Source of the DNA: Bryoerythrophyllum caledonicum
Lineage: Eukaryota > Streptophyta > Bryopsida > Pottiales > Pottiaceae
Assembly: GCA_963971425.1 (NCBI GenBank)
Contig: OZ020523.1
Location: forward strand, 10,970,867-11,034,866
Direction: 5' to 3'
Length of the DNA stretch: 64,000 nt
Shown: one piece after another, positions 1 to 64,000 of the stretch
How the letters are laid out: every line of letters begins with the position of its first letter
Numbering within the stretch: position 1 is the first letter of the stretch
Translations under genes and position numbers: made by a program
Notes under the pieces: model-generated
Told to the model about the DNA's origin: nothing
The model's input: only the letters and a program-made list of their open reading frames with translations
Database searches by the model: none

Positions 1-299
1 TGCAATTTGGATTATTATTATTTAAGTACACATTTTTTATATGCCTGGCTTTGAATGCTCGACCGCTTTCGGTGCCGAAGGACGTGATTCGGAGAGCCTC
101 CGACTCTAAAAGTGACAGCTTCATTATTTTGATGGAGTCGGAGTCTCATTGTCTATTTGCTTGGATGTGTGATTGTATGCTTTCATGTACATGTAGGTGG
201 TGCTAACTCGGCTTGCATTCGGGGATAATGACATAATGTGAGTAGAATTCATTTCAACTTCTCAAAATTGCTTCTAACTCATGGAATTCCAATCTGTAG
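1..299 (+). promoter_or_regulatory. 5' flank and probable 5'-UTR intron of the methyltransferase-like gene
   Basis: No coding sequence is seen here. A GTGAGT donor at 238 and a CTGTAG acceptor ending at 299 delimit a likely 62-bp intron placed exactly before the ATG at 300. The 5' leader would therefore be spliced and its upstream exon lies in this stretch. A short palindrome (TTCGGTGCCGAA) lies at about 79-90. No TATA box is convincing. The transcription start is not determinable. Confidence 0.4.
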
Positions 300-3200
300 A
301 TGGAGTTTAACGAGGCGCTACGGGAAGTCACTGTTCAGGGGGACGGGGCTCCGCATAGAGCCGAGGATGTGCCTGGATGTAAGGATGTAATCGGAAGCTC
401 GATTGTTATCGGCGACTCACCTAATCAGGAAGGTGCAGCGGTTGTAGGCGGCGAGGCGATAGCTGGAGGCCTATCAAAGAGCATTGATGGTTTTGAAGGA
501 AACAACAGTATGAGTCATCTAACCGTAGATGAGGCTGAAGACGCATTCAAACTAAAGGAAAAACTTGATTCGAATTCAATCATTCAAGAGTTAAGGTTCA
601 AACCATTTTCTCAGTCTAGGTTGAAGATTCCATTGTGCAGGATGATACCTCTACCATTAGTTCGACCACTTCTGCTCTGCGATGTCAGAAGGCTGGAGTC
701 TGAGTTTGTACATGGATATCGTGAGGGTGACCGTGTATTTTATGTTTCCATTACCGACGACAATGGAAACAGTCGCCCGGTTGATGACGATATTATCAAA
801 ACTTGGGACCTCCAATGGGTGTATGAGAACGATGAATTTGAAACGGAATTGTTGAAGCATGTCAATTGGTCCCAGTTCTCTTGTAAGATGTTCTTTATCT
901 GGGACGGCAATCACAGGCATCAGGCCTGGTCAGGATATATTTCACGCATGCATTTTGCGGATCGGAAGTGGCATTACTCAGTAGATTGTATCGTATTGAA
1001 TTCCAAGGGGAGTACTGGGATTTTACTTAATGCAATGAATGACATCAATCGGTGAGTACTCTGGACACATATTCATATGCTCATTGTTTTATCATTGGAG
1101 TCTTATGGCTAGATATTAACCATAATGTTGTTTTCACTTCTAGCTCTACCGAGAACGCTCATGTGAAGACTAATCTAGTCCATCGTTTGCACCGCATCAA
1201 CACATATGGACAATTGAAGCTAACCGATTTTAAGGACCTTCTCACCAACGAAGAATATAAGTCCTGTGAGAATCGGCCTAAGACTACGGCTTGGTATCCT
1301 CTGACATCAGAGGTGTTCATCAAGTTTTTGAATCGGGTATAGTTTCATAAAGAAATTTCATTCAGATTTTGGGTTGGCCGTTTAGGTCTCCTCAATGAAC
1401 TAAATTGTTTGGTTTTCGCAGCATGAGGTTGCCGCAGCTGCAGATGAAGCAGGTCGACTCTATTTGGAGCGGACTTCTCCACAGAGCAGGACTTCTCAAG
1501 GTATTCACAACGCAATGAATGAAGCATCCGTTGCAAAGTTGAAAAGTTTCAGGACAGAATTCGACAAAATGGCAACAGTGGCTAATCCAAAGCATGGCCC
1601 CGAATTCTTGGATGCGGTCAGTTCTTCTCCACTCTCTATTTTACGTTCTGATTGAATTTGATTTCATTATATTGAGAAATCTACTGATGCATGCAGATTA
1701 ACTACCATTGGTCGAATTTTGAGAAGCCAGAGATGTCTTTAGAAAAACTGCAGAAGGTTTCGGGAACTACTGTGCCATCGCAATTCAAGGTTCGTTGGTT
1801 GCAATGGTGGAACGCTGGCGAAATGAACCGAGTTGCTCTAAGATTCCCACCTGCTCGAGTGACAGATGAGAAACTCGATGTCTGGTTGCATAAAGCGTCC
1901 TTTTGGGCTGAGGTAAGTCAGGTCGTTGCTTCAATCATTATATTAAATTGTTTGTCATAAATTTGTTGATATTGTCACTAATGTGGTTTTCTTTAATCTT
2001 TCAGTTGGAGGCCGCGGCAGTGAGAGTCGTTAAAGAGACCCTAGCATCGGAGAAGTTGAATGTGGACTGGAAAACAAACACCAATGTTGACGAGATTGCT
2101 GATTACATTGAGAAGTACCGTATCATTGTATGGGACCAAGCCTTCTACTTTATATTCAGAAAGCAAGGAGGATTTGATCGAACAACTGTCTTCCTCAAAA
2201 ATGAGGGAAATGAAAAGGCCATGCAACGACTCGTTTACCGGTATGTTCACCATAGGTGTATATTGTCTTAGTGGAATTGATTTTGATAAGTCAGCTTCAA
2301 TACTTAAGAATTTGTAGTTATTTGATTTTTGAATTTAATTCTATGAGAGATCAATTTGAATTCTTTGGTGCCAAAAGGGAGAATCTGGAGTTATAGGGAA
2401 ATTTTGATCCAAATCATATAATTGAAATGTCTAATGACCCCCCTTATTGTGTAGATATTTTAAAAGAGAACTGCAAGGCAAAGGTGTCATTGATCGAAAA
2501 TCAATGCCCAAGTTTTTTGGCGCCTGGACAGAAAAGGGTTCAATGTGTATGCTTACCGCTGCCCAACTGCGAGCGTTCAATTCTTCCGAGCACCAGTCCT
2601 GTCCATGGTACCTTGAGTGCCCTCGCAAGTTTGCTCCAGCAGACGAAGAGGAGGAGAAGGCTAAACAAGCACCACCTATTGAACTAGTTCAAGATCTCGA
2701 TGATCTTGCAGAAGACTTGACCATTTCAACTGAGCCAGTTGTAATTGTGACAAAGAAGGGTGGCAAAAAGGCTTTGGAGTCGATGGAGGGGAAGAAGAAG
2801 AAGGATCCAACAGCTGGTAAGAGAGTGAAAGCTAGCGTCTCTAAAGGAAAAGAATTGGAATCAGCCACAGTCGAAGTGGACCAGCATCATGCTCCTTCAG
2901 CTACAACTGCACCTCCATCTCAAATTGATACGGTGACCGACACTCCCTTCTACCCTCCTGAGTTGCTTTCTATCACGACCGAGGAATTTGCTGCTTCGCA
3001 GCTCTATGCCAAGAGCTTCACACGAATTGTTACACACGGGATTGAGGCAACCGTTTTACCATTGTGTACTTCCATCCCGACGCTCATTGACTTCATGGTT
3101 TCAAATCATCAACTTCCTCCAGAGTGGTTGAAAATTTTGTCCTTCGTTCAAAAGGTATTAAATTCAAACCTCTCGTATTAATTGTACTTAAATAATTTTT

Positions 3201-4618
3201 AATATTATATACATGTGCATTTTTTTCGATGATATTGTTGTTGATTATGTATGCCCTCTGTGCTAGGCTGGTCGAGGAATGGAGCGGCGCCTTGGTGGAG
3301 TTCCCAAGCGTGAGGCTTGCCTCGATCTCATTATAGCGGATATGCCAGATGGTTTGCCCATTCCTGGTTTGTCCCTTGGCCACTCAGTCATTCCAAGTTG
3401 GAATGACCTGACAGAGGACTGGTCGGAGCCAATTTTTGAGTTCGCTCGTGACACTCTCCAGGATGACGGAGCTATTGTATTCTTCCATCCTGATAATCCA
3501 ACCGTTCGAGATGCAACAGAATCTTTTGCGGAGGCCTACGGATTTGCGCCCCTCCATGATTGGTGGGACGTTAACGAGATGCATCTCACCTCTTACAAGA
3601 GTGATCAGTGCACTGTAAGTTTGACATCACATTTAATCTATCATGGGGTTCAATTTAATTTTAATTCTTCTTTCCTTCTCATTATTTCATATTTGCATTA
3701 CGCAGACAAAGCGGTTCTGGATCATTCTTTTCATCAAGACATCCTATAAAGATAAGAAGGTCCGTTCAAGGTTTTCAATTGAGAAAAACTTGGATGTCAG
3801 CAAAGTGGAGACTGACATCGTTGGTGAGGGAGTTTTCCATAATTTTTTGACCGCCAAAATGTCATTGAAGAATGGAGACGTGCCTTGGCGAGGGGCTAGA
3901 GAAAAGAGCCCTGTTCTAGTCCAAATGTTGATAGAAAGCTTCTCGCAACCAGGGCATGTTGTCCTGGACTGCAACGCATCTACCGGTAACTTCTTCTACT
4001 ATCTCTTCTCTTAAATCTTGTTCTATCCTCACTCATTTTTGACAAGTCCAATCGTGTCCTCAATGATCGTAGGTGCAAGCGTGCATGCTTGCAAGAAAAC
4101 TGGGCGCCATGTGGTTGTCTTAGAGGCCGAATCAGACATCTTTGAAGCTGTGCTTGCTCCTCTCGAATCATTAGAGGTGTCAGCGGACTCTGTGCCGAAG
4201 AAACGGAAGGAACCGGATTCTTCTGGCGACTCCCTTGTGGTTAGGCCTTCTAAAAGGGTCCCTAAAAACCGATTGAGTAAGTAAGTCAAATCCTTGCATT
4301 CTCATTGTTTTGGTGAATGTTCTATCCTACAAATTCTCATTGTTGTAGTATAATTTCTTACTTCTCTTCACTAATGTAACTACTAACAAACTTTTCTTAA
4401 TCAGTTTGGTAGATCAAATGAAGAGTCCGCCTAGCCCCATGTCTCTGCCTTGTTATATTGAGGCTATTGCGGTTCAACTCGCGGAGATTCAAACGCCTCA
4501 TCGTGTGCCAATTTCACGAGTATATGATAGTAGAGTGCACAGGTATCTTGATTTAGAGGCTGTGGAAGCTTTAGACGATGGATCTAGTGCTGGATCTGCC
4601 AGTGCTGGAAGTTCCTAA
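300..4618 (+). CDS. ParB/Srx-like domain fused to N4/N6 DNA methyltransferase-like domain, 10 exons
   Basis: Predicted exons are 300-1051, 1144-1336, 1422-1616, 1697-1912, 2005-2240, 2455-3154, 3267-3614, 3706-3985, 4073-4280 and 4405-4618. All have GT..AG borders and phases that join without a break into 1113 codons. Residues about 110-240 resemble the ParB/sulfiredoxin-like fold, with the signature DGNHRHQAW near 202-210. Residues about 250-690 are helical and unrecognised, then a lysine-rich linker (about 620-660) could be a nuclear signal. Residues about 780-1000 have the permuted beta-class methyltransferase order: motif IV first (LIIADMPDG, about 785-793), then motif I (VLDCNASTG, about 966-974) followed by a GRHVVVLE strand. 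Known enzymes have (D/N/S)PP(Y/F/W) and FxGxG here, so the DMPD and NASTG forms suggest lost or altered catalysis. ParB plus N6/N4-methylase fusions are familiar from phage and bacterial proteins; a spliced plant version is unusual. Function (DNA base modification, or DNA/nucleotide binding only) is inference. The exon model is strong, the domain call moderate. Confidence 0.75.
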
Positions 4619-5331
4619 AACACCAGGTTTGTTGGTAGGCTTACGGCTACTTCAGTATGTGGAATTTTAAGCGATTTTATTTTCGTGACCATGCCACGGT
4701 TACCATTGTTATTTCTTTTAATTTTGAAATTTATAGTGCGACTAAAAGGGCCACTATTTTTGTGTTGTAATACATTTTGTGCCGTGGCATTGTAAGTCCA
4801 AGAACTTTATTTCTTGAATTTTGAGTATTTGCTCCTTTTGATCCCACACATTTTTAATCTTGATTTTTGTCACCAGTTCTTTTTAAACGACATCCAAGAA
4901 GCTTCTTCGGTACCGAAGGTTGCTCTCACCTTTTTGTATAGTTCATTTGTTGTTTGTTTGAGTTCTCTGCCTCGTCTTGTATATATCTCAAAAATTCTAT
5001 AAACTTACTTTACTCTTAGCAGTAGTATGTGTTTTTCCACTACCCCAAGTAACGTCATTCATTTGGAAGTCATTTTAAAATCTGAGTCTTAACATCCACA
5101 AAAACATCACCATTTATGGACAGAGTCATTCATCTCCATTCATCCAGGCAATCTATCATCCATCTACATTCATCTCCCTAAACCGACGACGTAGAATAAT
5201 GGCCTAAAAACCACCATTAATCTACTTTTAATGACTTATTTCCTCAATGGATGTAGGATTCTCGACTAAATATTTAACTAAATTTCAAACAAATTTCTAG
5301 GTAATTGGCCTAAAATTTCAAAAAAAATTAC
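4619..5331. other. 3' flank of the methyltransferase-like gene, no gene seen
   Basis: AT-rich sequence holding the presumed 3' UTR, with T-rich stretches typical of plant 3' ends. A palindrome CTTCGGTACCGAAG at about 4904-4917 resembles the one upstream of the gene (about 79-90), but no inverted or direct repeat extends from it. No open frame of interest was seen. Confidence 0.35.
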
Positions 5332-5404
5332 CTCACTGCTCACTACTCACTGCTCACCGCTCACTGCTCACTGCTCACCGCTCACTGCTCACCGCTCATT
5401 GCTC
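5332..5404. repeat. short tandem repeat, 7-bp CTCACTG/CTCACCG units
   Basis: About ten head-to-tail 7-bp units alternating CTCACTG and CTCACCG, decaying to CTCATTG at the right edge. It lies just upstream of the LINE remnant. Confidence 0.85.
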
Positions 5405-5715
5405 GCATGTTAGCAACCCTGCTTCAAAATCTACCACTTCACCCCATCTAAACTAATAAAGAGTGCCCTAAGTGTTGCTAAACAACTATTTAGCCACATA
5501 ACATGCCCCACTATATGTCATACTCCTTGCAACATACACCCATACTCTCATACACTTAAAGATCCATTCATCACCCTCAACAATAACATCATCCCAAGAA
5601 ATATTCCCACATCAACCAATCCCCCTAACCCTCCACATACATACCACCCCCGCCCCCCAACATACATCCCCAAAAACCCTACCACATACCCCATTAATAA
5701 TATCATAAACCATAA

Positions 5716-8424
5716 ACATATCCAACACACAGATACAAATAACATACAAAATACCTATGCCAATGGCAACACAATGATAATACATACAATAAATGGCTCC
5801 CCCAAAGAGACCTTTTTCCACGGCATGACACCAATACCTCCACACATAACACTGAAAAATTAAAACAATACTACCAAAAGATCCAAAACAAAATATACTC
5901 ACATATCATCCTTGCCCACTATCCACAAGAACAATCCTCAGACTCAAGGTCCGTAACGCCACCCATAATTATCCCACTCTTAAACATCTACACAACAGAA
6001 TGCAACCCCGAAAATGATATCCTTACATCCTCAAACACAATTCAAATAGATAACAATCAAGCACATCTATACGAAGAAAACGGCCGACATTTACACACCA
6101 TACCCATTACCCGGCTCCAATGGTTATGGAACCAATATCATACAAAATTACAATCCCCTACAAACATTGAACCAACAACCCAACCCTTTGAAACCGAACT
6201 AATATGGCTTTACCAAAGATATAAATATCGAATACCAAAAACTGACCCCCTCAAAAATGCGCAATACACAATACCCACCCCCATTTTAGACTCACTAATA
6301 TCATCCTTTAACATCGAACACTCATACTTTTCCTCCCCGATCACATGTCCTACCAAACTAAATAAATTCTACTCACCGTACGAAAGAGACAAAATATTTG
6401 GATCCCTAGGCAAGGCCTTTGAACACAAATGGATCGGAAATGGAATAGCTCACCCCCACAACGAGAAAGACATAGAACAAGCCATACATTGGGCTAGACT
6501 TGCCGCCAAACACGATCCAAATAACACAAAAACAATCATCGTCACACCGAACAACAATTGGTACCAAAACAACAACCAACATTCAAACCCATTCCCAGAT
6601 TCCCACATCATTGCATTATTCGAAGCATACACAATACCATACGAAGAACCTAATATCCCACCCGAACTAAAAAAACCCCGAATAGAGCCATCTACATTAC
6701 AAATACTATGCGTCCATCATCAAAATCAAAACCTGGGCTCCCTAGAACAACTTGCGGAACTTACCTCCATAACAGACAATCTAGACATACAACGACCATA
6801 CACAAAACCGGCCCCACCAACACCCATACAAACCCCCGTAAACAAAAGTAAAAAATGGTCAAAATTAAACTATGACAACACATTAAACTACTCTGTCATA
6901 CCTCCCCCTCTCTCAGACTACCCAACTCATACCACACCAAAATTTAACCCCGCATACAGTTATTACACCGACGGCTCCTTTAAACCTCCGGAACAAATTA
7001 GCCCGGGCTCTTGGCGAAGAGAAAAAGCTGGCTATGGCATATATAATTCTACCAAAGAAATTAAACTAGCCAAAAGACTCCATGGACTACAAATTATCCT
7101 CAGAGCAGAATTCATGGCCATCCACAAAATACTACAAATCATCACAACAAAATACAAAAATGAACCTGCACATATATTCACCGATTGTATAAATGCACTC
7201 TACCTACTAAACACTCAAATAACACACCCAACCCTTCACAACAGTCACCCCGACCAAACCATACTAACATCAATGGTACAAATGTTACAAAAACGTACAC
7301 AAATCACAACCCTTCACAAAGTCAGAGCCCATGCCAACATTGATGGCAACGAACAAGCAGACAAACTTACAAAAGAAGGCCGAGAAAAAACACACAAAAA
7401 CGCCAAAGACCCTCACGAACATGCTCATGCCACCCCATACTACTTTCAAAAAGAAGATTGGCCTTCCAAAGAAGATACCCCCGACAAAGGCCCAATTAGA
7501 TTTCTGGGCAAATATCTCAAAAAACAAGACCTCTACAACAACCTGGATACAATCTCAGAAAATATTCCTAACATAGAAAAATGGACTAACAATAACGACA
7601 TAGACAATGAACTCTCTACAAACTTTTGGAAAAATCCCATCATCTCAGACTGACAAATAACGTGCCTCATCAAATTCCGTACGGGTCAGTACATGGGAAA
7701 CGCTCGCAAACAACTCTTCTTTGGAATAGAAAGATTCCCATCCATAACATGCCCCATATGCCCCTCAACGGACCCCGACACATGGCTTCATGTGCTACTC
7801 AAATGCCAAAACCACCACATACACTCCCTAATTGTTAAAAGACATAACAAAGCGGTATGGGAAGTCCGAAAACTAATCACCTCCTACAATGAATCGAGAT
7901 GTTTCATACTTATGAACGCCGGCACTTTTAATAACAATCCACAAGAAAACACGGTCCCCCCATGGCTACTTCCATGCTCATGTATGACCCAAAGATGTCA
8001 TTGCAACGCTAGGCTCAAACCGGACATTCTTTGTGTCAAAGGTTTACCATACAACGACCCACCACCCGAGAACATCAACCAAGACTACACCATTCAATTC
8101 ATCGAATTTACATATTGCAACGATAGATTCTCCCCGGAAACAATACAAAATAAAATAGATAAATACCAACCCCTCATAGACGACATCATTGCCCTCGGCT
8201 GGAATGTGGACCCCCTTATTGTTATCACATCCGGCGCTCATGCCACCACCTTTATCCCATCTATGAAAACTCTCGAAGATACCTTCAAGATACCCATTGA
8301 TACAATTAAAACTACCTTTAAAAATATCAATACCATCGCTATTCAACATGCCATGTCTATTTTACTGCATAAACGCAAAATCGAAAACAACCAAGTCCTC
8401 CCTGATAGGCAAGACCCCCCTTAG
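5716..8424 (+). pseudogene. LINE ORF2 remnant: linker, RNase H, CCHC, restriction-like endonuclease
   Basis: One frame is open from 5716 to 7653 without a Met codon before 7114, then resumes to 8424 after a single TGA at 7651-7653. RNase H residues are all visible: YYTDGS (Asp codon 6970), AEFMA (Glu 7108), FTDC (Asp 7183) and the KVRAHAN..NEQAD helix (His 7330, Asp 7360). The zinc motif C-x2-C-x9-H-x4-C runs from 7750 to 7806. An RHN triplet follows (7840-7848), then KPDIL (Asp 8023) and QFIEF (Glu 8104), as in the R2-type endonuclease. The stretch from about 6370 to 6660 has WIGNGIAHP, AIHWARLAA and TIIVTPNNNWY. This recalls a Dam/N6-adenine methylase fold with motif IV changed to AHPHN; that reading is speculative. 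Codon use is strongly A/C-biased, unlike the neighbouring host genes. Confidence 0.65.
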
Positions 8425-8527
8425 GAACTTCGCCACTCTGTCTCTTCCTGATTGGCTGCCTGTTTGGTTTTGTTTTTTGTTGTTTAGTTAGTTTGGTCGT
8501 GGTTGGTCGTTGTTGGTTGGTTTCTGG

Positions 8528-8664
8528 CTACTCGTTACATAGTGTCTACCCTCGAAAGGGGGAAGTAGTTCCAGTTCGCTAATTCCTTGTCCGGTGGGCA
8601 TGGTCTTAGCAATGGAACGAACAGACACTTTATTCACGCCGGTTCCCTTCGGGAACCGGCGTTC
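8528..8664 (+). mobile_element. LINE/SINE shared 3' tail, copy S1
   Basis: From CATAGTGTCTACCCTCGA to the terminal TTCTTCTTC this block is about 85% identical to the body of the 5S-headed SINE at 13466-13716. It ends in the hairpin CGCCGGTTCCC-TTC-GGGAACCGGCG. It directly follows the LINE 3' UTR, so it is read as the LINE's own tail, from which the SINE acquired its 3' half. A solo SINE insertion is the alternative. Confidence 0.7.
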
Positions 8665-8839
8665 TTCTTCTGGCCATGCAACCCCATTTGGTAACAAATT
8701 CGGCTCCTATGGGCCCGGGTTTGGTGCCTAACGCCCATACCAGTTTTTGGGTAAAATCTTATTTGGCTCCTAACCAAACCATTTGGTTACCCTCTTTCCG
8801 ATTTATCATTTTAACCATAAATTTAGTGACTCAATCATG
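8665..8839. other. 3' flank of the LINE tail, no feature seen
   Basis: Unique sequence with several GGTTACC/TTTGGTTA-like words. No coding potential is seen. Confidence 0.3.
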
Positions 8840-9060
8840 AACCATCGTTCCCTTTGAGCTCCCAATTAGTCCCCATTGCATTCCCATTTCGTTCACACAA
8901 TGTTCCCATACAATTCCCAACGTGTTCCCGATGATTTCCCACAATGTCCGTGTGTTCCCAAGTGTTTCCAAGTGCGTTCCCAAGTGTGTTCCCAAATGGT
9001 CCCAATGCGTTCTCAAGTGTTTCCAATTCATTCCCCTCGTTCCTGTAGAGTTTCCAATGC
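8840..9060. repeat. minisatellite of about 10-12 bp, GTTCCCAAG-type
   Basis: About eighteen degenerate units of the form TTCCCAAnTG or TTCCCATnn in tandem, with unit lengths of 9-13 bp. The periodicity makes long artificial open frames on both strands (repeated LGTHLGT or SQVCSQ words), which were not called as genes. Confidence 0.75.
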
Positions 9061-9244
9061 GTTGTCACTGGAACCGTAACGCGCGATTGGGTTTGTCTCC
9101 CATTCATTCCGGCACACCTCACAGCGCGGAATGTGCGCGAGAACAAGGCATTATGAAATCTCACGGCTTCATGCCCGGGCAGATTCAAAAAAGAATTCAC
9201 ACTGCCCCGATTGGGCCTTCTGCCGGGTGACACCCTGGCGGTTA

Positions 9245-9320
9245 GGCCTCACGGGCTGTGAGATTCCCTCCACGTCGGGCTACCACCCTCCGCATTGAGC
9301 ACCTCACAGCCCGTAAGGCC
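9245..9320. repeat. imperfect inverted repeat, 18-bp arms
   Basis: GGCCTCACGGGCTGTGAG (9245-9262) is matched in reverse complement at 17 of 18 positions by 9303-9320, with a 40-bp loop. The sequence is C/G-rich and unlike its surroundings. It could be a fold-back remnant; no target duplication is apparent. Confidence 0.6.
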
Positions 9321-9742
9321 CTCCCACCCAGGCCTCACCCTATACAATTTATACTTTTCAAAGTACATACAAATTTAACTTTTGTCTATTGGGGCCCACC
9401 ACGAGTCGTTGGCCCCCAACGCAGCCCCATCCAACTCATGTGCGTGAGCCTACTGGTTGATAGTTGATTGAGAGAGGAAACAGAGTCCAACTTTTGTACA
9501 AAGCAGGGCACACCATAGCGTGAAATTTGGTGTGGGAATTGAAGGTCCATGAGAACGGGGGAGGTCCTCTGTTCCCTGGGGATGACGGCAATGCAGAAGA
9601 ATGATGGTGACAGAGAAGAGTTGGCTGTGTTGGGGCACGGTACAGAGTAGATCGTCCCTGACCTGAATACGAGGTGGCTCTGGTGAGATGGGGCATGGTG
9701 AATTTCCATTTCAAGGCTTAAAATCAGGTTTAGGGTTTAGGT
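9321..9742. other. intergenic, upstream of the carboxypeptidase
   Basis: No convincing open frame, RNA gene or terminal repeat is seen. The stretch presumably contains distal promoter sequence of the gene starting at 10046. Confidence 0.3.
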
Positions 9743-9748
9743 CACGTG
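9743..9748. promoter_or_regulatory. G-box (CACGTG)
   Basis: A palindromic CACGTG in the context GGTCACGTGAA lies about 300 bp upstream of the carboxypeptidase start. G-boxes are bound by plant bZIP and bHLH factors. Use here is inferred from position only. Confidence 0.3.
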
Positions 9749-10060
9749 AATTTTTCTGTGGGTTCGGGCCATACGATGAGATGGGGGGATCTGTGGGCAA
9801 TGAGCTAGCGAGGAGGTCCTCCGTTTCGTAGAGATGGCGAAACCTCTAAACCGGAAACCTAGGTTGAAGGGTCGACGTTTCATGTGGGTCCGATGATGGT
9901 CCATTAGAGAGCAAAATTGAGCTAGAATACACGTCGTCTGCTTTGAGGAGATGGCATGAAGCTCCTTCTTCGATTTTTCGTGTGGGTCGGCGATGACGGT
10001 CCATTAGCGATGACCCTGACACCCAAGGTCCTTAGGTTTGAGGAGATGGCGTGGATGGTG
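9745..10060 (+). repeat. three degenerate tandem units of about 100 bp spanning the start of the carboxypeptidase
   Basis: Three successive blocks share a TTTTTC/GTTTCATGTGGGTC-like opening, a GATGAYGGTCCATTAG-like middle in the last two, and a GAGATGGC close (about 9833, 9951 and 10044). Each repeat therefore carries a candidate ATG in the same context. Only the last (10046) opens directly into a signal peptide. Confidence 0.6.
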
Positions 10061-12144
10061 CTCGTGTTCGTCCTCGCCGCTGTAATTCCACTTGCGTGCG
10101 AGTCGTCCTTGGAGAGCAACCCCCTCTTCAAAGCCCCTCCACTCATCACCTTCCCAAATTACACGCTCTACCACACTCTAGACACCCTCCTGGACGAAGT
10201 CAAATCCATAGTCTCCAGAAACCCTAAATCCATGCACCTCGACACCCTCTCCTCCGCAACGAAGGATGGATACAGAGCCAATGTACACACAGTCACAATC
10301 GGAAGAAACCGCACAAACTCTAAAACCCTCCGCATCCTCCTCAACTTCGGCCAACACGCGCGCGAGCTCATCACCTCCGAGCTCGCACTCCACCTCCTGC
10401 GCACATGGGCAGAGCAACCCGTGCTCTCCCAGACAGTCATCAAGGTGATCCCCATCGAGAATGTGAATGGGAGGAGGAGAGTGGAGGCCGGGGCTCTCTG
10501 CGAGCGCAAGAACGGGCGGGGGGTGGACACGAACCGCAACTGGGGGGTGGACTGGGGCCGGAAGGAGAAGGACTACGACCCGGCCGAGGAGTACCCCGGG
10601 ACCGCGCCTTTTAGTGAGCCCGAGACGCAGATCGTGCGCGACCTCGTGGCGGAGTTCCGGCCGCATGTGTGGGTGAATGTGCACTCCGGGATGGAGGCGC
10701 TGTTCATGCCGTATGATCACAGGCGGGGCGTGCCGGAGGGCCGGGGCGCGGAGGCGGTAAGAAAGATGCTGGAGGGCGTCAGCGGGAAGTGGTGTGGGGG
10801 AAGGTGTGTGGTTGGGTCCGGGGGCGAGAGCGTCGGGTACTTGTCGCACGGGACCGCCACGGATTACGTCTACGATGTCGCCAAGGTGAGTGCTGAACCC
10901 TATACCCTAAGGTTTGTTTGGTTGGAATGCGTCCTCTTCGCATTGGTTTCAGTTCCTTCTTTGGATGTGCGGTCTGGAAAGCGCTCTCTGCTCATGATAG
11001 TGAGAGTTATTTGGAATCCTGAGCCCTAAACCTGAACGCAGAATAACGTCTAAGATGTTGATGAGGTGAATGTATTACAAGGGTTACCTAAACCCTAAAC
11101 TCTGAGGCTTGTTTGGTTGGAATGCGTCCTCTTAGCATTGGTTTCAGTTCCTCGTTTGAATGTTTGGTCAGGAAGGCACTCTCTGCATATGAGAGTGAGA
11201 GTCATTTGCAACTCTGAACCCTAAATCCTAATCCTAGAGTTGACGTGGCCATGTAGTGCTTTTTAGTCGTTTGTTTGGATGTATGGTCTGGTATTCACCC
11301 TCTGCACATAAAACCCTGTACCCTAAACCACGTCGTAGATTTATAAATGGGTTAGGTCGAAACCCTAAACCACGTGATGATTCCACTCATGGAATGCACC
11401 CTCTGCACATTGCTCGTCACCTAAACCCTATTAGCGTTCCCTAAACCTGGTCGTAGATTTGCTACCCTAAACTCCAATCCTGGTCGTCGGTATGAAATAG
11501 CCATGTAGTGGGTTTTGTCCATATGGCATGGAACGCACCTTCTCACACTAGAGTCATTTGTAAAGCCACCCAAAGTTTCAGAAACAAACCCCTGTTTTGC
11601 TCCACTATACTATCCTTTCCTCACTCTAGATCAATAGAAGAGCTTGTTGAATGAAGGATGGAAGAGCTTGGTGGTCAATTGTAAAACTCTAATGCACTAT
11701 TCCGGATACCTCATTCATACACCATCGGCTTGGATTTCGGTGTGGGATGTGAAGGTGCCAATTGCGCTCACCTTGGAGATATACGGAGACGAGAAGGCAC
11801 CGAATGAGGATTGCTTCCGCATGTTCAACCCAATCACCTCCCATGAGGTGGACGAGGTGATTTCCAAGTGGACAGGCGTCTTCTCCTCCCTTGTAGAGAA
11901 GCTGCCCTCCACCGTTGCTGCTTTCAGGGAGGATTCCATGTCTGTATCGTATGAAGATGAGGAGAAGCGGAAGTTCGGGCGAGTGTGGCAGGGCATGGAC
12001 ACCATGTCTGAGGGTCTGAGGACGCAGGCTTCCTTGCAGTTCTACCTCATCCTCTGTGCTTTGTTGCTTGTCGTCGCTTGGGTGCGCTGTGGTAGATTTT
12101 GTAAGCGGGTGGGGTGGGCTGGGTCCCTCCAAGTGCACCTTTGA
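10046..12144 (+). CDS. M14 zinc carboxypeptidase, secreted or membrane-anchored, 2 exons
   Basis: Exons 10046-10885 and 11755-12144 join in phase to 409 residues. The chosen ATG gives an N-terminal hydrophobic signal (about residues 3-18); an in-frame ATG at 9956 would add 30 residues before it. The full M14 set is visible: zinc ligands HxxE in GQHARE (His104, Glu107) and His213 in VNVHSG, substrate Arg in DTNRNW (Arg164), Tyr in TDYVYD (274/276), and the catalytic Glu288 in LTLEIYG, placed correctly only after splicing. The enzyme should remove C-terminal residues from peptides, probably in the secretory pathway or at the cell surface. A predicted transmembrane helix near residues 373-391 gives a type I topology. 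Plant genes such as At5g42320 have the same DYVYD..VP..LEIYGD layout. The acceptor before 11755 has a weak pyrimidine tract but is supported by that homology. Confidence 0.85.
10908..11530 (+). repeat. diverged tandem repeats with telomere-like CCCTAAA words inside the carboxypeptidase intron
   Basis: GTTTGGTTGGAATGCGTCCT occurs at about 10916 and again at about 11109. Each copy is followed by a shared block of about 150 bp (CATTGGTTTCAGTTCCT, then CTCTCTGC, then GAGAGTYATTTG). Shorter derivatives follow around 11270-11420. ACCCTAAAC words recur between units. The 869-bp intron is far longer than most others in the window, largely because of these units. Confidence 0.7.
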
Positions 12145-13465
12145 TTATCCCTTTGAGACCGGTTTCCGGGGAGCCACCGTTGATTGAACCGTTGGATTGA
12201 TTTGCACTAGTCGGAGTGGCGATGCGCTTTGCTTTCCTCCATGTGGTCCATCTTCCTGATCTCCAATTGGTTCAGGCATTAACGAACTACAATGATTTCT
12301 ATGAAGGAAGTTAACAGTGAAATGTGGATATTGTTCACTTTTTTTTGCGACTGGTGTATTACATTTGTAGGTTTCCCAGGGCCTTGTTAAAGGCCTTGTT
12401 GTGTAAGGGTTTAGGTATCTTAGATAGAGATGGAGAAATTATGAAGAGGGGGAGATATTTTTAATCTTTAAAGACTTTTTTGTAATTATTTTTCATGAGA
12501 CATTTGAAGTGAAATGTTTATGAAAGAGGTGGAAGCTATCTTCTTGCTCCAAGAGAAGCTTCCCACAACCCTTGAAGGGCTACAAGGCCTTGGGAGGGTC
12601 AATTTTAGTGCTCTTGGGTGTTGTATCTTTTTCCATGATTGGTTGTTGTCATCACGGTGTTTTAACGTATATTGGTCTCTGTGACAGCTTTTCAGCTCAT
12701 TTCCCTTATCTCCAACTAATGTAGGCATTTGCAAATTACGATGATTTCCGTGAAGTGGGGTCCTGATGAAATGTGTTTATTGTGTAAATTATGTTCTACG
12801 TAATGCTCATAGATTCTTCTAAGCCTCTTTGGCCATGTTGATCTTAAAGGATTAAATAGGAAGTTCGGGCAAATGCAGCATGGCATGGACACCATGTTAG
12901 AGGGTTTGAGGATGTAGGCTTCCCTAGAAGTGGACGTCATTCTACATATGGTGTCGCTCGTAAAAGTGTACGTGTGGTAATTGGTGGTACAATTAACATC
13001 ATTTTTTTTGTACTCAATTCTATGAGATAGAAAAGAATAAATCATGAAAAGGAAAAATGATTTCATGTTTTAGGCTTTTAAGATATACTTCTAATTTTTA
13101 TTTTAAAAAGAAGCGGTAATTTTCAAGTAGACAACCATGTTTTTCTCATTCATGGAGACTCCATGTATCTCTTATTGTATTTTGAGAAGATTCCAAATTT
13201 GTATTTTTTGAGTATGAAGAAAAGAAGTTTGAAAGAGTGTGGAAGCTATAGGTAAATTGTGTAACTACAATTGTCTTTATTGTAGATGCAATTAAAGTTG
13301 ATGAACCATAATAAGTACAATCATTGTTTTTCCTTACATGGAGAAGAAAAAATCATGAAGACTCATATTATTATCCCTCTCTATTATGATATCTTTGGAA
13401 AGCCCTAAGATGAAGGTGGTGGTATAAATGAATTCCAGAAATGACTTATCATGTGAATATTGCTC

Positions 13466-13716
13466 GTGATGCGGTCATACCAAGGCTACTACACCAAATC
13501 CCATCAGAACTCTGAAGTTAAGCGCCTTTGGGCCAGAATAGTACTGGGATGGATGACCTACCGGGAAGTCCCGCTGCTACATCCATTTTGTCTATCCTCG
13601 AGAGGGGGATTTAGTTCCAGCTTACTAATTCCTTGTCCGGTGGGCATGGTCTTAGTAGTGGAACGAACAGACACTTTATTCATGCCGGCCTCCTTCGGAG
13701 ATCGGCGTTCTTCTTC
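13466..13716 (+). mobile_element. full-length 5S-rRNA-headed SINE (copy S2)
   Basis: A 251-bp insertion is flanked by a perfect 12-bp target-site duplication TGAATATTGCTC at 13454-13465 and 13717-13728. The first 118 bp are 5S rRNA-like; the rest is the tail shared with the LINE at 8528-8664, ending in a hairpin and TTCTTCTTC. This is the layout of a SINE3-type element: a Pol III head with an internal 5S promoter joined to a LINE-derived 3' tail. The perfect target duplication suggests the copy is relatively young. It landed inside the old carboxypeptidase exon array. Confidence 0.85.
13467..13584 (+). rRNA. 5S rRNA-derived head of the SINE (not a free-standing rRNA gene)
   Basis: The block aligns end to end with plant 5S rRNA: GCGGTCATACC, then CCCATCAGAACTCTGAAGTT, then GGGATGGATGACC, then GGGAAGTCC and CTACATCC. 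The A-box, intermediate element and C-box regions of the internal promoter are recognisable. It carries substitutions, an extra T near the 5' end, and no T-run terminator at its 3' end; sequence continues straight into the SINE tail. It is therefore a retroposed head, not a functional 5S gene. Confidence 0.8.
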
Positions 13717-14290
13717 TGAATATTGCTCAAGGCAATAATATTGCCATGTTATGGAGTGTCATTTTCTAAAGGGTAGATGGAAGTGATTTAATATTTGTAG
13801 CATTTTTAGTTTTTTAAAAAACTTAAGGAAACATATGTAGAAGAAGTGATTTTCAAAGTAGACAACCATCATCTTTTCATTTCTAAAGAATCTTCCGACA
13901 ATCTTTTTTTGGAGTAACTTCATTTTCTTAGATAAAGAAGAAGAAATTGTGAATTTGTAAAATGATTTTATATTTAAGCATTTATAGATGTTGTTTTAGA
14001 AATTTTGAAGATAAATAATCATTAAAAAAATAACTTCCAAGTGAACTACCTTCTTCTTCTTTCTTTTGAATAATCTATTCATAGCCTTTGTTGCTTATAA
14101 AGAGCAATAGAAGCTTGAATCTACAAATTATGACAAGAAGTCTGAGTGAGTGTAGCAAGGCATGAAATGCAAGCTTTTTAAATAGTTCTACCTCATTCTA
14201 TGTACAATGCTAATTGTCATTGCTTGGTTGCAATGTAATAGATTCTTTAAGAAAGTGTAGCAATGGAATTGTTCAAGTTCATTGTCTCTA

Positions 14291-14847
14291 TTGTGGGCAT
14301 ACCTAAGATGGATTATCCACATTGATTTGTTGGAACTTGATTTATCTCAAACAACCAAAAAGTTGTGAAGGAACAAAAGCAGTTTCACATTATTAGCATT
14401 TTAGATAATTTATGAGATTTCTTTTAACAGAGGATTCATCATATCTTATTGCAGTCATCTAGACTCTTTTAAAATGGTTAAAAGAGGTGATTATGAAACA
14501 ATGATGGGTGGTCCACTAAAAAGTAAATATATGCAAAAAAATGATTGGTTAGTGTGAATCTCCAAATAATTATTTATACACCACTACATTGAGCAACTAC
14601 AACTTGATAGAGATGAGTATTTACTCAAAGTGCAACATTTGCATTTACTTCTTTAAAAATCATTAAATTCCTTTATTATCAATAATAATTTGTATGTTAT
14701 TATTTATCAATGAATATTTTAATTCTAAAAAATGAACTTCCTTTCTCACTCATATCATTTATTAAAACATTTTAGTATACAATGAAGTAGTCAAAAATGA
14801 AAATTCATCAAAATCATGCATAAATGTTCAATTTTACCCTTAAATGA
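14291..14847. other. AT-rich intergenic, no gene seen
   Basis: No coding frame, RNA gene or terminal repeat is recognised. The block lies between the last exon fossil and the dispersed repeat starting at 14848. Confidence 0.3.
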
Positions 14848-15775
14848 AAAGAGTCCCAAGGTGGGGTTTTGCAACTCTTAGTAATGTTCCCATGGTTGCA
14901 ATTTATATTTACAATTCTTGAAATTTTGTACAAAGATGCAAGAAGACAAGAGGTACATGAGAATGTAATTTTGATTCTCATTGAATCTTTGGAAAAAAAA
15001 CTATGTCATCTCAAGGAGAAACATCTTGAGTGTGAGCACGTCGCACATCTCCAATTTTTTTTATAAGGGCATTTTTTTAAACGTGGGATTTTCAATATTA
15101 GCAATTCATATCATCTCCTTTCAATTTGTTAAAGAACATTTCTTGTCTTTAGTGAAAAATAACATTTTAACCCGAGTCAAACATTTTCACACATTGTCAA
15201 GCAAGGTACCAACAAAACTTCTTTTCTTCCACATAGAACTTAGAGATCTTCATATTTTTTTTAAATTATTATTTTCTTTACTACAAGATGTGGTGGAAAC
15301 CTAGTTTTTGACAATTTGAATTCTCATTCTAGAACATATCAAGATCACAAAATAAAAAAACGCAAATTGGTAGTTTTTGAACCTCCACTCTTTGCACAAT
15401 GTTTTTGAATATGCTACACATCTTCTCTACCCCTAAAAATTGGTGTATAAGAAACTAATATCATGCTTGACATGATGGTAATGAATTTGTACCTTTTGTA
15501 GTGCAAAAATTTGACACTGAGTGAAGTCAAAGTCTACTGATCTACTTAACGCAGGGAAGAAAATGAACCGTTCTCTCTACTTCATACACTGTAATCTTTC
15601 AATCCATGTGGTTAAACTTTGTGAAAGTTTGTGAGTATGTTACTTAGTAAGTATTAATTGAGAGTCTACAATTAGAACTGAAAATAAAAGTTTTTGTTTC
15701 ATTCCTTACTCATTGCACTAGAACCAACACTTTTAGAGAGTTTTTGGTGTGAAATTGTCAAAAAATGTAGGGATT
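14848..15775 (+). repeat. dispersed repeat family R1, longest copy (A)
   Basis: The copy opens with GAGTCCCAAGGTGGGGTTTT and closes near TTTGGTGTGAAATTGTC..GGGATTAA. The same order of blocks recurs at 32386-33125 (-), 34568-35370 and 56063-56815, and as 3' parts at 26150-26400, 53140-53400 and 60806-61065. Shared landmarks are CATGRTTGYAWTTTRTATTT, AAGTGAAGTCAAAGTCT and the GATCCTACGGTTGAA-like block. No protein, terminal inverted repeat or long terminal repeat is evident, so its class is unknown. Confidence 0.6.
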
Positions 15776-15797
15776 AATGTAAGCTATCAATACCATA

Positions 15798-16157
15798 GGT
15801 GAACCTCTAGTCCGGCACCTCCATGCCAAATAATTAATTAAAGTGACTAAAGGCCATTTGGCATCCAAAATAAAAATAAATTTATTTTCGGCAAGAAATT
15901 AGAAACTACTATATTTAGCACATTTGACATCCGTGGGGTTTGAACCCAAGACCTTGGGGTTCTAAATCAAAGCCTCCATGCATGCACATCCTTGAAGGGA
16001 GACTTTTCCAAGCCCCACTCACTCCCCTTTGATGTCTTCCGAATGACAAAATCTGCAAATATATAGTTTCTCTAGTTTCGGCAATTTCATAAAATATTTT
16101 CCCACTTAATTTGGCAAGCATTTTTCTAATTAGTAAACGCCGAACTAGAGGTTCACC
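15798..16157. mobile_element. MITE with TA target duplication (360 bp)
   Basis: Terminal inverted repeats GGTGAACCTCTAGTCCGGC (15798) and its complement GCCGAACTAGAGGTTCACC (ending 16157) match at 18 of 19 positions and are flanked by TA on both sides. The inner sequence also folds back (TGGCATCC against TTTGGCAAG). It encodes nothing, so it is probably a non-autonomous Tc1/mariner-type element. A tRNA-like stretch (TTTGAACCC near 15945) inside it does not form a tRNA. Confidence 0.75.
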
Positions 16158-16255
16158 TACAAAATAGTGCACGTTTGAACCTCTTCCAATTAAAATATGA
16201 TTTTTCCAACAAGATTATATGGATTGATAAAGCAATTTGCACTCTAACAATTTTC

Positions 16256-16425
16256 ACTACACAAAAATTGATATTTAGTGTTAACCACACAAAGTGGTTT
16301 ATAAATGCTATAAGTTTTTACTCTTGATGAGTGTTTTCACCAACAATGATTCTCCTATTTGAACAATATAGACAATTGTGCTCCTAGTAAAAATATTCAT
16401 CAATCAGTGTGGTGAGCACTACATA
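16256..16425. mobile_element. fold-back MITE, degraded (ACTACAC family)
   Basis: It starts ACTACACAAAAATTG, then TTTAGTGTTAACCAC and GCTATAAGTTTTTACTCTTG, and ends with AAAAATATTCATCAATC before GAGCACTAC. The same landmarks occur in the better preserved copy at 30914-31129. The right terminus is worn. Confidence 0.5.
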
Positions 16426-16663
16426 TTAATTTTAATATACCTATATATATTGACTTCAAGCTAGATAAGCTATTCCATTAAACATTGCATGTTGAGTACA
16501 TTTTCTCCAAAATTTTAGTCATAGCTTAATTTCACTTTTAAAGGTGAGTTTCTAAACCTAAACAATCTATTTCCACTAGAATCCACCCAAAGAAAATAAT
16601 CTACTTACATCTTGATGGTGTGGGAAAAGTCCCCGGTACTAAAGGGTAAACCAAATGAGTCAT

Positions 16664-16757
16664 TTCCGCTCTACCTTGTCATGTGAACAAAGGTACACAA
16701 ACATAAACAAACAAACACTCTATTCACGCCAATCTCCTCTAAAGATCAGAGTTTTTA
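16664..16757 (+). mobile_element. degraded SINE tail copy S3
   Basis: AACAAACACTCTATTCACGCC followed by a weakened hairpin (AATCTCCTC..AAGATCAG) corresponds to GAACAGACACTTTATTCACGCC and the stem of the family tail. The upstream part is barely recognisable. No target duplication is seen. Confidence 0.5.
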
Positions 16758-17094
16758 CTACCGTACTACCATACATAGTGGTCACTTTTGGCACCTACTT
16801 GCCAAATTATTTACTTTTCCTCATGGCAGTGGTTCATACACAACAAATATCACCTAGATATTGCATGAATATCACCTATGTACTGCATGGTTATCACCTA
16901 GGTATTACACTAATATCATCTTGACATTACATAGATATCACCTAGACAAATCTCTTCAAATTTTCCAAAAAAATTGGACATTCTCCATTGTGAATTAATA
17001 ACTAAACTGAAAGAGCCAGCTAAGATATTTTATGCTGCTTCATCACCAAACAACGGAAATGTCACCCAAATCCACTCCCAAATTGCAGTTACTA
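16758..17094. other. intergenic with short TATCACCTAG-type repeats
   Basis: Around 16845-16945 the words ATATCACCTA, GTTATCACCTAG and AGATATCACCTAG recur about every 20 bp (five units). Nothing else is recognised. Confidence 0.4.
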
Positions 17095-17540
17095 CATATG
17101 AACCGATCATATCCGGTTCTCGAGGTATCTGGTTATAGCAAGGTCCCGTTAACCCACGGAACTCCGGACCCACCACAGGCATCAACCGATGCATCACCAA
17201 GTCATAAACTACACACTCCGGGTATCACCCCGGTATACAGTCCGTCAACCGGTCCTCGAAATATCCCGTCCACCGCCAAAAGCGCACCCGGTTATAGCAC
17301 AGTCCCGTTAAGCCCATCCCGACACAGGCATCAACAGATGTATCACCACGGTATGGTCTCCGGGTTCCGTCACGTACATACCCGGTTATTGTCCCGGTAC
17401 CCGCTCCAGGCTGCACGACAAACGACCGGGTTACTCTCCCCACGCCATGCTATCAACCGTCACACCGGGTACGAAACCCTGTTGTTACCATGGTATCAAC
17501 CGTCACCGCCAGGGTGTCACGCTCGTGGGGCGGACGCCCG
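17095..17540 (+). repeat. CCGGT/ACCGG-rich tandem repeat upstream of the TPR gene
   Basis: Two diverged units of about 150 bp share GGTTATAGCAmrGTCCCGTTA and CACAGGCATCAACmGATG (about 17132 and 17291 onward). Across the block the words CCGGTT, CCGGTA, ACCGG and CCGGGT occur more than ten times. The sequence switches abruptly from AT-rich to GC-rich here and may be the 5' CpG-like region of the gene at 18102. Whether it is a cis-regulatory array or a dead repeat cannot be told. Confidence 0.5.
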
Positions 17541-18101
17541 TTGTGTGCCATGTAGCCGTTGAGTGCAACGGCTACCGCGACGGCTCTCTCGTCGCCTCGC
17601 CCGGAGCTCGCGTCGCTCGCCATCGCCATCGCCTTCTTCTTCCCCGACCCACGCCCTCCATCCTCACCGCATTTTCCCCATCCCCTCCTCGAGCGCGCTC
17701 CAACGAGCCACTCCACGCGCCCTCTCTCGCTCTGTGGCGCAAGTCCTGATCACTGTGTTTTATGTCTTGATCAGTTGAGGATTTAGTGGAGGGAGCTCAG
17801 GAGGGTTTTGGTTTAGGAAGTTGGTCGGATAAGCAATTAGTTTCGTTAATGAGGTGTCAGTTGTGATTGCCGTAACCGTGCTGCAGCATCGTTTCCCATC
17901 TCCTCTGATCATGCGATCGCGTCTATGAGGCTGAATTTCAGGGTGTGGAGGAGCTGGGCGCAGCTGGGAAGAAGCTCAATTCTGGAGCTTCACTGCGATT
18001 GATTCACCCTTCTGGTGAATGTAGAATTTGGACGGAGGAGTGATCCCCAGCTGCTTGTAGCTGAGCGAGACGTTCGCCAGAGTGAGTGAGAGAGGGTTGA
18101 T

Positions 18102-20630
18102 ATGATGTGGGGTGAGCAATTCGCACCCGCGGTGCCCAGCCACATGCAGTCGTATGGCATGCAGCGCGTCTCGAAATCAGCTCCGTGCTCGCCTGTCAAG
18201 CCGGCGTCCAAGCGGCCGCCGGTGCGAGCCGACTCGTTCCACGTCGTCCACAAAGTCGCCGTCGGCGACACCCCCTACGTCAAGGCCAAGCACGTCCAGG
18301 TATAATCTCGGAGTTCTCTCTCATTATCTTCAGTCGTAATGCAACAATTATAGTAATGTAGCTCCACAGCGACTGAGCTATTAGCATTGCAGCGAAGAAT
18401 TCGTTACGGAACAATGCAGGTGGACAGACAATGAGGGAGATAGGTAAGGTCAGTGATATGCATGTTCATCAGGACCACAATCACGAAGCGTTGGTAGTTT
18501 TTTGATGTGACAATACTGATTTTCGGTGATTTGCAGCTGGTGGACAAGGACCCGGACCGTGCGATTGCGCTGTTCTGGGCGGCCATCAACGCGGGCGACA
18601 GAGTGGACAGCGCGCTCAAGGACATGGCGATCGTAATGAAGCAGCAGAACAGGCCGCAAGAGGCCATCGAAGCGATCAAGTCGCTCCGCAACCGCTGCTC
18701 CGACCAGGCGCAGGAGTCGCTAGATAACGTCCTCTTAGATTTGTACAAGGTAGGAGCTGCATTGTTCTTCTTCTCACCGTGAATTCAGTGCAGTTTTACC
18801 ACTGTAGGGATTACTAACGTCGGTAGCCGGTCCTCGCAGCGATGTGGAAGACTCGACGACCAAATCGACCTTCTGAAGCACAAGCTCCACCTCATTCACC
18901 AAGGAATGGCGTTCAACGGGAAGCGCACCAAGACCGCCAGGTCGCAAGGGAAGAAGTTCCAAGTTTCGATCGAGCAGGAAGCAACTCGTCTTTTGGTAAG
19001 TGAAGCGAGTGCGGGAGATGATCTGGGGTGAGAACGTGTAGGAGCTCAACTGATGCGACGTCGGTGGGTTGTTTCAGGGTAATTTAGGGTGGGCGTACAT
19101 GCAGCAATCGAATTTCGTGGCGGCGGAAGCCGTGTACAGGAAAGCGTTGTCGATTGAGCCGGACAACAACAAGGTGTGCAACCTGGGGATTTGTCTGATG
19201 AAGCAGGGGCGGTTGGAGGAGGCGAGGGCGATGCTGCAGAGCGTGACGCCGGCGTGCCACGATAACCGGTGGGCGTCAGATTCTCACCTCAAGTCGTACG
19301 AGCGCGCGCAGGAGATGCTGCAGGAGCTCGAGGCGTCCATGGGCGCCTCGAGCTGCGCCGTCGTGCCGGAGCTCCGGTCGTTCGCCGTCCCCGGCTGCGA
19401 CGGAGGCTACGACCTCCAGCACTCGTCGCTCTGGCAGCCGCAGCCCGCGCTGCCGCGCCAGCCGCGCCGCATGGCACGATCCAGCCTCGAGCACCAATTC
19501 TCCCAGGAGCACCCGTCCATGACCGGCGCGCTCCTCGCGACCGCGGGCTTCGGCCCGTCGTCGAAGCCAGCAGCAGCTCCAAGAAACCAACCGCAAGGCG
19601 AGTGGGTCCAGAGCGCCGCGTGGTCGGACGAAGACCTGGACTACTCCTCGCCTGAGGAATTCGCCGAGGAAGCGTACGCGGGGCCTCTGAACTGGCACGC
19701 GGAGACGCTCCGGCAGCGCCTCGAGACTGTGTCCGTGCTCGGAAACGCCTTCATGAGCCGCCACAAGCTCGTCGAGGCGAACCCAGGATCGGGCTTGCGC
19801 ACCCCGGTGAATGAGCAGGCACTGAGCTGCGACGCGCAACCCTTTAACCCCAAGGAAACACTCGCGCCGCGCCCGAAATCGGCCAGCTCCGCGAAGCCCG
19901 TGGAGCGCGCCCCACTCACGTTCGATCTCACGAACGGCATCCGCAACAACATGAACACCAACGCGCAAGGCGCAGAGACGCGCGCCGCGGTGAAGCCCGT
20001 CGCGTGGACGGGCAACAAGCAGACCCCGAAAAGCCATCCTCCAGGTACGTGTCTCGAGCTTACCAAAACCCCTCATCAAAGAACGTGACTGCGCGTCTAA
20101 AGCTCATGACTCCCTTCTCTCCAGGTTACGGCAACGCGTGGGCGCGGTCGGGAGAGTACGACGAGAATCAGCCAACGGCGCGGCGCGCGCTGAGCATGGA
20201 GCAGCCACCGCCGCAGCAGCAGCAGCAGCCGTTCGTCGAGCAGCAGCAGAACCAACAGCCGCTGCAGAACCAGAACGTGAACCTGACCTCTTCGGGGCTC
20301 CCACCGCTGCACAACGCGGTGGGCAAGCGGAGCCGCACGCTGACGCCCGTGAAGGAGAAGACAATGCCGGTGAGCGCGTGGGGGTCGCTCGGGTTCACGC
20401 AGAGCCCCAACGACCTGGACTTCGGGTGCGAGAACACTCACCAACTCGACTGCTTCAACACCAACACCACCTCCGAAACCACCACCACCTCCTCCATCAC
20501 CAAGAGCCTGTTCGCCGCGGTGCCGCCCATCCCCATGGCCGACCTGTCCGCCTCGGAAATGGAGATGAAGCGCCAGCGCCGCCTCAAAGTCTTCCGCGAA
20601 ATGACCCTCACCGGAAGCCCACAAGCTTGA
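18102..20630 (+). CDS. TPR protein of the MS5/POLLENLESS3-SDI type, 5 exons
   Basis: Exons 18102-18299, 18537-18749, 18840-18995, 19078-20044 and 20125-20630 join in phase to 679 residues. The N-terminal part has SKSAPCSPVKP and VGDTPYVKAKH, then LVDKDPDRAIALFWAAI, typical of the plant MS5/SDI family. TPR helices run from about residue 66 to 250, with NLGWAYMQQSNF and AVYRKALSIEPDN as a clear repeat. The C-terminal 400 residues are low-complexity, including glutamine-rich QQQQQQ and QQQNQQ runs near 550-570, with a basic conserved-looking tail (MKRQRRLKVFREMT). Members act as protein scaffolds in male meiosis exit (MS5/TDM1) or in sulfur-starvation responses (SDI1). Which role applies is not shown by the sequence. 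The long C-terminal half is larger than in SDI1 and closer to MS5-type proteins. Confidence 0.85.
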
Positions 20631-22896
20631 ACCCACTGTCGGTGGACCCACACCAGTGTCGGTGGAGACGATGGACAGACACCCTAGTGTTTCCCTGGCG
20701 GCATGGAACGTTGTCGCCATGTAGTTTGTAAACCTGTACATTTTTTTTAGTTAGGAGAAGAAGTGGGTAGTTAGAATAGAGACTATTTTTCCTTAGCAAA
20801 GTGACCTCCTTGGTCGCGAATTCTACCGCCAGGGAGAAGACATTCTCGGTCTTTGTCCAGGTTACGGAATCACTTCCTAGTGTTCTAGCGCTGCATATGA
20901 ACCATGGTACATCCATGTGTAATTCAGGTGTCAAATTCCTCAATTCATGAAGAAAATCGCTCGTCTTTCATCTGTGTATTCCAACTCCTCATTTCATGCC
21001 ACATTCATATGAAGATCACGTTGTCCTGCTCACGTTCATATGAAGTTCATTCCTCCGAATTCATATGGCTCTTTTCGGGAACAGAGAAAGGAGGTTCACT
21101 TTCCTGTGCCAATGTGGGGTTGCGTTCTCATCTTTGGGTGCGTACAGCCAAGATTACGCCTCGTTTGCCAAGATTCAGTTCCAGCTCAATTACTTGGCAA
21201 GAATAGGAATAATCTTTCGTATCTTGACAGGCTTTGATTAACTGTTTTGCGGGCGTGACTTTCTGTCGTAGACTGATGCCTTAATTCACTCAAGTTTCTG
21301 ATTACGAAGGAAATGGGGTCGTAGTCTTCGGAAACAGGTCGCAATGTTCAACGTCCGGGACGAGTCTCTGCAGGGAAATGGCGTGCGGACGTTGACAGAG
21401 AAGGGGACATTGTGGACCATTTTGTTGCTCCCCAGATGCTATTGTTGAAAGAGTTGCCGGCGGAAGAAAAAAAGAAACAGAGAAAAAACAACCCTCAAAC
21501 ATACGGTGAACCAAACAGTACGTTACCCGTAGGTGGACATTACAGTGTCAAAACTTGTGGTGTAAATGAAAGTTCCGTGTTTAGCTACAATTAGAGCCAC
21601 GGTTGTAGGTCCATGTTCAAGTTGCAATAACTTATTCAACTTTATGTATTTTTTTTACTTTGCAAAATGGTATGGAAACTAGAATTTGGGATTAGCTTTG
21701 TTTCATTAGTTGGACTCAAATTCAAAAAAATATCCTTTTGATGGATGGAATTCAGATCTAGAGCTAAAGCTAGAAGTTTCTCAAATTCTTTGTATTGAGA
21801 TCCGTGTCACAAACGTTTTCTTTGTTGGATACAACATAATCACGTCAATGAGGGCAATTTCATCATCATCTAATACTTACACTTTCAACGAACTCTTCCA
21901 AAAAATAGTTTGATGAGCAACGGTTGTTTACATTAATTATCATCCAACAATGTCATCCAAGAAGCCAATTTCTGGCTGCTCCAGCGTTTAACCCTTTAGC
22001 ACCAGGAAGCCCAAAATGGGTCTCCGGAGGTGCTAAAACTCAATTTCATGAAATCCATGAGGAAGGTTCCAGATACGAGGTTCAGATTTGAGCACTCATT
22101 ACACAAACACTCTCCAACAATCAAATTGTGATTTGGATTTATAGAACTCTTGAAAATGCTAGGAATACAACACAAAATACACCAAATACACTAAAATACA
22201 GTGAATACCCTGCCACATACAATGTTGTATTTCACACACATGCACATTGATTTTGGTCTTAAATTTTGATTGAACTTCGTCTTTTAAGACATTCTTCATT
22301 GTTTTGTTTTTGTGATTGTTGATCTCTCTCCTCACATACGAAACTTGCAAGGAAAAAAATCAGCAGAAATCTTTCTGAAACATTCCTGGGCGGTAAAGGG
22401 ATAAGGAGTGTTCTAGAAGAGTATCTGCAATCTTCGTTTATTGACAGGTTCAATCCGGAATTAGTCCTGACTCTTTCTTCTGTCTGAGGACGTTGAAATA
22501 CCTTGCACAGGAAACGAGGAGCATTCAGTTAACATGGAGATGGAGAGGAATTCTTACAAGACAACAGCCGTTGCCTCCACCAACGTAAACGTCTCCTCTC
22601 CTTCCATCTGCGAAACGGCCAAGTCTCGGTCCAGACCTAATCCACATCCGAGTACAGAAGACGCATCATAGAGCACATCAAGAGGTGATAAGAATAGCAA
22701 ACATCCTTGTGGATGTGCTTAATCGAAAGCTCCAAGAGAATCGAATACATGGAGCAGGCACCTAATGTACACTGCAGCACAAAAGATGTGCTACGATGAG
22801 AGGGGGAGGAGATTGCTCTCTCTCTCTCTCTATCCCTAAAATACGAAGTTGCTCTCTATGATACTACCAGCCTGAAATGATAGAAATTACGAGTTT
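20631..22896. other. convergent intergenic region between the TPR and U-box genes
   Basis: The 3' ends of two converging genes lie here. A (CT)n run is at 22816-22831, and T- and A-rich stretches could serve as poly(A) signals on either strand. A 46-codon ATG frame at 22532 has no recognisable product and probably belongs to the U-box 3' UTR on the opposite strand. No transposon ends are seen. Confidence 0.35.
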
Positions 22897-24930
22897 TTAC
22901 TGCCTGGTTGTGAACTGCCTGAAATGAGTGGTAGAGATGAAGTGGGTACTCTGGGGGTTGGAGTGATGCTCCGGCTCCCTCTTGTGCAGCAGCTTGAGGA
23001 GCGAGCTGGCCTTCCGCTTGGCTCGGGGAGTGCCCATGGTGAGGAGAGAGTACAACGATGGCACCGCGGTGCTGACCTGCATCACGGAGGAGATGATCCG
23101 CTCGCCTCCGTTCCTGCAGAGCGCTAGTAGCACGGCGATGGCGTTCTCCCGGCCCTTGGGAGTCCCCACGCGCAGCATGCGCACCAGAATGGGGATGGCA
23201 TTCGCGTCCGCGATCGCCGTGAGCCCCTCGACGGAGCCTGCTACGAGCGCCAACACCATGAGCGCGTCGTCCGCAATCCCGCCCTCCTCCTCGCTCAGAA
23301 GCGAAACCAGGATCGTCACAGCGCCGGACTCCACAATGGAGGATTTATTCCCGTGGTACACAGCGAGGTTGAAGAGAGCAGAGGCCGCGTCCTTCTTCCC
23401 TCGCCTGGGCGTGCCGTCTCTGAGAAGCGCCACCAGCCCGGGGATCGCCGCAGGCCTCTTGCCGATGACGATCTTGTATTCGTCCACCACAGACAGAGAG
23501 AACAGAGTTGCAGCAGCGTTCTCCCTGGACTCCATGCTTCCGCCAAACCTGAGCACGTCGATGATCCGGTCCAGAGCGCAGGCGTTTATGATCAACGCCT
23601 TGTTGTTGTCGTAGATGGAGAGGTTGAGAAGCGCCGTGACGGCATTCTCCTGCGTCTTGGGATCCTTTGAGGAGAGGAGCGTCACAAGGTAGGGGATGGC
23701 GCCTGCCTCCGCTATGCACATCCTGTTGTCAGTGCCGCACTTGGCGAGGAGCCGAAGCTCGTATGCGACCTGCTTCTGAACCTCCGGGGAACCGGTGGCG
23801 AGCTTGCCGACGAGGAAGGAGGCCGTCATCTTGGTGGCTTCCAGGGCCGCCTTCGAAGTCGCCATCTGATTGTTCGGGTTGCCTTTGGAGCCCTTCTCAG
23901 GCTTGTCGAACGGGATGTGGTAGTCTTCGCACCATTGCGAGATCAGGCTGCGGAGGGCGTAGTTCGGAATCAGGTTCACGTGGCCGAGCTTCTGCCCGCT
24001 CTTGGGACATGTCGGGTGGCCAGCCTCAATCCATCGAGAGATCGATGTGCGATCGTATGTCTGGCCCGTGGCGACGATCACAGGGTCGCGCATGAGGTCG
24101 AGGGAGATTGGACAGCGGAACTCGTCCGGGGGATTCACTACGACGTCGTTTCTCCCGCTTGTGGAGACCTCGCCTTCGTCCTCCACAGATGACCCGTTGC
24201 GGGATCCGTGGCTGCCTTCTTCCATCTCTGTGACGCCGTAGAGCACGCACTTGCCGTAGCGTACGAAGCCGATGAGGTTCGTTGGAGACGCGAGCGTCGG
24301 TTCGGCGGAGTCGTCCACTTCCGCTTCGAGCCGCTGCACCTCCTTCTCGCAGTCGCGAGCATTCCTGAGCTCCAGGCGCGCGAACAGGCTCTGGAGCTGG
24401 CTCGCGTCGGGCTGCTCCTCGCGCTCGACTTGCGCCAGGAGCTCGATCACCTCCTCCGCGAGCGCGTCCTCGGCCGAGTCCACGATCAGCTTCGCGCGCT
24501 GCACCTGCATCTTCACGAGCTCCACCTGCTCGCGGACCTCGTCCGAGATCTCGAGAAGCTCCAACGGCAGCATCTCTAGCGCGGCCATCAGATTCCCCGT
24601 AATCTCGTAAAACTTCTCGGAAATCATCGTATTCCGAAAAACGTTCAAGGAGACGCTAGACTCCCTGCACTCGTTAATCTTCTCCTTGGTGCTCGTCATC
24701 ACGTGGTGCAGGTCGCGGAACGCGATGAGAGCCGACGGCGGCATCGGCGGGTTCGTGTCGCGTATCTCCTCGAACAGCGGCGACAGCAGCTTGATCCGCC
24801 TCGCCAGATTCGCCGCATTCCGCTTCTGGCACACCTGCGGCCGCTCGCACGTCGCGACCTCCTGCGCGAGCGCCACCAACGAACCCACCAACGACTGCGA
24901 CGGCACGGGCGGCGGCGACATATCGGCCAT
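22897..24930 (-). CDS. U-box/ARM-repeat E3 ubiquitin ligase, SPL11/PUB13-like, intronless
   Basis: A single exon encodes 677 residues starting at MADMSPPP. Residues about 15-230 form the helical UND region of plant PUBs. The U-box is at about 268-341 (PPDEFRCPISLDLMRDPV, TGQTYDRTSISRWI, CPKSGQKL, NYALRSLISQWC). From about 375 to 650 ARM repeats follow (GAIPYLVTLLSSKD, ENAVTALLNLSIYDNN, KKDAASALFNLAVYHGNK). The U-box recruits an E2 and the ARM domain binds substrates. Relatives PUB12/13/14 and SPL11 regulate immune receptor turnover and cell death, but the exact substrate cannot be inferred. Family members usually have several introns; this copy is intronless over its whole length, which may mark an intron-loss lineage or an old retrocopy. 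All core U-box positions look intact. Confidence 0.9.
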   Translation of the reverse strand: MADMSPPPVPSQSLVGSLVALAQEVATCERPQVCQKRNAANLARRIKLLSPLFEEIRDTNPPMPPSALIAFRDLHHVMTSTKEKINECRESSVSLNVFRNTMISEKFYEITGNLMAALEMLPLELLEISDEVREQVELVKMQVQRAKLIVDSAEDALAEEVIELLAQVEREEQPDASQLQSLFARLELRNARDCEKEVQRLEAEVDDSAEPTLASPTNLIGFVRYGKCVLYGVTEMEEGSHGSRNGSSVEDEGEVSTSGRNDVVVNPPDEFRCPISLDLMRDPVIVATGQTYDRTSISRWIEAGHPTCPKSGQKLGHVNLIPNYALRSLISQWCEDYHIPFDKPEKGSKGNPNNQMATSKAALEATKMTASFLVGKLATGSPEVQKQVAYELRLLAKCGTDNRMCIAEAGAIPYLVTLLSSKDPKTQENAVTALLNLSIYDNNKALIINACALDRIIDVLRFGGSMESRENAAATLFSLSVVDEYKIVIGKRPAAIPGLVALLRDGTPRRGKKDAASALFNLAVYHGNKSSIVESGAVTILVSLLSEEEGGIADDALMVLALVAGSVEGLTAIADANAIPILVRMLRVGTPKGRENAIAVLLALCRNGGERIISSVMQVSTAVPSLYSLLTMGTPRAKRKASSLLKLLHKREPEHHSNPQSTHFISTTHFRQFTTRQ

Positions 24931-26015
24931 CACTCCTTCCTCCTCCGCTCCTTGCAACCTCGCTGACAGATCCTATCCCTCCCTCACCTCATCCCCGTCC
25001 TCAAAAAAACCTCTAGACAACAAACCTCATCCTCCAAACCTCTACCAAACCCTACAGGAGCGAAAAACGGTCCATTCGTACTCAAATCAAGCTCAAAACG
25101 CGTCGCTCGAAAGCCTACTCCGAGACGACGAGATGCCGTTCCTAGAAATGTCCTCGGCGCCAGATTCAGAGACGGACCGCGCAAGCAAACGTCCACACCA
25201 GCGGTGGGGGGCAGCGGGGTTGCTATATGCATCCTTCAAGCAAAGCGAGCCGAAAGCACTGAATCGGGAGAGACGACGTATCAATACATCATACGCCGTA
25301 TCTCTACAGCGTCATTTGCGGCTGCGGCGCGTATGTACGCAGAACTCGCCTTTTGCGGTGCTGTGGTAATTTTGCGGCTCCTTTTTACCGGATCGCGAAA
25401 TCCACGTGCTACTTTTGACCGTGTGGTTACTTTTTCTCCGGGGCGTTTTGCCGACGGGTTCCTTTTACTCGGATATTGTACGAACGGGTTACTTTTACCA
25501 GGTTTCTTTTTACCTGGATGCGAAAGTTACTGTTTGAAGTTGGTGCCGAGTCCACCCTTGAATAGGGGTTTGTGGAATTTTTTTTAGTAGCATGCATTAT
25601 TCAGGTTCTATTGGTTGATTTAGGTAGTGCTTCTCCCAAGAGGCTCATTATTGATTGCGGCCAATGCGATTTTTAAGGTAAACATAGGGTAATTGATTTT
25701 ATTTTGTAATATTCACGTTTCTTTTTTTTTATCAACTCTAATTGGAACCAATCGTAATAAAATATTAAATTGAGCCTCTTTTTGTTCTTGAAATATCTTG
25801 AAAATGCTTTGCGTCTCCTCTACTTGGTGTACGAGGAAATAACATCACATACATCATACACAATATTTCTTGTCTTCAAGCTTCTATATTTGTATTTTAA
25901 AAAATAAAAAATAAAAAAACCATTATTACTACTTTAAATTAATAAATAAATTATCTTTTCTATCCCTCTCTCAAACCTCGCTTTCAAAAGAAATACTTTT
26001 CCTTTCTTTGGTCAC
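24931..26015. other. 5' flank of the U-box gene with short repeats
   Basis: This holds the presumed 5' UTR and promoter of the minus-strand gene. From 25370 to 25520 the words TACTTTTACC, GGTTACTTTT and TTTTTACCGG recur about seven times with CGGG spacers, partly in inverted pairs (CCAGGTTTCTTTTTACCTGG). No gene is seen to the right. Confidence 0.4.
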
Positions 26016-26144
26016 TTGCTACTTTCCATAGTGTCTACCCTCGAAAGGGGGCAGTAGTTCCCAACCACTTATCCTTGTCTTCTGGACATGTGTTCCTTTC
26101 AGACACTTCATTCACGCCAACCTTCTTGAAGGCCGGAGTTCTTA
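26016..26144 (+). mobile_element. SINE tail copy S4
   Basis: It runs from TTGCTACTTTCCATAGTG (end of the 5S head joined to the tail) through GTCTACCCTCGAAAGG to the hairpin ACCTTC-TT-GAAGG and GTTCTTAC. The stem differs from copy S1 but keeps pairing, by compensatory changes. The copy starts at the 5S/tail junction, so the head is missing. Confidence 0.7.
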
Positions 26145-26149
26145 CTACA

Positions 26150-26400
26150 TCATAATGGTATAAAGTTTACAACTTTTGCAAGTGCAAACTTCAACACCAA
26201 GTGAAGTCAAAGTCTGTATATACCGTAAGACCATAATCTCACAACCTCATATTGTCTGAAATTTTGTGAACACGTAGTTTTGGTACTAGTATACATTAAG
26301 ATCTTGCGGTGGAAGATGGTCTTTATTATTCTTTTTCAATCTTTGCAGTAGTTTTGAAGTGTTTTCGGTGAGAAATAGTTAGGGGTTAATTCAAAGGTCA
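26150..26400 (+). repeat. repeat R1, partial copy (G)
   Basis: ATAATGGTATAAA, CACCAAGTGAAGTCAAAGTC and GAAGTGTTTTCGGTGAGAAAT match the 3' part of the R1 copies at 14848 and 34568. It lies directly after SINE copy S4. Confidence 0.5.
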
Positions 26401-26897
26401 AACTTTAGTAGGGTAGCAAGATAGAATCTTTGCTCCTGGTGAATTATTTTATTTTGGATGCCAGCAACATTTTTTTGCAAAATGGAAAGTAGGGTGAATA
26501 ATTGTAACTTTAATATGTTTGTTGAATTCATTTGTTTCAGTGCAATGATCATGGAGACATGATGTGCGCTGTTTGTACGATGTGTATACGTATAAGTACT
26601 GTGGTGGTATGAGATACGTACGAGATCCCGAAATTTGGTGCACGTATCATGTTGATTAAGTTGGACATTGGGTGTCTCACATTCTCTTTAAAGAAAACAT
26701 AATTTAAGGGAATAGTGGGGCTAATGAAATAAGCCCACCTCCCCTAATTTTTGGGGCATGGAAGTGATTTGTTTTATGAAGGAACACGTCTTTAAATGGA
26801 AACCTTGCTTCAAGGTAATGTTTAACCATACAAAAAAAACTAACTTTTGATCATTATTTCCGTATGTAAGTTGTAGTTAGAGATATAATCTCAACAA
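26401..26897. other. AT-rich intergenic, nothing seen
   Basis: No coding frame or repeat family could be supported in this stretch. Confidence 0.3.
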
Positions 26898-26912
26898 AAT
26901 ACATGGATGGAA

Positions 26913-27015
26913 GAAGAAGAAGAACGCCGGTTCCCAAAGGGGACCGGCGTGAATAAAGTGTATGTTCGTTCCACTACTAAGACCATGCCCACAGGACAAG
27001 GAATAAGTAAACTGG
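26913..27015 (-). mobile_element. 5'-truncated SINE tail copy S5 with 15-bp target duplication
   Basis: On the minus strand it reads CTTATTCCTTGTCCTGTGGG through GAACATACACTTTATTCACGCC to the hairpin GCCGGTCCCC-TTT-GGGAACCGGC and (TTC)n. AATACATGGATGGAA flanks it at 26898-26912 and 27016-27030. The tail sits at the target junction, as in target-primed reverse transcription. Confidence 0.8.
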
Positions 27016-27030
27016 AATACATGGATGGAA

Positions 27031-27599
27031 ATGATGTTTGTTGACAAGAAATTCAACAAGACGTATTTTCTTTGTAGTCCAATGTGTGGATGTTTTGGAG
27101 GTTAATTTGGGGTGTGTATCATACGGGAAGGTCAAATTCGGCAAAAATATTACTACAAATAACTACTAGCATATTTGGAAAATATTTTCCGACAATATTG
27201 ATTTTTAACTAGGTGAAAGATATATTTGTCGAGGAACATTTGTCTTGTCAAATTCTATTTTCGGATATAAATTAATTATCCTTGGGGTATGGTAGTGGAC
27301 TATATATGTTTTGGAGAATTTCTCATCAAGAATAGACTTCTTGCTTGATTATTGAAGGCGGGGAAAAATAATTGGAGAAAGAAGATAGGATTTTTTTAAA
27401 TTATATTATGCATGGACAGTTTTACGTGTGATTTTCATTATGGTGTCATGATTGTGTAGATGTTTAATAACAATCCAAATGATTCAGTATTGGAAAAAAA
27501 TTGGAAGAAAACAAAGGTTGGCCATCTCACAAAAGAAATCGGGCCCCATCGTAGTTATAACACTAGGTACCATACATAGAAGAACTATAGTCTCAAAAC
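27031..27599. other. AT-rich intergenic, nothing seen
   Basis: No gene, RNA or terminal repeat was recognised. Confidence 0.3.
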
Positions 27600-27665
27600 G
27601 AGAATGGCCTGAATATGTTGTATGTTTGTTCCACCACCAAGACTACATCCACCTACCTTACGGAC
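27600..27665 (-). mobile_element. decayed SINE tail fragment
   Basis: CTGAATATGTTGTATGTTTGTTCCACC and the AAGACTACATCCAC block match the central part of the family tail on the minus strand with many substitutions. A frame of about 135 codons crossing this place was not called as a gene. Confidence 0.4.
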
Positions 27666-27863
27666 TTGCATCTATTTTAAATTCCTTCTTTCATGATTTA
27701 TTGACTTATTCTTGTTTACTTATTACCCAATTCTCATACAAAACCACGATTGATATGATTATGATTCACAAAATTAGAAACAAGACTAGCAGCAAACAAC
27801 CACAAATAAAATGTCCATTTATTTCCCTGTTAAACATATGTCTATACAACATAGGTTAAGTTA

Positions 27864-28012
27864 TTCGTTACTTGTTCCATAGTGTCTACCCTTGAGAGAG
27901 GGAAGTAGTTCCATACTACTAAACCGATGTCCGAATGGACATGGATTCAGTGGTGGAACAAAGAGACACTTTATTCACGCCGGCCTCCTTCGAGGACCCG
28001 AGTTCTTCTCTC
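27864..28012 (+). mobile_element. SINE tail copy S6 with 12-bp target duplication
   Basis: TAGGTTAAGTTA (27852-27863) and TAGGTTAAATTA (28013-28024) flank a 149-bp insertion. It begins TTCGTTACTTGTTCCATAGTG and ends with GACACTTTATTCACGCCGG, a weakened stem and GTTCTTCTCTC. Like S4 it lacks most of the 5S head. Confidence 0.75.
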
Positions 28013-28024
28013 TAGGTTAAATTA

Positions 28025-31000
28025 GCGACATAGGAATGTTCTTTTGCAATATGGCCTAAATGCTCCACTTTGCCTACCCTTCCAATGAGAAATTGATGGC
28101 ATCTCTCCTAAATTTATCCACTTGGAAAGTGAGGGGGCCCTTGTGGCTGACACCAAACTCTATGATTCAGCCCCAAAATGCTGACTCGAATTTCATTGAG
28201 TGCCTTTGTGTAGGAACCCACCATCATAGCCTGAGAAACATGAGGTGTGACTTTTGGGCTTTAAAGCTCACACCCAAGTATGGCTCCACCACCACTTCCG
28301 AAGAAAAATTCATATAATCCACTAGAGCTACATTTTAGATATTCCAAACACAAAAACAATAAATGAGCTTGGGTCTTTAGCTTCGAAAGGCCCGAGGCAT
28401 TTTAGATGAATCTCTAATCCGTTGAATAAAAAATTGTCAAGATGAACTTTTTGAGAATGCAACCGTAGGATCGTCTTCTGAACTTATATGAGATGATGTG
28501 GTCAAAATTTTGTGAATTTTAACTGTACAGATCGAAAGATACTTGTAGTCAAAGGGGTCATTTTTATACCCCACATGGAAACTTGGGCCTTTAGAAGTTG
28601 AAAGAGATTGGCATGAATAAAGTGTCATTTGGTTTTCTTTCAAGAAAACCAATATCCATGTGTCAAGCTTAGAAGAAATAGAAGTGATGCCTCCTTTTAA
28701 AGGTAGAATCTACGCCTAAGTTTTCACCACCAAACACAAAATTTCATCAAAAACTCAAAATTTTCATCCAAATTTTGGGGGTTTGGCAACCAGATTATTC
28801 CAGAAGTACAGATCACCAGATTTTTAATAAAAAGGATCAAAATTGGCCACCTAAAGAGGGGCCTAAAGCCGTGGCCACGGTAGTAGGAGAAACTTGGGCG
28901 ACGTGGAGGGCGGTGAAGGGACCCCAAATTAAGGGGTTCGGTCCACTCATTCATGAGGTTGGGAGAAGAGCATTCTCATGTGGTGGCTTTTCACTTGAAT
29001 TGATATTTGTGATTTTTAAAAATAAATTTGTCCACTGCCTAATTCAATGCTGGATCCTGGATGGGAGATGACGCAAACAACTGCCTCCTGGAAAACTTAT
29101 GTCCCGCGAGGACCCGTTGATGGCATGGATGGCAAGGACAATAGCGTGAGGAATTAGCCGCCATCGTTGGCCATGGTTTATTGTCGTGTTCTCTTTTAGG
29201 GGGTTTCACACGCGGACCGTGGACCGAATTATGTCGAGAGGCCAAGTTTTGGAGTTGGAAAAAGATATTAAAATATGTAATTTGCGGAGTTTGGGTCCTT
29301 GTAGTGGGAAAGCCTGAGGGACCGAGTTGAGAGGCCAAGACCCATACCATTTGGCAAATTTTGAGTCAATTTCTACATTTAAGGGTCTTATTTATCCTCT
29401 CTCACATTCTCTAACCATGGAGTCTACAAGGGAACACATTTTTGGTTAAAAAAATCAAGAAAATGCTCAAAGTGCTCATCACACAAAAAATTCCAGCATA
29501 AGCGTCGGCACAAAAAAATTCAGGTTACGTGAAAAATTTAAATTAAAAATTCAGGTAAGAAAGTTGAATAAGAAAGTTGGATAAAAATCTAGGTAAAAAT
29601 TTGGGTAAAAAAACTAGGTAGAGCATTTGGACTGTATATTTCAGGGTGAAATAAGTTACTGTTTTAATCTAACGGGTTGAGATCTTGTCAAATCTTAATA
29701 TTTTAATGAAAAAAATGTCCGGCAACTCAACAAGAGTTAGGTCCAAACGATAATAGAAACCCAAACTTCTCTCAAAGGACCGAACTCTTGGCGCCAAAAC
29801 TTTCAAAAGTGTTGCCATGTAGGCATTTTAAACGCCCTCAACGTCTTGACCCTTGGTCTGTGTGTGAAAGCCGAGAAGCCGACCAAGGCTAATTTTGAGG
29901 CTCTAGACCAATCAAATTGCAAGTAGCACTCGGCCTCTAGACCCTTGGTCCATGTGTAAAACCGCCCTTACTTTTTCATGGTGGGAAGTGCTTCATTTTT
30001 ATTCATGCTCTGAAGCAGGTAAGAAGAGCAATGGTATGGGATTTGAGCATCCGCAAGTTTTTTGGGCCTGGAGATCGTTAGGGGCCGACCTCGGCCACAA
30101 ACCCCCCCTAGATTCACGGCCATTTGCAACCAAAAAGCGACATCTTGCTCTATCATTGCCTACAGTTTGTCAAGAGTAGTTTGGCACCAAGGAATTGTGA
30201 AAATGCCTCTAATTGGCATTCCACCAAAGGATGGCGTGAAAAATTAGGTTGCGGTAGGGATTCCTCACAGATTTTTTTAGGGTTTAGGCTCACATGGTGT
30301 GCCCGTTGGCACGTCGGGTGCAACTATTCTTATGATGTAAAGAACTCACTCCTAAATAACTTACATCACACGAGGGTTGATTGGTGAAACGAATGATAGC
30401 ATGTATAATAGCTACATTTGTTGGTGATGATCTATGGTCACGTTGGCGCATTCACTCATTCTTTCTATAAGTTTTACCTCTAATAAGTAATAATGATGTT
30501 AATTTATTACTAAGCTTACTAACTATAATCTTAACTAAGTTATAACCGTTGTTGATGGCATCACTTATGCTTTACCCTCCATGTCAACCTCTGGCCTCCT
30601 CTCCGGCCTTTGTCTCAGGCTTTGGCCTTTGTATTAGCCTAAGTGCGACTCTAAAGTATAATGACAAGTGTGCCTCCAAACGATGGGGGTGGAATCGGTG
30701 GATGAGGTACGATTGGATTGAAGTTACCAAGCCTTCTACTAAACCCACTAGTAATTTTTAATCTCTTCTAAATTCCTACCACCTCCATCCACCAATGCCA
30801 TACTTGGTAAAACTTATGGGATGAATGAGTGTACTTTCCATAGTGAGAAGCGCTTATTTTTTTCATGTTGTGAAGCATGTAAGAGTAGCAATGGTTAATG
30901 GAATTATGATGTAACTACACTATAGTTGGTATTTAGTGTTAAACACAGTAAATGACTTGTAAATGCTATAAGTTTTTATTCTTGATGAATATTTTTACTA

Positions 31001-32385
31001 ACAACATAACTATTCATATTATTTATAGAGGAGAATCATTGTAAACAAAGGTGATAAAAATATTCATCAAGTGTAAAAACTTATATCATTTACCATTGCT
31101 CCTTTTACATGCTCCAGCTTTAGTGTAGTGGACCTCCGTTGTCTGCACCAGAGCATGGACAGTCCCCAATTAAGTTCTTAGTTAAGTCCATGTCGTCTTC
31201 TTTGAAATCGCTGCCCAATATCTCCCAATTAAGTCTCCGTGGTCCCTCCACGTGAGTGCGTGGGATGTGCCAAAATTGCACAGATGGCTTTACCCGGCAA
31301 GGCTACCACTTTTATTACAAGACTAGTACAGTATACCGACCCGTTGTCCCCAACAGATAGTGTAAGTTTAGGTAAGGTAGCTCAAATTGTAAAATTTAAA
31401 GTAAAAATACAAATAATAAAAGTATATGCCGCATGTTGCCGCGTCCTATGATGTGATACTTAGGTGATACCCGTAGGACTTTTATAATAAAGAGAGACAA
31501 GATGTAATTAGAAAAGAGAACAACCGACTCCTAGAAAAACTTACATCACGCGAGGATTGAACGATGAAAAAGATAATAGCACATGTAATAGCTGCCTAGA
31601 TGGTTTTTGGTCGCATTGCCACGTACTTTTTCATGATGTGAAGTGGGTAAGGTGACCAACGGCTTATGGTCATAATTTAAAGGACCCCTTCTTTCCTGAA
31701 AGAACTTCCATCACGCGAGGAATGTAGATGACAAGGATGAAAGCGCATGTGAAACCGCCGCCCAGCTGGGTCTTGTGTGGCGGGTTGTGAGTGTCACGGT
31801 GGCGCATCCATTTTGGTGGGGAGATGGGTGACATCTTCGTCTTTTGTTTGTTGCAAAAATCCATAGGGCCCACCTTCAAGTGAGGACTCGGTCTTTTCGT
31901 ACGAAACATATCAACCTACCACGAAAGAGCAATGTGTTGGTGCTGGACAATGGTTGTGGGTACGTGTCATTCTGCAATTGAGATTATAAGAAGAAGCCGT
32001 CAATCAATTGTGTCCCAAACAGGTACAAAGTTTGTTTTTTGAGAACTGGTCAAACCTTTAGTGCCTAGCCATGTTTTTATTTTTAAATATAAAAGATTTT
32101 ATTTCCTATCATGGGAAGGATACTGAGTTTGTTCATATTTCATAATATAGACCTTGAGAGGAGGCATCAAGGTTAGTGGTAGTGCTAAACACCCCCAACA
32201 AGCTCTTATTTCTTAATAGTCATCGAGGCCAACGCTACTTTTCTTCTTTTTCTAATTACATCTATAGGGAAATGTGTTGGTCTACATCCTTTGAAGGCTA
32301 GATTTTCAAGAAGAGGTTGCTCCAATTTATCTAAAATATGATGCTCTCCTAAGGATTTGTATAATTTCCATGAACTAACCCCTTA
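28025..32385. other. gene-free stretch of small dispersed repeats
   Basis: No gene is supported. A roughly 90-bp block with CTTACATCACGCGAGGATTG, then GATAATAGC and a GGTCGCATTGSCRCGY-type end recurs at about 29091-29165, 30348-30445, 31530-31625 and 31690-31810 (family R2). A second block, GTGAGAAGCGCTTATTTTT..CATGTTGTGAAGCA, occurs near 29980, 30845 and 31627. A short minus-strand SINE scrap (CATGAATAAAGTGTCATT) is at about 28610. These repeats are too decayed to classify. Confidence 0.4.
30914..31129. mobile_element. fold-back MITE (ACTACAC family), 216 bp
   Basis: The ends ACTACACTATAGTTGG and CCAGCTTTAGTGTAGT are inverted repeats matching 14 of 16 positions. Internally, GCTATAAGTTTTTATTCTTG..GAATATTTTT is mirrored by AAAAATATTCATCAAGTG..AAACTTATA, so nearly the whole element folds on itself. 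A related degraded copy is at 16256-16425. No coding content and no clear target duplication. Confidence 0.7.
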
Positions 32386-33125
32386 GTTTTTTGGATTTAT
32401 AAAACTACCCCTTAATCCCTAAATGTCTTTGACGATTTCACACCGAAAACACTTCAAAATTGCTTGTTTTAGTGCAATGAGTAAGGACGAAACAAAAAAC
32501 TTTTACTTCTTGTTTGAACCGTAGGATCTCAATTAAGACTTAGTAAGTAAGTCACTTAAAGAATTTCATAAAGTTTGACTGCACGGTTTGTAATATTATA
32601 GTGTTTTAAGTAGAGAAAAGAGTCCATTTTCTTCCTTGCGTTTCATGGATCAGCAGACTTTGACTTCACTTGGTGTCAAATTTTTGCACTAGACAAGGTT
32701 CAAATTCATTTCCATCATGTTAAGTATGATATTAGCTACTTGTACTCCAATTTCAAGAGGTAGAAAAACGGTGTAGCGTATTCAAACAAATTGTGTAAGG
32801 AGAGGAGGTTCAAAAATTGCCAATTTGCGTTATATTTTTTTTGAAAACTTAGTATATTTTAGAATGAGAATCCGAATGGTCCATAAGAAGGTTTGCACCA
32901 CGTAATGCTGCGGGAAAAATAAAAAGTAAATGATATGATGATCTCAAACATTTATGTGAAAATGAAGAAGTTTATATTGGTACCTTGGTTGTCAATGTGC
33001 GATAATGTGTGAAAATGTTTGACTTGGATTTATATGCTTTTTCCCCCTACAGACAAGAGATTTTTTTTAACAATTTGAAAGGAAAAAATATTACTTGCTA
33101 GTATGGAAAATCTCACATCCAATAG
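32386..33125 (-). repeat. repeat R1, inverted copy (B)
   Basis: Landmarks of copy A appear in reverse order and complement: CACCGAAAACACTTC, AGACTTTGACTTCACTTGGTG, GAGGTTCAAAAATTGCC and GAGATTTTTTTTAACAATTTG. The 5' part of the family is missing beyond about 33125. Confidence 0.55.
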
Positions 33126-33959
33126 AGTGTCCTAACAAAAGTTTTTGGAGTTGCCCAACGAGCCCGCTCTCCCCATTTGAACTTCAAAACCCTATAACTT
33201 TTTCATTAAATGTCAAATTTAGGAAAAAATTGCACCCACACAAAAGCTTTTAGTAATGTCCATTTACATTAAAAATATTAAAGAAAATTGTTACAAAACT
33301 ACATCATAGGAACTTGCCCAAACCTTCTAGAGTTCCTCGAGGAGACTCTTGAAAATCTAAAGGTTAATGAACCTAAGATAGAGGACACTATTTCCATAGG
33401 AGACCTATGTAATGGTCTTTTATGTATGCACCTGCGTCTAACTCCTTAGTTCCTAATATAGTGACCTCGTACTTGATTATGAATTAAAAAAACATTACCA
33501 AAATGGTGGCAAGTGGCAACTTGGTGTATAACACGAGTATAAGAATGGAGTACTCTATTGTCAACTATAAGGATCTATAAAATCCACTTCAAAGACTCAC
33601 AAGAATATCATTTTCCAAATTGGAAAATGGATTTCACCTTCTCCCTCAAAGTCCTAAATGTAATTTTTAAAATTTTAAAGTGGAAATCATCGTTACAAAT
33701 ATGCTCAAACGAACAAGAATTGTAGTGTCCTCTACCTTATATCCACACAACAAAAGTATTCAAAATGAAATACTCTAAACCAATATATATCCATTAAGCA
33801 AGTGACAAGTAGAAAACATCCATTATATACAAAATACATAGCGAACACTTCAGATATCAGGGTACAAATTGTCAAACTTCACACACGTTGCCAATTACAC
33901 ACGCACTTTCTAATTCAACCATTCATAATAATATTACTCCCGGATTATTTTGGGATTTT
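33126..33959. other. AT-rich intergenic, nothing seen
   Basis: No coding frame or repeat could be supported. Confidence 0.3.
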
Positions 33960-34195
33960 AAATATTATCATACATAAAAATAACATTATTTGTGAATATA
34001 TTACTCTCAAAGTAATTTAGATGTTTCTCCGAAGGTACAAAATGTCAAACTTCATGGATGCCAACTTGCATGCACAAGGATAACATACATAACATTCATA
34101 AATGTAACATTGTTTGTAAATATATTACTCTCAAATTAATGTAGATGTCCGACAGTACAAATGACAAACTTCACGGATGCCAACTTAAAGTTCAA
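33960..34195. repeat. tandem duplication of about 115 bp
   Basis: ATACATAAAAATAACATT..GAATATATTACTCTCAAAGTAAT..ACAAAATGTCAAACTTCATGGATGCCAACTT is repeated with small changes at about 34087-34190. A third, shorter piece (GTACAAATTGTCAAACTTCAC) lies at about 33860. Confidence 0.6.
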
Positions 34196-34567
34196 CTACT
34201 TTATAATACTTCCCCATCATTTTGAGATTTGAGTTCAAACTTCTAAATTGAAGTTGAAGCAGCTATTGTCAAAGGCATGTCAGAAACATCACTATTGTAA
34301 TGTACTTTGATCATGTTACGAGAACAGTGTTTCAACCTCCTTTCTAACCGTGGGCAAGTTTGACCTTCCGGAGAATTCCTCCACGTTGTCTACTGTACTC
34401 TCTTGAAAATGGACAAATCCACGCTCAACACCACTTTTTCTTGGTCATGGAACCGACATTGCAATTTTGATTGTCGGAAATTCAATCTTTGTGAAAATGT
34501 CGTCACATGTCCGTTGAAATGATGTTATCGTGAATATGCAACTCCAATGCTAACCACTAAAAGGATC

Positions 34568-35370
34568 AAGAGTCCCAAGGTGGGTTTTTGCAATCTCAAC
34601 ACATTTCCATGATTGTATTTTTATATTTCCATGGATTTGTCACCAAGATACAAGAAGATGAGAGCTATGTGGAAATGTACATTTTTTTTTTTCAGCGCAT
34701 CAATAGAACAAAAGTTACGCCATCTTAACCCTGTAAAAGATAAGGTGGCTATGGATGATGGAAGAATCTATGAGTGTAATAGATTAGGTAGGATATCAAT
34801 TTTTACTCTCGTAGATTTCTCATCATCCGTAGCCACCTCATCCATAAAGGGTTAAGCGGTTTTTTTTTTTTGGTTGAGGATAGGCATGCTGACAAACTTC
34901 AAAAACTTTTGCTTCAACTTGTTATTAACCGTGAGGTTTTTATACATAAGTATGTAACATTTTTGAACTTGAAATTGTTGAAGAAAAATAACATTTTGTA
35001 GTGTGGAACTTTCACTCCAAGATGAGTCAATGTTTCTTGCATTCTCAACCAAGGTGAAAAAAACAAATTTCACTTCCTCGTAAAAGATTTTTTTCTCATT
35101 TGATAGTTTCTACTCCAAGAAGAAACATGAATCTTTGTTTTGACCATTTGGGTTTTTGTTTCAGGAATAAATGATTTTATAAAAATTAAAAATGTGATTT
35201 TACCAAACTTGGAACCTTTTTCTTTTCCTGCTTCATTTAAAAGTAAAATATTTCACCTTCTCATCTACATTTAAAAATTGGTGTACAAAAAATGAATATT
35301 ATGTGCATCATAATGGTATAAAACCCGGAACTCTATACCAAGTGAAGTCAAAGTCTAGTGATCCTTTAAC
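34568..35370 (+). repeat. repeat R1, copy (C) carrying an inserted hairpin element
   Basis: It opens with AGAGTCCCAAGGTGGGTTTT and ends at CAAGTGAAGTCAAAGTCTAG. Between them it follows copy A, interrupted at 34724-34858 by a separate fold-back insertion. Confidence 0.55.
34724..34858. mobile_element. small hairpin (MITE-like) insertion in R1
   Basis: CTTAACCCT at the left and AGGGTTAAG at the right are perfect inverted ends. Within, AAGGTGGCTATGGATGATG pairs with CATCATCCGTAGCCACCT. The 135-bp unit is absent from the other R1 copies. Confidence 0.55.
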
Positions 35371-36371
35371 CCTCTAATGCCAGAGGCCTTCACAAGGCAT
35401 AAGAGAATCCACAAGAGTACTAGATCATGCACAACAATAACTACCCACAAGGTACATTTCACGTTGACCCCATTGCACAAAAATCATTGTAGCTCTCCAA
35501 TGCTTGCACCAATTGATGAGCCATTTGAAGCGTATGAACTAGTGCCAGACACGTTCCCAACAAAAAAGGTGCATCTAACTTAGCACCGGAAAGCACTAGA
35601 ATCAACCCAAAAACGACCACCTCAGCACTAAACATGCTACAAATACACTAGAGACTCAACATGAAACTGTGCTCTTGGTAATATTAGGTTACCAAGTTGA
35701 ACTACTAGAGAAGTCTCATGTTATCGACTATGTAAGTGATAGGTACATGATACAAGGGGGTTATGATTTCAACCCTCCCCCAAAATTTGTTCTTGGTGGG
35801 CAAGTTACAATGGCCGTTTTGGTGTGACCGAAATAGTTTCTAGAGTCTCTAGCTGAAAAGGAGATGCATGGTACGAATCAAATGTGCTTGTAAAATTACA
35901 GTGCAACCTTTTCATCATTCGTGAGCAAAACATGGCCTCTAAATGCTGAATACTGTGACTTGTGAAAGTGTTGTACAAAAGATGCAGTGAGCTCACACAT
36001 GGTACAGTTCAAACCTCATATTATGTCATCATTTGGAAGAGGACGTCGGCTCGGACCTGACGTTCAGCATCTTCCTCAGCAAAGTCACCTGTTTCCACCC
36101 AACTAGGTTAGTACTTGATGACGTGATAAACTTCCATACCATGGAGTAATTTGTTAAGTAAGGCAAAGAGTTATGAGCTCTTTCTTGGTTTAATATCAGC
36201 CTAAAAAGGCGGCTAAGATTCATGGTTCAACATGACCTCTCCTTCCTCATTCTCAAAGACGGCTAAAAGTACTTCTAACTTGAGTCTTAACTACTTCTAG
36301 ATCGAGTCTTCCATAATCTTCCATGCTTAATAAGGATTCTAGTTAGACACCACCAAGCTCTTCCATTAATC
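35371..36371. other. intergenic; start of dispersed repeat R3
   Basis: No gene is seen. From about 36190 the sequence GGCGGCTAAGATTCATGGTTCAAC begins a block that is repeated at 61070-61310. Confidence 0.35.
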
Positions 36372-36480
36372 TAGTAGCTATTAAGAGTGTACATGATAAT
36401 CTTGTGAATCGAAAGACTGGTATCTTAGTAGCTATTAAGAGTGTACATGATAATCTTGTGAATCGAAAGACTGGTATCTT
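36372..36480. repeat. perfect 54-bp tandem duplication within R3
   Basis: TAGTAGCTATTAAGAGTGTA onward for 54 bp is repeated without a mismatch at 36426. It is followed by CTTTGGGTGGCTTTATGAATAA, the R3 end also seen at about 61285, and as complements near 11563 and 47810. Confidence 0.85.
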
Positions 36481-36551
36481 ATTGAAACTTTGGGTGGCTT
36501 TATGAATAACTCAGACGAAGTGAAAAACGGGGCCCCAAATAAGAATGATAA

Positions 36552-39500
36552 TCAGGGGGGAAAATGGTTCGGATGTGAACAACGCACCTCCCGCTGCAAA
36601 TCCAAGACCTGGGACTCGCTCTCGTGCTTCTCCTCCACAGCCCGAACTATTGCTGCTTCTATCAACCTGTTCTCTGCCTCAAGCTGCCAGTGCATTGGGA
36701 GATTTATTTGACTGACTTTGAAGACTTCATAGATCTCCCGAAAACCAAAAGAGTTGCTTAGATCGAGAGAGTTGAATTGGAACAATGAGGGTTACAAGCT
36801 ACAGATTTACGTATGATCATGTCAGCAGCTTGCACATTCGAAGGGACGCGAGAGGAACACATGCAAGGATGACACACTCACCTGACCAATCGAGCAAACC
36901 CGTTGTCGCTCCATTTCAAGCTGCTGCCTCAGAAAAGTTTGCTCCTGATGCAAAGTAGCAAATTCCATCAATACGCTAAATCTCAGAAATGACTCGTCAA
37001 AAGTTACTGTGACCATGTGGAACCGTTCGTTTTGCGATGCTTAAAGAGCATTTCTGAGCATTTGTAATCTTTTCTTACCATTCAGACTAACAGGTAAATT
37101 CACAGATTATCATGACGTCCTCTATGATATTCAGGAAACAAGAAGTTGATATCTTATATGATGTAATATGAAGCCCTTCAGTACCTTGCGGACATTCTCC
37201 AACCAAGCAGCATCAACAAGCCATTTTTGCTGTCGTCGTCCAGGCGATGATACGGGGGGCACCGACATAGTAAAATCATCTCGAGACTGACCATGCCAAG
37301 GACTAGTATTTCCACCAGGACGCCCAGCACTGCAACACAAACCATCGTCACCAACAGTTACAGGAAAACGTACAAAAGTACGTACACACACTTCTTGGTG
37401 TATGAGGACCACTTGGTCTACTTGCCCTTGAGAGAGTCAAATCGACCCATTTGTTCAAAAGCACGAAACTTATTGTAATTTGGTAAACATCCAAGCATCC
37501 AATGAATAAAGTGCAAGTAATACAAGCTTGGAGGGGTATTTACATACCTGCTAGGGTTTTCGACTTCCCAATGCGTTTCTTGCTGAATTTCCCTGATACT
37601 GGAGAAACTACTTCGCCCACTCCTATGTCCGGGCGACGATCTTGTGCGTATTCGCAAGCTCTGCTCTCCATTTTCTAAGGAAAGATGAGATGTGGGATGC
37701 CCATCATGTCTGACCATGTTCGACAGTTGCCTGTCCCCTTGGATAAGTGCTGCATCAAAACTGGACATTCTTTTCAACTCTCGTACGGAGGCAGTCACTT
37801 CAGCACTTTTACGCTTTTTTTCTGATTCCTCTAATCTTTTTTGAAGCTCCAGCATATACTGATCCACCTCCTCCAAGTGCGATGTATGTACCTTCACCAA
37901 GCCTTCCTTATTTGATATCTTTGCCAACTTAGGTTTGATGTCCATGTCGCCGTGCATGATCGACCATTCTAGTTCTTTCAAAGCTCCTTGTAAAACAGCA
38001 ATTTCCTCCCGCTGAGCAGCGTTCACAGAAAACAGTTCTTGCTCCTTGCGTATCCACCTCTGCTGCCATTGTTGTAACATTTCCTCGTGTTCTTGCTTCA
38101 AAGCAGCACGACGTTTCTTCCAATCGGATTCTTTGTCCGTCTTCGCCTGTACAAGCTGTGTTTCTTTAGCTTCTAGCTCTTTGTTAAGGCTCTCAATCGC
38201 AGTCAAGGCTTCCGCAATTTCCTTGTCCATCTTGGCGACCCGGTCCACAGCAACTTGAAGTTCAGCATGACTCCGGTTGGTGTCCCTCACCTTCAACTTC
38301 TCAAGAAGTACAATATGCTCTTCCTCAAGCCTCTGATATTCCGCCTCTGCTATTTCACGAGCCTTCTGTTCTCGATCCGTTAAAATATCTCTCTCTTTCA
38401 TCAAAGTGTAGATCCTATTCGTCAATCTCTGCTCCTCTGCCTTCCTTCGCTCATCCAGCGCTTGCAAATCTTCCTGCAACATAATAATATCCTCTTCCTT
38501 CTGTCTAGCCCACTCTCTCGACTCAAGCAACTCCTGCGTGATGGCCTCCAAATCGTTCTGCCATCTCTCTTCCTTCTCCCGTATCTCCGAAACCAAGCGC
38601 CGCTTCTCCACAAAATGCAACTCCATCACATCCTCCCTCTCCTTCCGCTCCTTCGCCACTTCTCGATCTATGCTCAACACTTCATCCCTGAATTTCTGCA
38701 TTAGATTCTCCATTTGGCGCTCCCTCGAGTTCAGCTGCCCTGTCACGTCATCCAGTTCCGCTGACTTGGAACTTATTTCACTCTCAAGCTCCTGCTTCAG
38801 TGCATCAAACTGCGTCATCTTCTCCTGAACCTCAGTCCGCAGCTCATCCACTAGCTTTGAAGCACGAGAAAGCTCTTTCTCAAGCTCTTCCTTTTCAAGT
38901 CGAAGCCTCTCGAAGTTATCTGGGTCCTTCACATCCTCTAACTCATGGACTAATTTCTCGATGCTCTGGCAGCCTTCTCCTTCACTCTCTGAGTTCCTGT
39001 CTGCTTCATAACTCTCACATGAGGTATTAGTTTGGGAAGAGTTTTCCAGCATCTGTTTCTGCTGATCAGGGAGGGGAGGAGGAGATGCAAGCTTTACATT
39101 TTGGGATGAAGCTTCCAATTTTTCAAATTCCTGTTTAAGAGACGTCAATTCTCGGTCCTTGGCTTCAAGCAGAGATGACCACTTGGCAACCTGCTCTTGC
39201 TCCCGCTGTACCACGAATGCTTCCCAACCAGTCTTTTCATCGGCCCACTGCTTGCGGTGAGCTTCCAGCTCCATCTCGAAGAGTTTCCTTTCTTGCGCCA
39301 CTTCGGTGTCCCTCTTCTTATACCTTGATTCCCAGAGCGCAACGGCAGCCTCCAGGCCACTGCATTCTGTAACTAAGTTCCGTACTCTCTCCATCCACAT
39401 AGCCTCTATCTCTTCTCTTTCTTTTGCCCTTCGCAATTGCAGGTTCAGCTTCTCCTCCAGAGTGTCCCGTTCTGCTATGGCTGCATCCCGCTGTGACTTC

Positions 39501-40894
39501 CACCGGCTGGACTGCTCGCTCTCCATAAGCTTCGACCTTTTGGTACTGAACCTCTTGGAGCTCATTCTCTGGAGCTCCTTGTCCACGTCTTTCGAAACAG
39601 AGGATAACCTAATCGTGACATCTTCCTCGCTGGCCAGTTTCTCCTTGATGCTCACTAGAAAGGATAACAACCGCTTCGCCTTGTCCTCATACTCCCCGCG
39701 AATCCGCTTCTCCTCCTTCCAAGATTCCAGCATCTGATCCACTTCCACGCACGCTTCGTTCCGTCTCGCCTGCTCGACCGATACGGCCAACTCCGCCTCT
39801 CTCAGCACACCGGAGAGGCGATTCACCTCGTTCTCCATGGCCAGCAGCCGGCTCTCCAAATGGTGTCCCTTCTCGAGCGACATGCGTTGCTCTTGCTGCA
39901 ACTCATTCTCCAAATCTTCTTTCGCATGGAACGTTAACTCCGTAAGGTTTCGGTCTTGCTTCGCTCCTTCGTCTGCTTCCTTGACCATATCCTCGAATGT
40001 GAGAAATATAGTCTTCTGTGGGCTCCGAGTAGCAGCTCCCGATTTGGATATAGAACTGCTTGGTTGTGCTTCTTTGCCCTTCCCGGGCATGCTCTGCATC
40101 ACCTCGTCCATCTCATCCTGCTTCTTCTGCAGGGCTAATTCCTTCTCGGCACGGCTGAGCCGGAGCTCGTCCTCGAGCCGGCGCACCTTCCCCTCCAATA
40201 TACCGACCTCTTCCTCCAGCTGCACCTCCCGTCGTTCCATCTCGAAATGATGCTCCCTTCGCTCCATCTCCTGTGCTTCGTCGTCAGCCCGCATGCTAAA
40301 CCACATTTCATTGATCACCTGCTCGAACTCTACCTCGCCCTCCACCTTCTCCACCACATGTTCAATCCGTTCCTGGCTGAGCTTCTCCTCGAGATCTCTT
40401 TCCTTCACAGCTAAACTCCGCAGCTGCTTCAAAAGAAAGCTCGACACTAGATAATCGGTGTCGTCCCCCTTTGAAACTAATCGTGCGGCAACTTGTCCTA
40501 AGACGCTCTCGAAGTTGCCATGGCTTGCAGATGGAACTAGTTCGTTGTGATAAGTCACATGAGAAGATTTTTCGCCCTGTTCTCGATTCTCCCACTCAAC
40601 ATTTTCTGCTCCGCCACTCTTGCTCTCCGAGTCGTCGAAATGCACATGCTTAGAGGCCTTCATGGCCTGAGTATCATTCTCTTCATTGATACTTCCACTA
40701 AACCTAAGCCTTGCTCTTCTAGTCTCGCCCTCGGGTCCACTACTCGACTCCCCGAGCTCCTCTGAGCTTCCGAGTGCTTCCAAATACTCTGAGCTTCCAC
40801 TCGAGTTCTGGGAGAGATTAATTCCTTCCTCTCCTATTATTGGAACACCCGACACCTCTACATGCTCCTCAGAGTATACCTCTTGTCCCGCCAT
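36552..40894 (-). CDS. long coiled-coil protein of about 1240 residues, at least 4 exons
   Basis: Exons in order of transcription are 40894-37548, 37329-37185, 36992-36882 and 36683-36552, with in-phase GT..AG junctions. The first ATG is at 40894 (MAGQEVYSEEH). The first 160 residues are acidic and serine-rich (SSGSSEYLEALGSSEEL, KHVHFDDSE). Residues about 160-1080 are almost continuous heptad coiled coil, with one break near 270-300 (GKGKEAQPSSSISKSGAATR). A serine- and arginine-rich stretch follows (RTRSSPGHRSGRSS), then a short coiled coil in exons 3-4 (LHQEQTFLRQQLEMERQ; LIEAAIVRAVEEKHESE). There is no motor, GRIP or membrane segment, so a scaffold, tether or cytoskeletal role is only a guess; no orthologue is recognised. 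The last exon is the least certain: it could splice on from the GTGCGT donor after 36588 to an exon not found. It crosses into DNA next to repeat R3. Confidence 0.75.
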
Positions 40895-41149
40895 CAACAA
40901 CGACGGGAGGCTCCTAGAGCGTCTGGCATCCCGCCGGAGATCTAAAAACTGACAATCGCCCCCGTGAACTCGTCACTAACAATCGTCCACATGACGGCAA
41001 GTAACCCTAAGGCTGCCAACCGCAAAGGCAGTTGCTCTAGCTACTCCAATCATGCCTGCACGCCATAATTCAAATTAGTGCCTCTATCCTCCTTGTCACT
41101 GTCCGGCCAAACAGTCGACAAAATGGCATTTCCTTCCAAGAACAAGAAC

Positions 41150-41640
41150 AGAAACGCGGTTCTTAGAAAACTCGGCTGAGAAACACAACCATCAGGCTTT
41201 CAAGCAGAGCGTCCTGTAAATGTTTCTCCTTTCCTAAACCTAGAAATATCCTCCAACTCTCCTCCAACGCAACTCCACTCCTAAAATTCTCAAAATGCAT
41301 TGCAATCAGCTGATACAACACCAGAAACGCAGTCCTAAGAAATTTTCGCAACACTTTCACAACCAAAAAACTTTCAGAGCAAGAAAAAACAGAGCATAGC
41401 GTCCTGTGAATAATCCTCCTTTCCTAAACCTAGAACCATTCTCCACCTCTTCTCCAACACAACGTCACTCAAAAAATGCAACAAGTGATCCCAAGAGAAT
41501 TTTGCAAAACTCGATATATAAGCTTCTGTAGCAGACTGAGAGCAAGAACAGAGCGTCCGGTGGATATCTCTCCATCCGTAAATCTAGAAACACTTTCCGG
41601 CTCTCCTCCAATGCAACTCCACTCTTCAATTTCTCAGGTT
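41150..41640 (-). repeat. three tandem units of about 180 bp in the 5' flank of the coiled-coil gene
   Basis: The core GCGTCCTGTAAATGTTTCTC..CCTAAACCTAGAAAT..CTCCTCCAACGCAACTCCACTC starts near 41208, 41400 and 41550 with 75-85% identity. The array lies 250-750 bp upstream of the start codon and probably falls in the 5' UTR or promoter. Confidence 0.65.
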
Positions 41641-42354
41641 GACACAACCTCGGTAGTCAAACAAAGGTTACAAGCTCTTACCTCCTCACTGGTCCGCAAC
41701 TCTAGAGTCGGCTCTCCGGCACAGCGTCCAATGCAGCTCATCTAAAGATATTGTTCAATGCATACTTTGTCCGGTCTGTCGACAGAGAGCAAGCTCGAGG
41801 AAGATCACCTAAAACCAACACCATCTACCAAATGTGTAGATAAAGTAAACTAGAGGTAGATAGAGTCGGTTCAAGGTACAACCAACGAACGTCTTATTTT
41901 CGACGCGAATGATGCCGGTTAACGCTAACGGTAATAGCGCTGACCCGAAAATAGGCTCTGTGTAGATGAGAGAGCTCAGTATCTAGGGTGTTCGTAGATA
42001 GAAGCGGGTTTGGGTATGCGACGATGGCAAACGGACGTCTCGTTGTTCGCCGGAAAACGCGCCGGGAATCCGCTGAAAATGCTGCTCTTCGGGCGTGGAT
42101 GGACGATAAATGCACTGTAATGGACGAGAAAGTGTCACAATGTTATTAGCTTTGGGAAGGGTAGGTAGTTCTTGTTGGATTGTTCATTAGCAATAACAAG
42201 CCTCTACAAACCATACAATCAGTTAGAAGAATCCACAAGGTTTCGAACCTAAACCCCAGACATTTCCACGCCAACTGAAAGTTTGGAATCATGGCTTGAA
42301 AACAGAAATACAGAGAACTACACACTTACACAGTTTGGTAAAATCCTACGCTCA

Positions 42355-42740
42355 CCAAATTTCAACTTCCGCAACCACGGAAGAATCCTGCAACGAAACA
42401 AAGAATCAAGTCGACAAGTCTCGGAGTTCTGCCGGAGTTTCTAGATGAATGATTCGGGATGGCTGGCGATGCTGCAAACAAACGATCATTTCCAGCGTCT
42501 CACAGCGAATCGAAAGAACTCCGACAAGAAAATCCAGCTTCATTCCTCGCGCTCAAGAACGTCTGATTTGTACCGATCGCTCACCACCGACCAAACTCCG
42601 ACCTCAGCCACCACGGAAGAGCCCTGCGGCGAAGCATTCAATCGCGTCAACAAGCTCCGGATCAAGGAAATCTGCTGCTTCAGAGTTCTGGAGTTTCTAC
42701 CTGATTGTCGAGCAAGCTGCGGGGCGACCGGCGATGGCGG
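42355..42740 (-). repeat. tandem duplication of the 3' end of the small membrane-protein gene
   Basis: The block around 42590-42740 (CACCACGGAAGAGCCCTGCG, CGCGTCAACAAGCTCCGG, GAGTTTCTACCTGATTGTCG) recurs in decayed form at about 42365-42480 (CCACGGAAGAATCCTGCAAC, AAGTCGACAAGTCTCGGAG, GAGTTTCTAGATGAATGATTC). The duplicated piece includes the C-terminal codons and 3' flank of the gene at 42680. Confidence 0.55.
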
Positions 42741-42979
42741 AACACCGAGAGCACGCTCACAGCCAGAAGGACGGGGCTGAGGAGAACCAGAGCCGGCACG
42801 ACGAGGAAGCAGACGACCGCGCCGGTGCAGACGACCGCGGCGCCTCCCGCCAGAACCACCGCTCCCAACATCACAATCCGCCGCGCTTTCGTCAACAGAT
42901 CCCTCTCCTCTGCCGCCTCGCGTAGCATCTGCACGAGCTGCGAGACGCGAAAAAGCGTCAGACGAGCCGCGTTGCTCAT
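42680..42979 (-). CDS. small oleosin-like membrane protein with near-canonical proline knot
   Basis: The frame encodes 99 residues starting MSNAARLTLF. An amphipathic N-terminal segment (residues 1-35) is followed by about 43 uncharged residues with VLLAVSVL-type composition. In this stretch PALVLLSPVLLA matches the oleosin knot P-x5-SP-x3-P except for Ala at the last proline. A short basic, polar tail (FRHRRSPRSLL) ends the protein. Oleosins coat lipid droplets with a hydrophobic hairpin that usually spans about 70 residues. This one is markedly shorter, so a reduced oleosin, another hairpin protein or an ordinary two-pass membrane protein are all possible. No intron is needed. High GC and third-position bias support coding. 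The gene lies between, and is transcribed away from, the amidohydrolase gene. Confidence 0.5.
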   Translation of the reverse strand: MSNAARLTLFRVSQLVQMLREAAEERDLLTKARRIVMLGAVVLAGGAAVVCTGAVVCFLVVPALVLLSPVLLAVSVLSVFRHRRSPRSLLDNQVETPEL

Positions 42980-43499
42980 CCTGAGAAATCCTAACCCGAA
43001 TTTCCGTCTCGCTGACTGCAAACCTCAAGAGCTCAGTGACACCGAGCGGCGATGAGCGAGTCTATCCTGTCATGAACTCGGAGTTGACTGCATGGCGGAG
43101 ATTCCACGCATGCACGGCGGCGGTTTCAAGAAACCCCGATCACAAGTACCACGCCATGGCGGCCATGCTGCGGCGAGCAGAAGACACTTCGCTCCTTCAT
43201 TTTTTTCGATGCGAAATTGCAAACAACCGAATCGAGTCCACATTCCAAGCAAAAATTCGATTGCGACGCTAGCGAAACTGAAAATTGCTGAATCTTGTGA
43301 GAATGAACTGCACTACACATTCTTAGATTAGACTACGACGCTCGAACGGTCGATCTGCCTTAATTGCGTCCGTTTCGAGAGGTGTTTCGCATCAGTTTCC
43401 ATGTTGTCTGCAGCTAATTCCATCTCTCGATCATCAAGCCGTCGCTCGAACACGACGAGTATGCTAATTCGACCCTCTCCTCTTCGGCTGGACGAACCT

Positions 43500-43710
43500 C
43501 TCCAGCGTTGAACGAACTCGTCCAAAAGTTGGACGAAACCCTCCAAAAGTTGGACGAACTTCTCCAAAAGCTGGACGAACGCCTCAACTTTTGGACGAGC
43601 TCCTCTACTTTTGGACAAACGTCAATGCGGGAATTCGGAGACTGTGCGCAAGCTGTGAGCGCACACAATTCGACTGTAATCGCACACAATTCGACTGTGA
43701 TCGCGATGTT
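43500..43710. repeat. 21-bp minisatellite plus a 21-bp duplication
   Basis: TCCAAAAGTTGGACGAAnCnC units are repeated four to five times (43528-43620), the last ones inverted (CTTTTGGACGAGCTCCTC). GCACACAATTCGACTGTRATC is duplicated at about 43660 and 43681. The periodic frame (LQKLDE repeats) is not taken as a gene. The block lies in the 5' flank of the amidohydrolase gene. Confidence 0.7.
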
Positions 43711-43948
43711 CACAGGTTCATCGCTGAAAAATAAGAGCTACTTGAGGCAAAATTACACTAATTTCACTCATTTCCACAGAAACTAGAAGTGACACTGTCA
43801 GAAACTCAGTCACATCCTCAGAGGAAGAGCGTAGTAGAGTAGATGGTGGACGGCAAATGATCTACCTGGAGATCGATCAGCTCATTTCGTGCTTGGAATC
43901 ACACACCTCGGTTGTGTGAGGAGGGCGAGGGAGGATTAGGGTTTCGAC

Positions 43949-46900
43949 ATGGGGAAGAAGCAGCGGCAGCTGTGTTGTAGGATGAAGCTCATGGTGGCCG
44001 CGGGCGTGCTCATCATCTTCCTCCCGTCGTGGCTGTTCGTTCCAGGTAAGTAGTTAGTTGTTGTCCCCTTAGGGTTTTCGCGTTCTTCCTCTCATGGTGC
44101 TGTGGTTTTTTTCTTTTTTTTCCAGAGACGTACTTCGGCGAGACCGCGGACACTTTGTTCGTGAATGCGACGATCTGGACCGGCGACGCGCGGCAGCCGT
44201 GGGCGCAGTCCATGGCAGTCGCCAAGGGCCGCATCTTGAACCTCCAGGTTGGTGCTGCATTCTCTCGGTTGTTCTTGTTGATCGACATGTGAAGCTTATG
44301 AGTGGAATTCTCTTCTTCTTCTTCCAGACGGCAGCAACTGGTCCGAGTACCAAGATTGTGGACTTGGAGGGCAAGTTCGTCGCCCCCGGGCTCATCGATT
44401 CTCATGTGCATTTCATCAGCGGAGGCCTCCAGGTATGATGTCTAGATATCTCTGTTTCGTGCTCACTGCTTCCGAAGGTGTATTCTAACGTAGTGTGTGT
44501 GTGCAAAGGATAGATGACTTACGTTCAGCTCGGAACTGCTGACAGCCGCGCTGAGTTCACACGGAGGATCAAGCTTGCTGCTCAAGGTAGTCAGTCACCG
44601 CAGCTTGAGATTCGTTTGTGACGCTATGGTGGCAGTTTCATGATTCACTAGGAAATGCCCTCTAACTGTTTGATTATGAACTTGTAGGCGTGGGCAAGGG
44701 AAAGTGGATAATCGGAACTAATTGGAACCATGAGAACTGGGGTGGAGAGATGCCGGCAGCCGCTTGGATTGATGCCCCAAATCACCCTGTAAGTGCTTCG
44801 TCAGTTCGGTAGATTCTGCTCTAAGAGTGACGAGGTCTAGGGTTTAGGGTTCAGTGCTTGCTTCTATTGAATGTAGCACTTTAGGAGATAGGAGAACCCT
44901 TGCTGGACATGGAAGTCAGCTTCTCGAGATCACATGATGATTTAAACCCTAGCTGCTCTTGCATTTGCAGGTGGTTGCATGTCGATTAGATGGACACACA
45001 TGTGTTGTGAACTCGGTTGCGTTGGAATTATCAGGCATTCACCGTGACACACCAGATCCTCCAGGCGGCCTAATTGTGAAAGATCACAACGGAGGTACAT
45101 GTGAAGCTTATTGGTTTCCAGTCAGAAGAGATAGAAAGTAGTCACTATTTTCATTGATCAATACGACGTGCTTGGTGGCTGTTTCTGTGTTGGTGGTGTT
45201 GTGTGATCGGAGTGGTTTGGTGATATTTGTGTGTGTAGAGCCAACGGGGCTGTTGGTGGATTCCGCGTTGACGTATGTGCAGAAGCGCGTTCCGCAACCA
45301 TCCGTGGAAGACAGACGAGCTGCGTATCTCAGGGCGAGTGAACTGGCGTTGAGTCATGGAGTGACCGGTGTGGTTGATTTTGGAAGGATCTCACCGATGG
45401 GGCCGCCTGAGCAACCCTGGGATGACCTCAACGGTACCGTAACCTCCTCATATTATTATAAAAATCCATGTTTGTAGTTTCAGGGTGTAAGAAATCATGT
45501 GTCTAAGGTTTCTACAACAGGAGATTCACCTGAGTTTGTTCAACGTAAGGTTTCTCACGATTGAAACATGAGTCTAATATATTTCTGGGATCAAGTCTGT
45601 AGACCTAACCTAGACATGTTTTTCAGTTGTAAGGAATCTTCTGTTTGTAGTTTCAGTTGGAAGAAATCTCGGTTTCAGTTGATGTTCAGATTCGGAAGGT
45701 TAGAATCTTATAACTTCTCAATGAGTCCTGGAAATGTAGCTTTCTAGGAGGACCATATTCAATAGACCTATAGAAAGTGAGCATTGTAAGAGATTGTTTG
45801 GAAGGGGGAAAATAGCTAACTCTCTCTCTCCTCTTCTCTCTCTATCTCTCACTCAGATGTTTACTTGTGGGCTGATGCGGCTGGGCTCATGAGAGTGAGA
45901 GTGACTGCCTTTTACCCGCTAGAGATTTGGCCTACAGTTGCGGTGTGCACCCTAAACCCTAAGCCCTGGATTTGTAGTTTTTTATGACAATACTTTGGTG
46001 TGGAGGCCAACTTAATGTGGGCCTGAAATGCAGGCGTTTGTGAAGCAAAGGGGTCATGATGTGAGCCAGTGGTTAAGAGTTGCTGGAGTGAAGGCTTTTG
46101 CTGACGGAAGTGTGGGCTCAGGGAGTGCTCGTTTCCACCAGGTAAACAAGAAAATGAAAATTGGTCATGGTTCCTCTCTGTCTTTGTGTTTTCACCCAAT
46201 CTAAAAGCAGATATGGCCCTTAAAACATCTGTAGATAATAGAGTTCTTTCCAAAGTCATCCAAACTTCATATAAGATACTGTCTTTCAATTTATAATACT
46301 GCAAGTGAAGGAAGAAGGAGAGGCCATGTTGTACGATGGATCTTAGCCGCCTTTTACCTCTTTGAGGTGATTCTAGAAATTAAGGGCTATTTAGAGCTGA
46401 TTTTAATGAGAAAAGAGGTGAAAACTCTTGGTATTTTGGCCTCGCTTTGCAAATAACTCCATTAAGTTTGGGGGCTTGTAGGCCTATGCAGATGACAAGG
46501 ACAACTTTGGTTTACATGTTGCTGATCCGGACTGGTTGCTTGAGGCTGCCTTAAGCGCTGATGAGGCTAATCTTCAGGTAAAGCTACCCCACAAAAAAAA
46601 TGGTTAGAAAATCAATCTAAGCTGCGACGTTTTCTCAAGCGATTATGCACAATCATGCGTTTTTGCGTGTAGATTGCAGTGCATGCCATTGGAGATGCAG
46701 CAAACGACCAAGTTCTTTCCGTTTTTGACGCAATTAAATCGAAGAATGGTCCCCGCGACCGACGACTCAGGGTAAGATAATCTGGTTTCTGCATTAAAAA
46801 ATGCTTAATCATGGGTCTTTTCGAGTTTTATCATTTTTAGCGTTTCCGTAATCCACATTTTAGTGTCAAAGCTTCAACTAAAGCATGCTTATGTTACTAT

Positions 46901-48262
46901 ATTGACATATCCTACAATCAGAAGATGACTTATCTGAAAGAATATGCATTTTTGGAACTACTGTATCAACGAATATGGTGTTTCAGATACTTTTGCACTA
47001 GTATACTTCGATTGCACATCTTCTGTTATTCATAAGGCAAATGTGCTTGTGATGATCTGGGATGTCCATGCGTTTGTTGTAATTAGTTCTGCTCTGAATT
47101 GATGCTTGTTGTCTTTGGGTTGGTTTTGGATGAAGATGGAGCACGCTCAACATTTGTCAGCGGGGGCTCCCGAACGCTTTGCCAGAGAGAATATAATTGC
47201 ATCCATGCAGGTACCTTCTTTTCCCTCTGACCCTCTCCTTTTCCCTTGTGTAATAAGCAAAAGCTCTCCGAGGGAGCATAAAACATCAGATGATAAACAT
47301 TGTTTTTGGCAGCCTGATCACCTGCGAGACGATGCAATGTTTGCTACCAAGAGATTAGGAGGGTCCAGAGCACAGCAGAGTTCCTACCTCATGAACACTC
47401 TCTTAAGCAATGGAACAGTGCTTGCGCTCGGGTCAGACTGGATGGTAAGTTCATCTTGTCTTAATGCTGGTCTGGATGCTAGTGTCTCCTTTACCATTAA
47501 TGGCTGTCTGGAATGCCTAGCAAGTAAACTTTGTGTAATATTGAATCAAATAACTAGATTTACTCTCAGAATTTCATTTGTTAGCCCAAGCTTATGGTTG
47601 GAATGTCCACTGACTGCAGCCGTGGTCGAATTCTCTTCTCTGAGTGTCACAATCTTCTCATGTAATGTCCTCAGGTAGCTCCGCTTGAGCCATTGGGTGG
47701 AATGGAAGCAGCAACCACTCGAATTCCTCACGGTCAAAGCACACCCTGGAATGCCGAGGAGATCATTTCCAGGGAGGCGGCACTCACAGGGTACGTATTT
47801 CCAGATCTCTGTAAAGTCACCCAAAGATTCAGAAAAAAGACACCCCCTCCTTTTCTATTCTGAATTCACTAAAATGAGCTTACAATCAATCTGAAGGAGA
47901 GCAAGGTGGCATTCTTAAAGACGGCTAAAATTAGTTACAACAGAGGGTGACATTACAAATAACTCAGATATGGAGAGCCTCTTGCCAGAGTGATTCGGAA
48001 GCAGTCTGATTGATACATATTATTGTGGTAAGAGTGCATGTTAGAGTTGAGTTTGGACCTGATAGAGTGATATGGATGGCTCAGGTACACGGTGGGCAGT
48101 GCGTACGCATGTTTCCGCGACGCACAAGTGGGGACTCTGTCGCCCTCCAAGTTTGCAGACTTTGTGGTGTTCTCAGAGAATCTTCTGACGCACCATTCTT
48201 CTGTCAAACCAACGGTGCTGGCCACTTACGTCGCTGGAGTGCGCGCTCATCCCTCGAAGTAG
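43949..48262 (+). CDS. LAF3-like: metal-dependent amidohydrolase, YtcJ/LAF3-like, 15 exons
   Basis: Exons: 43949-44045, 44126-44247, 44328-44432, 44514-44586, 44688-44788, 44971-45094, 45239-45433, 45857-45942, 46034-46141, 46482-46577, 46673-46771, 47136-47210, 47313-47444, 47675-47790 and 48085-48262. They join in phase to 568 residues. A membrane anchor lies at about residues 12-32. Metal-site landmarks of amidohydrolase family 3 are present: DSHVHF (His99, His101), [13 protein letters not shown] (about 319-331), [10 protein letters not shown] (His373), MEHAQHLS (His405) and LGSDWM (Asp469). The C-terminal cap strand [14 protein letters not shown] completes the composite domain. The enzyme is expected to hydrolyse a C-N bond of an unknown substrate, in or facing the secretory lumen. 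In Arabidopsis, LAF3 of this family affects phytochrome A signalling; the biochemical role is unknown there too. The gene appears intact. Confidence 0.9.
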
Positions 48263-49587
48263 CTCAACTTGCTTGTGTATATGATCTTATCTGTAGAGCC
48301 AGAATGCATCCCATTAGCGTAATAATCTTGTGATAGTACGTGAACCCTGATTTCTAGAACCAGTCTATCGATATGGAATCATTTCTTAATTCAGATACTA
48401 AACCTTGATTTGGAGTCAGAAAGGCCTTGATGACAGGATAACCATCACGTTGCTTTCTGGGTTGGCTGAACATTTTTCGGTGGGAAGGTACTAAGTGAAC
48501 ACAGAGGAGACGAAGTCAGACGCAGATTTCATTATCTTGTGATCAGGAGGGAAGATTTTTGCAGGCGGAAGACGTCCAGACCACTCCTTGCGGTGTCCTT
48601 TGCTTTGAACCACAAAAGCCTGCAACATGTCCCACCGCTGGAGCATCATACTAAGATTCCCCAGCTTGATTTTCTGGCCTCAAACCAACGCGAGAGCAGT
48701 TTGAGATTACAGTAAAATATCTACATCTCAACGAGTCCACCGGTCAATGAAAAGCTGGCAGCTGACTCGCACAAAAGCTTTCAAATTCTCCCAAAGTGCC
48801 ACTGTAGCGTTCCTCAAACGCAAGTCCCTCGCAGTGCAGTGAACGGGATGTTTTTCAAGAGAATCAGTAAGGATCCCAGAAGTAAGACCTAGTTATATCA
48901 CAAAAATAATTTTAGCCCTTAACCGTATATACAAGCACGTGTTTTACTGTAGAACTTACACCTTTAGATTGAAGATTCTTCAACTAACATCTTCCATTTG
49001 GAGGTCATGTTGAAATACGACACACGTAGAGTACCAGTGGCACCTTCTGACGTTGAGGCAAATACTGACCATATATCATCAACCAGTCAAGTACAGTGAC
49101 ACTGATTTTCTCACAATAATGTTGTCAAGGCTGACGCGTCGGCGACAACATGGGCCGGTGGAGGTCATGTCTGAAGCGAGTACGACGTTCTTGACATTCA
49201 CGGCACGGAATCTCCCTGCAACTTTCCACCTGTCAAAGAGTACACGTACCCTTCACCCTTTCCGAGTACGTCTGGGTCAGTATTCAATGAAGAAAAATCA
49301 CGTGGACAGCTTACAGGTGGCTGTGGAAAAGTAGCACAAGTCTCAGGAAAATCACGTCGGGTGAGAGGAAGCAAGCAAGGTCGCTGATGTGGTCCATGGA
49401 AATCAAATCCAGGGGCCTCACTCGGCAGTTGCATGTGGAGGTGAGATTTTTTGCTTGCCTCAGACACCACGTGTACACGCCTTCACCGGCCAAATCTGCA
49501 GCCACTGGGAGCGCCGGAAGTAAAGCTAGCGCCTCGATGACGCAGGATATTTCTGCTCATAATGAGCAACATTCGGACAAGATCTCT
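48263..49587. other. intergenic between the amidohydrolase and HMA genes
   Basis: The first few hundred bases are probably the amidohydrolase 3' UTR and the last few hundred the HMA promoter. No open frame with recognisable content, RNA gene or transposon end was found. Confidence 0.35.
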
Positions 49588-49597
49588 CTATATATAA
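49588..49597 (+). promoter_or_regulatory. TATA box of the HMA gene
   Basis: CTATATATAA in a CTCTCTATATATAATCCC context lies about 165 bp upstream of the first ATG (49753) and 265 bp upstream of the chosen start. The spacing fits a transcription start near 49625, followed by a pyrimidine-rich leader. Confidence 0.6.
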
Positions 49598-49861
49598 TCC
49601 CTTCCCAGAAAAGAAAACCACCATCTTCTTCTCCGTGGTCTGCGCGAGATTCCCATCTGCTCTCCTCTGATCTGGGTTGAGAACGCTGTATTTTTTCTCT
49701 GTGATCTAGGTTTGAAGAGAGGTATCTTGTAAGGTAGTGAACGTCTGGAGCGATGACGAGCCTCATGAGCATGGAAGATGTAAGTTTTGTTATTGACTCT
49801 AAGCTACAGAGAAGTAATTGAAGAGGTTGCCTTGATTCACTGTATAATATGAGGTGATGGA

Positions 49862-51061
49862 ATGGGATTTGTGATGGACTGGAAGCAAGAGAGTGGAGAA
49901 GATGGTCTGATTTGTGTGCATGATCGACATGGGCAGTTGTTTTATGGGCCTTCGGAGGCGACGTGGATTTTGCCAACGTCGCGGGAAGACGAGCCGTTGC
50001 GGCGCGGCTTCAGGGATCAGCGCGAGTTGTCGCCGCCGCGGCGCTTTTTGAAGCCGGAGCCGTTTCGGCCGGTCGTGCGGTTCGACCCGCGCGGCGACGG
50101 GCTGCGGCCCGTCATGGGGCGCCCGCAGCCGCGCGAGCTCCGGCCCATCGAGCGCCTGGCGCGCGTGCACACGGTGCCGGAGCCCGTGCCCGTGATCACG
50201 GAGGAGATTCGCAAGGTCGTGGAGGTCCCCGTGCCGACGCCCGTCGCACCGCCCACGCAGGTCGTGTTGCCGGCTCCAGCTCCTGCGCTCGCTCCATCCG
50301 TGAAAGTCGTTCAACGGAGCGTCTCCCCGCCTCGCGCAATCGTCCAGCACGTAAGTGTGCTTCAAACCTCATGAATTTCTGATCCTCATCGCGTCCTCAA
50401 CTTCAGAACCTCATCTTTTCGCTTCTGAAAGATTACCGTAGCTGACACATCCTTCCACTTTTTTTTTATTCTGCAGCCGATTGAGATGAAGGTGCCGATG
50501 TGCTGCGACAAGTGCGCGAAGAAGGTGAGGGAGAGGCTGCAGGACCTGGAGGGCGTGGAGGACGTGGTGACGGACCAGTTCAACCAGAAGGTGATCGTGT
50601 ACGGGCGCGTGGACCCGGAGCGCGCGCTGAACCGCGTGCGCCTGGTGAAGAAGCGGTCGGCGTTCTGGGACATGACGGTGGACTACAGCGAGAAGTACCG
50701 GCGCGCGCGCCTGGTGGAGGTGGAGGCCCTGGCCCGGGAGAGCGCCAAGCGCGCCGAGGTCGTGAAGCAGCAGAAGGCGGCTCAGGCTCAGGCTCAGGCG
50801 ATGGTGGCGCCCGTGGCGCCTCCCACGCAGGTGGTCGTCAAACTGCCGGAGGAGCGTCACGGTCCCAAGGTGACCGCCATCTTGCCCGCGGCGAAGCCGG
50901 AACGCACCATGCCCTTCGTGGCGGAGCCGCGAGTGCACAACCACCGGTTCGTCAGCCCGCCGCGCGCGCACAGGCAGGAGCTCTACCACGGGCCGGCGCC
51001 GCACGAGATGATGCGCAGACAACCCGAATTCTACAACCGCAGACCTCATCCGGTGTACTAG
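49862..51061 (+). CDS. heavy-metal-associated (HMA) domain protein, 2 coding exons
   Basis: Coding exons 49862-50350 and 50477-51061 join in phase to 357 residues. Residues 1-163 are proline- and arginine-rich (PTPVAPPTQVVLPAPAPA). The HMA fold spans about 164-230: IEMKVPMCCDKCAKKVRERL with a CxxC pair (Cys173, Cys176), then LEGVEDVVTDQFNQKVIVYG. Such domains bind Cu, Zn or Cd, and plant HPP/HIPP proteins buffer metals or act in stress responses. The C-terminus ends PVY with no CaaX box, so it is an HPP-type rather than an isoprenylated HIPP protein. An upstream exon ends at GT 49780. If it is spliced to AG 49853, ATG 49753 gives a 15-codon uORF that overlaps this start, which is why 49862 was preferred. 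The hydrophilic C-terminal part repeats QAQAQA and has no other domain. Confidence 0.85.
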
Positions 51062-51119
51062 CTCCACATCCACAGAGAGCCTGCTTCTCTCCAATTTTGC
51101 CGTCATTTGTTCTCTCCGC

Positions 51120-51412
51120 GGCGTTGTAAACTAGATTCTAGCAGAGCCAATTTGTACCATTTATTGAATAAAAATTTCTGTACATTGATGTAGAAGAATC
51201 TCTTGATATTTGGCAACTACTCATTCTTCAGATTGTCATTTACTCTCATACACTCAGCAGCGTTGTAATCTAGATTCTAGCAGAGCTAATTTGTACCATT
51301 TATCGAATAGAAATTTCTGTACATTGATGTAGAAAAATCTCTTGATGTTTCGGGCAACTACTCATTCTGCAGATTGTCATTTGTTCTCATACACTCTCAG
51401 CGGCGTTGTAAT
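51120..51412 (+). repeat. duplicated 3' UTR with poly(A) signal
   Basis: GGCGTTGTAAACTAGATTCTAG to CTCATACACTC (about 130 bp) is repeated immediately at about 51261, and the first 20 bp a third time at about 51401. The first copy has AATAAA at 51167-51172, altered to AATAGA in the second. The array is the 3' end of the HMA gene. Confidence 0.8.
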
Positions 51413-52092
51413 CTAGTCATGTCATGTGATGAACTTAATGTTGAGTGGAACATCTGAATGCACAGCGGAATTATCTTCTTATCATGAAATTTAACGTAGT
51501 GATCGACAACTATCATCGCTTCACAGTTCTATGATCGATTCGAATTTTGATAGGATGAGGTTATCATCTTGTAGTACGCATCTGTACTTCTTCCAAACGA
51601 GAATGTCCTGAGAATGAAAAACCATATCGCAGTTTGGTTTAGTCTCGGGTTAGGAATCAGATTATGAATAATATAAATTTGCAAGTTTATCGTCACTAAC
51701 TTGCAAATTTATACAGGTTCAGCATACTTGCTGTCCATTGAATTGCACCACCTTCAACCTCCTAGACATCAACCAGTCACGACACCGATCAAATTCCTAT
51801 CTACTTGATCAGAGTACCAATTTCTGATGCTCCATAAGAGGAATCTGGAGGCTCCTTCGAGACTGGAATGCTTGTGAAGCTTGAATGTTACAGTATTTAT
51901 ATGCATGGGGATGCGGTTTCTGCCGCTGTCCTACGTGGCATTTGAAGCTGCTGAGGTGGCGGAGCACACCCTAGTTGAATCCGGGTATCGATAACGTGTC
52001 CGTACAGTTGCGCATACCAAAAACCGTTAGAGAATCACAAAACCATTAAGCTGACATTCTGTACTCTTTTTGTAGATGTGGCGTTATCATTT
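51413..52092. other. intergenic, nothing seen
   Basis: AT-rich sequence without a supported gene or repeat. Confidence 0.3.
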
Positions 52093-52464
52093 ACTACATC
52101 AAACACTGCATGTAGTGTGTGGACTGGACTATTTCAAAACACCTACACTAAATTCCAAATTATAGTGGTCCAACTCAATTCTCTATCCACATAAAATCGT
52201 GTTCCTCAAAAACTAGTGTGGGCTGTTTCAAAATGGTTGGCACAAAATTCATGTGGATTACAGAGACGTGGCGGTGAGGTGGCGGCAAGTGATAAGGAGT
52301 AGAAGATATTTGGTAGTGAGTAGCGGTGAGATGGCAAAGAATGGCATGACACATGTTGATATGTGTCCACATCAATTGAGTTCCTAAACCAAAATTGATG
52401 TGGTCCACATCATTTTGCACCCACATTACCAATGAATCCACACTATGTTTAGTATTGGTGTAGT
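52093..52464. mobile_element. MITE with degenerate terminal inverted repeats (372 bp)
   Basis: ACTACATCAAACACTGCATG at the left pairs with the complement of the right end, which reads ACTACACCAATACTAAACAT from outside inward. The match continues imperfectly for about 35 bp (TAGTGTGTGG against TAGTGTGG). Inner GTGGTCCAACTCAATT and AATTGATGTGGTCCACAT are also inverted. It encodes nothing. The 3' flank (about 52466-52515) resembles the flank of the MITE at 30914, so both may belong to a larger unit. Confidence 0.6.
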
Positions 52465-53139
52465 GGATCGTTGTCATCTCTACACCACAAGGATAGTCCC
52501 TAGTTAACCTCTAAACTTGGACAATTTGTATGTGTGGAGTACAAATTAATTTTTGGGCAGGTTCCTAAAAGTCCAATTTTGAAGATAATTTTTTTGAAAA
52601 TTTTATGAAAATATGAATAAGAGTTCTTTTTGCGGGATTTTTTTTTCTTTTTTTGGACTCAAAGAAAAATGTTATGATGCTTCAAACTCAAAAGCTCAAC
52701 AATGGGGCAGCTGGCAAGGTACTATAGAGAGGAATAGTAGAAATATAGAGTTGACTATTACACTTTTTGACGAAGGTAGCAGTGAAGGAAAGTTTGTGGC
52801 AACCCAAATTATTTTTACATAAAAACAAATAGAAACAAAGGATTTTATTTCAATTAACTATCTCTATCATTAGAATAAGGCATAAAAATCCTACCCATCA
52901 CTTGGATTTTAGGTCCAAAAGTTACTTCTCTATTTAAAAAATAAAATTGTTTTCTTATGTAAAAGGCTACTTCATATATCCCTAGTCATTGCAAGCCCAT
53001 TTCTCTTATCCTAAACATATCCATTACTTGTGGTTTTTGGCGTATAATGAATTAACAAAAGATAGAACATAGATCCACAAAAAAATTGCAATTTGTAATA
53101 AGAAAGTATGCCATTATCTTGAGTATGGCATTATCTGCG
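52465..53139. other. intergenic, nothing coding seen
   Basis: AT-rich sequence with no supported gene. TTGGACTCAAAGAAA and AAGCTCAACAATGGGGCAGCTGGCA near 52655-52720 resemble 60480-60545 (AAAGCTAGATTCCTAGGCAGTTGGCA), a faint dispersed repeat linked to R1. Confidence 0.3.
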
Positions 53140-53400
53140 CGAACAAGGCCATCAAGTATGGCCTTGTTCACGCAGGGAAGAAAATAACCATATTGCACTC
53201 TTCAATTGCATATATCTTATAATCCGTGCGGTCAAAGTTTACGAAATTGTTAGAGTGTCTCATTATAGTAGTCAGCTTGAAGATCCTACGGTTGAAATAG
53301 TAAAAAGTTTTTTTTAATTATTCATGCGATGTCTCGTTTTAAAGAGGCAGTTTTGGGGTGGTTTTGGTGAAACATAGTCTCCGTCCTGTAGGAGTTAAAT
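53140..53400 (+). repeat. repeat R1, 3' part (E)
   Basis: Landmarks are CACGCAGGGAAGAAAATAACC, TGCGGTCAAAGTTTACGAA, GAAGATCCTACGGTTGAAAT and GGTTTTGGTGAAACATAGTC. The same series occurs at 60806-61065 and 56640-56815. A 17-bp inverted duplicate ATGGCATTATC..AAGTATGGCCTTG precedes it. Confidence 0.55.
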
Positions 53401-53557
53401 GAATGTATGTTATGTACCCTTTATATACCCCTTATACTCATCAAATGTAATGCCAGCGTTGCATTTGACGGCTCACCATCCAATTGACAACTCTGAAACA
53501 CTACAAAACATGACTTCAAATTCAAATACTAATGAAGAGATCAGATTGGAGTGTGTA

Positions 53558-55262
53558 CAGTCCCCGGCAATATGCCTTGTAACCTTTGGACTTTTGGTTT
53601 CCGACACACTCACAGGAGAAAAAATAAATACAATATATATAACTTCAAAATTTTAGAGTAACAACAAGCATTCAACATATCATTGGAAAGCTACTAGCTT
53701 GTAGAAGCCTACTGCAACAACAATTTCAGCTCTCTTGCTACAAATTATCCATTAAACTGCACCAAAGTCATGTACCCCCTACCATCGAGTACTACCACCA
53801 CGGGCTTGCACAACACCTCGCATTCGATCTGGCATTGTGGAAATAAGCTTGCTAATAGCCTCTTGAGATATATTTTCCCATGCCCTATTCACTGAAGCCC
53901 ACATTTCGTCTTTGCTCCTTGGCCGATTTTTAAGTTGCACTTGATCTTTGCATTGCTTCCATAAATTCTCTAAAGAATTGAGATCATGTGAGTTTGCTGG
54001 CCACTTAAGTTTCCTTATTCCAACTTCTTCCCTCCAATGTTTTGAGAGAGTGCTGCGATGTACTGGTGCACCATCTTCCATCAAAATGAGGCACTCATAG
54101 TTGTCATGGTGGTAGTAATAATGTTGTAGTGCAGACTCATATACTACTTCTACAAAATCTTCAATAGTGCGTTTTTTTGAAGGAATTAACACCAAATAAC
54201 ACTTGCTAGAGCCAGTAATAGCACCCTATACCATAATTGAAGTCCTCCCAGATTTAAAAGTAGGCGCTAAGCAGTCCCATTGATACTTTTCATAAGCAGT
54301 TCGCCATACACGAATTGTACGTGAATGCTTGCCAACTTCAAAAGATGCCTCATCAGCCCAAATGACGTTATTCCAATCTTCAACTGTCCAATCCAAGTAT
54401 TCTCTTGCAAAGGCCAACCTCTCTGCCCTATGTTTAACATTAAAAAACGGTTTCTTAACTGCTATACGATTGTTAATGCCAAGTTCATGCAACTCTTTCC
54501 GCAAGGTCCTGACACCAACTTGTGTAGACATATTACCTGCAAGTTCGGCAAGAGGTACACGACGATTCTTCACAAGCTCCTGTTTGAGAATTCGCACGTC
54601 AACATCCGTCAATTTCCGTGGTCTTCCGCACTTGTCTGTAGGTCCCAATGTGCCACGTTCACAGTATCTCTTTAGAACTCTTGAAACTGTAGCTTTTGGT
54701 CTCCCAACTTCGGCTGAAATTTGAGTCATAGACATGCCACCTTTACTCATCCCAACTATCGTGGCTTGTTCCACTTCAGTCAAGTACTTCCCAGTCATAG
54801 TGTGAATGAAGAGTCACACACTAAATTGGACACAATTCTTGAAGCAAGAGTGACTAACAATGTTGCATACACACTACTATAGCAAAACTGAAAGCTTTAC
54901 TACCAAAACGTCTAGGTAATGAGTACTCAAATCAATCACCAGAACATTGGGTTCACTCAAGCCAATCCTCACAACCACAAATGCAACATAGAAATCACTC
55001 AAATCTGTCCTCTCTAGTGATTCTATCACTAACAGGTATTTTCTTAAGTAACCAAGCAACTCCATGAACTGAACATGTTCATTCATGACGTTTCTATTTT
55101 TGGAAGTTGGTGAATCATCACTTATTTGGATAGGTCTTATCTACCCAGATCTTGCAATATCCTGCTGACATCATTTGTGTGATGTAATTTACAAATCCAA
55201 ACGTCACAAGGTGTGGACTGTGAGAATGCATGTCAGGTTACAAGACATATTGCCCGGGACTG
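53558..55262 (-). mobile_element. complete Tc1-type DNA transposon with TA target duplication (1705 bp)
   Basis: The ends CAGTCCCCGGCAATATGCC (53558) and the complement of GGCAATATGTCTTGTAACC-type sequence ending 55262 form 28-bp inverted repeats with two mismatches. The element is flanked on both sides by TA (53556-53557 and 55263-55264), the Tc1/mariner signature. A single transposase frame runs on the minus strand at 54798-53779. Both ends and the near-intact frame suggest a young insertion. Confidence 0.9.
53779..54798 (-). pseudogene. Tc1-like DD34E transposase with one in-frame stop
   Basis: The frame starts at ATG 54798 (MTGKYLTEVEQ) and stays in one phase to 53779, about 339 codons, broken only by a TAG at 54226-54228. 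This follows TSIMV, where relatives usually have a Trp codon, so one G-to-A change explains it. The N-terminal paired-like HTH (EVGRPKATVSRVLKRY) is followed by a GRPRKLT hook and a second HTH. The catalytic triad is VIWADEASF (Asp), LMEDGAPVH (Asp) and LNSLENLWK (Glu), with 34 residues between the last two. This copy probably cannot make full-length transposase unless the stop is read through. Confidence 0.85.
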
Positions 55263-55264
55263 TA

Positions 55265-55733
55265 CAATGCGCCACTTCAAGGCTGAAACATGTGCTTTGG
55301 TCGTGTTGAAATGCCCAAATCGTCGACTTTCAATTCACTTGCAAATGTTTAGTAGCTGATCTAGTTTGCAACCTTACTTATTATGCGCTCACACCACTAG
55401 CATCCCTGTCGCCCCACTTATTATTTCAAGTATTTTGGAAGTTAGTGAGTTAGTCGAGTCACAAAAAACAAGAAAAATCACCCTTTTCCACATTCTACGT
55501 AAGTGAAGGGCAACTCTTTTTCAGTGAGAAGCGACAAGGTTGCTTGTAGTGTCATCTGGTGTGATTGTGAGTAATTGTAAGTAACTCTTTGTTTTGTCGG
55601 GGAGCAAAAGAAAATGTGCATCCTTTCTCCAACCTCCAATCGCTCACCAAAGAAAGAAGCAATCCAATCCCCCTCCTCCTTCTCAATACCAAAAGACAAT
55701 ATCCCAAATCCCTCACCCTACACCATTCACATG
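55265..55733. other. intergenic, nothing seen
   Basis: No supported gene or repeat in this stretch. Confidence 0.3.
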
Positions 55734-56009
55734 CTACTGCAACACCTCCTCCTCCTTCTTCATCTTCTCTAATGGCATCACCATTCCGTTAGACACGAAG
55801 CTTGTCAGCTTTGTCAAGTTGCTCTTCTTCTCCCGGCAACGCTGCTTCTTGCTCTTCTTGTAATCATAGACAAATAGTGCTTGCCGAATGCCATCGAGCT
55901 CCTGCACATTTAACAAAGTCTTCCCTAGTGCAGGCGCTAGTGGCAAATTTGGCATGTGCTTCCCTAGTGCAGTAATCTTCCGATCGTGACCAATGACATC
56001 TATGAGCAA
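55734..56009 (-). pseudogene. fragment of a DEAH-box RNA helicase (HA2 region)
   Basis: The minus-strand frame reads YRLLIDVIGHDRKITALG, then MPNLPLAPALGKTLL, which matches the winged-helix/ratchet start of the C-terminal region of DEAH-box helicases (usual form: DG.IT.LG..M..LPL.P.L...L). A stop lies directly upstream. Downstream, the text turns lysine-rich (YDYKKSKKQRCREKK) and no longer resembles the family. No helicase motifs I-VI are nearby, so this is a scrap, perhaps carried by a transposon. Confidence 0.5.
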
Positions 56010-56062
56010 CCTATATGCTTTGTTATCTCACTTCCTATTCTTTGCTATATAAACCCCTAAAG

Positions 56063-56815
56063 ACCAAAAGTCTTGTGGTGGATTTTTGCAAATCTTCAGC
56101 ATGTTTCCATGATTGCAATTTGTATTTTCAATACTTGATTTTCTTACCAAGATGCAACAAAATAAGAGCTACTTGGGAATTTTCATTATGAGCTATTCTC
56201 ATTGGACCTGTAGAAAAAGGATTATTCCATCCTTCAAAGAAATTGCCAAGGGCAGGCATTTTGGGCAACTTCAAAAACTTTTGTTACAACCTTTTATTGA
56301 ATATGAGATCTTAATACTGTAAGTAACATAGTTTCATTTAAGATTTCCAAAAAAACACTCCTATAATGTGAAACTTTCACTCCAAGACGAAAGCTTTCTC
56401 ACCTTTTTCAAGCAAAGTGTACCAAAAAAAAAAATCACTTCCTCATGAAAAATTAGAGATGTTCAATCTTTTTTCATTTCACTTTTTTTCATAAAGAAGC
56501 ATGAACTTAAATTTTGGCCATTTGAATTTACACAAGGATAAATTAATCAAAAATCAAAATGTGGTTTGGTGATTTTTAAACTTGTCTTTATTTTTTAATT
56601 TTTTTGAAAGTGCTTCACTTCTCCAATACCTTTATGTGGTCAAAGATTATAAAATTTGTGAGCATGCGGTCTCAGCAAGTACAGATTAGGATCCTACACT
56701 TGGAGATGATAAGAAGAACAATATTTTTCATCTCTACTCTTTGCACAAAATGAGCAATTTTGTGGTGGTTTTGGTGAAACATAGTCATGGTCCTCGAGGG
56801 GTTAACGAATCTTTG
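56063..56815 (+). repeat. repeat R1, copy (D)
   Basis: It opens AAAGTCTTGTGGTGGATTTTTGC with ATGTTTCCATGATTGCAATT and ends GGTTTTGGTGAAACATAGTC..GGGGTTAA. The order of blocks follows copies A and C, with the centre shortened. Confidence 0.55.
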
Positions 56816-57003
56816 GAAGATTCCTCTACTTGATACCAACGGAAAAGATTTCCACTTTCCTTGACAAAAACCGAAAAGGTCACCAAGGAAAGCGCCATGA
56901 CTTTCGAAAGAACATCTAACTTGTTACATTTGTCCACTAAAGACTAGAAGCTTTTAGAGACAAAGGAAGCCTCGTTGTCACCATCCTAGAGCAGATGTAA
57001 TCC

Positions 57004-57160
57004 CTCTCCTACACACGTCAAATTACACTCTTCACATGAAAATGCCATAATCTCTCTCTTGCAAGACTGATGAACTATATTACACTAGCTTCTAGTATGA
57101 ACACAAAAATTGTACAAGAAACAAATCAACTGAAGATGGAATGAATTGATCCCTCTCTTA
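57004..57160. repeat. duplicate of the 3' flank of the gene at 59042
   Basis: AATGCCATAATCTCTCTCTTGCAAG..TGATGAACTATATTACACT..ACAAATCAA..GGAATGAATTGAT at 57046-57150 is a direct repeat of 58883-59000. The intervening 1.7 kb is the fold-back element at 57204-58874. A CCTACACACGTCAA..ACACTCTTCACATG block is itself repeated at about 57008 and 57157. Confidence 0.65.
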
Positions 57161-57203
57161 CACACGTCAAAAAACACTCTTCACATGCATATTGCATCAC
57201 ATG

Positions 57204-58874
57204 TACAGTACCCACCAATAAGTAAATGTTCATGAACGTTTCCACACTACACTGCTGCCAACTTTGACACCCTCCTGCTGAAAAAATGTCATTTTACCAT
57301 GAATTTTTTGGCACAAGATCATTTCAATGTTCACAACATGTGTGCAAAATTTCAAGGCCAGAAGATGAATAATAAAAAAGATATTCAAAATCTACCAACA
57401 TGTGTAGTTGTGAGCCATTCACAACTGCCAACTTTGACACCCTCCCTAGGGTTGAGTTTTATTTTATTTACGGTGGAATTTATGGCACACAATCATCTCT
57501 ATCTTTAAAAGACATGTGCCAAATTTCAAGACCACATGATGAATATAAAAAAAGATATTCAAAATTGTTTTTTGAAGTTACATATGTTGGTAGATTTTGA
57601 AGGTGGATTTTTGTATTCATCTTCTGGCCTTAAAATGTGGCACACATTATATCAACATAGGGATGATCTTGTGCCAAAAATTTCATGGTCAATGAACAAT
57701 TTTTCAGACCTACGGAGGGTGCCGAAGTTGGCAATAGTGAAATGGTTTCCCTCATTGTTTCTCACAACTACAGATGTTGGTAGATTTAGATTTTTTCTTT
57801 TCTTTTGTGTATCTTTTGGACTTTAAATTAAGCACACGTATATTTAACACAACGATGTTTTTATATCCAAAATTTGTGGGGAAAAAACTAAAATTGAATC
57901 CTTGGAAGGGTGTCAAAGTTGGCAGCAATGAAATGTTTTTCACAACTACACATGTTGGTAGATTTAGATTTTTTCTTTTCTTTTGTGTATCTTTTGGACT
58001 TTAAATTAAGCACACGTATATTCAACACAACGATGTTTTTATATCCAAAATTTGTGGGGAAAAAACTAAAATTGAATCCTTGGAAGGGTGTCAAAGTTGG
58101 CAGCAATGAAATGTTTTTCACAACTACACATGTTGGTAGATTTAGATTTTTTCTTTTCTTTTGTGTATCTTTTGGACTTTAAATTAAGCACACGTATATT
58201 CAACACAACGATGTTTTTATATCCAAAATTTGTGGGGAAAAAACTAAAATTGAATCCTTGGAAGGGTGTCAAAGTTGGCAGCAATGAAATGTTTTTCACA
58301 ACTACACATGTTGGTAGATCTCAAAAATCGTCTATTATGTATATATTTTAGCCTTTAATTTGGCACACATGTAATCAACATGGAGATAATTTCATGCCAA
58401 AAATTTTATGGAAAAAAACAAAAAATTCAATCCTTGGAAGTGTGTCAAAGTTGGCGAGGAGTGAAATATATCTCACAACTACAAATGTTGGTTGATTTAG
58501 AATATTCTTTTTTGTGTGGATCTTTTGGACTTGGATTTTTTTGCACATGTAATCAACACAGAGGTGCTCTCATAATAAAAATTCCATGAGAAAAAAAAAA
58601 TCTTTCAATACTTGGAAGGGTGTCAAATTTGGCGGCTATGAAACTTTTCTCATAGCTACACATGTTGGCAAATTATGAATATCTTTTTTTGTCTTCATCT
58701 TCTAGACTTGAAACTTGGCACACATGTTGTCAACATAGAAATGATCTTGTGCCAAAAATTTCATGGTGAAATGACAAATTTTCAGCCTTTAAAAGGGTGT
58801 CAAAGTTGGCAGCAGTGTAGTGTGGAAACGTACATGTGCAAAATGAACGTATACTTATTGGTGGGTATTGTACA
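57204..58874. mobile_element. fold-back element with long inverted arms and an internal tandem array
   Basis: The left arm 57204-57292 (GTACAGTACCCACCAATAAG..CTGCCAACTTTGACACCC) is complemented by 58790-58874. Inward, further inverted units (CCAACTTTGACACCCTCC on the left, GGGTGTCAAAGTTGG on the right) continue, so about 300 bp at each side can pair. The centre holds degenerate units of about 170-180 bp, each with GGGTGTCAAAGTTGGC and a CACATGTTGG-type word. No protein is encoded. Long, internally repetitive inverted arms are the hallmark of Foldback-type transposons; a rearranged satellite is the alternative. Confidence 0.6.
57775..58308 (+). repeat. 178-bp tandem repeat, three copies almost identical
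   Basis: TGTTGGTAGATTTAGATTTT starts at 57775, 57953, 58131 and (truncated) 58309, an exact 178-bp period. The second and third units appear identical and the first differs at very few positions, in contrast to the diverged units on either side. This points to recent amplification. The frames FFFSFVYLLDFKLSTRIF on one strand are repeat shadows. Confidence 0.9.
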
Positions 58875-59041
58875 CCTGAGAATGCCATAAATCTCTCGCT
58901 TGCAAGAGTGATGAACTATATTACACTCGGTGGTTACGTTTCTAGTATGACTACAAAATTGTACAAAAAAACAAATCAAGGAAAGCTGGAATGAATTGAT
59001 GCATCAACTAAAGCTGGAAAGAATTGATGCGCTAACAAACC

Positions 59042-59500
59042 CTAGAACTGCTGGGACGCCATGTGCCGCACTACGCAATACAGACACACAAGGCGCTGCG
59101 AAATGTACACCAGCACGGCGAACGACAAGCTCATGAGGATGACATCCCGGATGTCGCCCTTCTCCCGGGGCGCCATAAACCCGACCACCTCGTCCATCGC
59201 CTTGTCCAGCTTCAGCGTCTCCATCAGCCGCTGCTGCAAAGGAACAACCTCAGCCGCCTTCTTCCCCTCCTCCTCCTCCTCCCGCACCACGTTCGCGCTC
59301 GAAACCCTAGCCCCCGCATTCGAGGACCCGACCGCGTTACTCTTGGTCGTCTTCGTCCTCCCACTCCTCTGCGCTTCTGCAACCACCACTCTTCTCGGAG
59401 GCGAAACCTGCATCGGAATCATGTACACCGCCCGAAACGAATCGCATCCACATCGCTGAATCACCCCGCTGCCGCTCCCAGCTACTCTGAGAGCCGCCAT
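59042..59500 (-). CDS. small predicted organelle-targeted, tail-anchored protein of unknown function
   Basis: The frame from ATG 59500 gives 152 residues (MAALRVAGSGSGVIQ..). Upstream the frame stays open but has no ATG, so 59500 was chosen. The first 50 residues are basic, Ser/Ala-rich and acid-free, as in plastid or mitochondrial transit peptides. The middle has an acidic run (REEEEEGKK) and an amphipathic helix (LQQRLMETLKLDKAMDEVV). One hydrophobic helix (DVILMSLSFAVLVYISQRLV) lies about 10 residues before the C-terminus, typical of a tail-anchored or single-pass inner-membrane protein. No family was recognised. High GC and clean coding bias support a real gene. Its 3' flank is duplicated at 57004-57160. 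Confidence 0.6.
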   Translation of the reverse strand: MAALRVAGSGSGVIQRCGCDSFRAVYMIPMQVSPPRRVVVAEAQRSGRTKTTKSNAVGSSNAGARVSSANVVREEEEEGKKAAEVVPLQQRLMETLKLDKAMDEVVGFMAPREKGDIRDVILMSLSFAVLVYISQRLVCLYCVVRHMASQQF

Positions 59501-60267
59501 CTCCAAAACCTGCACTGCCGCTGCCTCCAAAACCTCAAAACACTTCGACAGACCTTCAATTCCCGAAGCTCCTTCGCAATCCTGAGCTCCAGAGATGACC
59601 TCGGACACTCGCAAGAGCGATTTGCAAGTGAAATTGAATGCTGATGCAGAAATGGGGACCTCAAGACCGTGAGTTCCATAGATTCTAGAATTTCCACTGT
59701 TCTATTTCTAGAATCGTAACTGTTTTAGGATTACTAGCGGCTTTGAGGTGTATGCACGTATTTGTACTCCTCACCGTGGTGTATCCAAAGGCGTGACAGG
59801 AGACCAAACGGATGTGTCTCTTCGCCGTACAGGTGATCGACCGATATATAGAGATTTCGTAGATGATTCGTGGAGCATTTTGGTGTTGGTTTTGGGGGTG
59901 CGAGGGATGTTGTGTGAGGACGAGGGGGTTTGAGTGGGGAAGAGATAAGAGGAAAAGGGGTCCACGTGGGCTGCGGGTTGGTGACGTGTCAGAGGTGGCT
60001 GTTCACGTGGCGAGGCATGTGCTCTCTTGGATGGCGCATGGGGAAGTGTGGTGGAGGTGTGGTGAAAAATAAGGTGTTTTGATTGAAAATACTTACCAAC
60101 AAGTTGTTGAGTTATTTGTGAAGTGAGGCAAGAGTTTTGACCTCTTTTCTCATTTTTTTAAATTTTCAAATTCCACCGACTTGGTTCTAATCTTCTATAA
60201 TCTGTTTAACCCCGAAAAGACGGAGTGCCCGTTTGAGAGACAAATGAGATTTTGTTAGGTCTCTAAA
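59501..60267. other. 5' flank of the gene at 59042
   Basis: Presumed promoter of the minus-strand gene. Two CACGTGG words occur at about 59972 and 60004. No other feature is seen. Confidence 0.35.
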
Positions 60268-60366
60268 GAGAAGAAGAAGTGTCTATTCATTCCACCCCTA
60301 AGACCATTCTCACTAGACAAGGAATTGGTAGTATGGAAATACTTCCCCCTCTCGAGGATAGACTAA
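60268..60366 (-). mobile_element. SINE tail copy S7 lacking the terminal hairpin
   Basis: On the minus strand it reads AGTCTATCCTCGAGAGGGGG, CCAATTCCTTGTCTAGTGAG, GTGGAATGAATAGACAC and then directly TTCTTCTTCTC, skipping the stem. GTCTCTAAA flanks it at 60259-60267 and 60367-60375. The copy is otherwise like the others in order and has a proper target duplication. Confidence 0.7.
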
Positions 60367-60805
60367 GTCTCTAAAAATCTAATCTTGAATTTGTTTTCAA
60401 AGACGAAAGTGAGAACAAATTTTTTCTATCAGCTTTGTAGGGGTATTTTTATTTTACTCTTTGGATTTAGAGGGAAAAGGAACTTGTGGTACGGTACTTC
60501 ACACAACAAAAGCTAGATTCCTAGGCAGTTGGGCATGGTACTGTAGAAGTGAACAATACTACTGTAGAGGGTTGTAGTATAAAATTTTGAGGCAGGCAGT
60601 AGTGAAAGAAAGTTTCCGGCGACCTTCATTGATTTAATTCTAAAAATGCATAGAAACTAGGAATACTATTTTTTTAGATTTTATTTTTTTCCAAGAAAAT
60701 AAAGCCTCTTCTGTTCGGATTTAGATCCAAATATTATTTATTTAATTTGAAAGTTTATGTAGTTCCATAAAATTCATGCAATGTGTAATAGAAATATATG
60801 TCATT
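60367..60805. other. intergenic, nothing coding seen
   Basis: AT-rich; only faint similarity to 52650-52800 is visible. Confidence 0.3.
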
Positions 60806-61065
60806 GTTTTGAGTCAAAGTACGTTGACCATATCCGCGAGGGGGAAGAAAAAAACTACATTGCACGCTTCAAATGCATATATTTTTTAATCTATGCGGTC
60901 AAAGTTTATGAATGGTTTTGAGTGTCTTCATATAGTAGTTGACTTAAAGATCCTACGGTTGAAATAAGTTAATAGATGCTTGAGGGAGTTTCATAGCATC
61001 TCATCTTAGTGGGATGGTTTTGGAGTGGTTTTGGAGATACAAGTCAGGGTCCTTTAGGAGTTAAA
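60806..61065 (+). repeat. repeat R1, 3' part (F)
   Basis: GGGAAGAAAAAAACTACATTGC, TATGCGGTCAAAGTTTATGAA, GATCCTACGGTTGAAAT and GGTCCTTTAGGAGTTAA match copy E at 53140 in order and spacing. Confidence 0.55.
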
Positions 61066-61069
61066 GAGA

Positions 61070-61310
61070 AGAAAGGCGGCTAGGATTCATGGTACAACTT
61101 GGCTTATCATTCTTCCTTCTCAAATGTGTTTGAAATCACTTCTAGCTTAAGTTTAGAGACCACTAAGCTGATTTATATCTAATAAGTTGAGATGCCATCA
61201 AGCTCTTTCATATCTAACAACTATCGAGAATAAAAAAATGGAAATATCATAAACCAAAATGACCGGTATCTTATCAAAAGCTTTGGGTGACTTAACAAAT
61301 AATTCTAATG
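61070..61310 (+). repeat. dispersed repeat R3, second copy
   Basis: AAGGCGGCTAGGATTCATGGT, ACTTCTAGCTTAAG, GACCGGTATCTTATC and GCTTTGGGTGACTTAACAAATAA correspond in order to 36190-36520. The shared end CTTTGGGTGRCTT also appears, inverted, near 11563 and 47810. Confidence 0.5.
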
Positions 61311-61429
61311 TGGATCAATTATAGTAACTTTGATTATCTCATGTACACAAGACTTAGATTAAGTGAAAAGATCATGTATTGGTGTCATATTAATAATGAT
61401 AAGCAATCTACATTATTCCAAATTATTGT

Positions 61430-61700
61430 ATTAGAAGGCCTTATAGTTGTTCTAATTGTGTCTGCCTTCTCAAACAAATTAATTTTGTAGACTTCAATGC
61501 TGCGTGTGCGCTTAGAGATGTTGAATTGTGGTGCATACTTTTGACTTGCAATATCCTTCTTGGACTTTTTTGTTGCATCAGGATGGAATAATTTGTAGAA
61601 CCTACTCTGCTTCTTAGCAATGGATGGTTTGGCTTGCTTGTCAGCAATTTCTCTCCACCTATTACAAAGGTTGTTTTCCCCTCAAAGAAATTACAAATAA
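61430..61700 (-). pseudogene. possible coding fragment, unrecognised
   Basis: One minus-strand frame without an ATG reads NRWREIADKQAKPSIAKK, FYKLFHPDATKKSKKD and FNISKRTRSIEVYKINLFEK, a plausible protein composition in otherwise non-coding AT-rich DNA. No family, start codon or splice sites could be assigned. It may be an exon of the degraded gene to its right or a chance frame. Confidence 0.25.
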
Positions 61701-62240
61701 AAAAATTCTTGATCATTCATGTATAATTTAAAATCTTGATAGGCTGAATTTGCATCAAGTATGATAAATGATCTTAGCATATTTCACAGACACGATACTT
61801 TCTTCCACCATTAACAAAATTGCAGGCTAACATGCACATTTTACAATTCATTCATTACTGATCAATTTTAATGCAATGAATTTTAAAAATATTCATGTCC
61901 TCAAATATAATCTCCAAATTGAACCTTTCCATGATTTTGAATCATTACATATGTGTAGTAGAATTTACAAGAATATTCATATTCATATTTCTTTGAGTCT
62001 TTAAGTATATCTCAAGTCATGCTAATCTATGATTCAATTCTAGTCATTAACACTTCTATGCAATTTGAGGAAAGAAAGGGTCTTTAAGGTACAAGGTGTT
62101 TAGGGTGAAAGAAATTCCAACTCAAATGTGGTGTATGAACTTGGAATTTAGAAGTATATAACACAAATTCTACTAAAATGTTCTTATGCTATTTTGTAAT
62201 TGTTAGTAAATCTCATTCTTCATACAAGGAACCAACATGC
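61701..62240. other. AT-rich intergenic, nothing seen
   Basis: No gene or repeat supported. Confidence 0.3.
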
Positions 62241-62498
62241 ATTATTCTACAACCAATAACATTACTATCCTCACATGATACATTCATTCATCTCTATGAT
62301 TTCTTCATATCCAACTAACATTATCTCTTATGATAGTTAAAATTCATCCTACATGATTGAAAAGATTATTCTACAACCAATAACATTACTATCCTCACAT
62401 GATACATTCATTCATCTCTATGATTTCTTCATATCCAACTAACATTATCTCTTATGATAGTTAAAATTCATCCTACATGATTGAAAAGATTATTCTAA
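62241..62498. repeat. perfect 124-bp tandem duplication
   Basis: ATTATTCTACAACCAATAAC at 62241 recurs at 62365. The two 124-bp units show no difference by eye and the third begins before diverging at about 62498. The lack of divergence indicates a very recent event (or an assembly artefact). Confidence 0.9.
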
Positions 62499-62602
62499 GC
62501 AACATCAAATATAGACATACCTGCTTTAGGAAAATAGGACATGCTCTGCTTTAGGATTGACAAGAACACACGTGCAAAATTTCAAAGCACCTGTTCTAAA
62601 CT

Positions 62603-63476
62603 TCAGATTGCTTGTTCCAACTTTTGGTCAGTCTCTTTTCTTGTTCGCAACTCTGCTTGTACAATCTCTGCATCTCCATCTTTCTCCAAACCGTTGTGCC
62701 TCAAATTAATTATCTTCAGGGTACGACTATGCAAGAGCATATCCATAATCATTCCCAACACATGCTTCCCTCTAATTCCGTTGCAATAACTCAAATCCAA
62801 TACCTCCATTTCATATACCTTCCTAACTCTCTCACAACGCCATTTGATTCTTGGACCTTGTCATCAGACAAAATCTTTGGTCTCCCGTGCCTAGTTATTC
62901 TTACTGAAAATTGTTGAAGAATGGGGTTCTGTAGTAGAGAATCCACCAACACTTTTACAACCAATGCTTGTGTAGGTAAATTAAGGTAAAAAGGAATGCG
63001 GCAATAATGCAAAGATTTGTGTACTCCAAGCACTTTGAAAACAACTTTAGCATCTGCAACAGAGAGCCGGGATGAAGCTAAGTTCAAAACTTTCAAGCTC
63101 CTCAGGGATGACAGGGTCTCCAAGGACTTGCACAAGGCAGGCTCAAAGCCTCATTACCCACTCCAACTTCAACCTCCTCACCAATGTCAAAACCATCATA
63201 GATAAGAACTCCCTCAACGATCACACAATGTGCACACAAGGTTATCAATTGAGAGGTCAACCAACTCTCCTCCCCAATATCAACCCGAAAATAACCACAC
63301 TTCTTTAACTCATCAAATCTTATGTGCACAGTCACATCCTTGGGTAATAGAACTGTACATTCACGAGCCGCACATCCCCGATTGCATGGAAAAGGACACG
63401 CTTTGTAAACACCACTCATCTCCTCTAATGTTTCAGAGCGAAGCCCATCCAACGTGCCAGGCAAAGATCCAACCAT
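62603..63476 (-). pseudogene. degraded leucine-rich-repeat protein gene fragment
   Basis: Three overlapping minus-strand frames make one LRR-like text. 63476-63102 carries CPFPCNRGCAARE and VTVHIRFDELKKCGYF. 63135-62791 carries LETLSSLRSLKVLNLASSRL and LLQNPILQQFSV. 62809-62603 carries MEVLDLSYCNGIRGKHVLG and LHSRTLKIINLRHNGLEKDG. The switch points near 63110 and 62805 lack splice consensus, so two frameshifts are more likely than introns. The LRR pattern with long units resembles ribonuclease-inhibitor-type repeats, as found in plant NLR-like proteins; no NB-ARC motif is in the window. It stops at 62603. Confidence 0.5.
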
Positions 63477-64000
63477 GATATCATAACACTACTCAAATGT
63501 TGCACATATGATAAACCCGCGGACACCGTCATTGATGCCCCACAATCCAACTACTATCTGCACATCACACAACTTTCACTACTAGTTGTTCTAGATATGT
63601 GTACTTAAGGTCATAGAACCGTTCACATAGCAAATAGTTAATCTATACAAGCTCAAATAAATATTACAACAATAACTTTTATACAGGTCTACTTTCAATG
63701 GCATGCCAAGGGTTCTAGCGAGCTGCACAAATAATATTGAAGAGAGAAGTCAGCTGAGCATTTAGTACGATCTACTTCATTAAAGTCATCCAACGTACAC
63801 GATCTCAACATAATATACAGTATTATAATTTTAAATCAACACACTTGTATGTGACTCGTGCACAGTAGACTCGTACCGCTTCTCAGTAGCAAGATGCTAC
63901 GATGATATCAGCATCACTTGTGGTTTCTAAACAAGATCAGGTTCTCAATATTCACATGATTACATGTGCTTCGGTTGTGGACTCTCAAACAGAAGTGGCA
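63477..64000. other. right edge, nothing seen
   Basis: AT-rich, no supported feature. The 5' part of the degraded LRR gene may extend into this end. Confidence 0.3.

Follow-up and report, generated by a model that had tools for sequence, protein, structure and literature searches.

What does a gene that joins a ParB-like motif to a methyltransferase-like domain with an altered catalytic motif do in the genome of a moss? The gene lies in a stretch of 64,000 nucleotides from Bryoerythrophyllum caledonicum (contig OZ020523.1 of assembly GCA_963971425.1), here called the window. A sequence-only reading had taken it for a lone prokaryotic gene that the plant had captured and retained, perhaps as a DNA- or cofactor-binding regulator. 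Here, we show that it is instead the cargo, as second and accessory gene, of a multicopy DNA transposon, in which it stands beside a gene for a transposase-like protein, and we describe palindromic sites in the noncoding DNA of the element that its product may read.

The gene occupies positions 300..4618 of the plus strand, and its ten exons give 1113 codons and a stop, with no internal stop and with GT..AG borders at 9/9 introns. The ten-exon plant gene model proposed earlier thus held when the join was re-made. An open frame with canonical splice sites and no frame-breaking indel is also found in four of nine other copies (L010, L016, L017 and L019), and the frame is broken by stops or indels in the other five (L012, L013, L014, L015 and L018). 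DGNHR, previously given as near residue 202, is placed at residues 202-206. The parts of the gene are as follows.

300-1051, 1144-1336, 1422-1616, 1697-1912 and 2005-2240, plus strand: exons 1-5 (exon join)
2455-3154, 3267-3614, 3706-3985, 4073-4280 and 4405-4618, plus strand: exons 6-10 (exon join)
300..1051, plus strand: exon 1, with the putative ParB-like region, aa 80-250 (exon join, family alignment)
903..917, plus strand: DGNHR, aa 202-206 (translation)
2455..3154, plus strand: exon 6, middle region with charged linker (exon join, family alignment)
3267..3985, plus strand: exons 7-8, N6_N4_Mtase-like domain, running on into exon 9 (profile matches)
3327..3353, plus strand: motif IV position, LIIADMPDG, aa 785-793, aligned by profile on DLIFADPPYN of CcrM
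3961..3985, plus strand: motif I position, VLDCNASTG, aa 966-974, last codon completed by exon 9

The proposed beta-class methyltransferase-like domain was borne out by profile searches. PF01555 scores 39 bits on the window protein against a Pfam cut-off of 26.7 (E 1.1e-9) and is among the matches for 4/4 family members (E up to 10; best 1.1e-9). A four-row family profile matches CcrM (PDB 6pbd) at E 5.3e-9, aligning DLILADIPDG on DLIFADPPYN and VVLDCNASTG on VILDPFFGVG, and PADLOC models, mainly of type II methyltransferases, match in the C-terminal part. Motif IV precedes motif I in the window protein, which is the beta-class order. By these matches the C-terminal domain is a relative of beta-class N6/N4 methyltransferases, like CcrM in motif order and overall domain. 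It differs from CcrM in a degenerate FxGxG, in the long N-terminal part attached to it and in motif IV. Active beta-class N6/N4 methyltransferases have (D/N/S)PP(Y/F/W) at motif IV, and this pattern is absent from the window and from 18/18 loci, all of which have D[MI]P[DNE]G in place of DPPY and lack its first proline and its aromatic residue; the altered catalytic motif seen in the single copy is therefore a property of every copy read. In the alignment of the window protein with CcrM, serine also replaces the first glycine of the motif I GxG. The cofactor pocket may nevertheless survive, because Asp968, Gly974, Lys947 and Glu991 are invariant in the four-family alignment.

The other half of the proposed fusion stands at the level of a motif. 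Residues 80-250 are well conserved across families, and DGNHR is invariant in the four-family alignment, with DINHR in the decayed copy L015. Searches of Pfam, NCBIfam, PHROGs and PDB gave no ParB match for the N-terminal region, with weak other matches only. A single-sequence AlphaFold model of window positions 525-1049 reached a pLDDT of 33.5, too low for use, and the phage ParB relatives collected for a profile came to two loci. Only DGNHR and the order of domains point to a ParB domain, and we use the label ParB-like in that sense.

A search of the 437-Mb assembly with exon 1 yielded 1777 first-look candidates and, among them, 150 scored matches, including four at 98% identity. The chlorophyll a/b-binding family has 58 matches in this genome, and the one examined looks like a streptophyte form. 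The C3 and C12 copies align with the window copy far upstream of the window start. To the right, the alignment of the C12 copy and L017 ends at window position 5421 (the C3 stretch compared ended short of this position). In the C12 copy the element measures 14,835 bp. In the window copy, the rest of the element runs upstream to about -17445 and holds the transposase-like gene (minus strand) and a nested insertion of ~8 kb that is absent from the C12 copy. The element ends are inverted repeats, CAACGACGCTAGCATG.. and ..CATGTTAGCAACCCTG, with GTGAGCA-type tandem units. Within and next to the window, the element has the following features.

1..5421, plus strand: right-hand part of the DNA transposon; the window begins inside the element
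67..80: palindrome TTTCGG-TG-CCGAAG, upstream of the gene, one of a series with more upstream of the window
4905..4918: palindrome CTTCGG-TA-CCGAAG, near the right element end
5332..5421: right terminal inverted repeat, with 7-bp tandem units in 5332-5404 and the element end at 5421
5422..5430: right target-site duplication, CTTCAAAAT; left copy, CTTCAAAAC, upstream of the window

The target duplication of the window copy is 9 bp with one mismatch (CTTCAAAAC against CTTCAAAAT), that of the C12 copy is 10 bp (TTGTTGCTGG), and that of family C is 9 bp (CCTTGATGG), with the left flank fully readable only in a near-identical second copy, L022. Both genes, transposase-like and accessory, are present in four families, A, C, D and E. 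A lone host gene is ruled out by the inverted ends, the target duplication and the many copies, and the host-gene reading is refuted for the window copy because it lies inside an element with such ends and duplication.

The partner gene lies on the opposite strand and, in the C12 element, has two exons that encode a transposase-like protein of 1157 aa. Its relatives in families C, D and E are 71, 47 and 46% identical (D measured over the first exon), and Asp515, Asp581, Cys610 and His613 are invariant among three families; the protein also has a C-terminal CxC...CxH that resembles a SWIM finger. When 51 of 147 transposase-like rows were compared with 65 of 150 exon-1 rows, the two genes were divergent in 33/33 located pairs (within 25 kb), and 18 transposase-like and 32 exon-1 rows were without a listed partner. 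Mutator-like (MULE) transposons make target duplications of 9-11 bp, and the inverted ends with 9-10 bp duplications here fit that range. No convincing Pfam model was found for the transposase-like protein, the MULE transposase domain PF10551 matched 0/3 of these proteins, and a comparison with one canonical MULE protein found nothing, only one of four MULE loci having given a usable reading. Two PDB matches (E 0.005 and 0.5) look unrelated and were judged to be chance. The layout of the protein resembles that of Mutator-like transposases, and we leave the superfamily unassigned.

Purifying selection acts between transposon subfamilies. Between the window copy and subfamily B (L016), dN/dS is 0.275 overall, 0.193 in the ParB-like region and 0.238 in the methyltransferase region, and 1.68 in the first 79 residues, at a dS of 0.131 and an intron divergence of 0.145. 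Among close copies the ratio varies: the three pairs of subfamily A (window copy, L010 and L013) give 0.52, 1.19 and 0.89, on few changes, and two close pairs of subfamily B give 0.32 and 0.08, on 15 and 9 changes, being too similar to judge decay after insertion. The constraint claimed by the sequence-only reading is thus real between subfamilies and does not extend evenly to recent copies. The values for subfamily A are those of a gene that is under selection from one transposition to the next and decays once inserted.

The repeats between the two genes contain CTTCGGTGCCGAAG. The C12 element has six exact palindromes, or ten at <=1 mismatch, all outside both gene spans; with two mismatches allowed, there is still none in the 58.6 kb of the window beyond the element. 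The family C palindrome is CCTCGGTACCGAGG. We scanned the noncoding DNA of families A, C, D and E for all four-base arms at spacers of 0-4. TCGG-N2-CCGA occurs 8 times in A, 7 times in C and 9 times in E, against about 0.06 expected in each, and at this spacer no other arm reaches 4 occurrences. The remaining strong signals in A and C, from TTCG and CTCG with spacer 4 and from CGGT with spacer 0, come from the same palindromes read in a different register; a few further arms in the scan reached 4. The same core was found neither in the 58.6 kb of the window that follow the element nor in family D (10-kb pieces, with 3.2 kb of noncoding DNA of L026 scanned), in which both genes are present. In A, C and E the core is constant and the outer bases vary by family. 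Most sites lie between the divergent genes and outside the terminal repeats (9/11 in A; 5/8 of those shown for C), and one extra family C site is inside the gene span, intronic by position. In a cluster test of four regions against 60 random sequences each, family E had 5-6 sites and the random sequences had 4 at most, and family D was below or equal to the maximum and is counted as negative. Enrichment of the own-family motif in noncoding DNA is therefore clear in A and C, and in E is found by the arm scan and more weakly by the cluster test.

Across the genome, CTTCGGTRCCGAAG has 64 and 59 matches on the two strands against 1 and 3 for the reversed control, and CCTCGGTACCGAGG has 300 on each strand against 0 and 0. 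Compared with 61 exon-1 places within 12 kb, 53 of 78 distinct listed places with A palindromes are near an A/B copy (0.13% by chance) and 1 is near a C-type copy, while C palindromes are near C-type copies at 18 of 50 listed places (0.2% by chance), near A at 0, and near none of the copies compared at 32. Four hand-picked stretches with C sites away from the copies all match the family C right end and the transposase 3' end, and three of them reach the terminal repeat; by their sequence they look like deleted or rearranged derivatives. In four copies compared with C12, the palindrome CpGs were changed in 5 of 82 cases against 87 of 722 for other noncoding CpGs, and protection of the palindrome CpGs from decay was not clearly seen; changes to palindrome bases (13 of 574) were not lower than those to noncoding bases (416 of 23299). 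The elements as a whole show CpG decay (87/722 CpGs against 416/23299 bases), as expected under host 5mC.

The palindromes have a symmetry like that of dimer targets, lie between the divergent genes and close to both element ends, and keep their core while the outer bases go by family. These features suggest a binder that the element itself encodes and that evolves together with its sites. Terminal repeats are the natural target of the transposase, and for this reason we favour the accessory protein as the putative reader of the palindromes. The earlier idea of a DNA-binding regulator survives and gains strength from the palindromic sites. VANC proteins of Arabidopsis VANDAL elements are described as binding noncoding motifs of their own family, with loss of methylation (PMC5735166, PMC10398659), the reported VANC21 motif being the nonamer YAGTATTAY in tandem arrays (PMC5735166, PMC10398659, PMC6446971). 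By that description the moss system is analogous in having an accessory gene on a DNA transposon and short family-specific motifs enriched in its own noncoding DNA, but its sites are dispersed palindromes with a common core rather than tandem arrays. We put the chances at about even that the accessory protein is a sequence-specific, VANC-like regulator or anti-silencing factor whose catalysis is atypical or lost. Its dimers would bind the palindromes of its family, probably with the N-terminal half of the protein, and would coat or mark the promoter region and the subterminal DNA of elements of that family. Such coating would keep the element expressed or mobile despite host methylation, as VANC proteins do in VANDAL elements, and the main role of the methyltransferase fold would be to bind cofactor or DNA, with normal base methylation lost or altered.

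Several other explanations share parts of this evidence. It is somewhat unlikely that the transposase or a host transcription factor binds the palindromes and the accessory protein does something else. In favour of this, the sites adjoin both divergent genes, and family D has the accessory protein without the TCGG-N2-CCGA core. Against it, family-specific outer bases around a common core point away from a host factor and to a binder that the element encodes and that co-evolves with the sites, although they do not separate the two element proteins. An active methyltransferase that marks its own element, with D[MI]P[DNE]G as a working motif IV placing 6mA or 4mC, would account for the constraint on the domain between subfamilies and for its four invariant residues, and binding and modification of the element's own sequence is what the authors of the Ectocarpus study discussed below propose (PMC12477816). 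The loss of the first proline and aromatic residue of DPPY in the window and 18 loci, and the serine in motif I, speak against it, and we consider it unlikely. It is likewise improbable that the protein is a transposition helper like mudrB, aiding integration, target choice or the transposase complex, with palindromes that serve transposition. The divergent pairing with the transposase-like gene and the palindromes kept in four family C derivative stretches would fit such a role, but most palindromes lie between the genes and not in the terminal repeats.

Bacterial ParB/parS systems combine a DGNHR-like motif with palindromic sites of about 14-16 bp. The moss element has a DGNHR-like motif and palindromes too, but no detectable sequence match, and its site sequences differ. 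A ParB/parS-like transposon system, in which a pseudo-methyltransferase fusion would load on the palindromes, spread and evade silencing while protein and sites co-evolve, seems quite improbable. Capture of a single prokaryotic gene and its retention as a plant host gene is extremely improbable; the intact frame and the constraint would agree with it, but the gene is multicopy transposon cargo. In the search for a donor among prokaryotes and viruses, contigs of IMG/VR and GTDB gave 46 and 27 pattern matches, none of which was confirmed as a relative. A phage tblastn search with the methyltransferase domain returned 200 records, of which the 20 listed are 18-42% identical and the annotated ones are phage methylases, and a plasmid tblastn search with the ParB-like region returned three matches at E 2-9.

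Transposon-borne proteins with ParB and methyltransferase domains are already published for algae (PMC12477816). Sola1-1_Ec32, a giant DNA transposon of Ectocarpus, is described as encoding an accessory protein of 1104 aa with ParB and N4/N6 methyltransferase domains, on the strand opposite to the transposase (PMC12477816). By that description the two proteins are alike in length (1113 against 1104 aa), in the methyltransferase domain and in being encoded within a DNA transposon, on the strand opposite to its transposase gene. Unlike the moss element, Sola1-1_Ec32 is of Sola-1 type and comes from a brown alga, and the part of the account consulted mentions no altered catalytic motif and no palindromic sites (PMC12477816). 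Other methyltransferases are reported in Mariner elements of viruses (PMC3627910), and a search of mainly open-access literature, in part as excerpts, found no second report of a ParB and methyltransferase transposon gene besides PMC12477816. As far as searched, the streptophyte host, the different transposase, the alteration of motif IV in every copy read and the family-specific palindromes are new.

Transposon accessory proteins of this class have hardly been studied, and these results extend the class to a streptophyte. No copy read keeps the usual catalytic motif, yet the domain is constrained between subfamilies, and the palindromes supply candidate binding sites. This makes it a testable question whether transposons carry methyltransferase-like proteins for self-methylation, or for binding and shielding.

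In the protein encoded at window 300..4618 (+), the 1113-residue ParB-like and methyltransferase-like accessory product of the element, the N-terminal 79 residues look relaxed or fast-changing, with a dN/dS of 1.7 between subfamilies A and B (72 codons; 18.5 versus 3.5 changes).

Both genes of the element are present in family D (L025, L026 and L027). The palindromic core TCGG-N2-CCGA, which lies in noncoding DNA of families A, C and E, was not found in family D copy L026. Each family D copy has four TGCCG-type palindromes, a count that does not exceed the highest reached by random sequences. A derivative element, L038 (C1:26355600-26357800), carries one A-type and one C-type palindrome at a distance of 132 bp.

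Two family C copies, at C12:16445498 and C12:16485329, lie approximately 40 kb apart, have equal scores and share a left flank that is identical as far as it was read. The equal scores and shared flank suggest a segmental duplication or an assembly repeat. A third family C copy of equal score is located on C879.

In the window, the following features were identified by eye:
5743-8424, + strand, LINE-like ORFs that include a stretch resembling RNase H
9947-11029, + strand, M14 carboxypeptidase-like ORF, an ordinary host-like gene
22897-24972, - strand, U-box plus ARM-repeat ubiquitin ligase, an ordinary host-like gene

The LINE-like ORFs directly adjoin the element, and both flanks of the 14,835-bp C12 copy are relatives of this LINE-like repeat, matching window 7691-8225 and 8242-8672.

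Upstream of the window, the window's copy of the element is interrupted by a nested insertion of approximately 8 kb, at about -15735 to -7732 (L029/L009), which contains large inverted repeats and other repeats. Stretches of it show 26–40% similarity, on the other strand, to parts of the 1157-residue transposase-like protein, and the insertion is possibly a distant relative that has itself inserted into the element.
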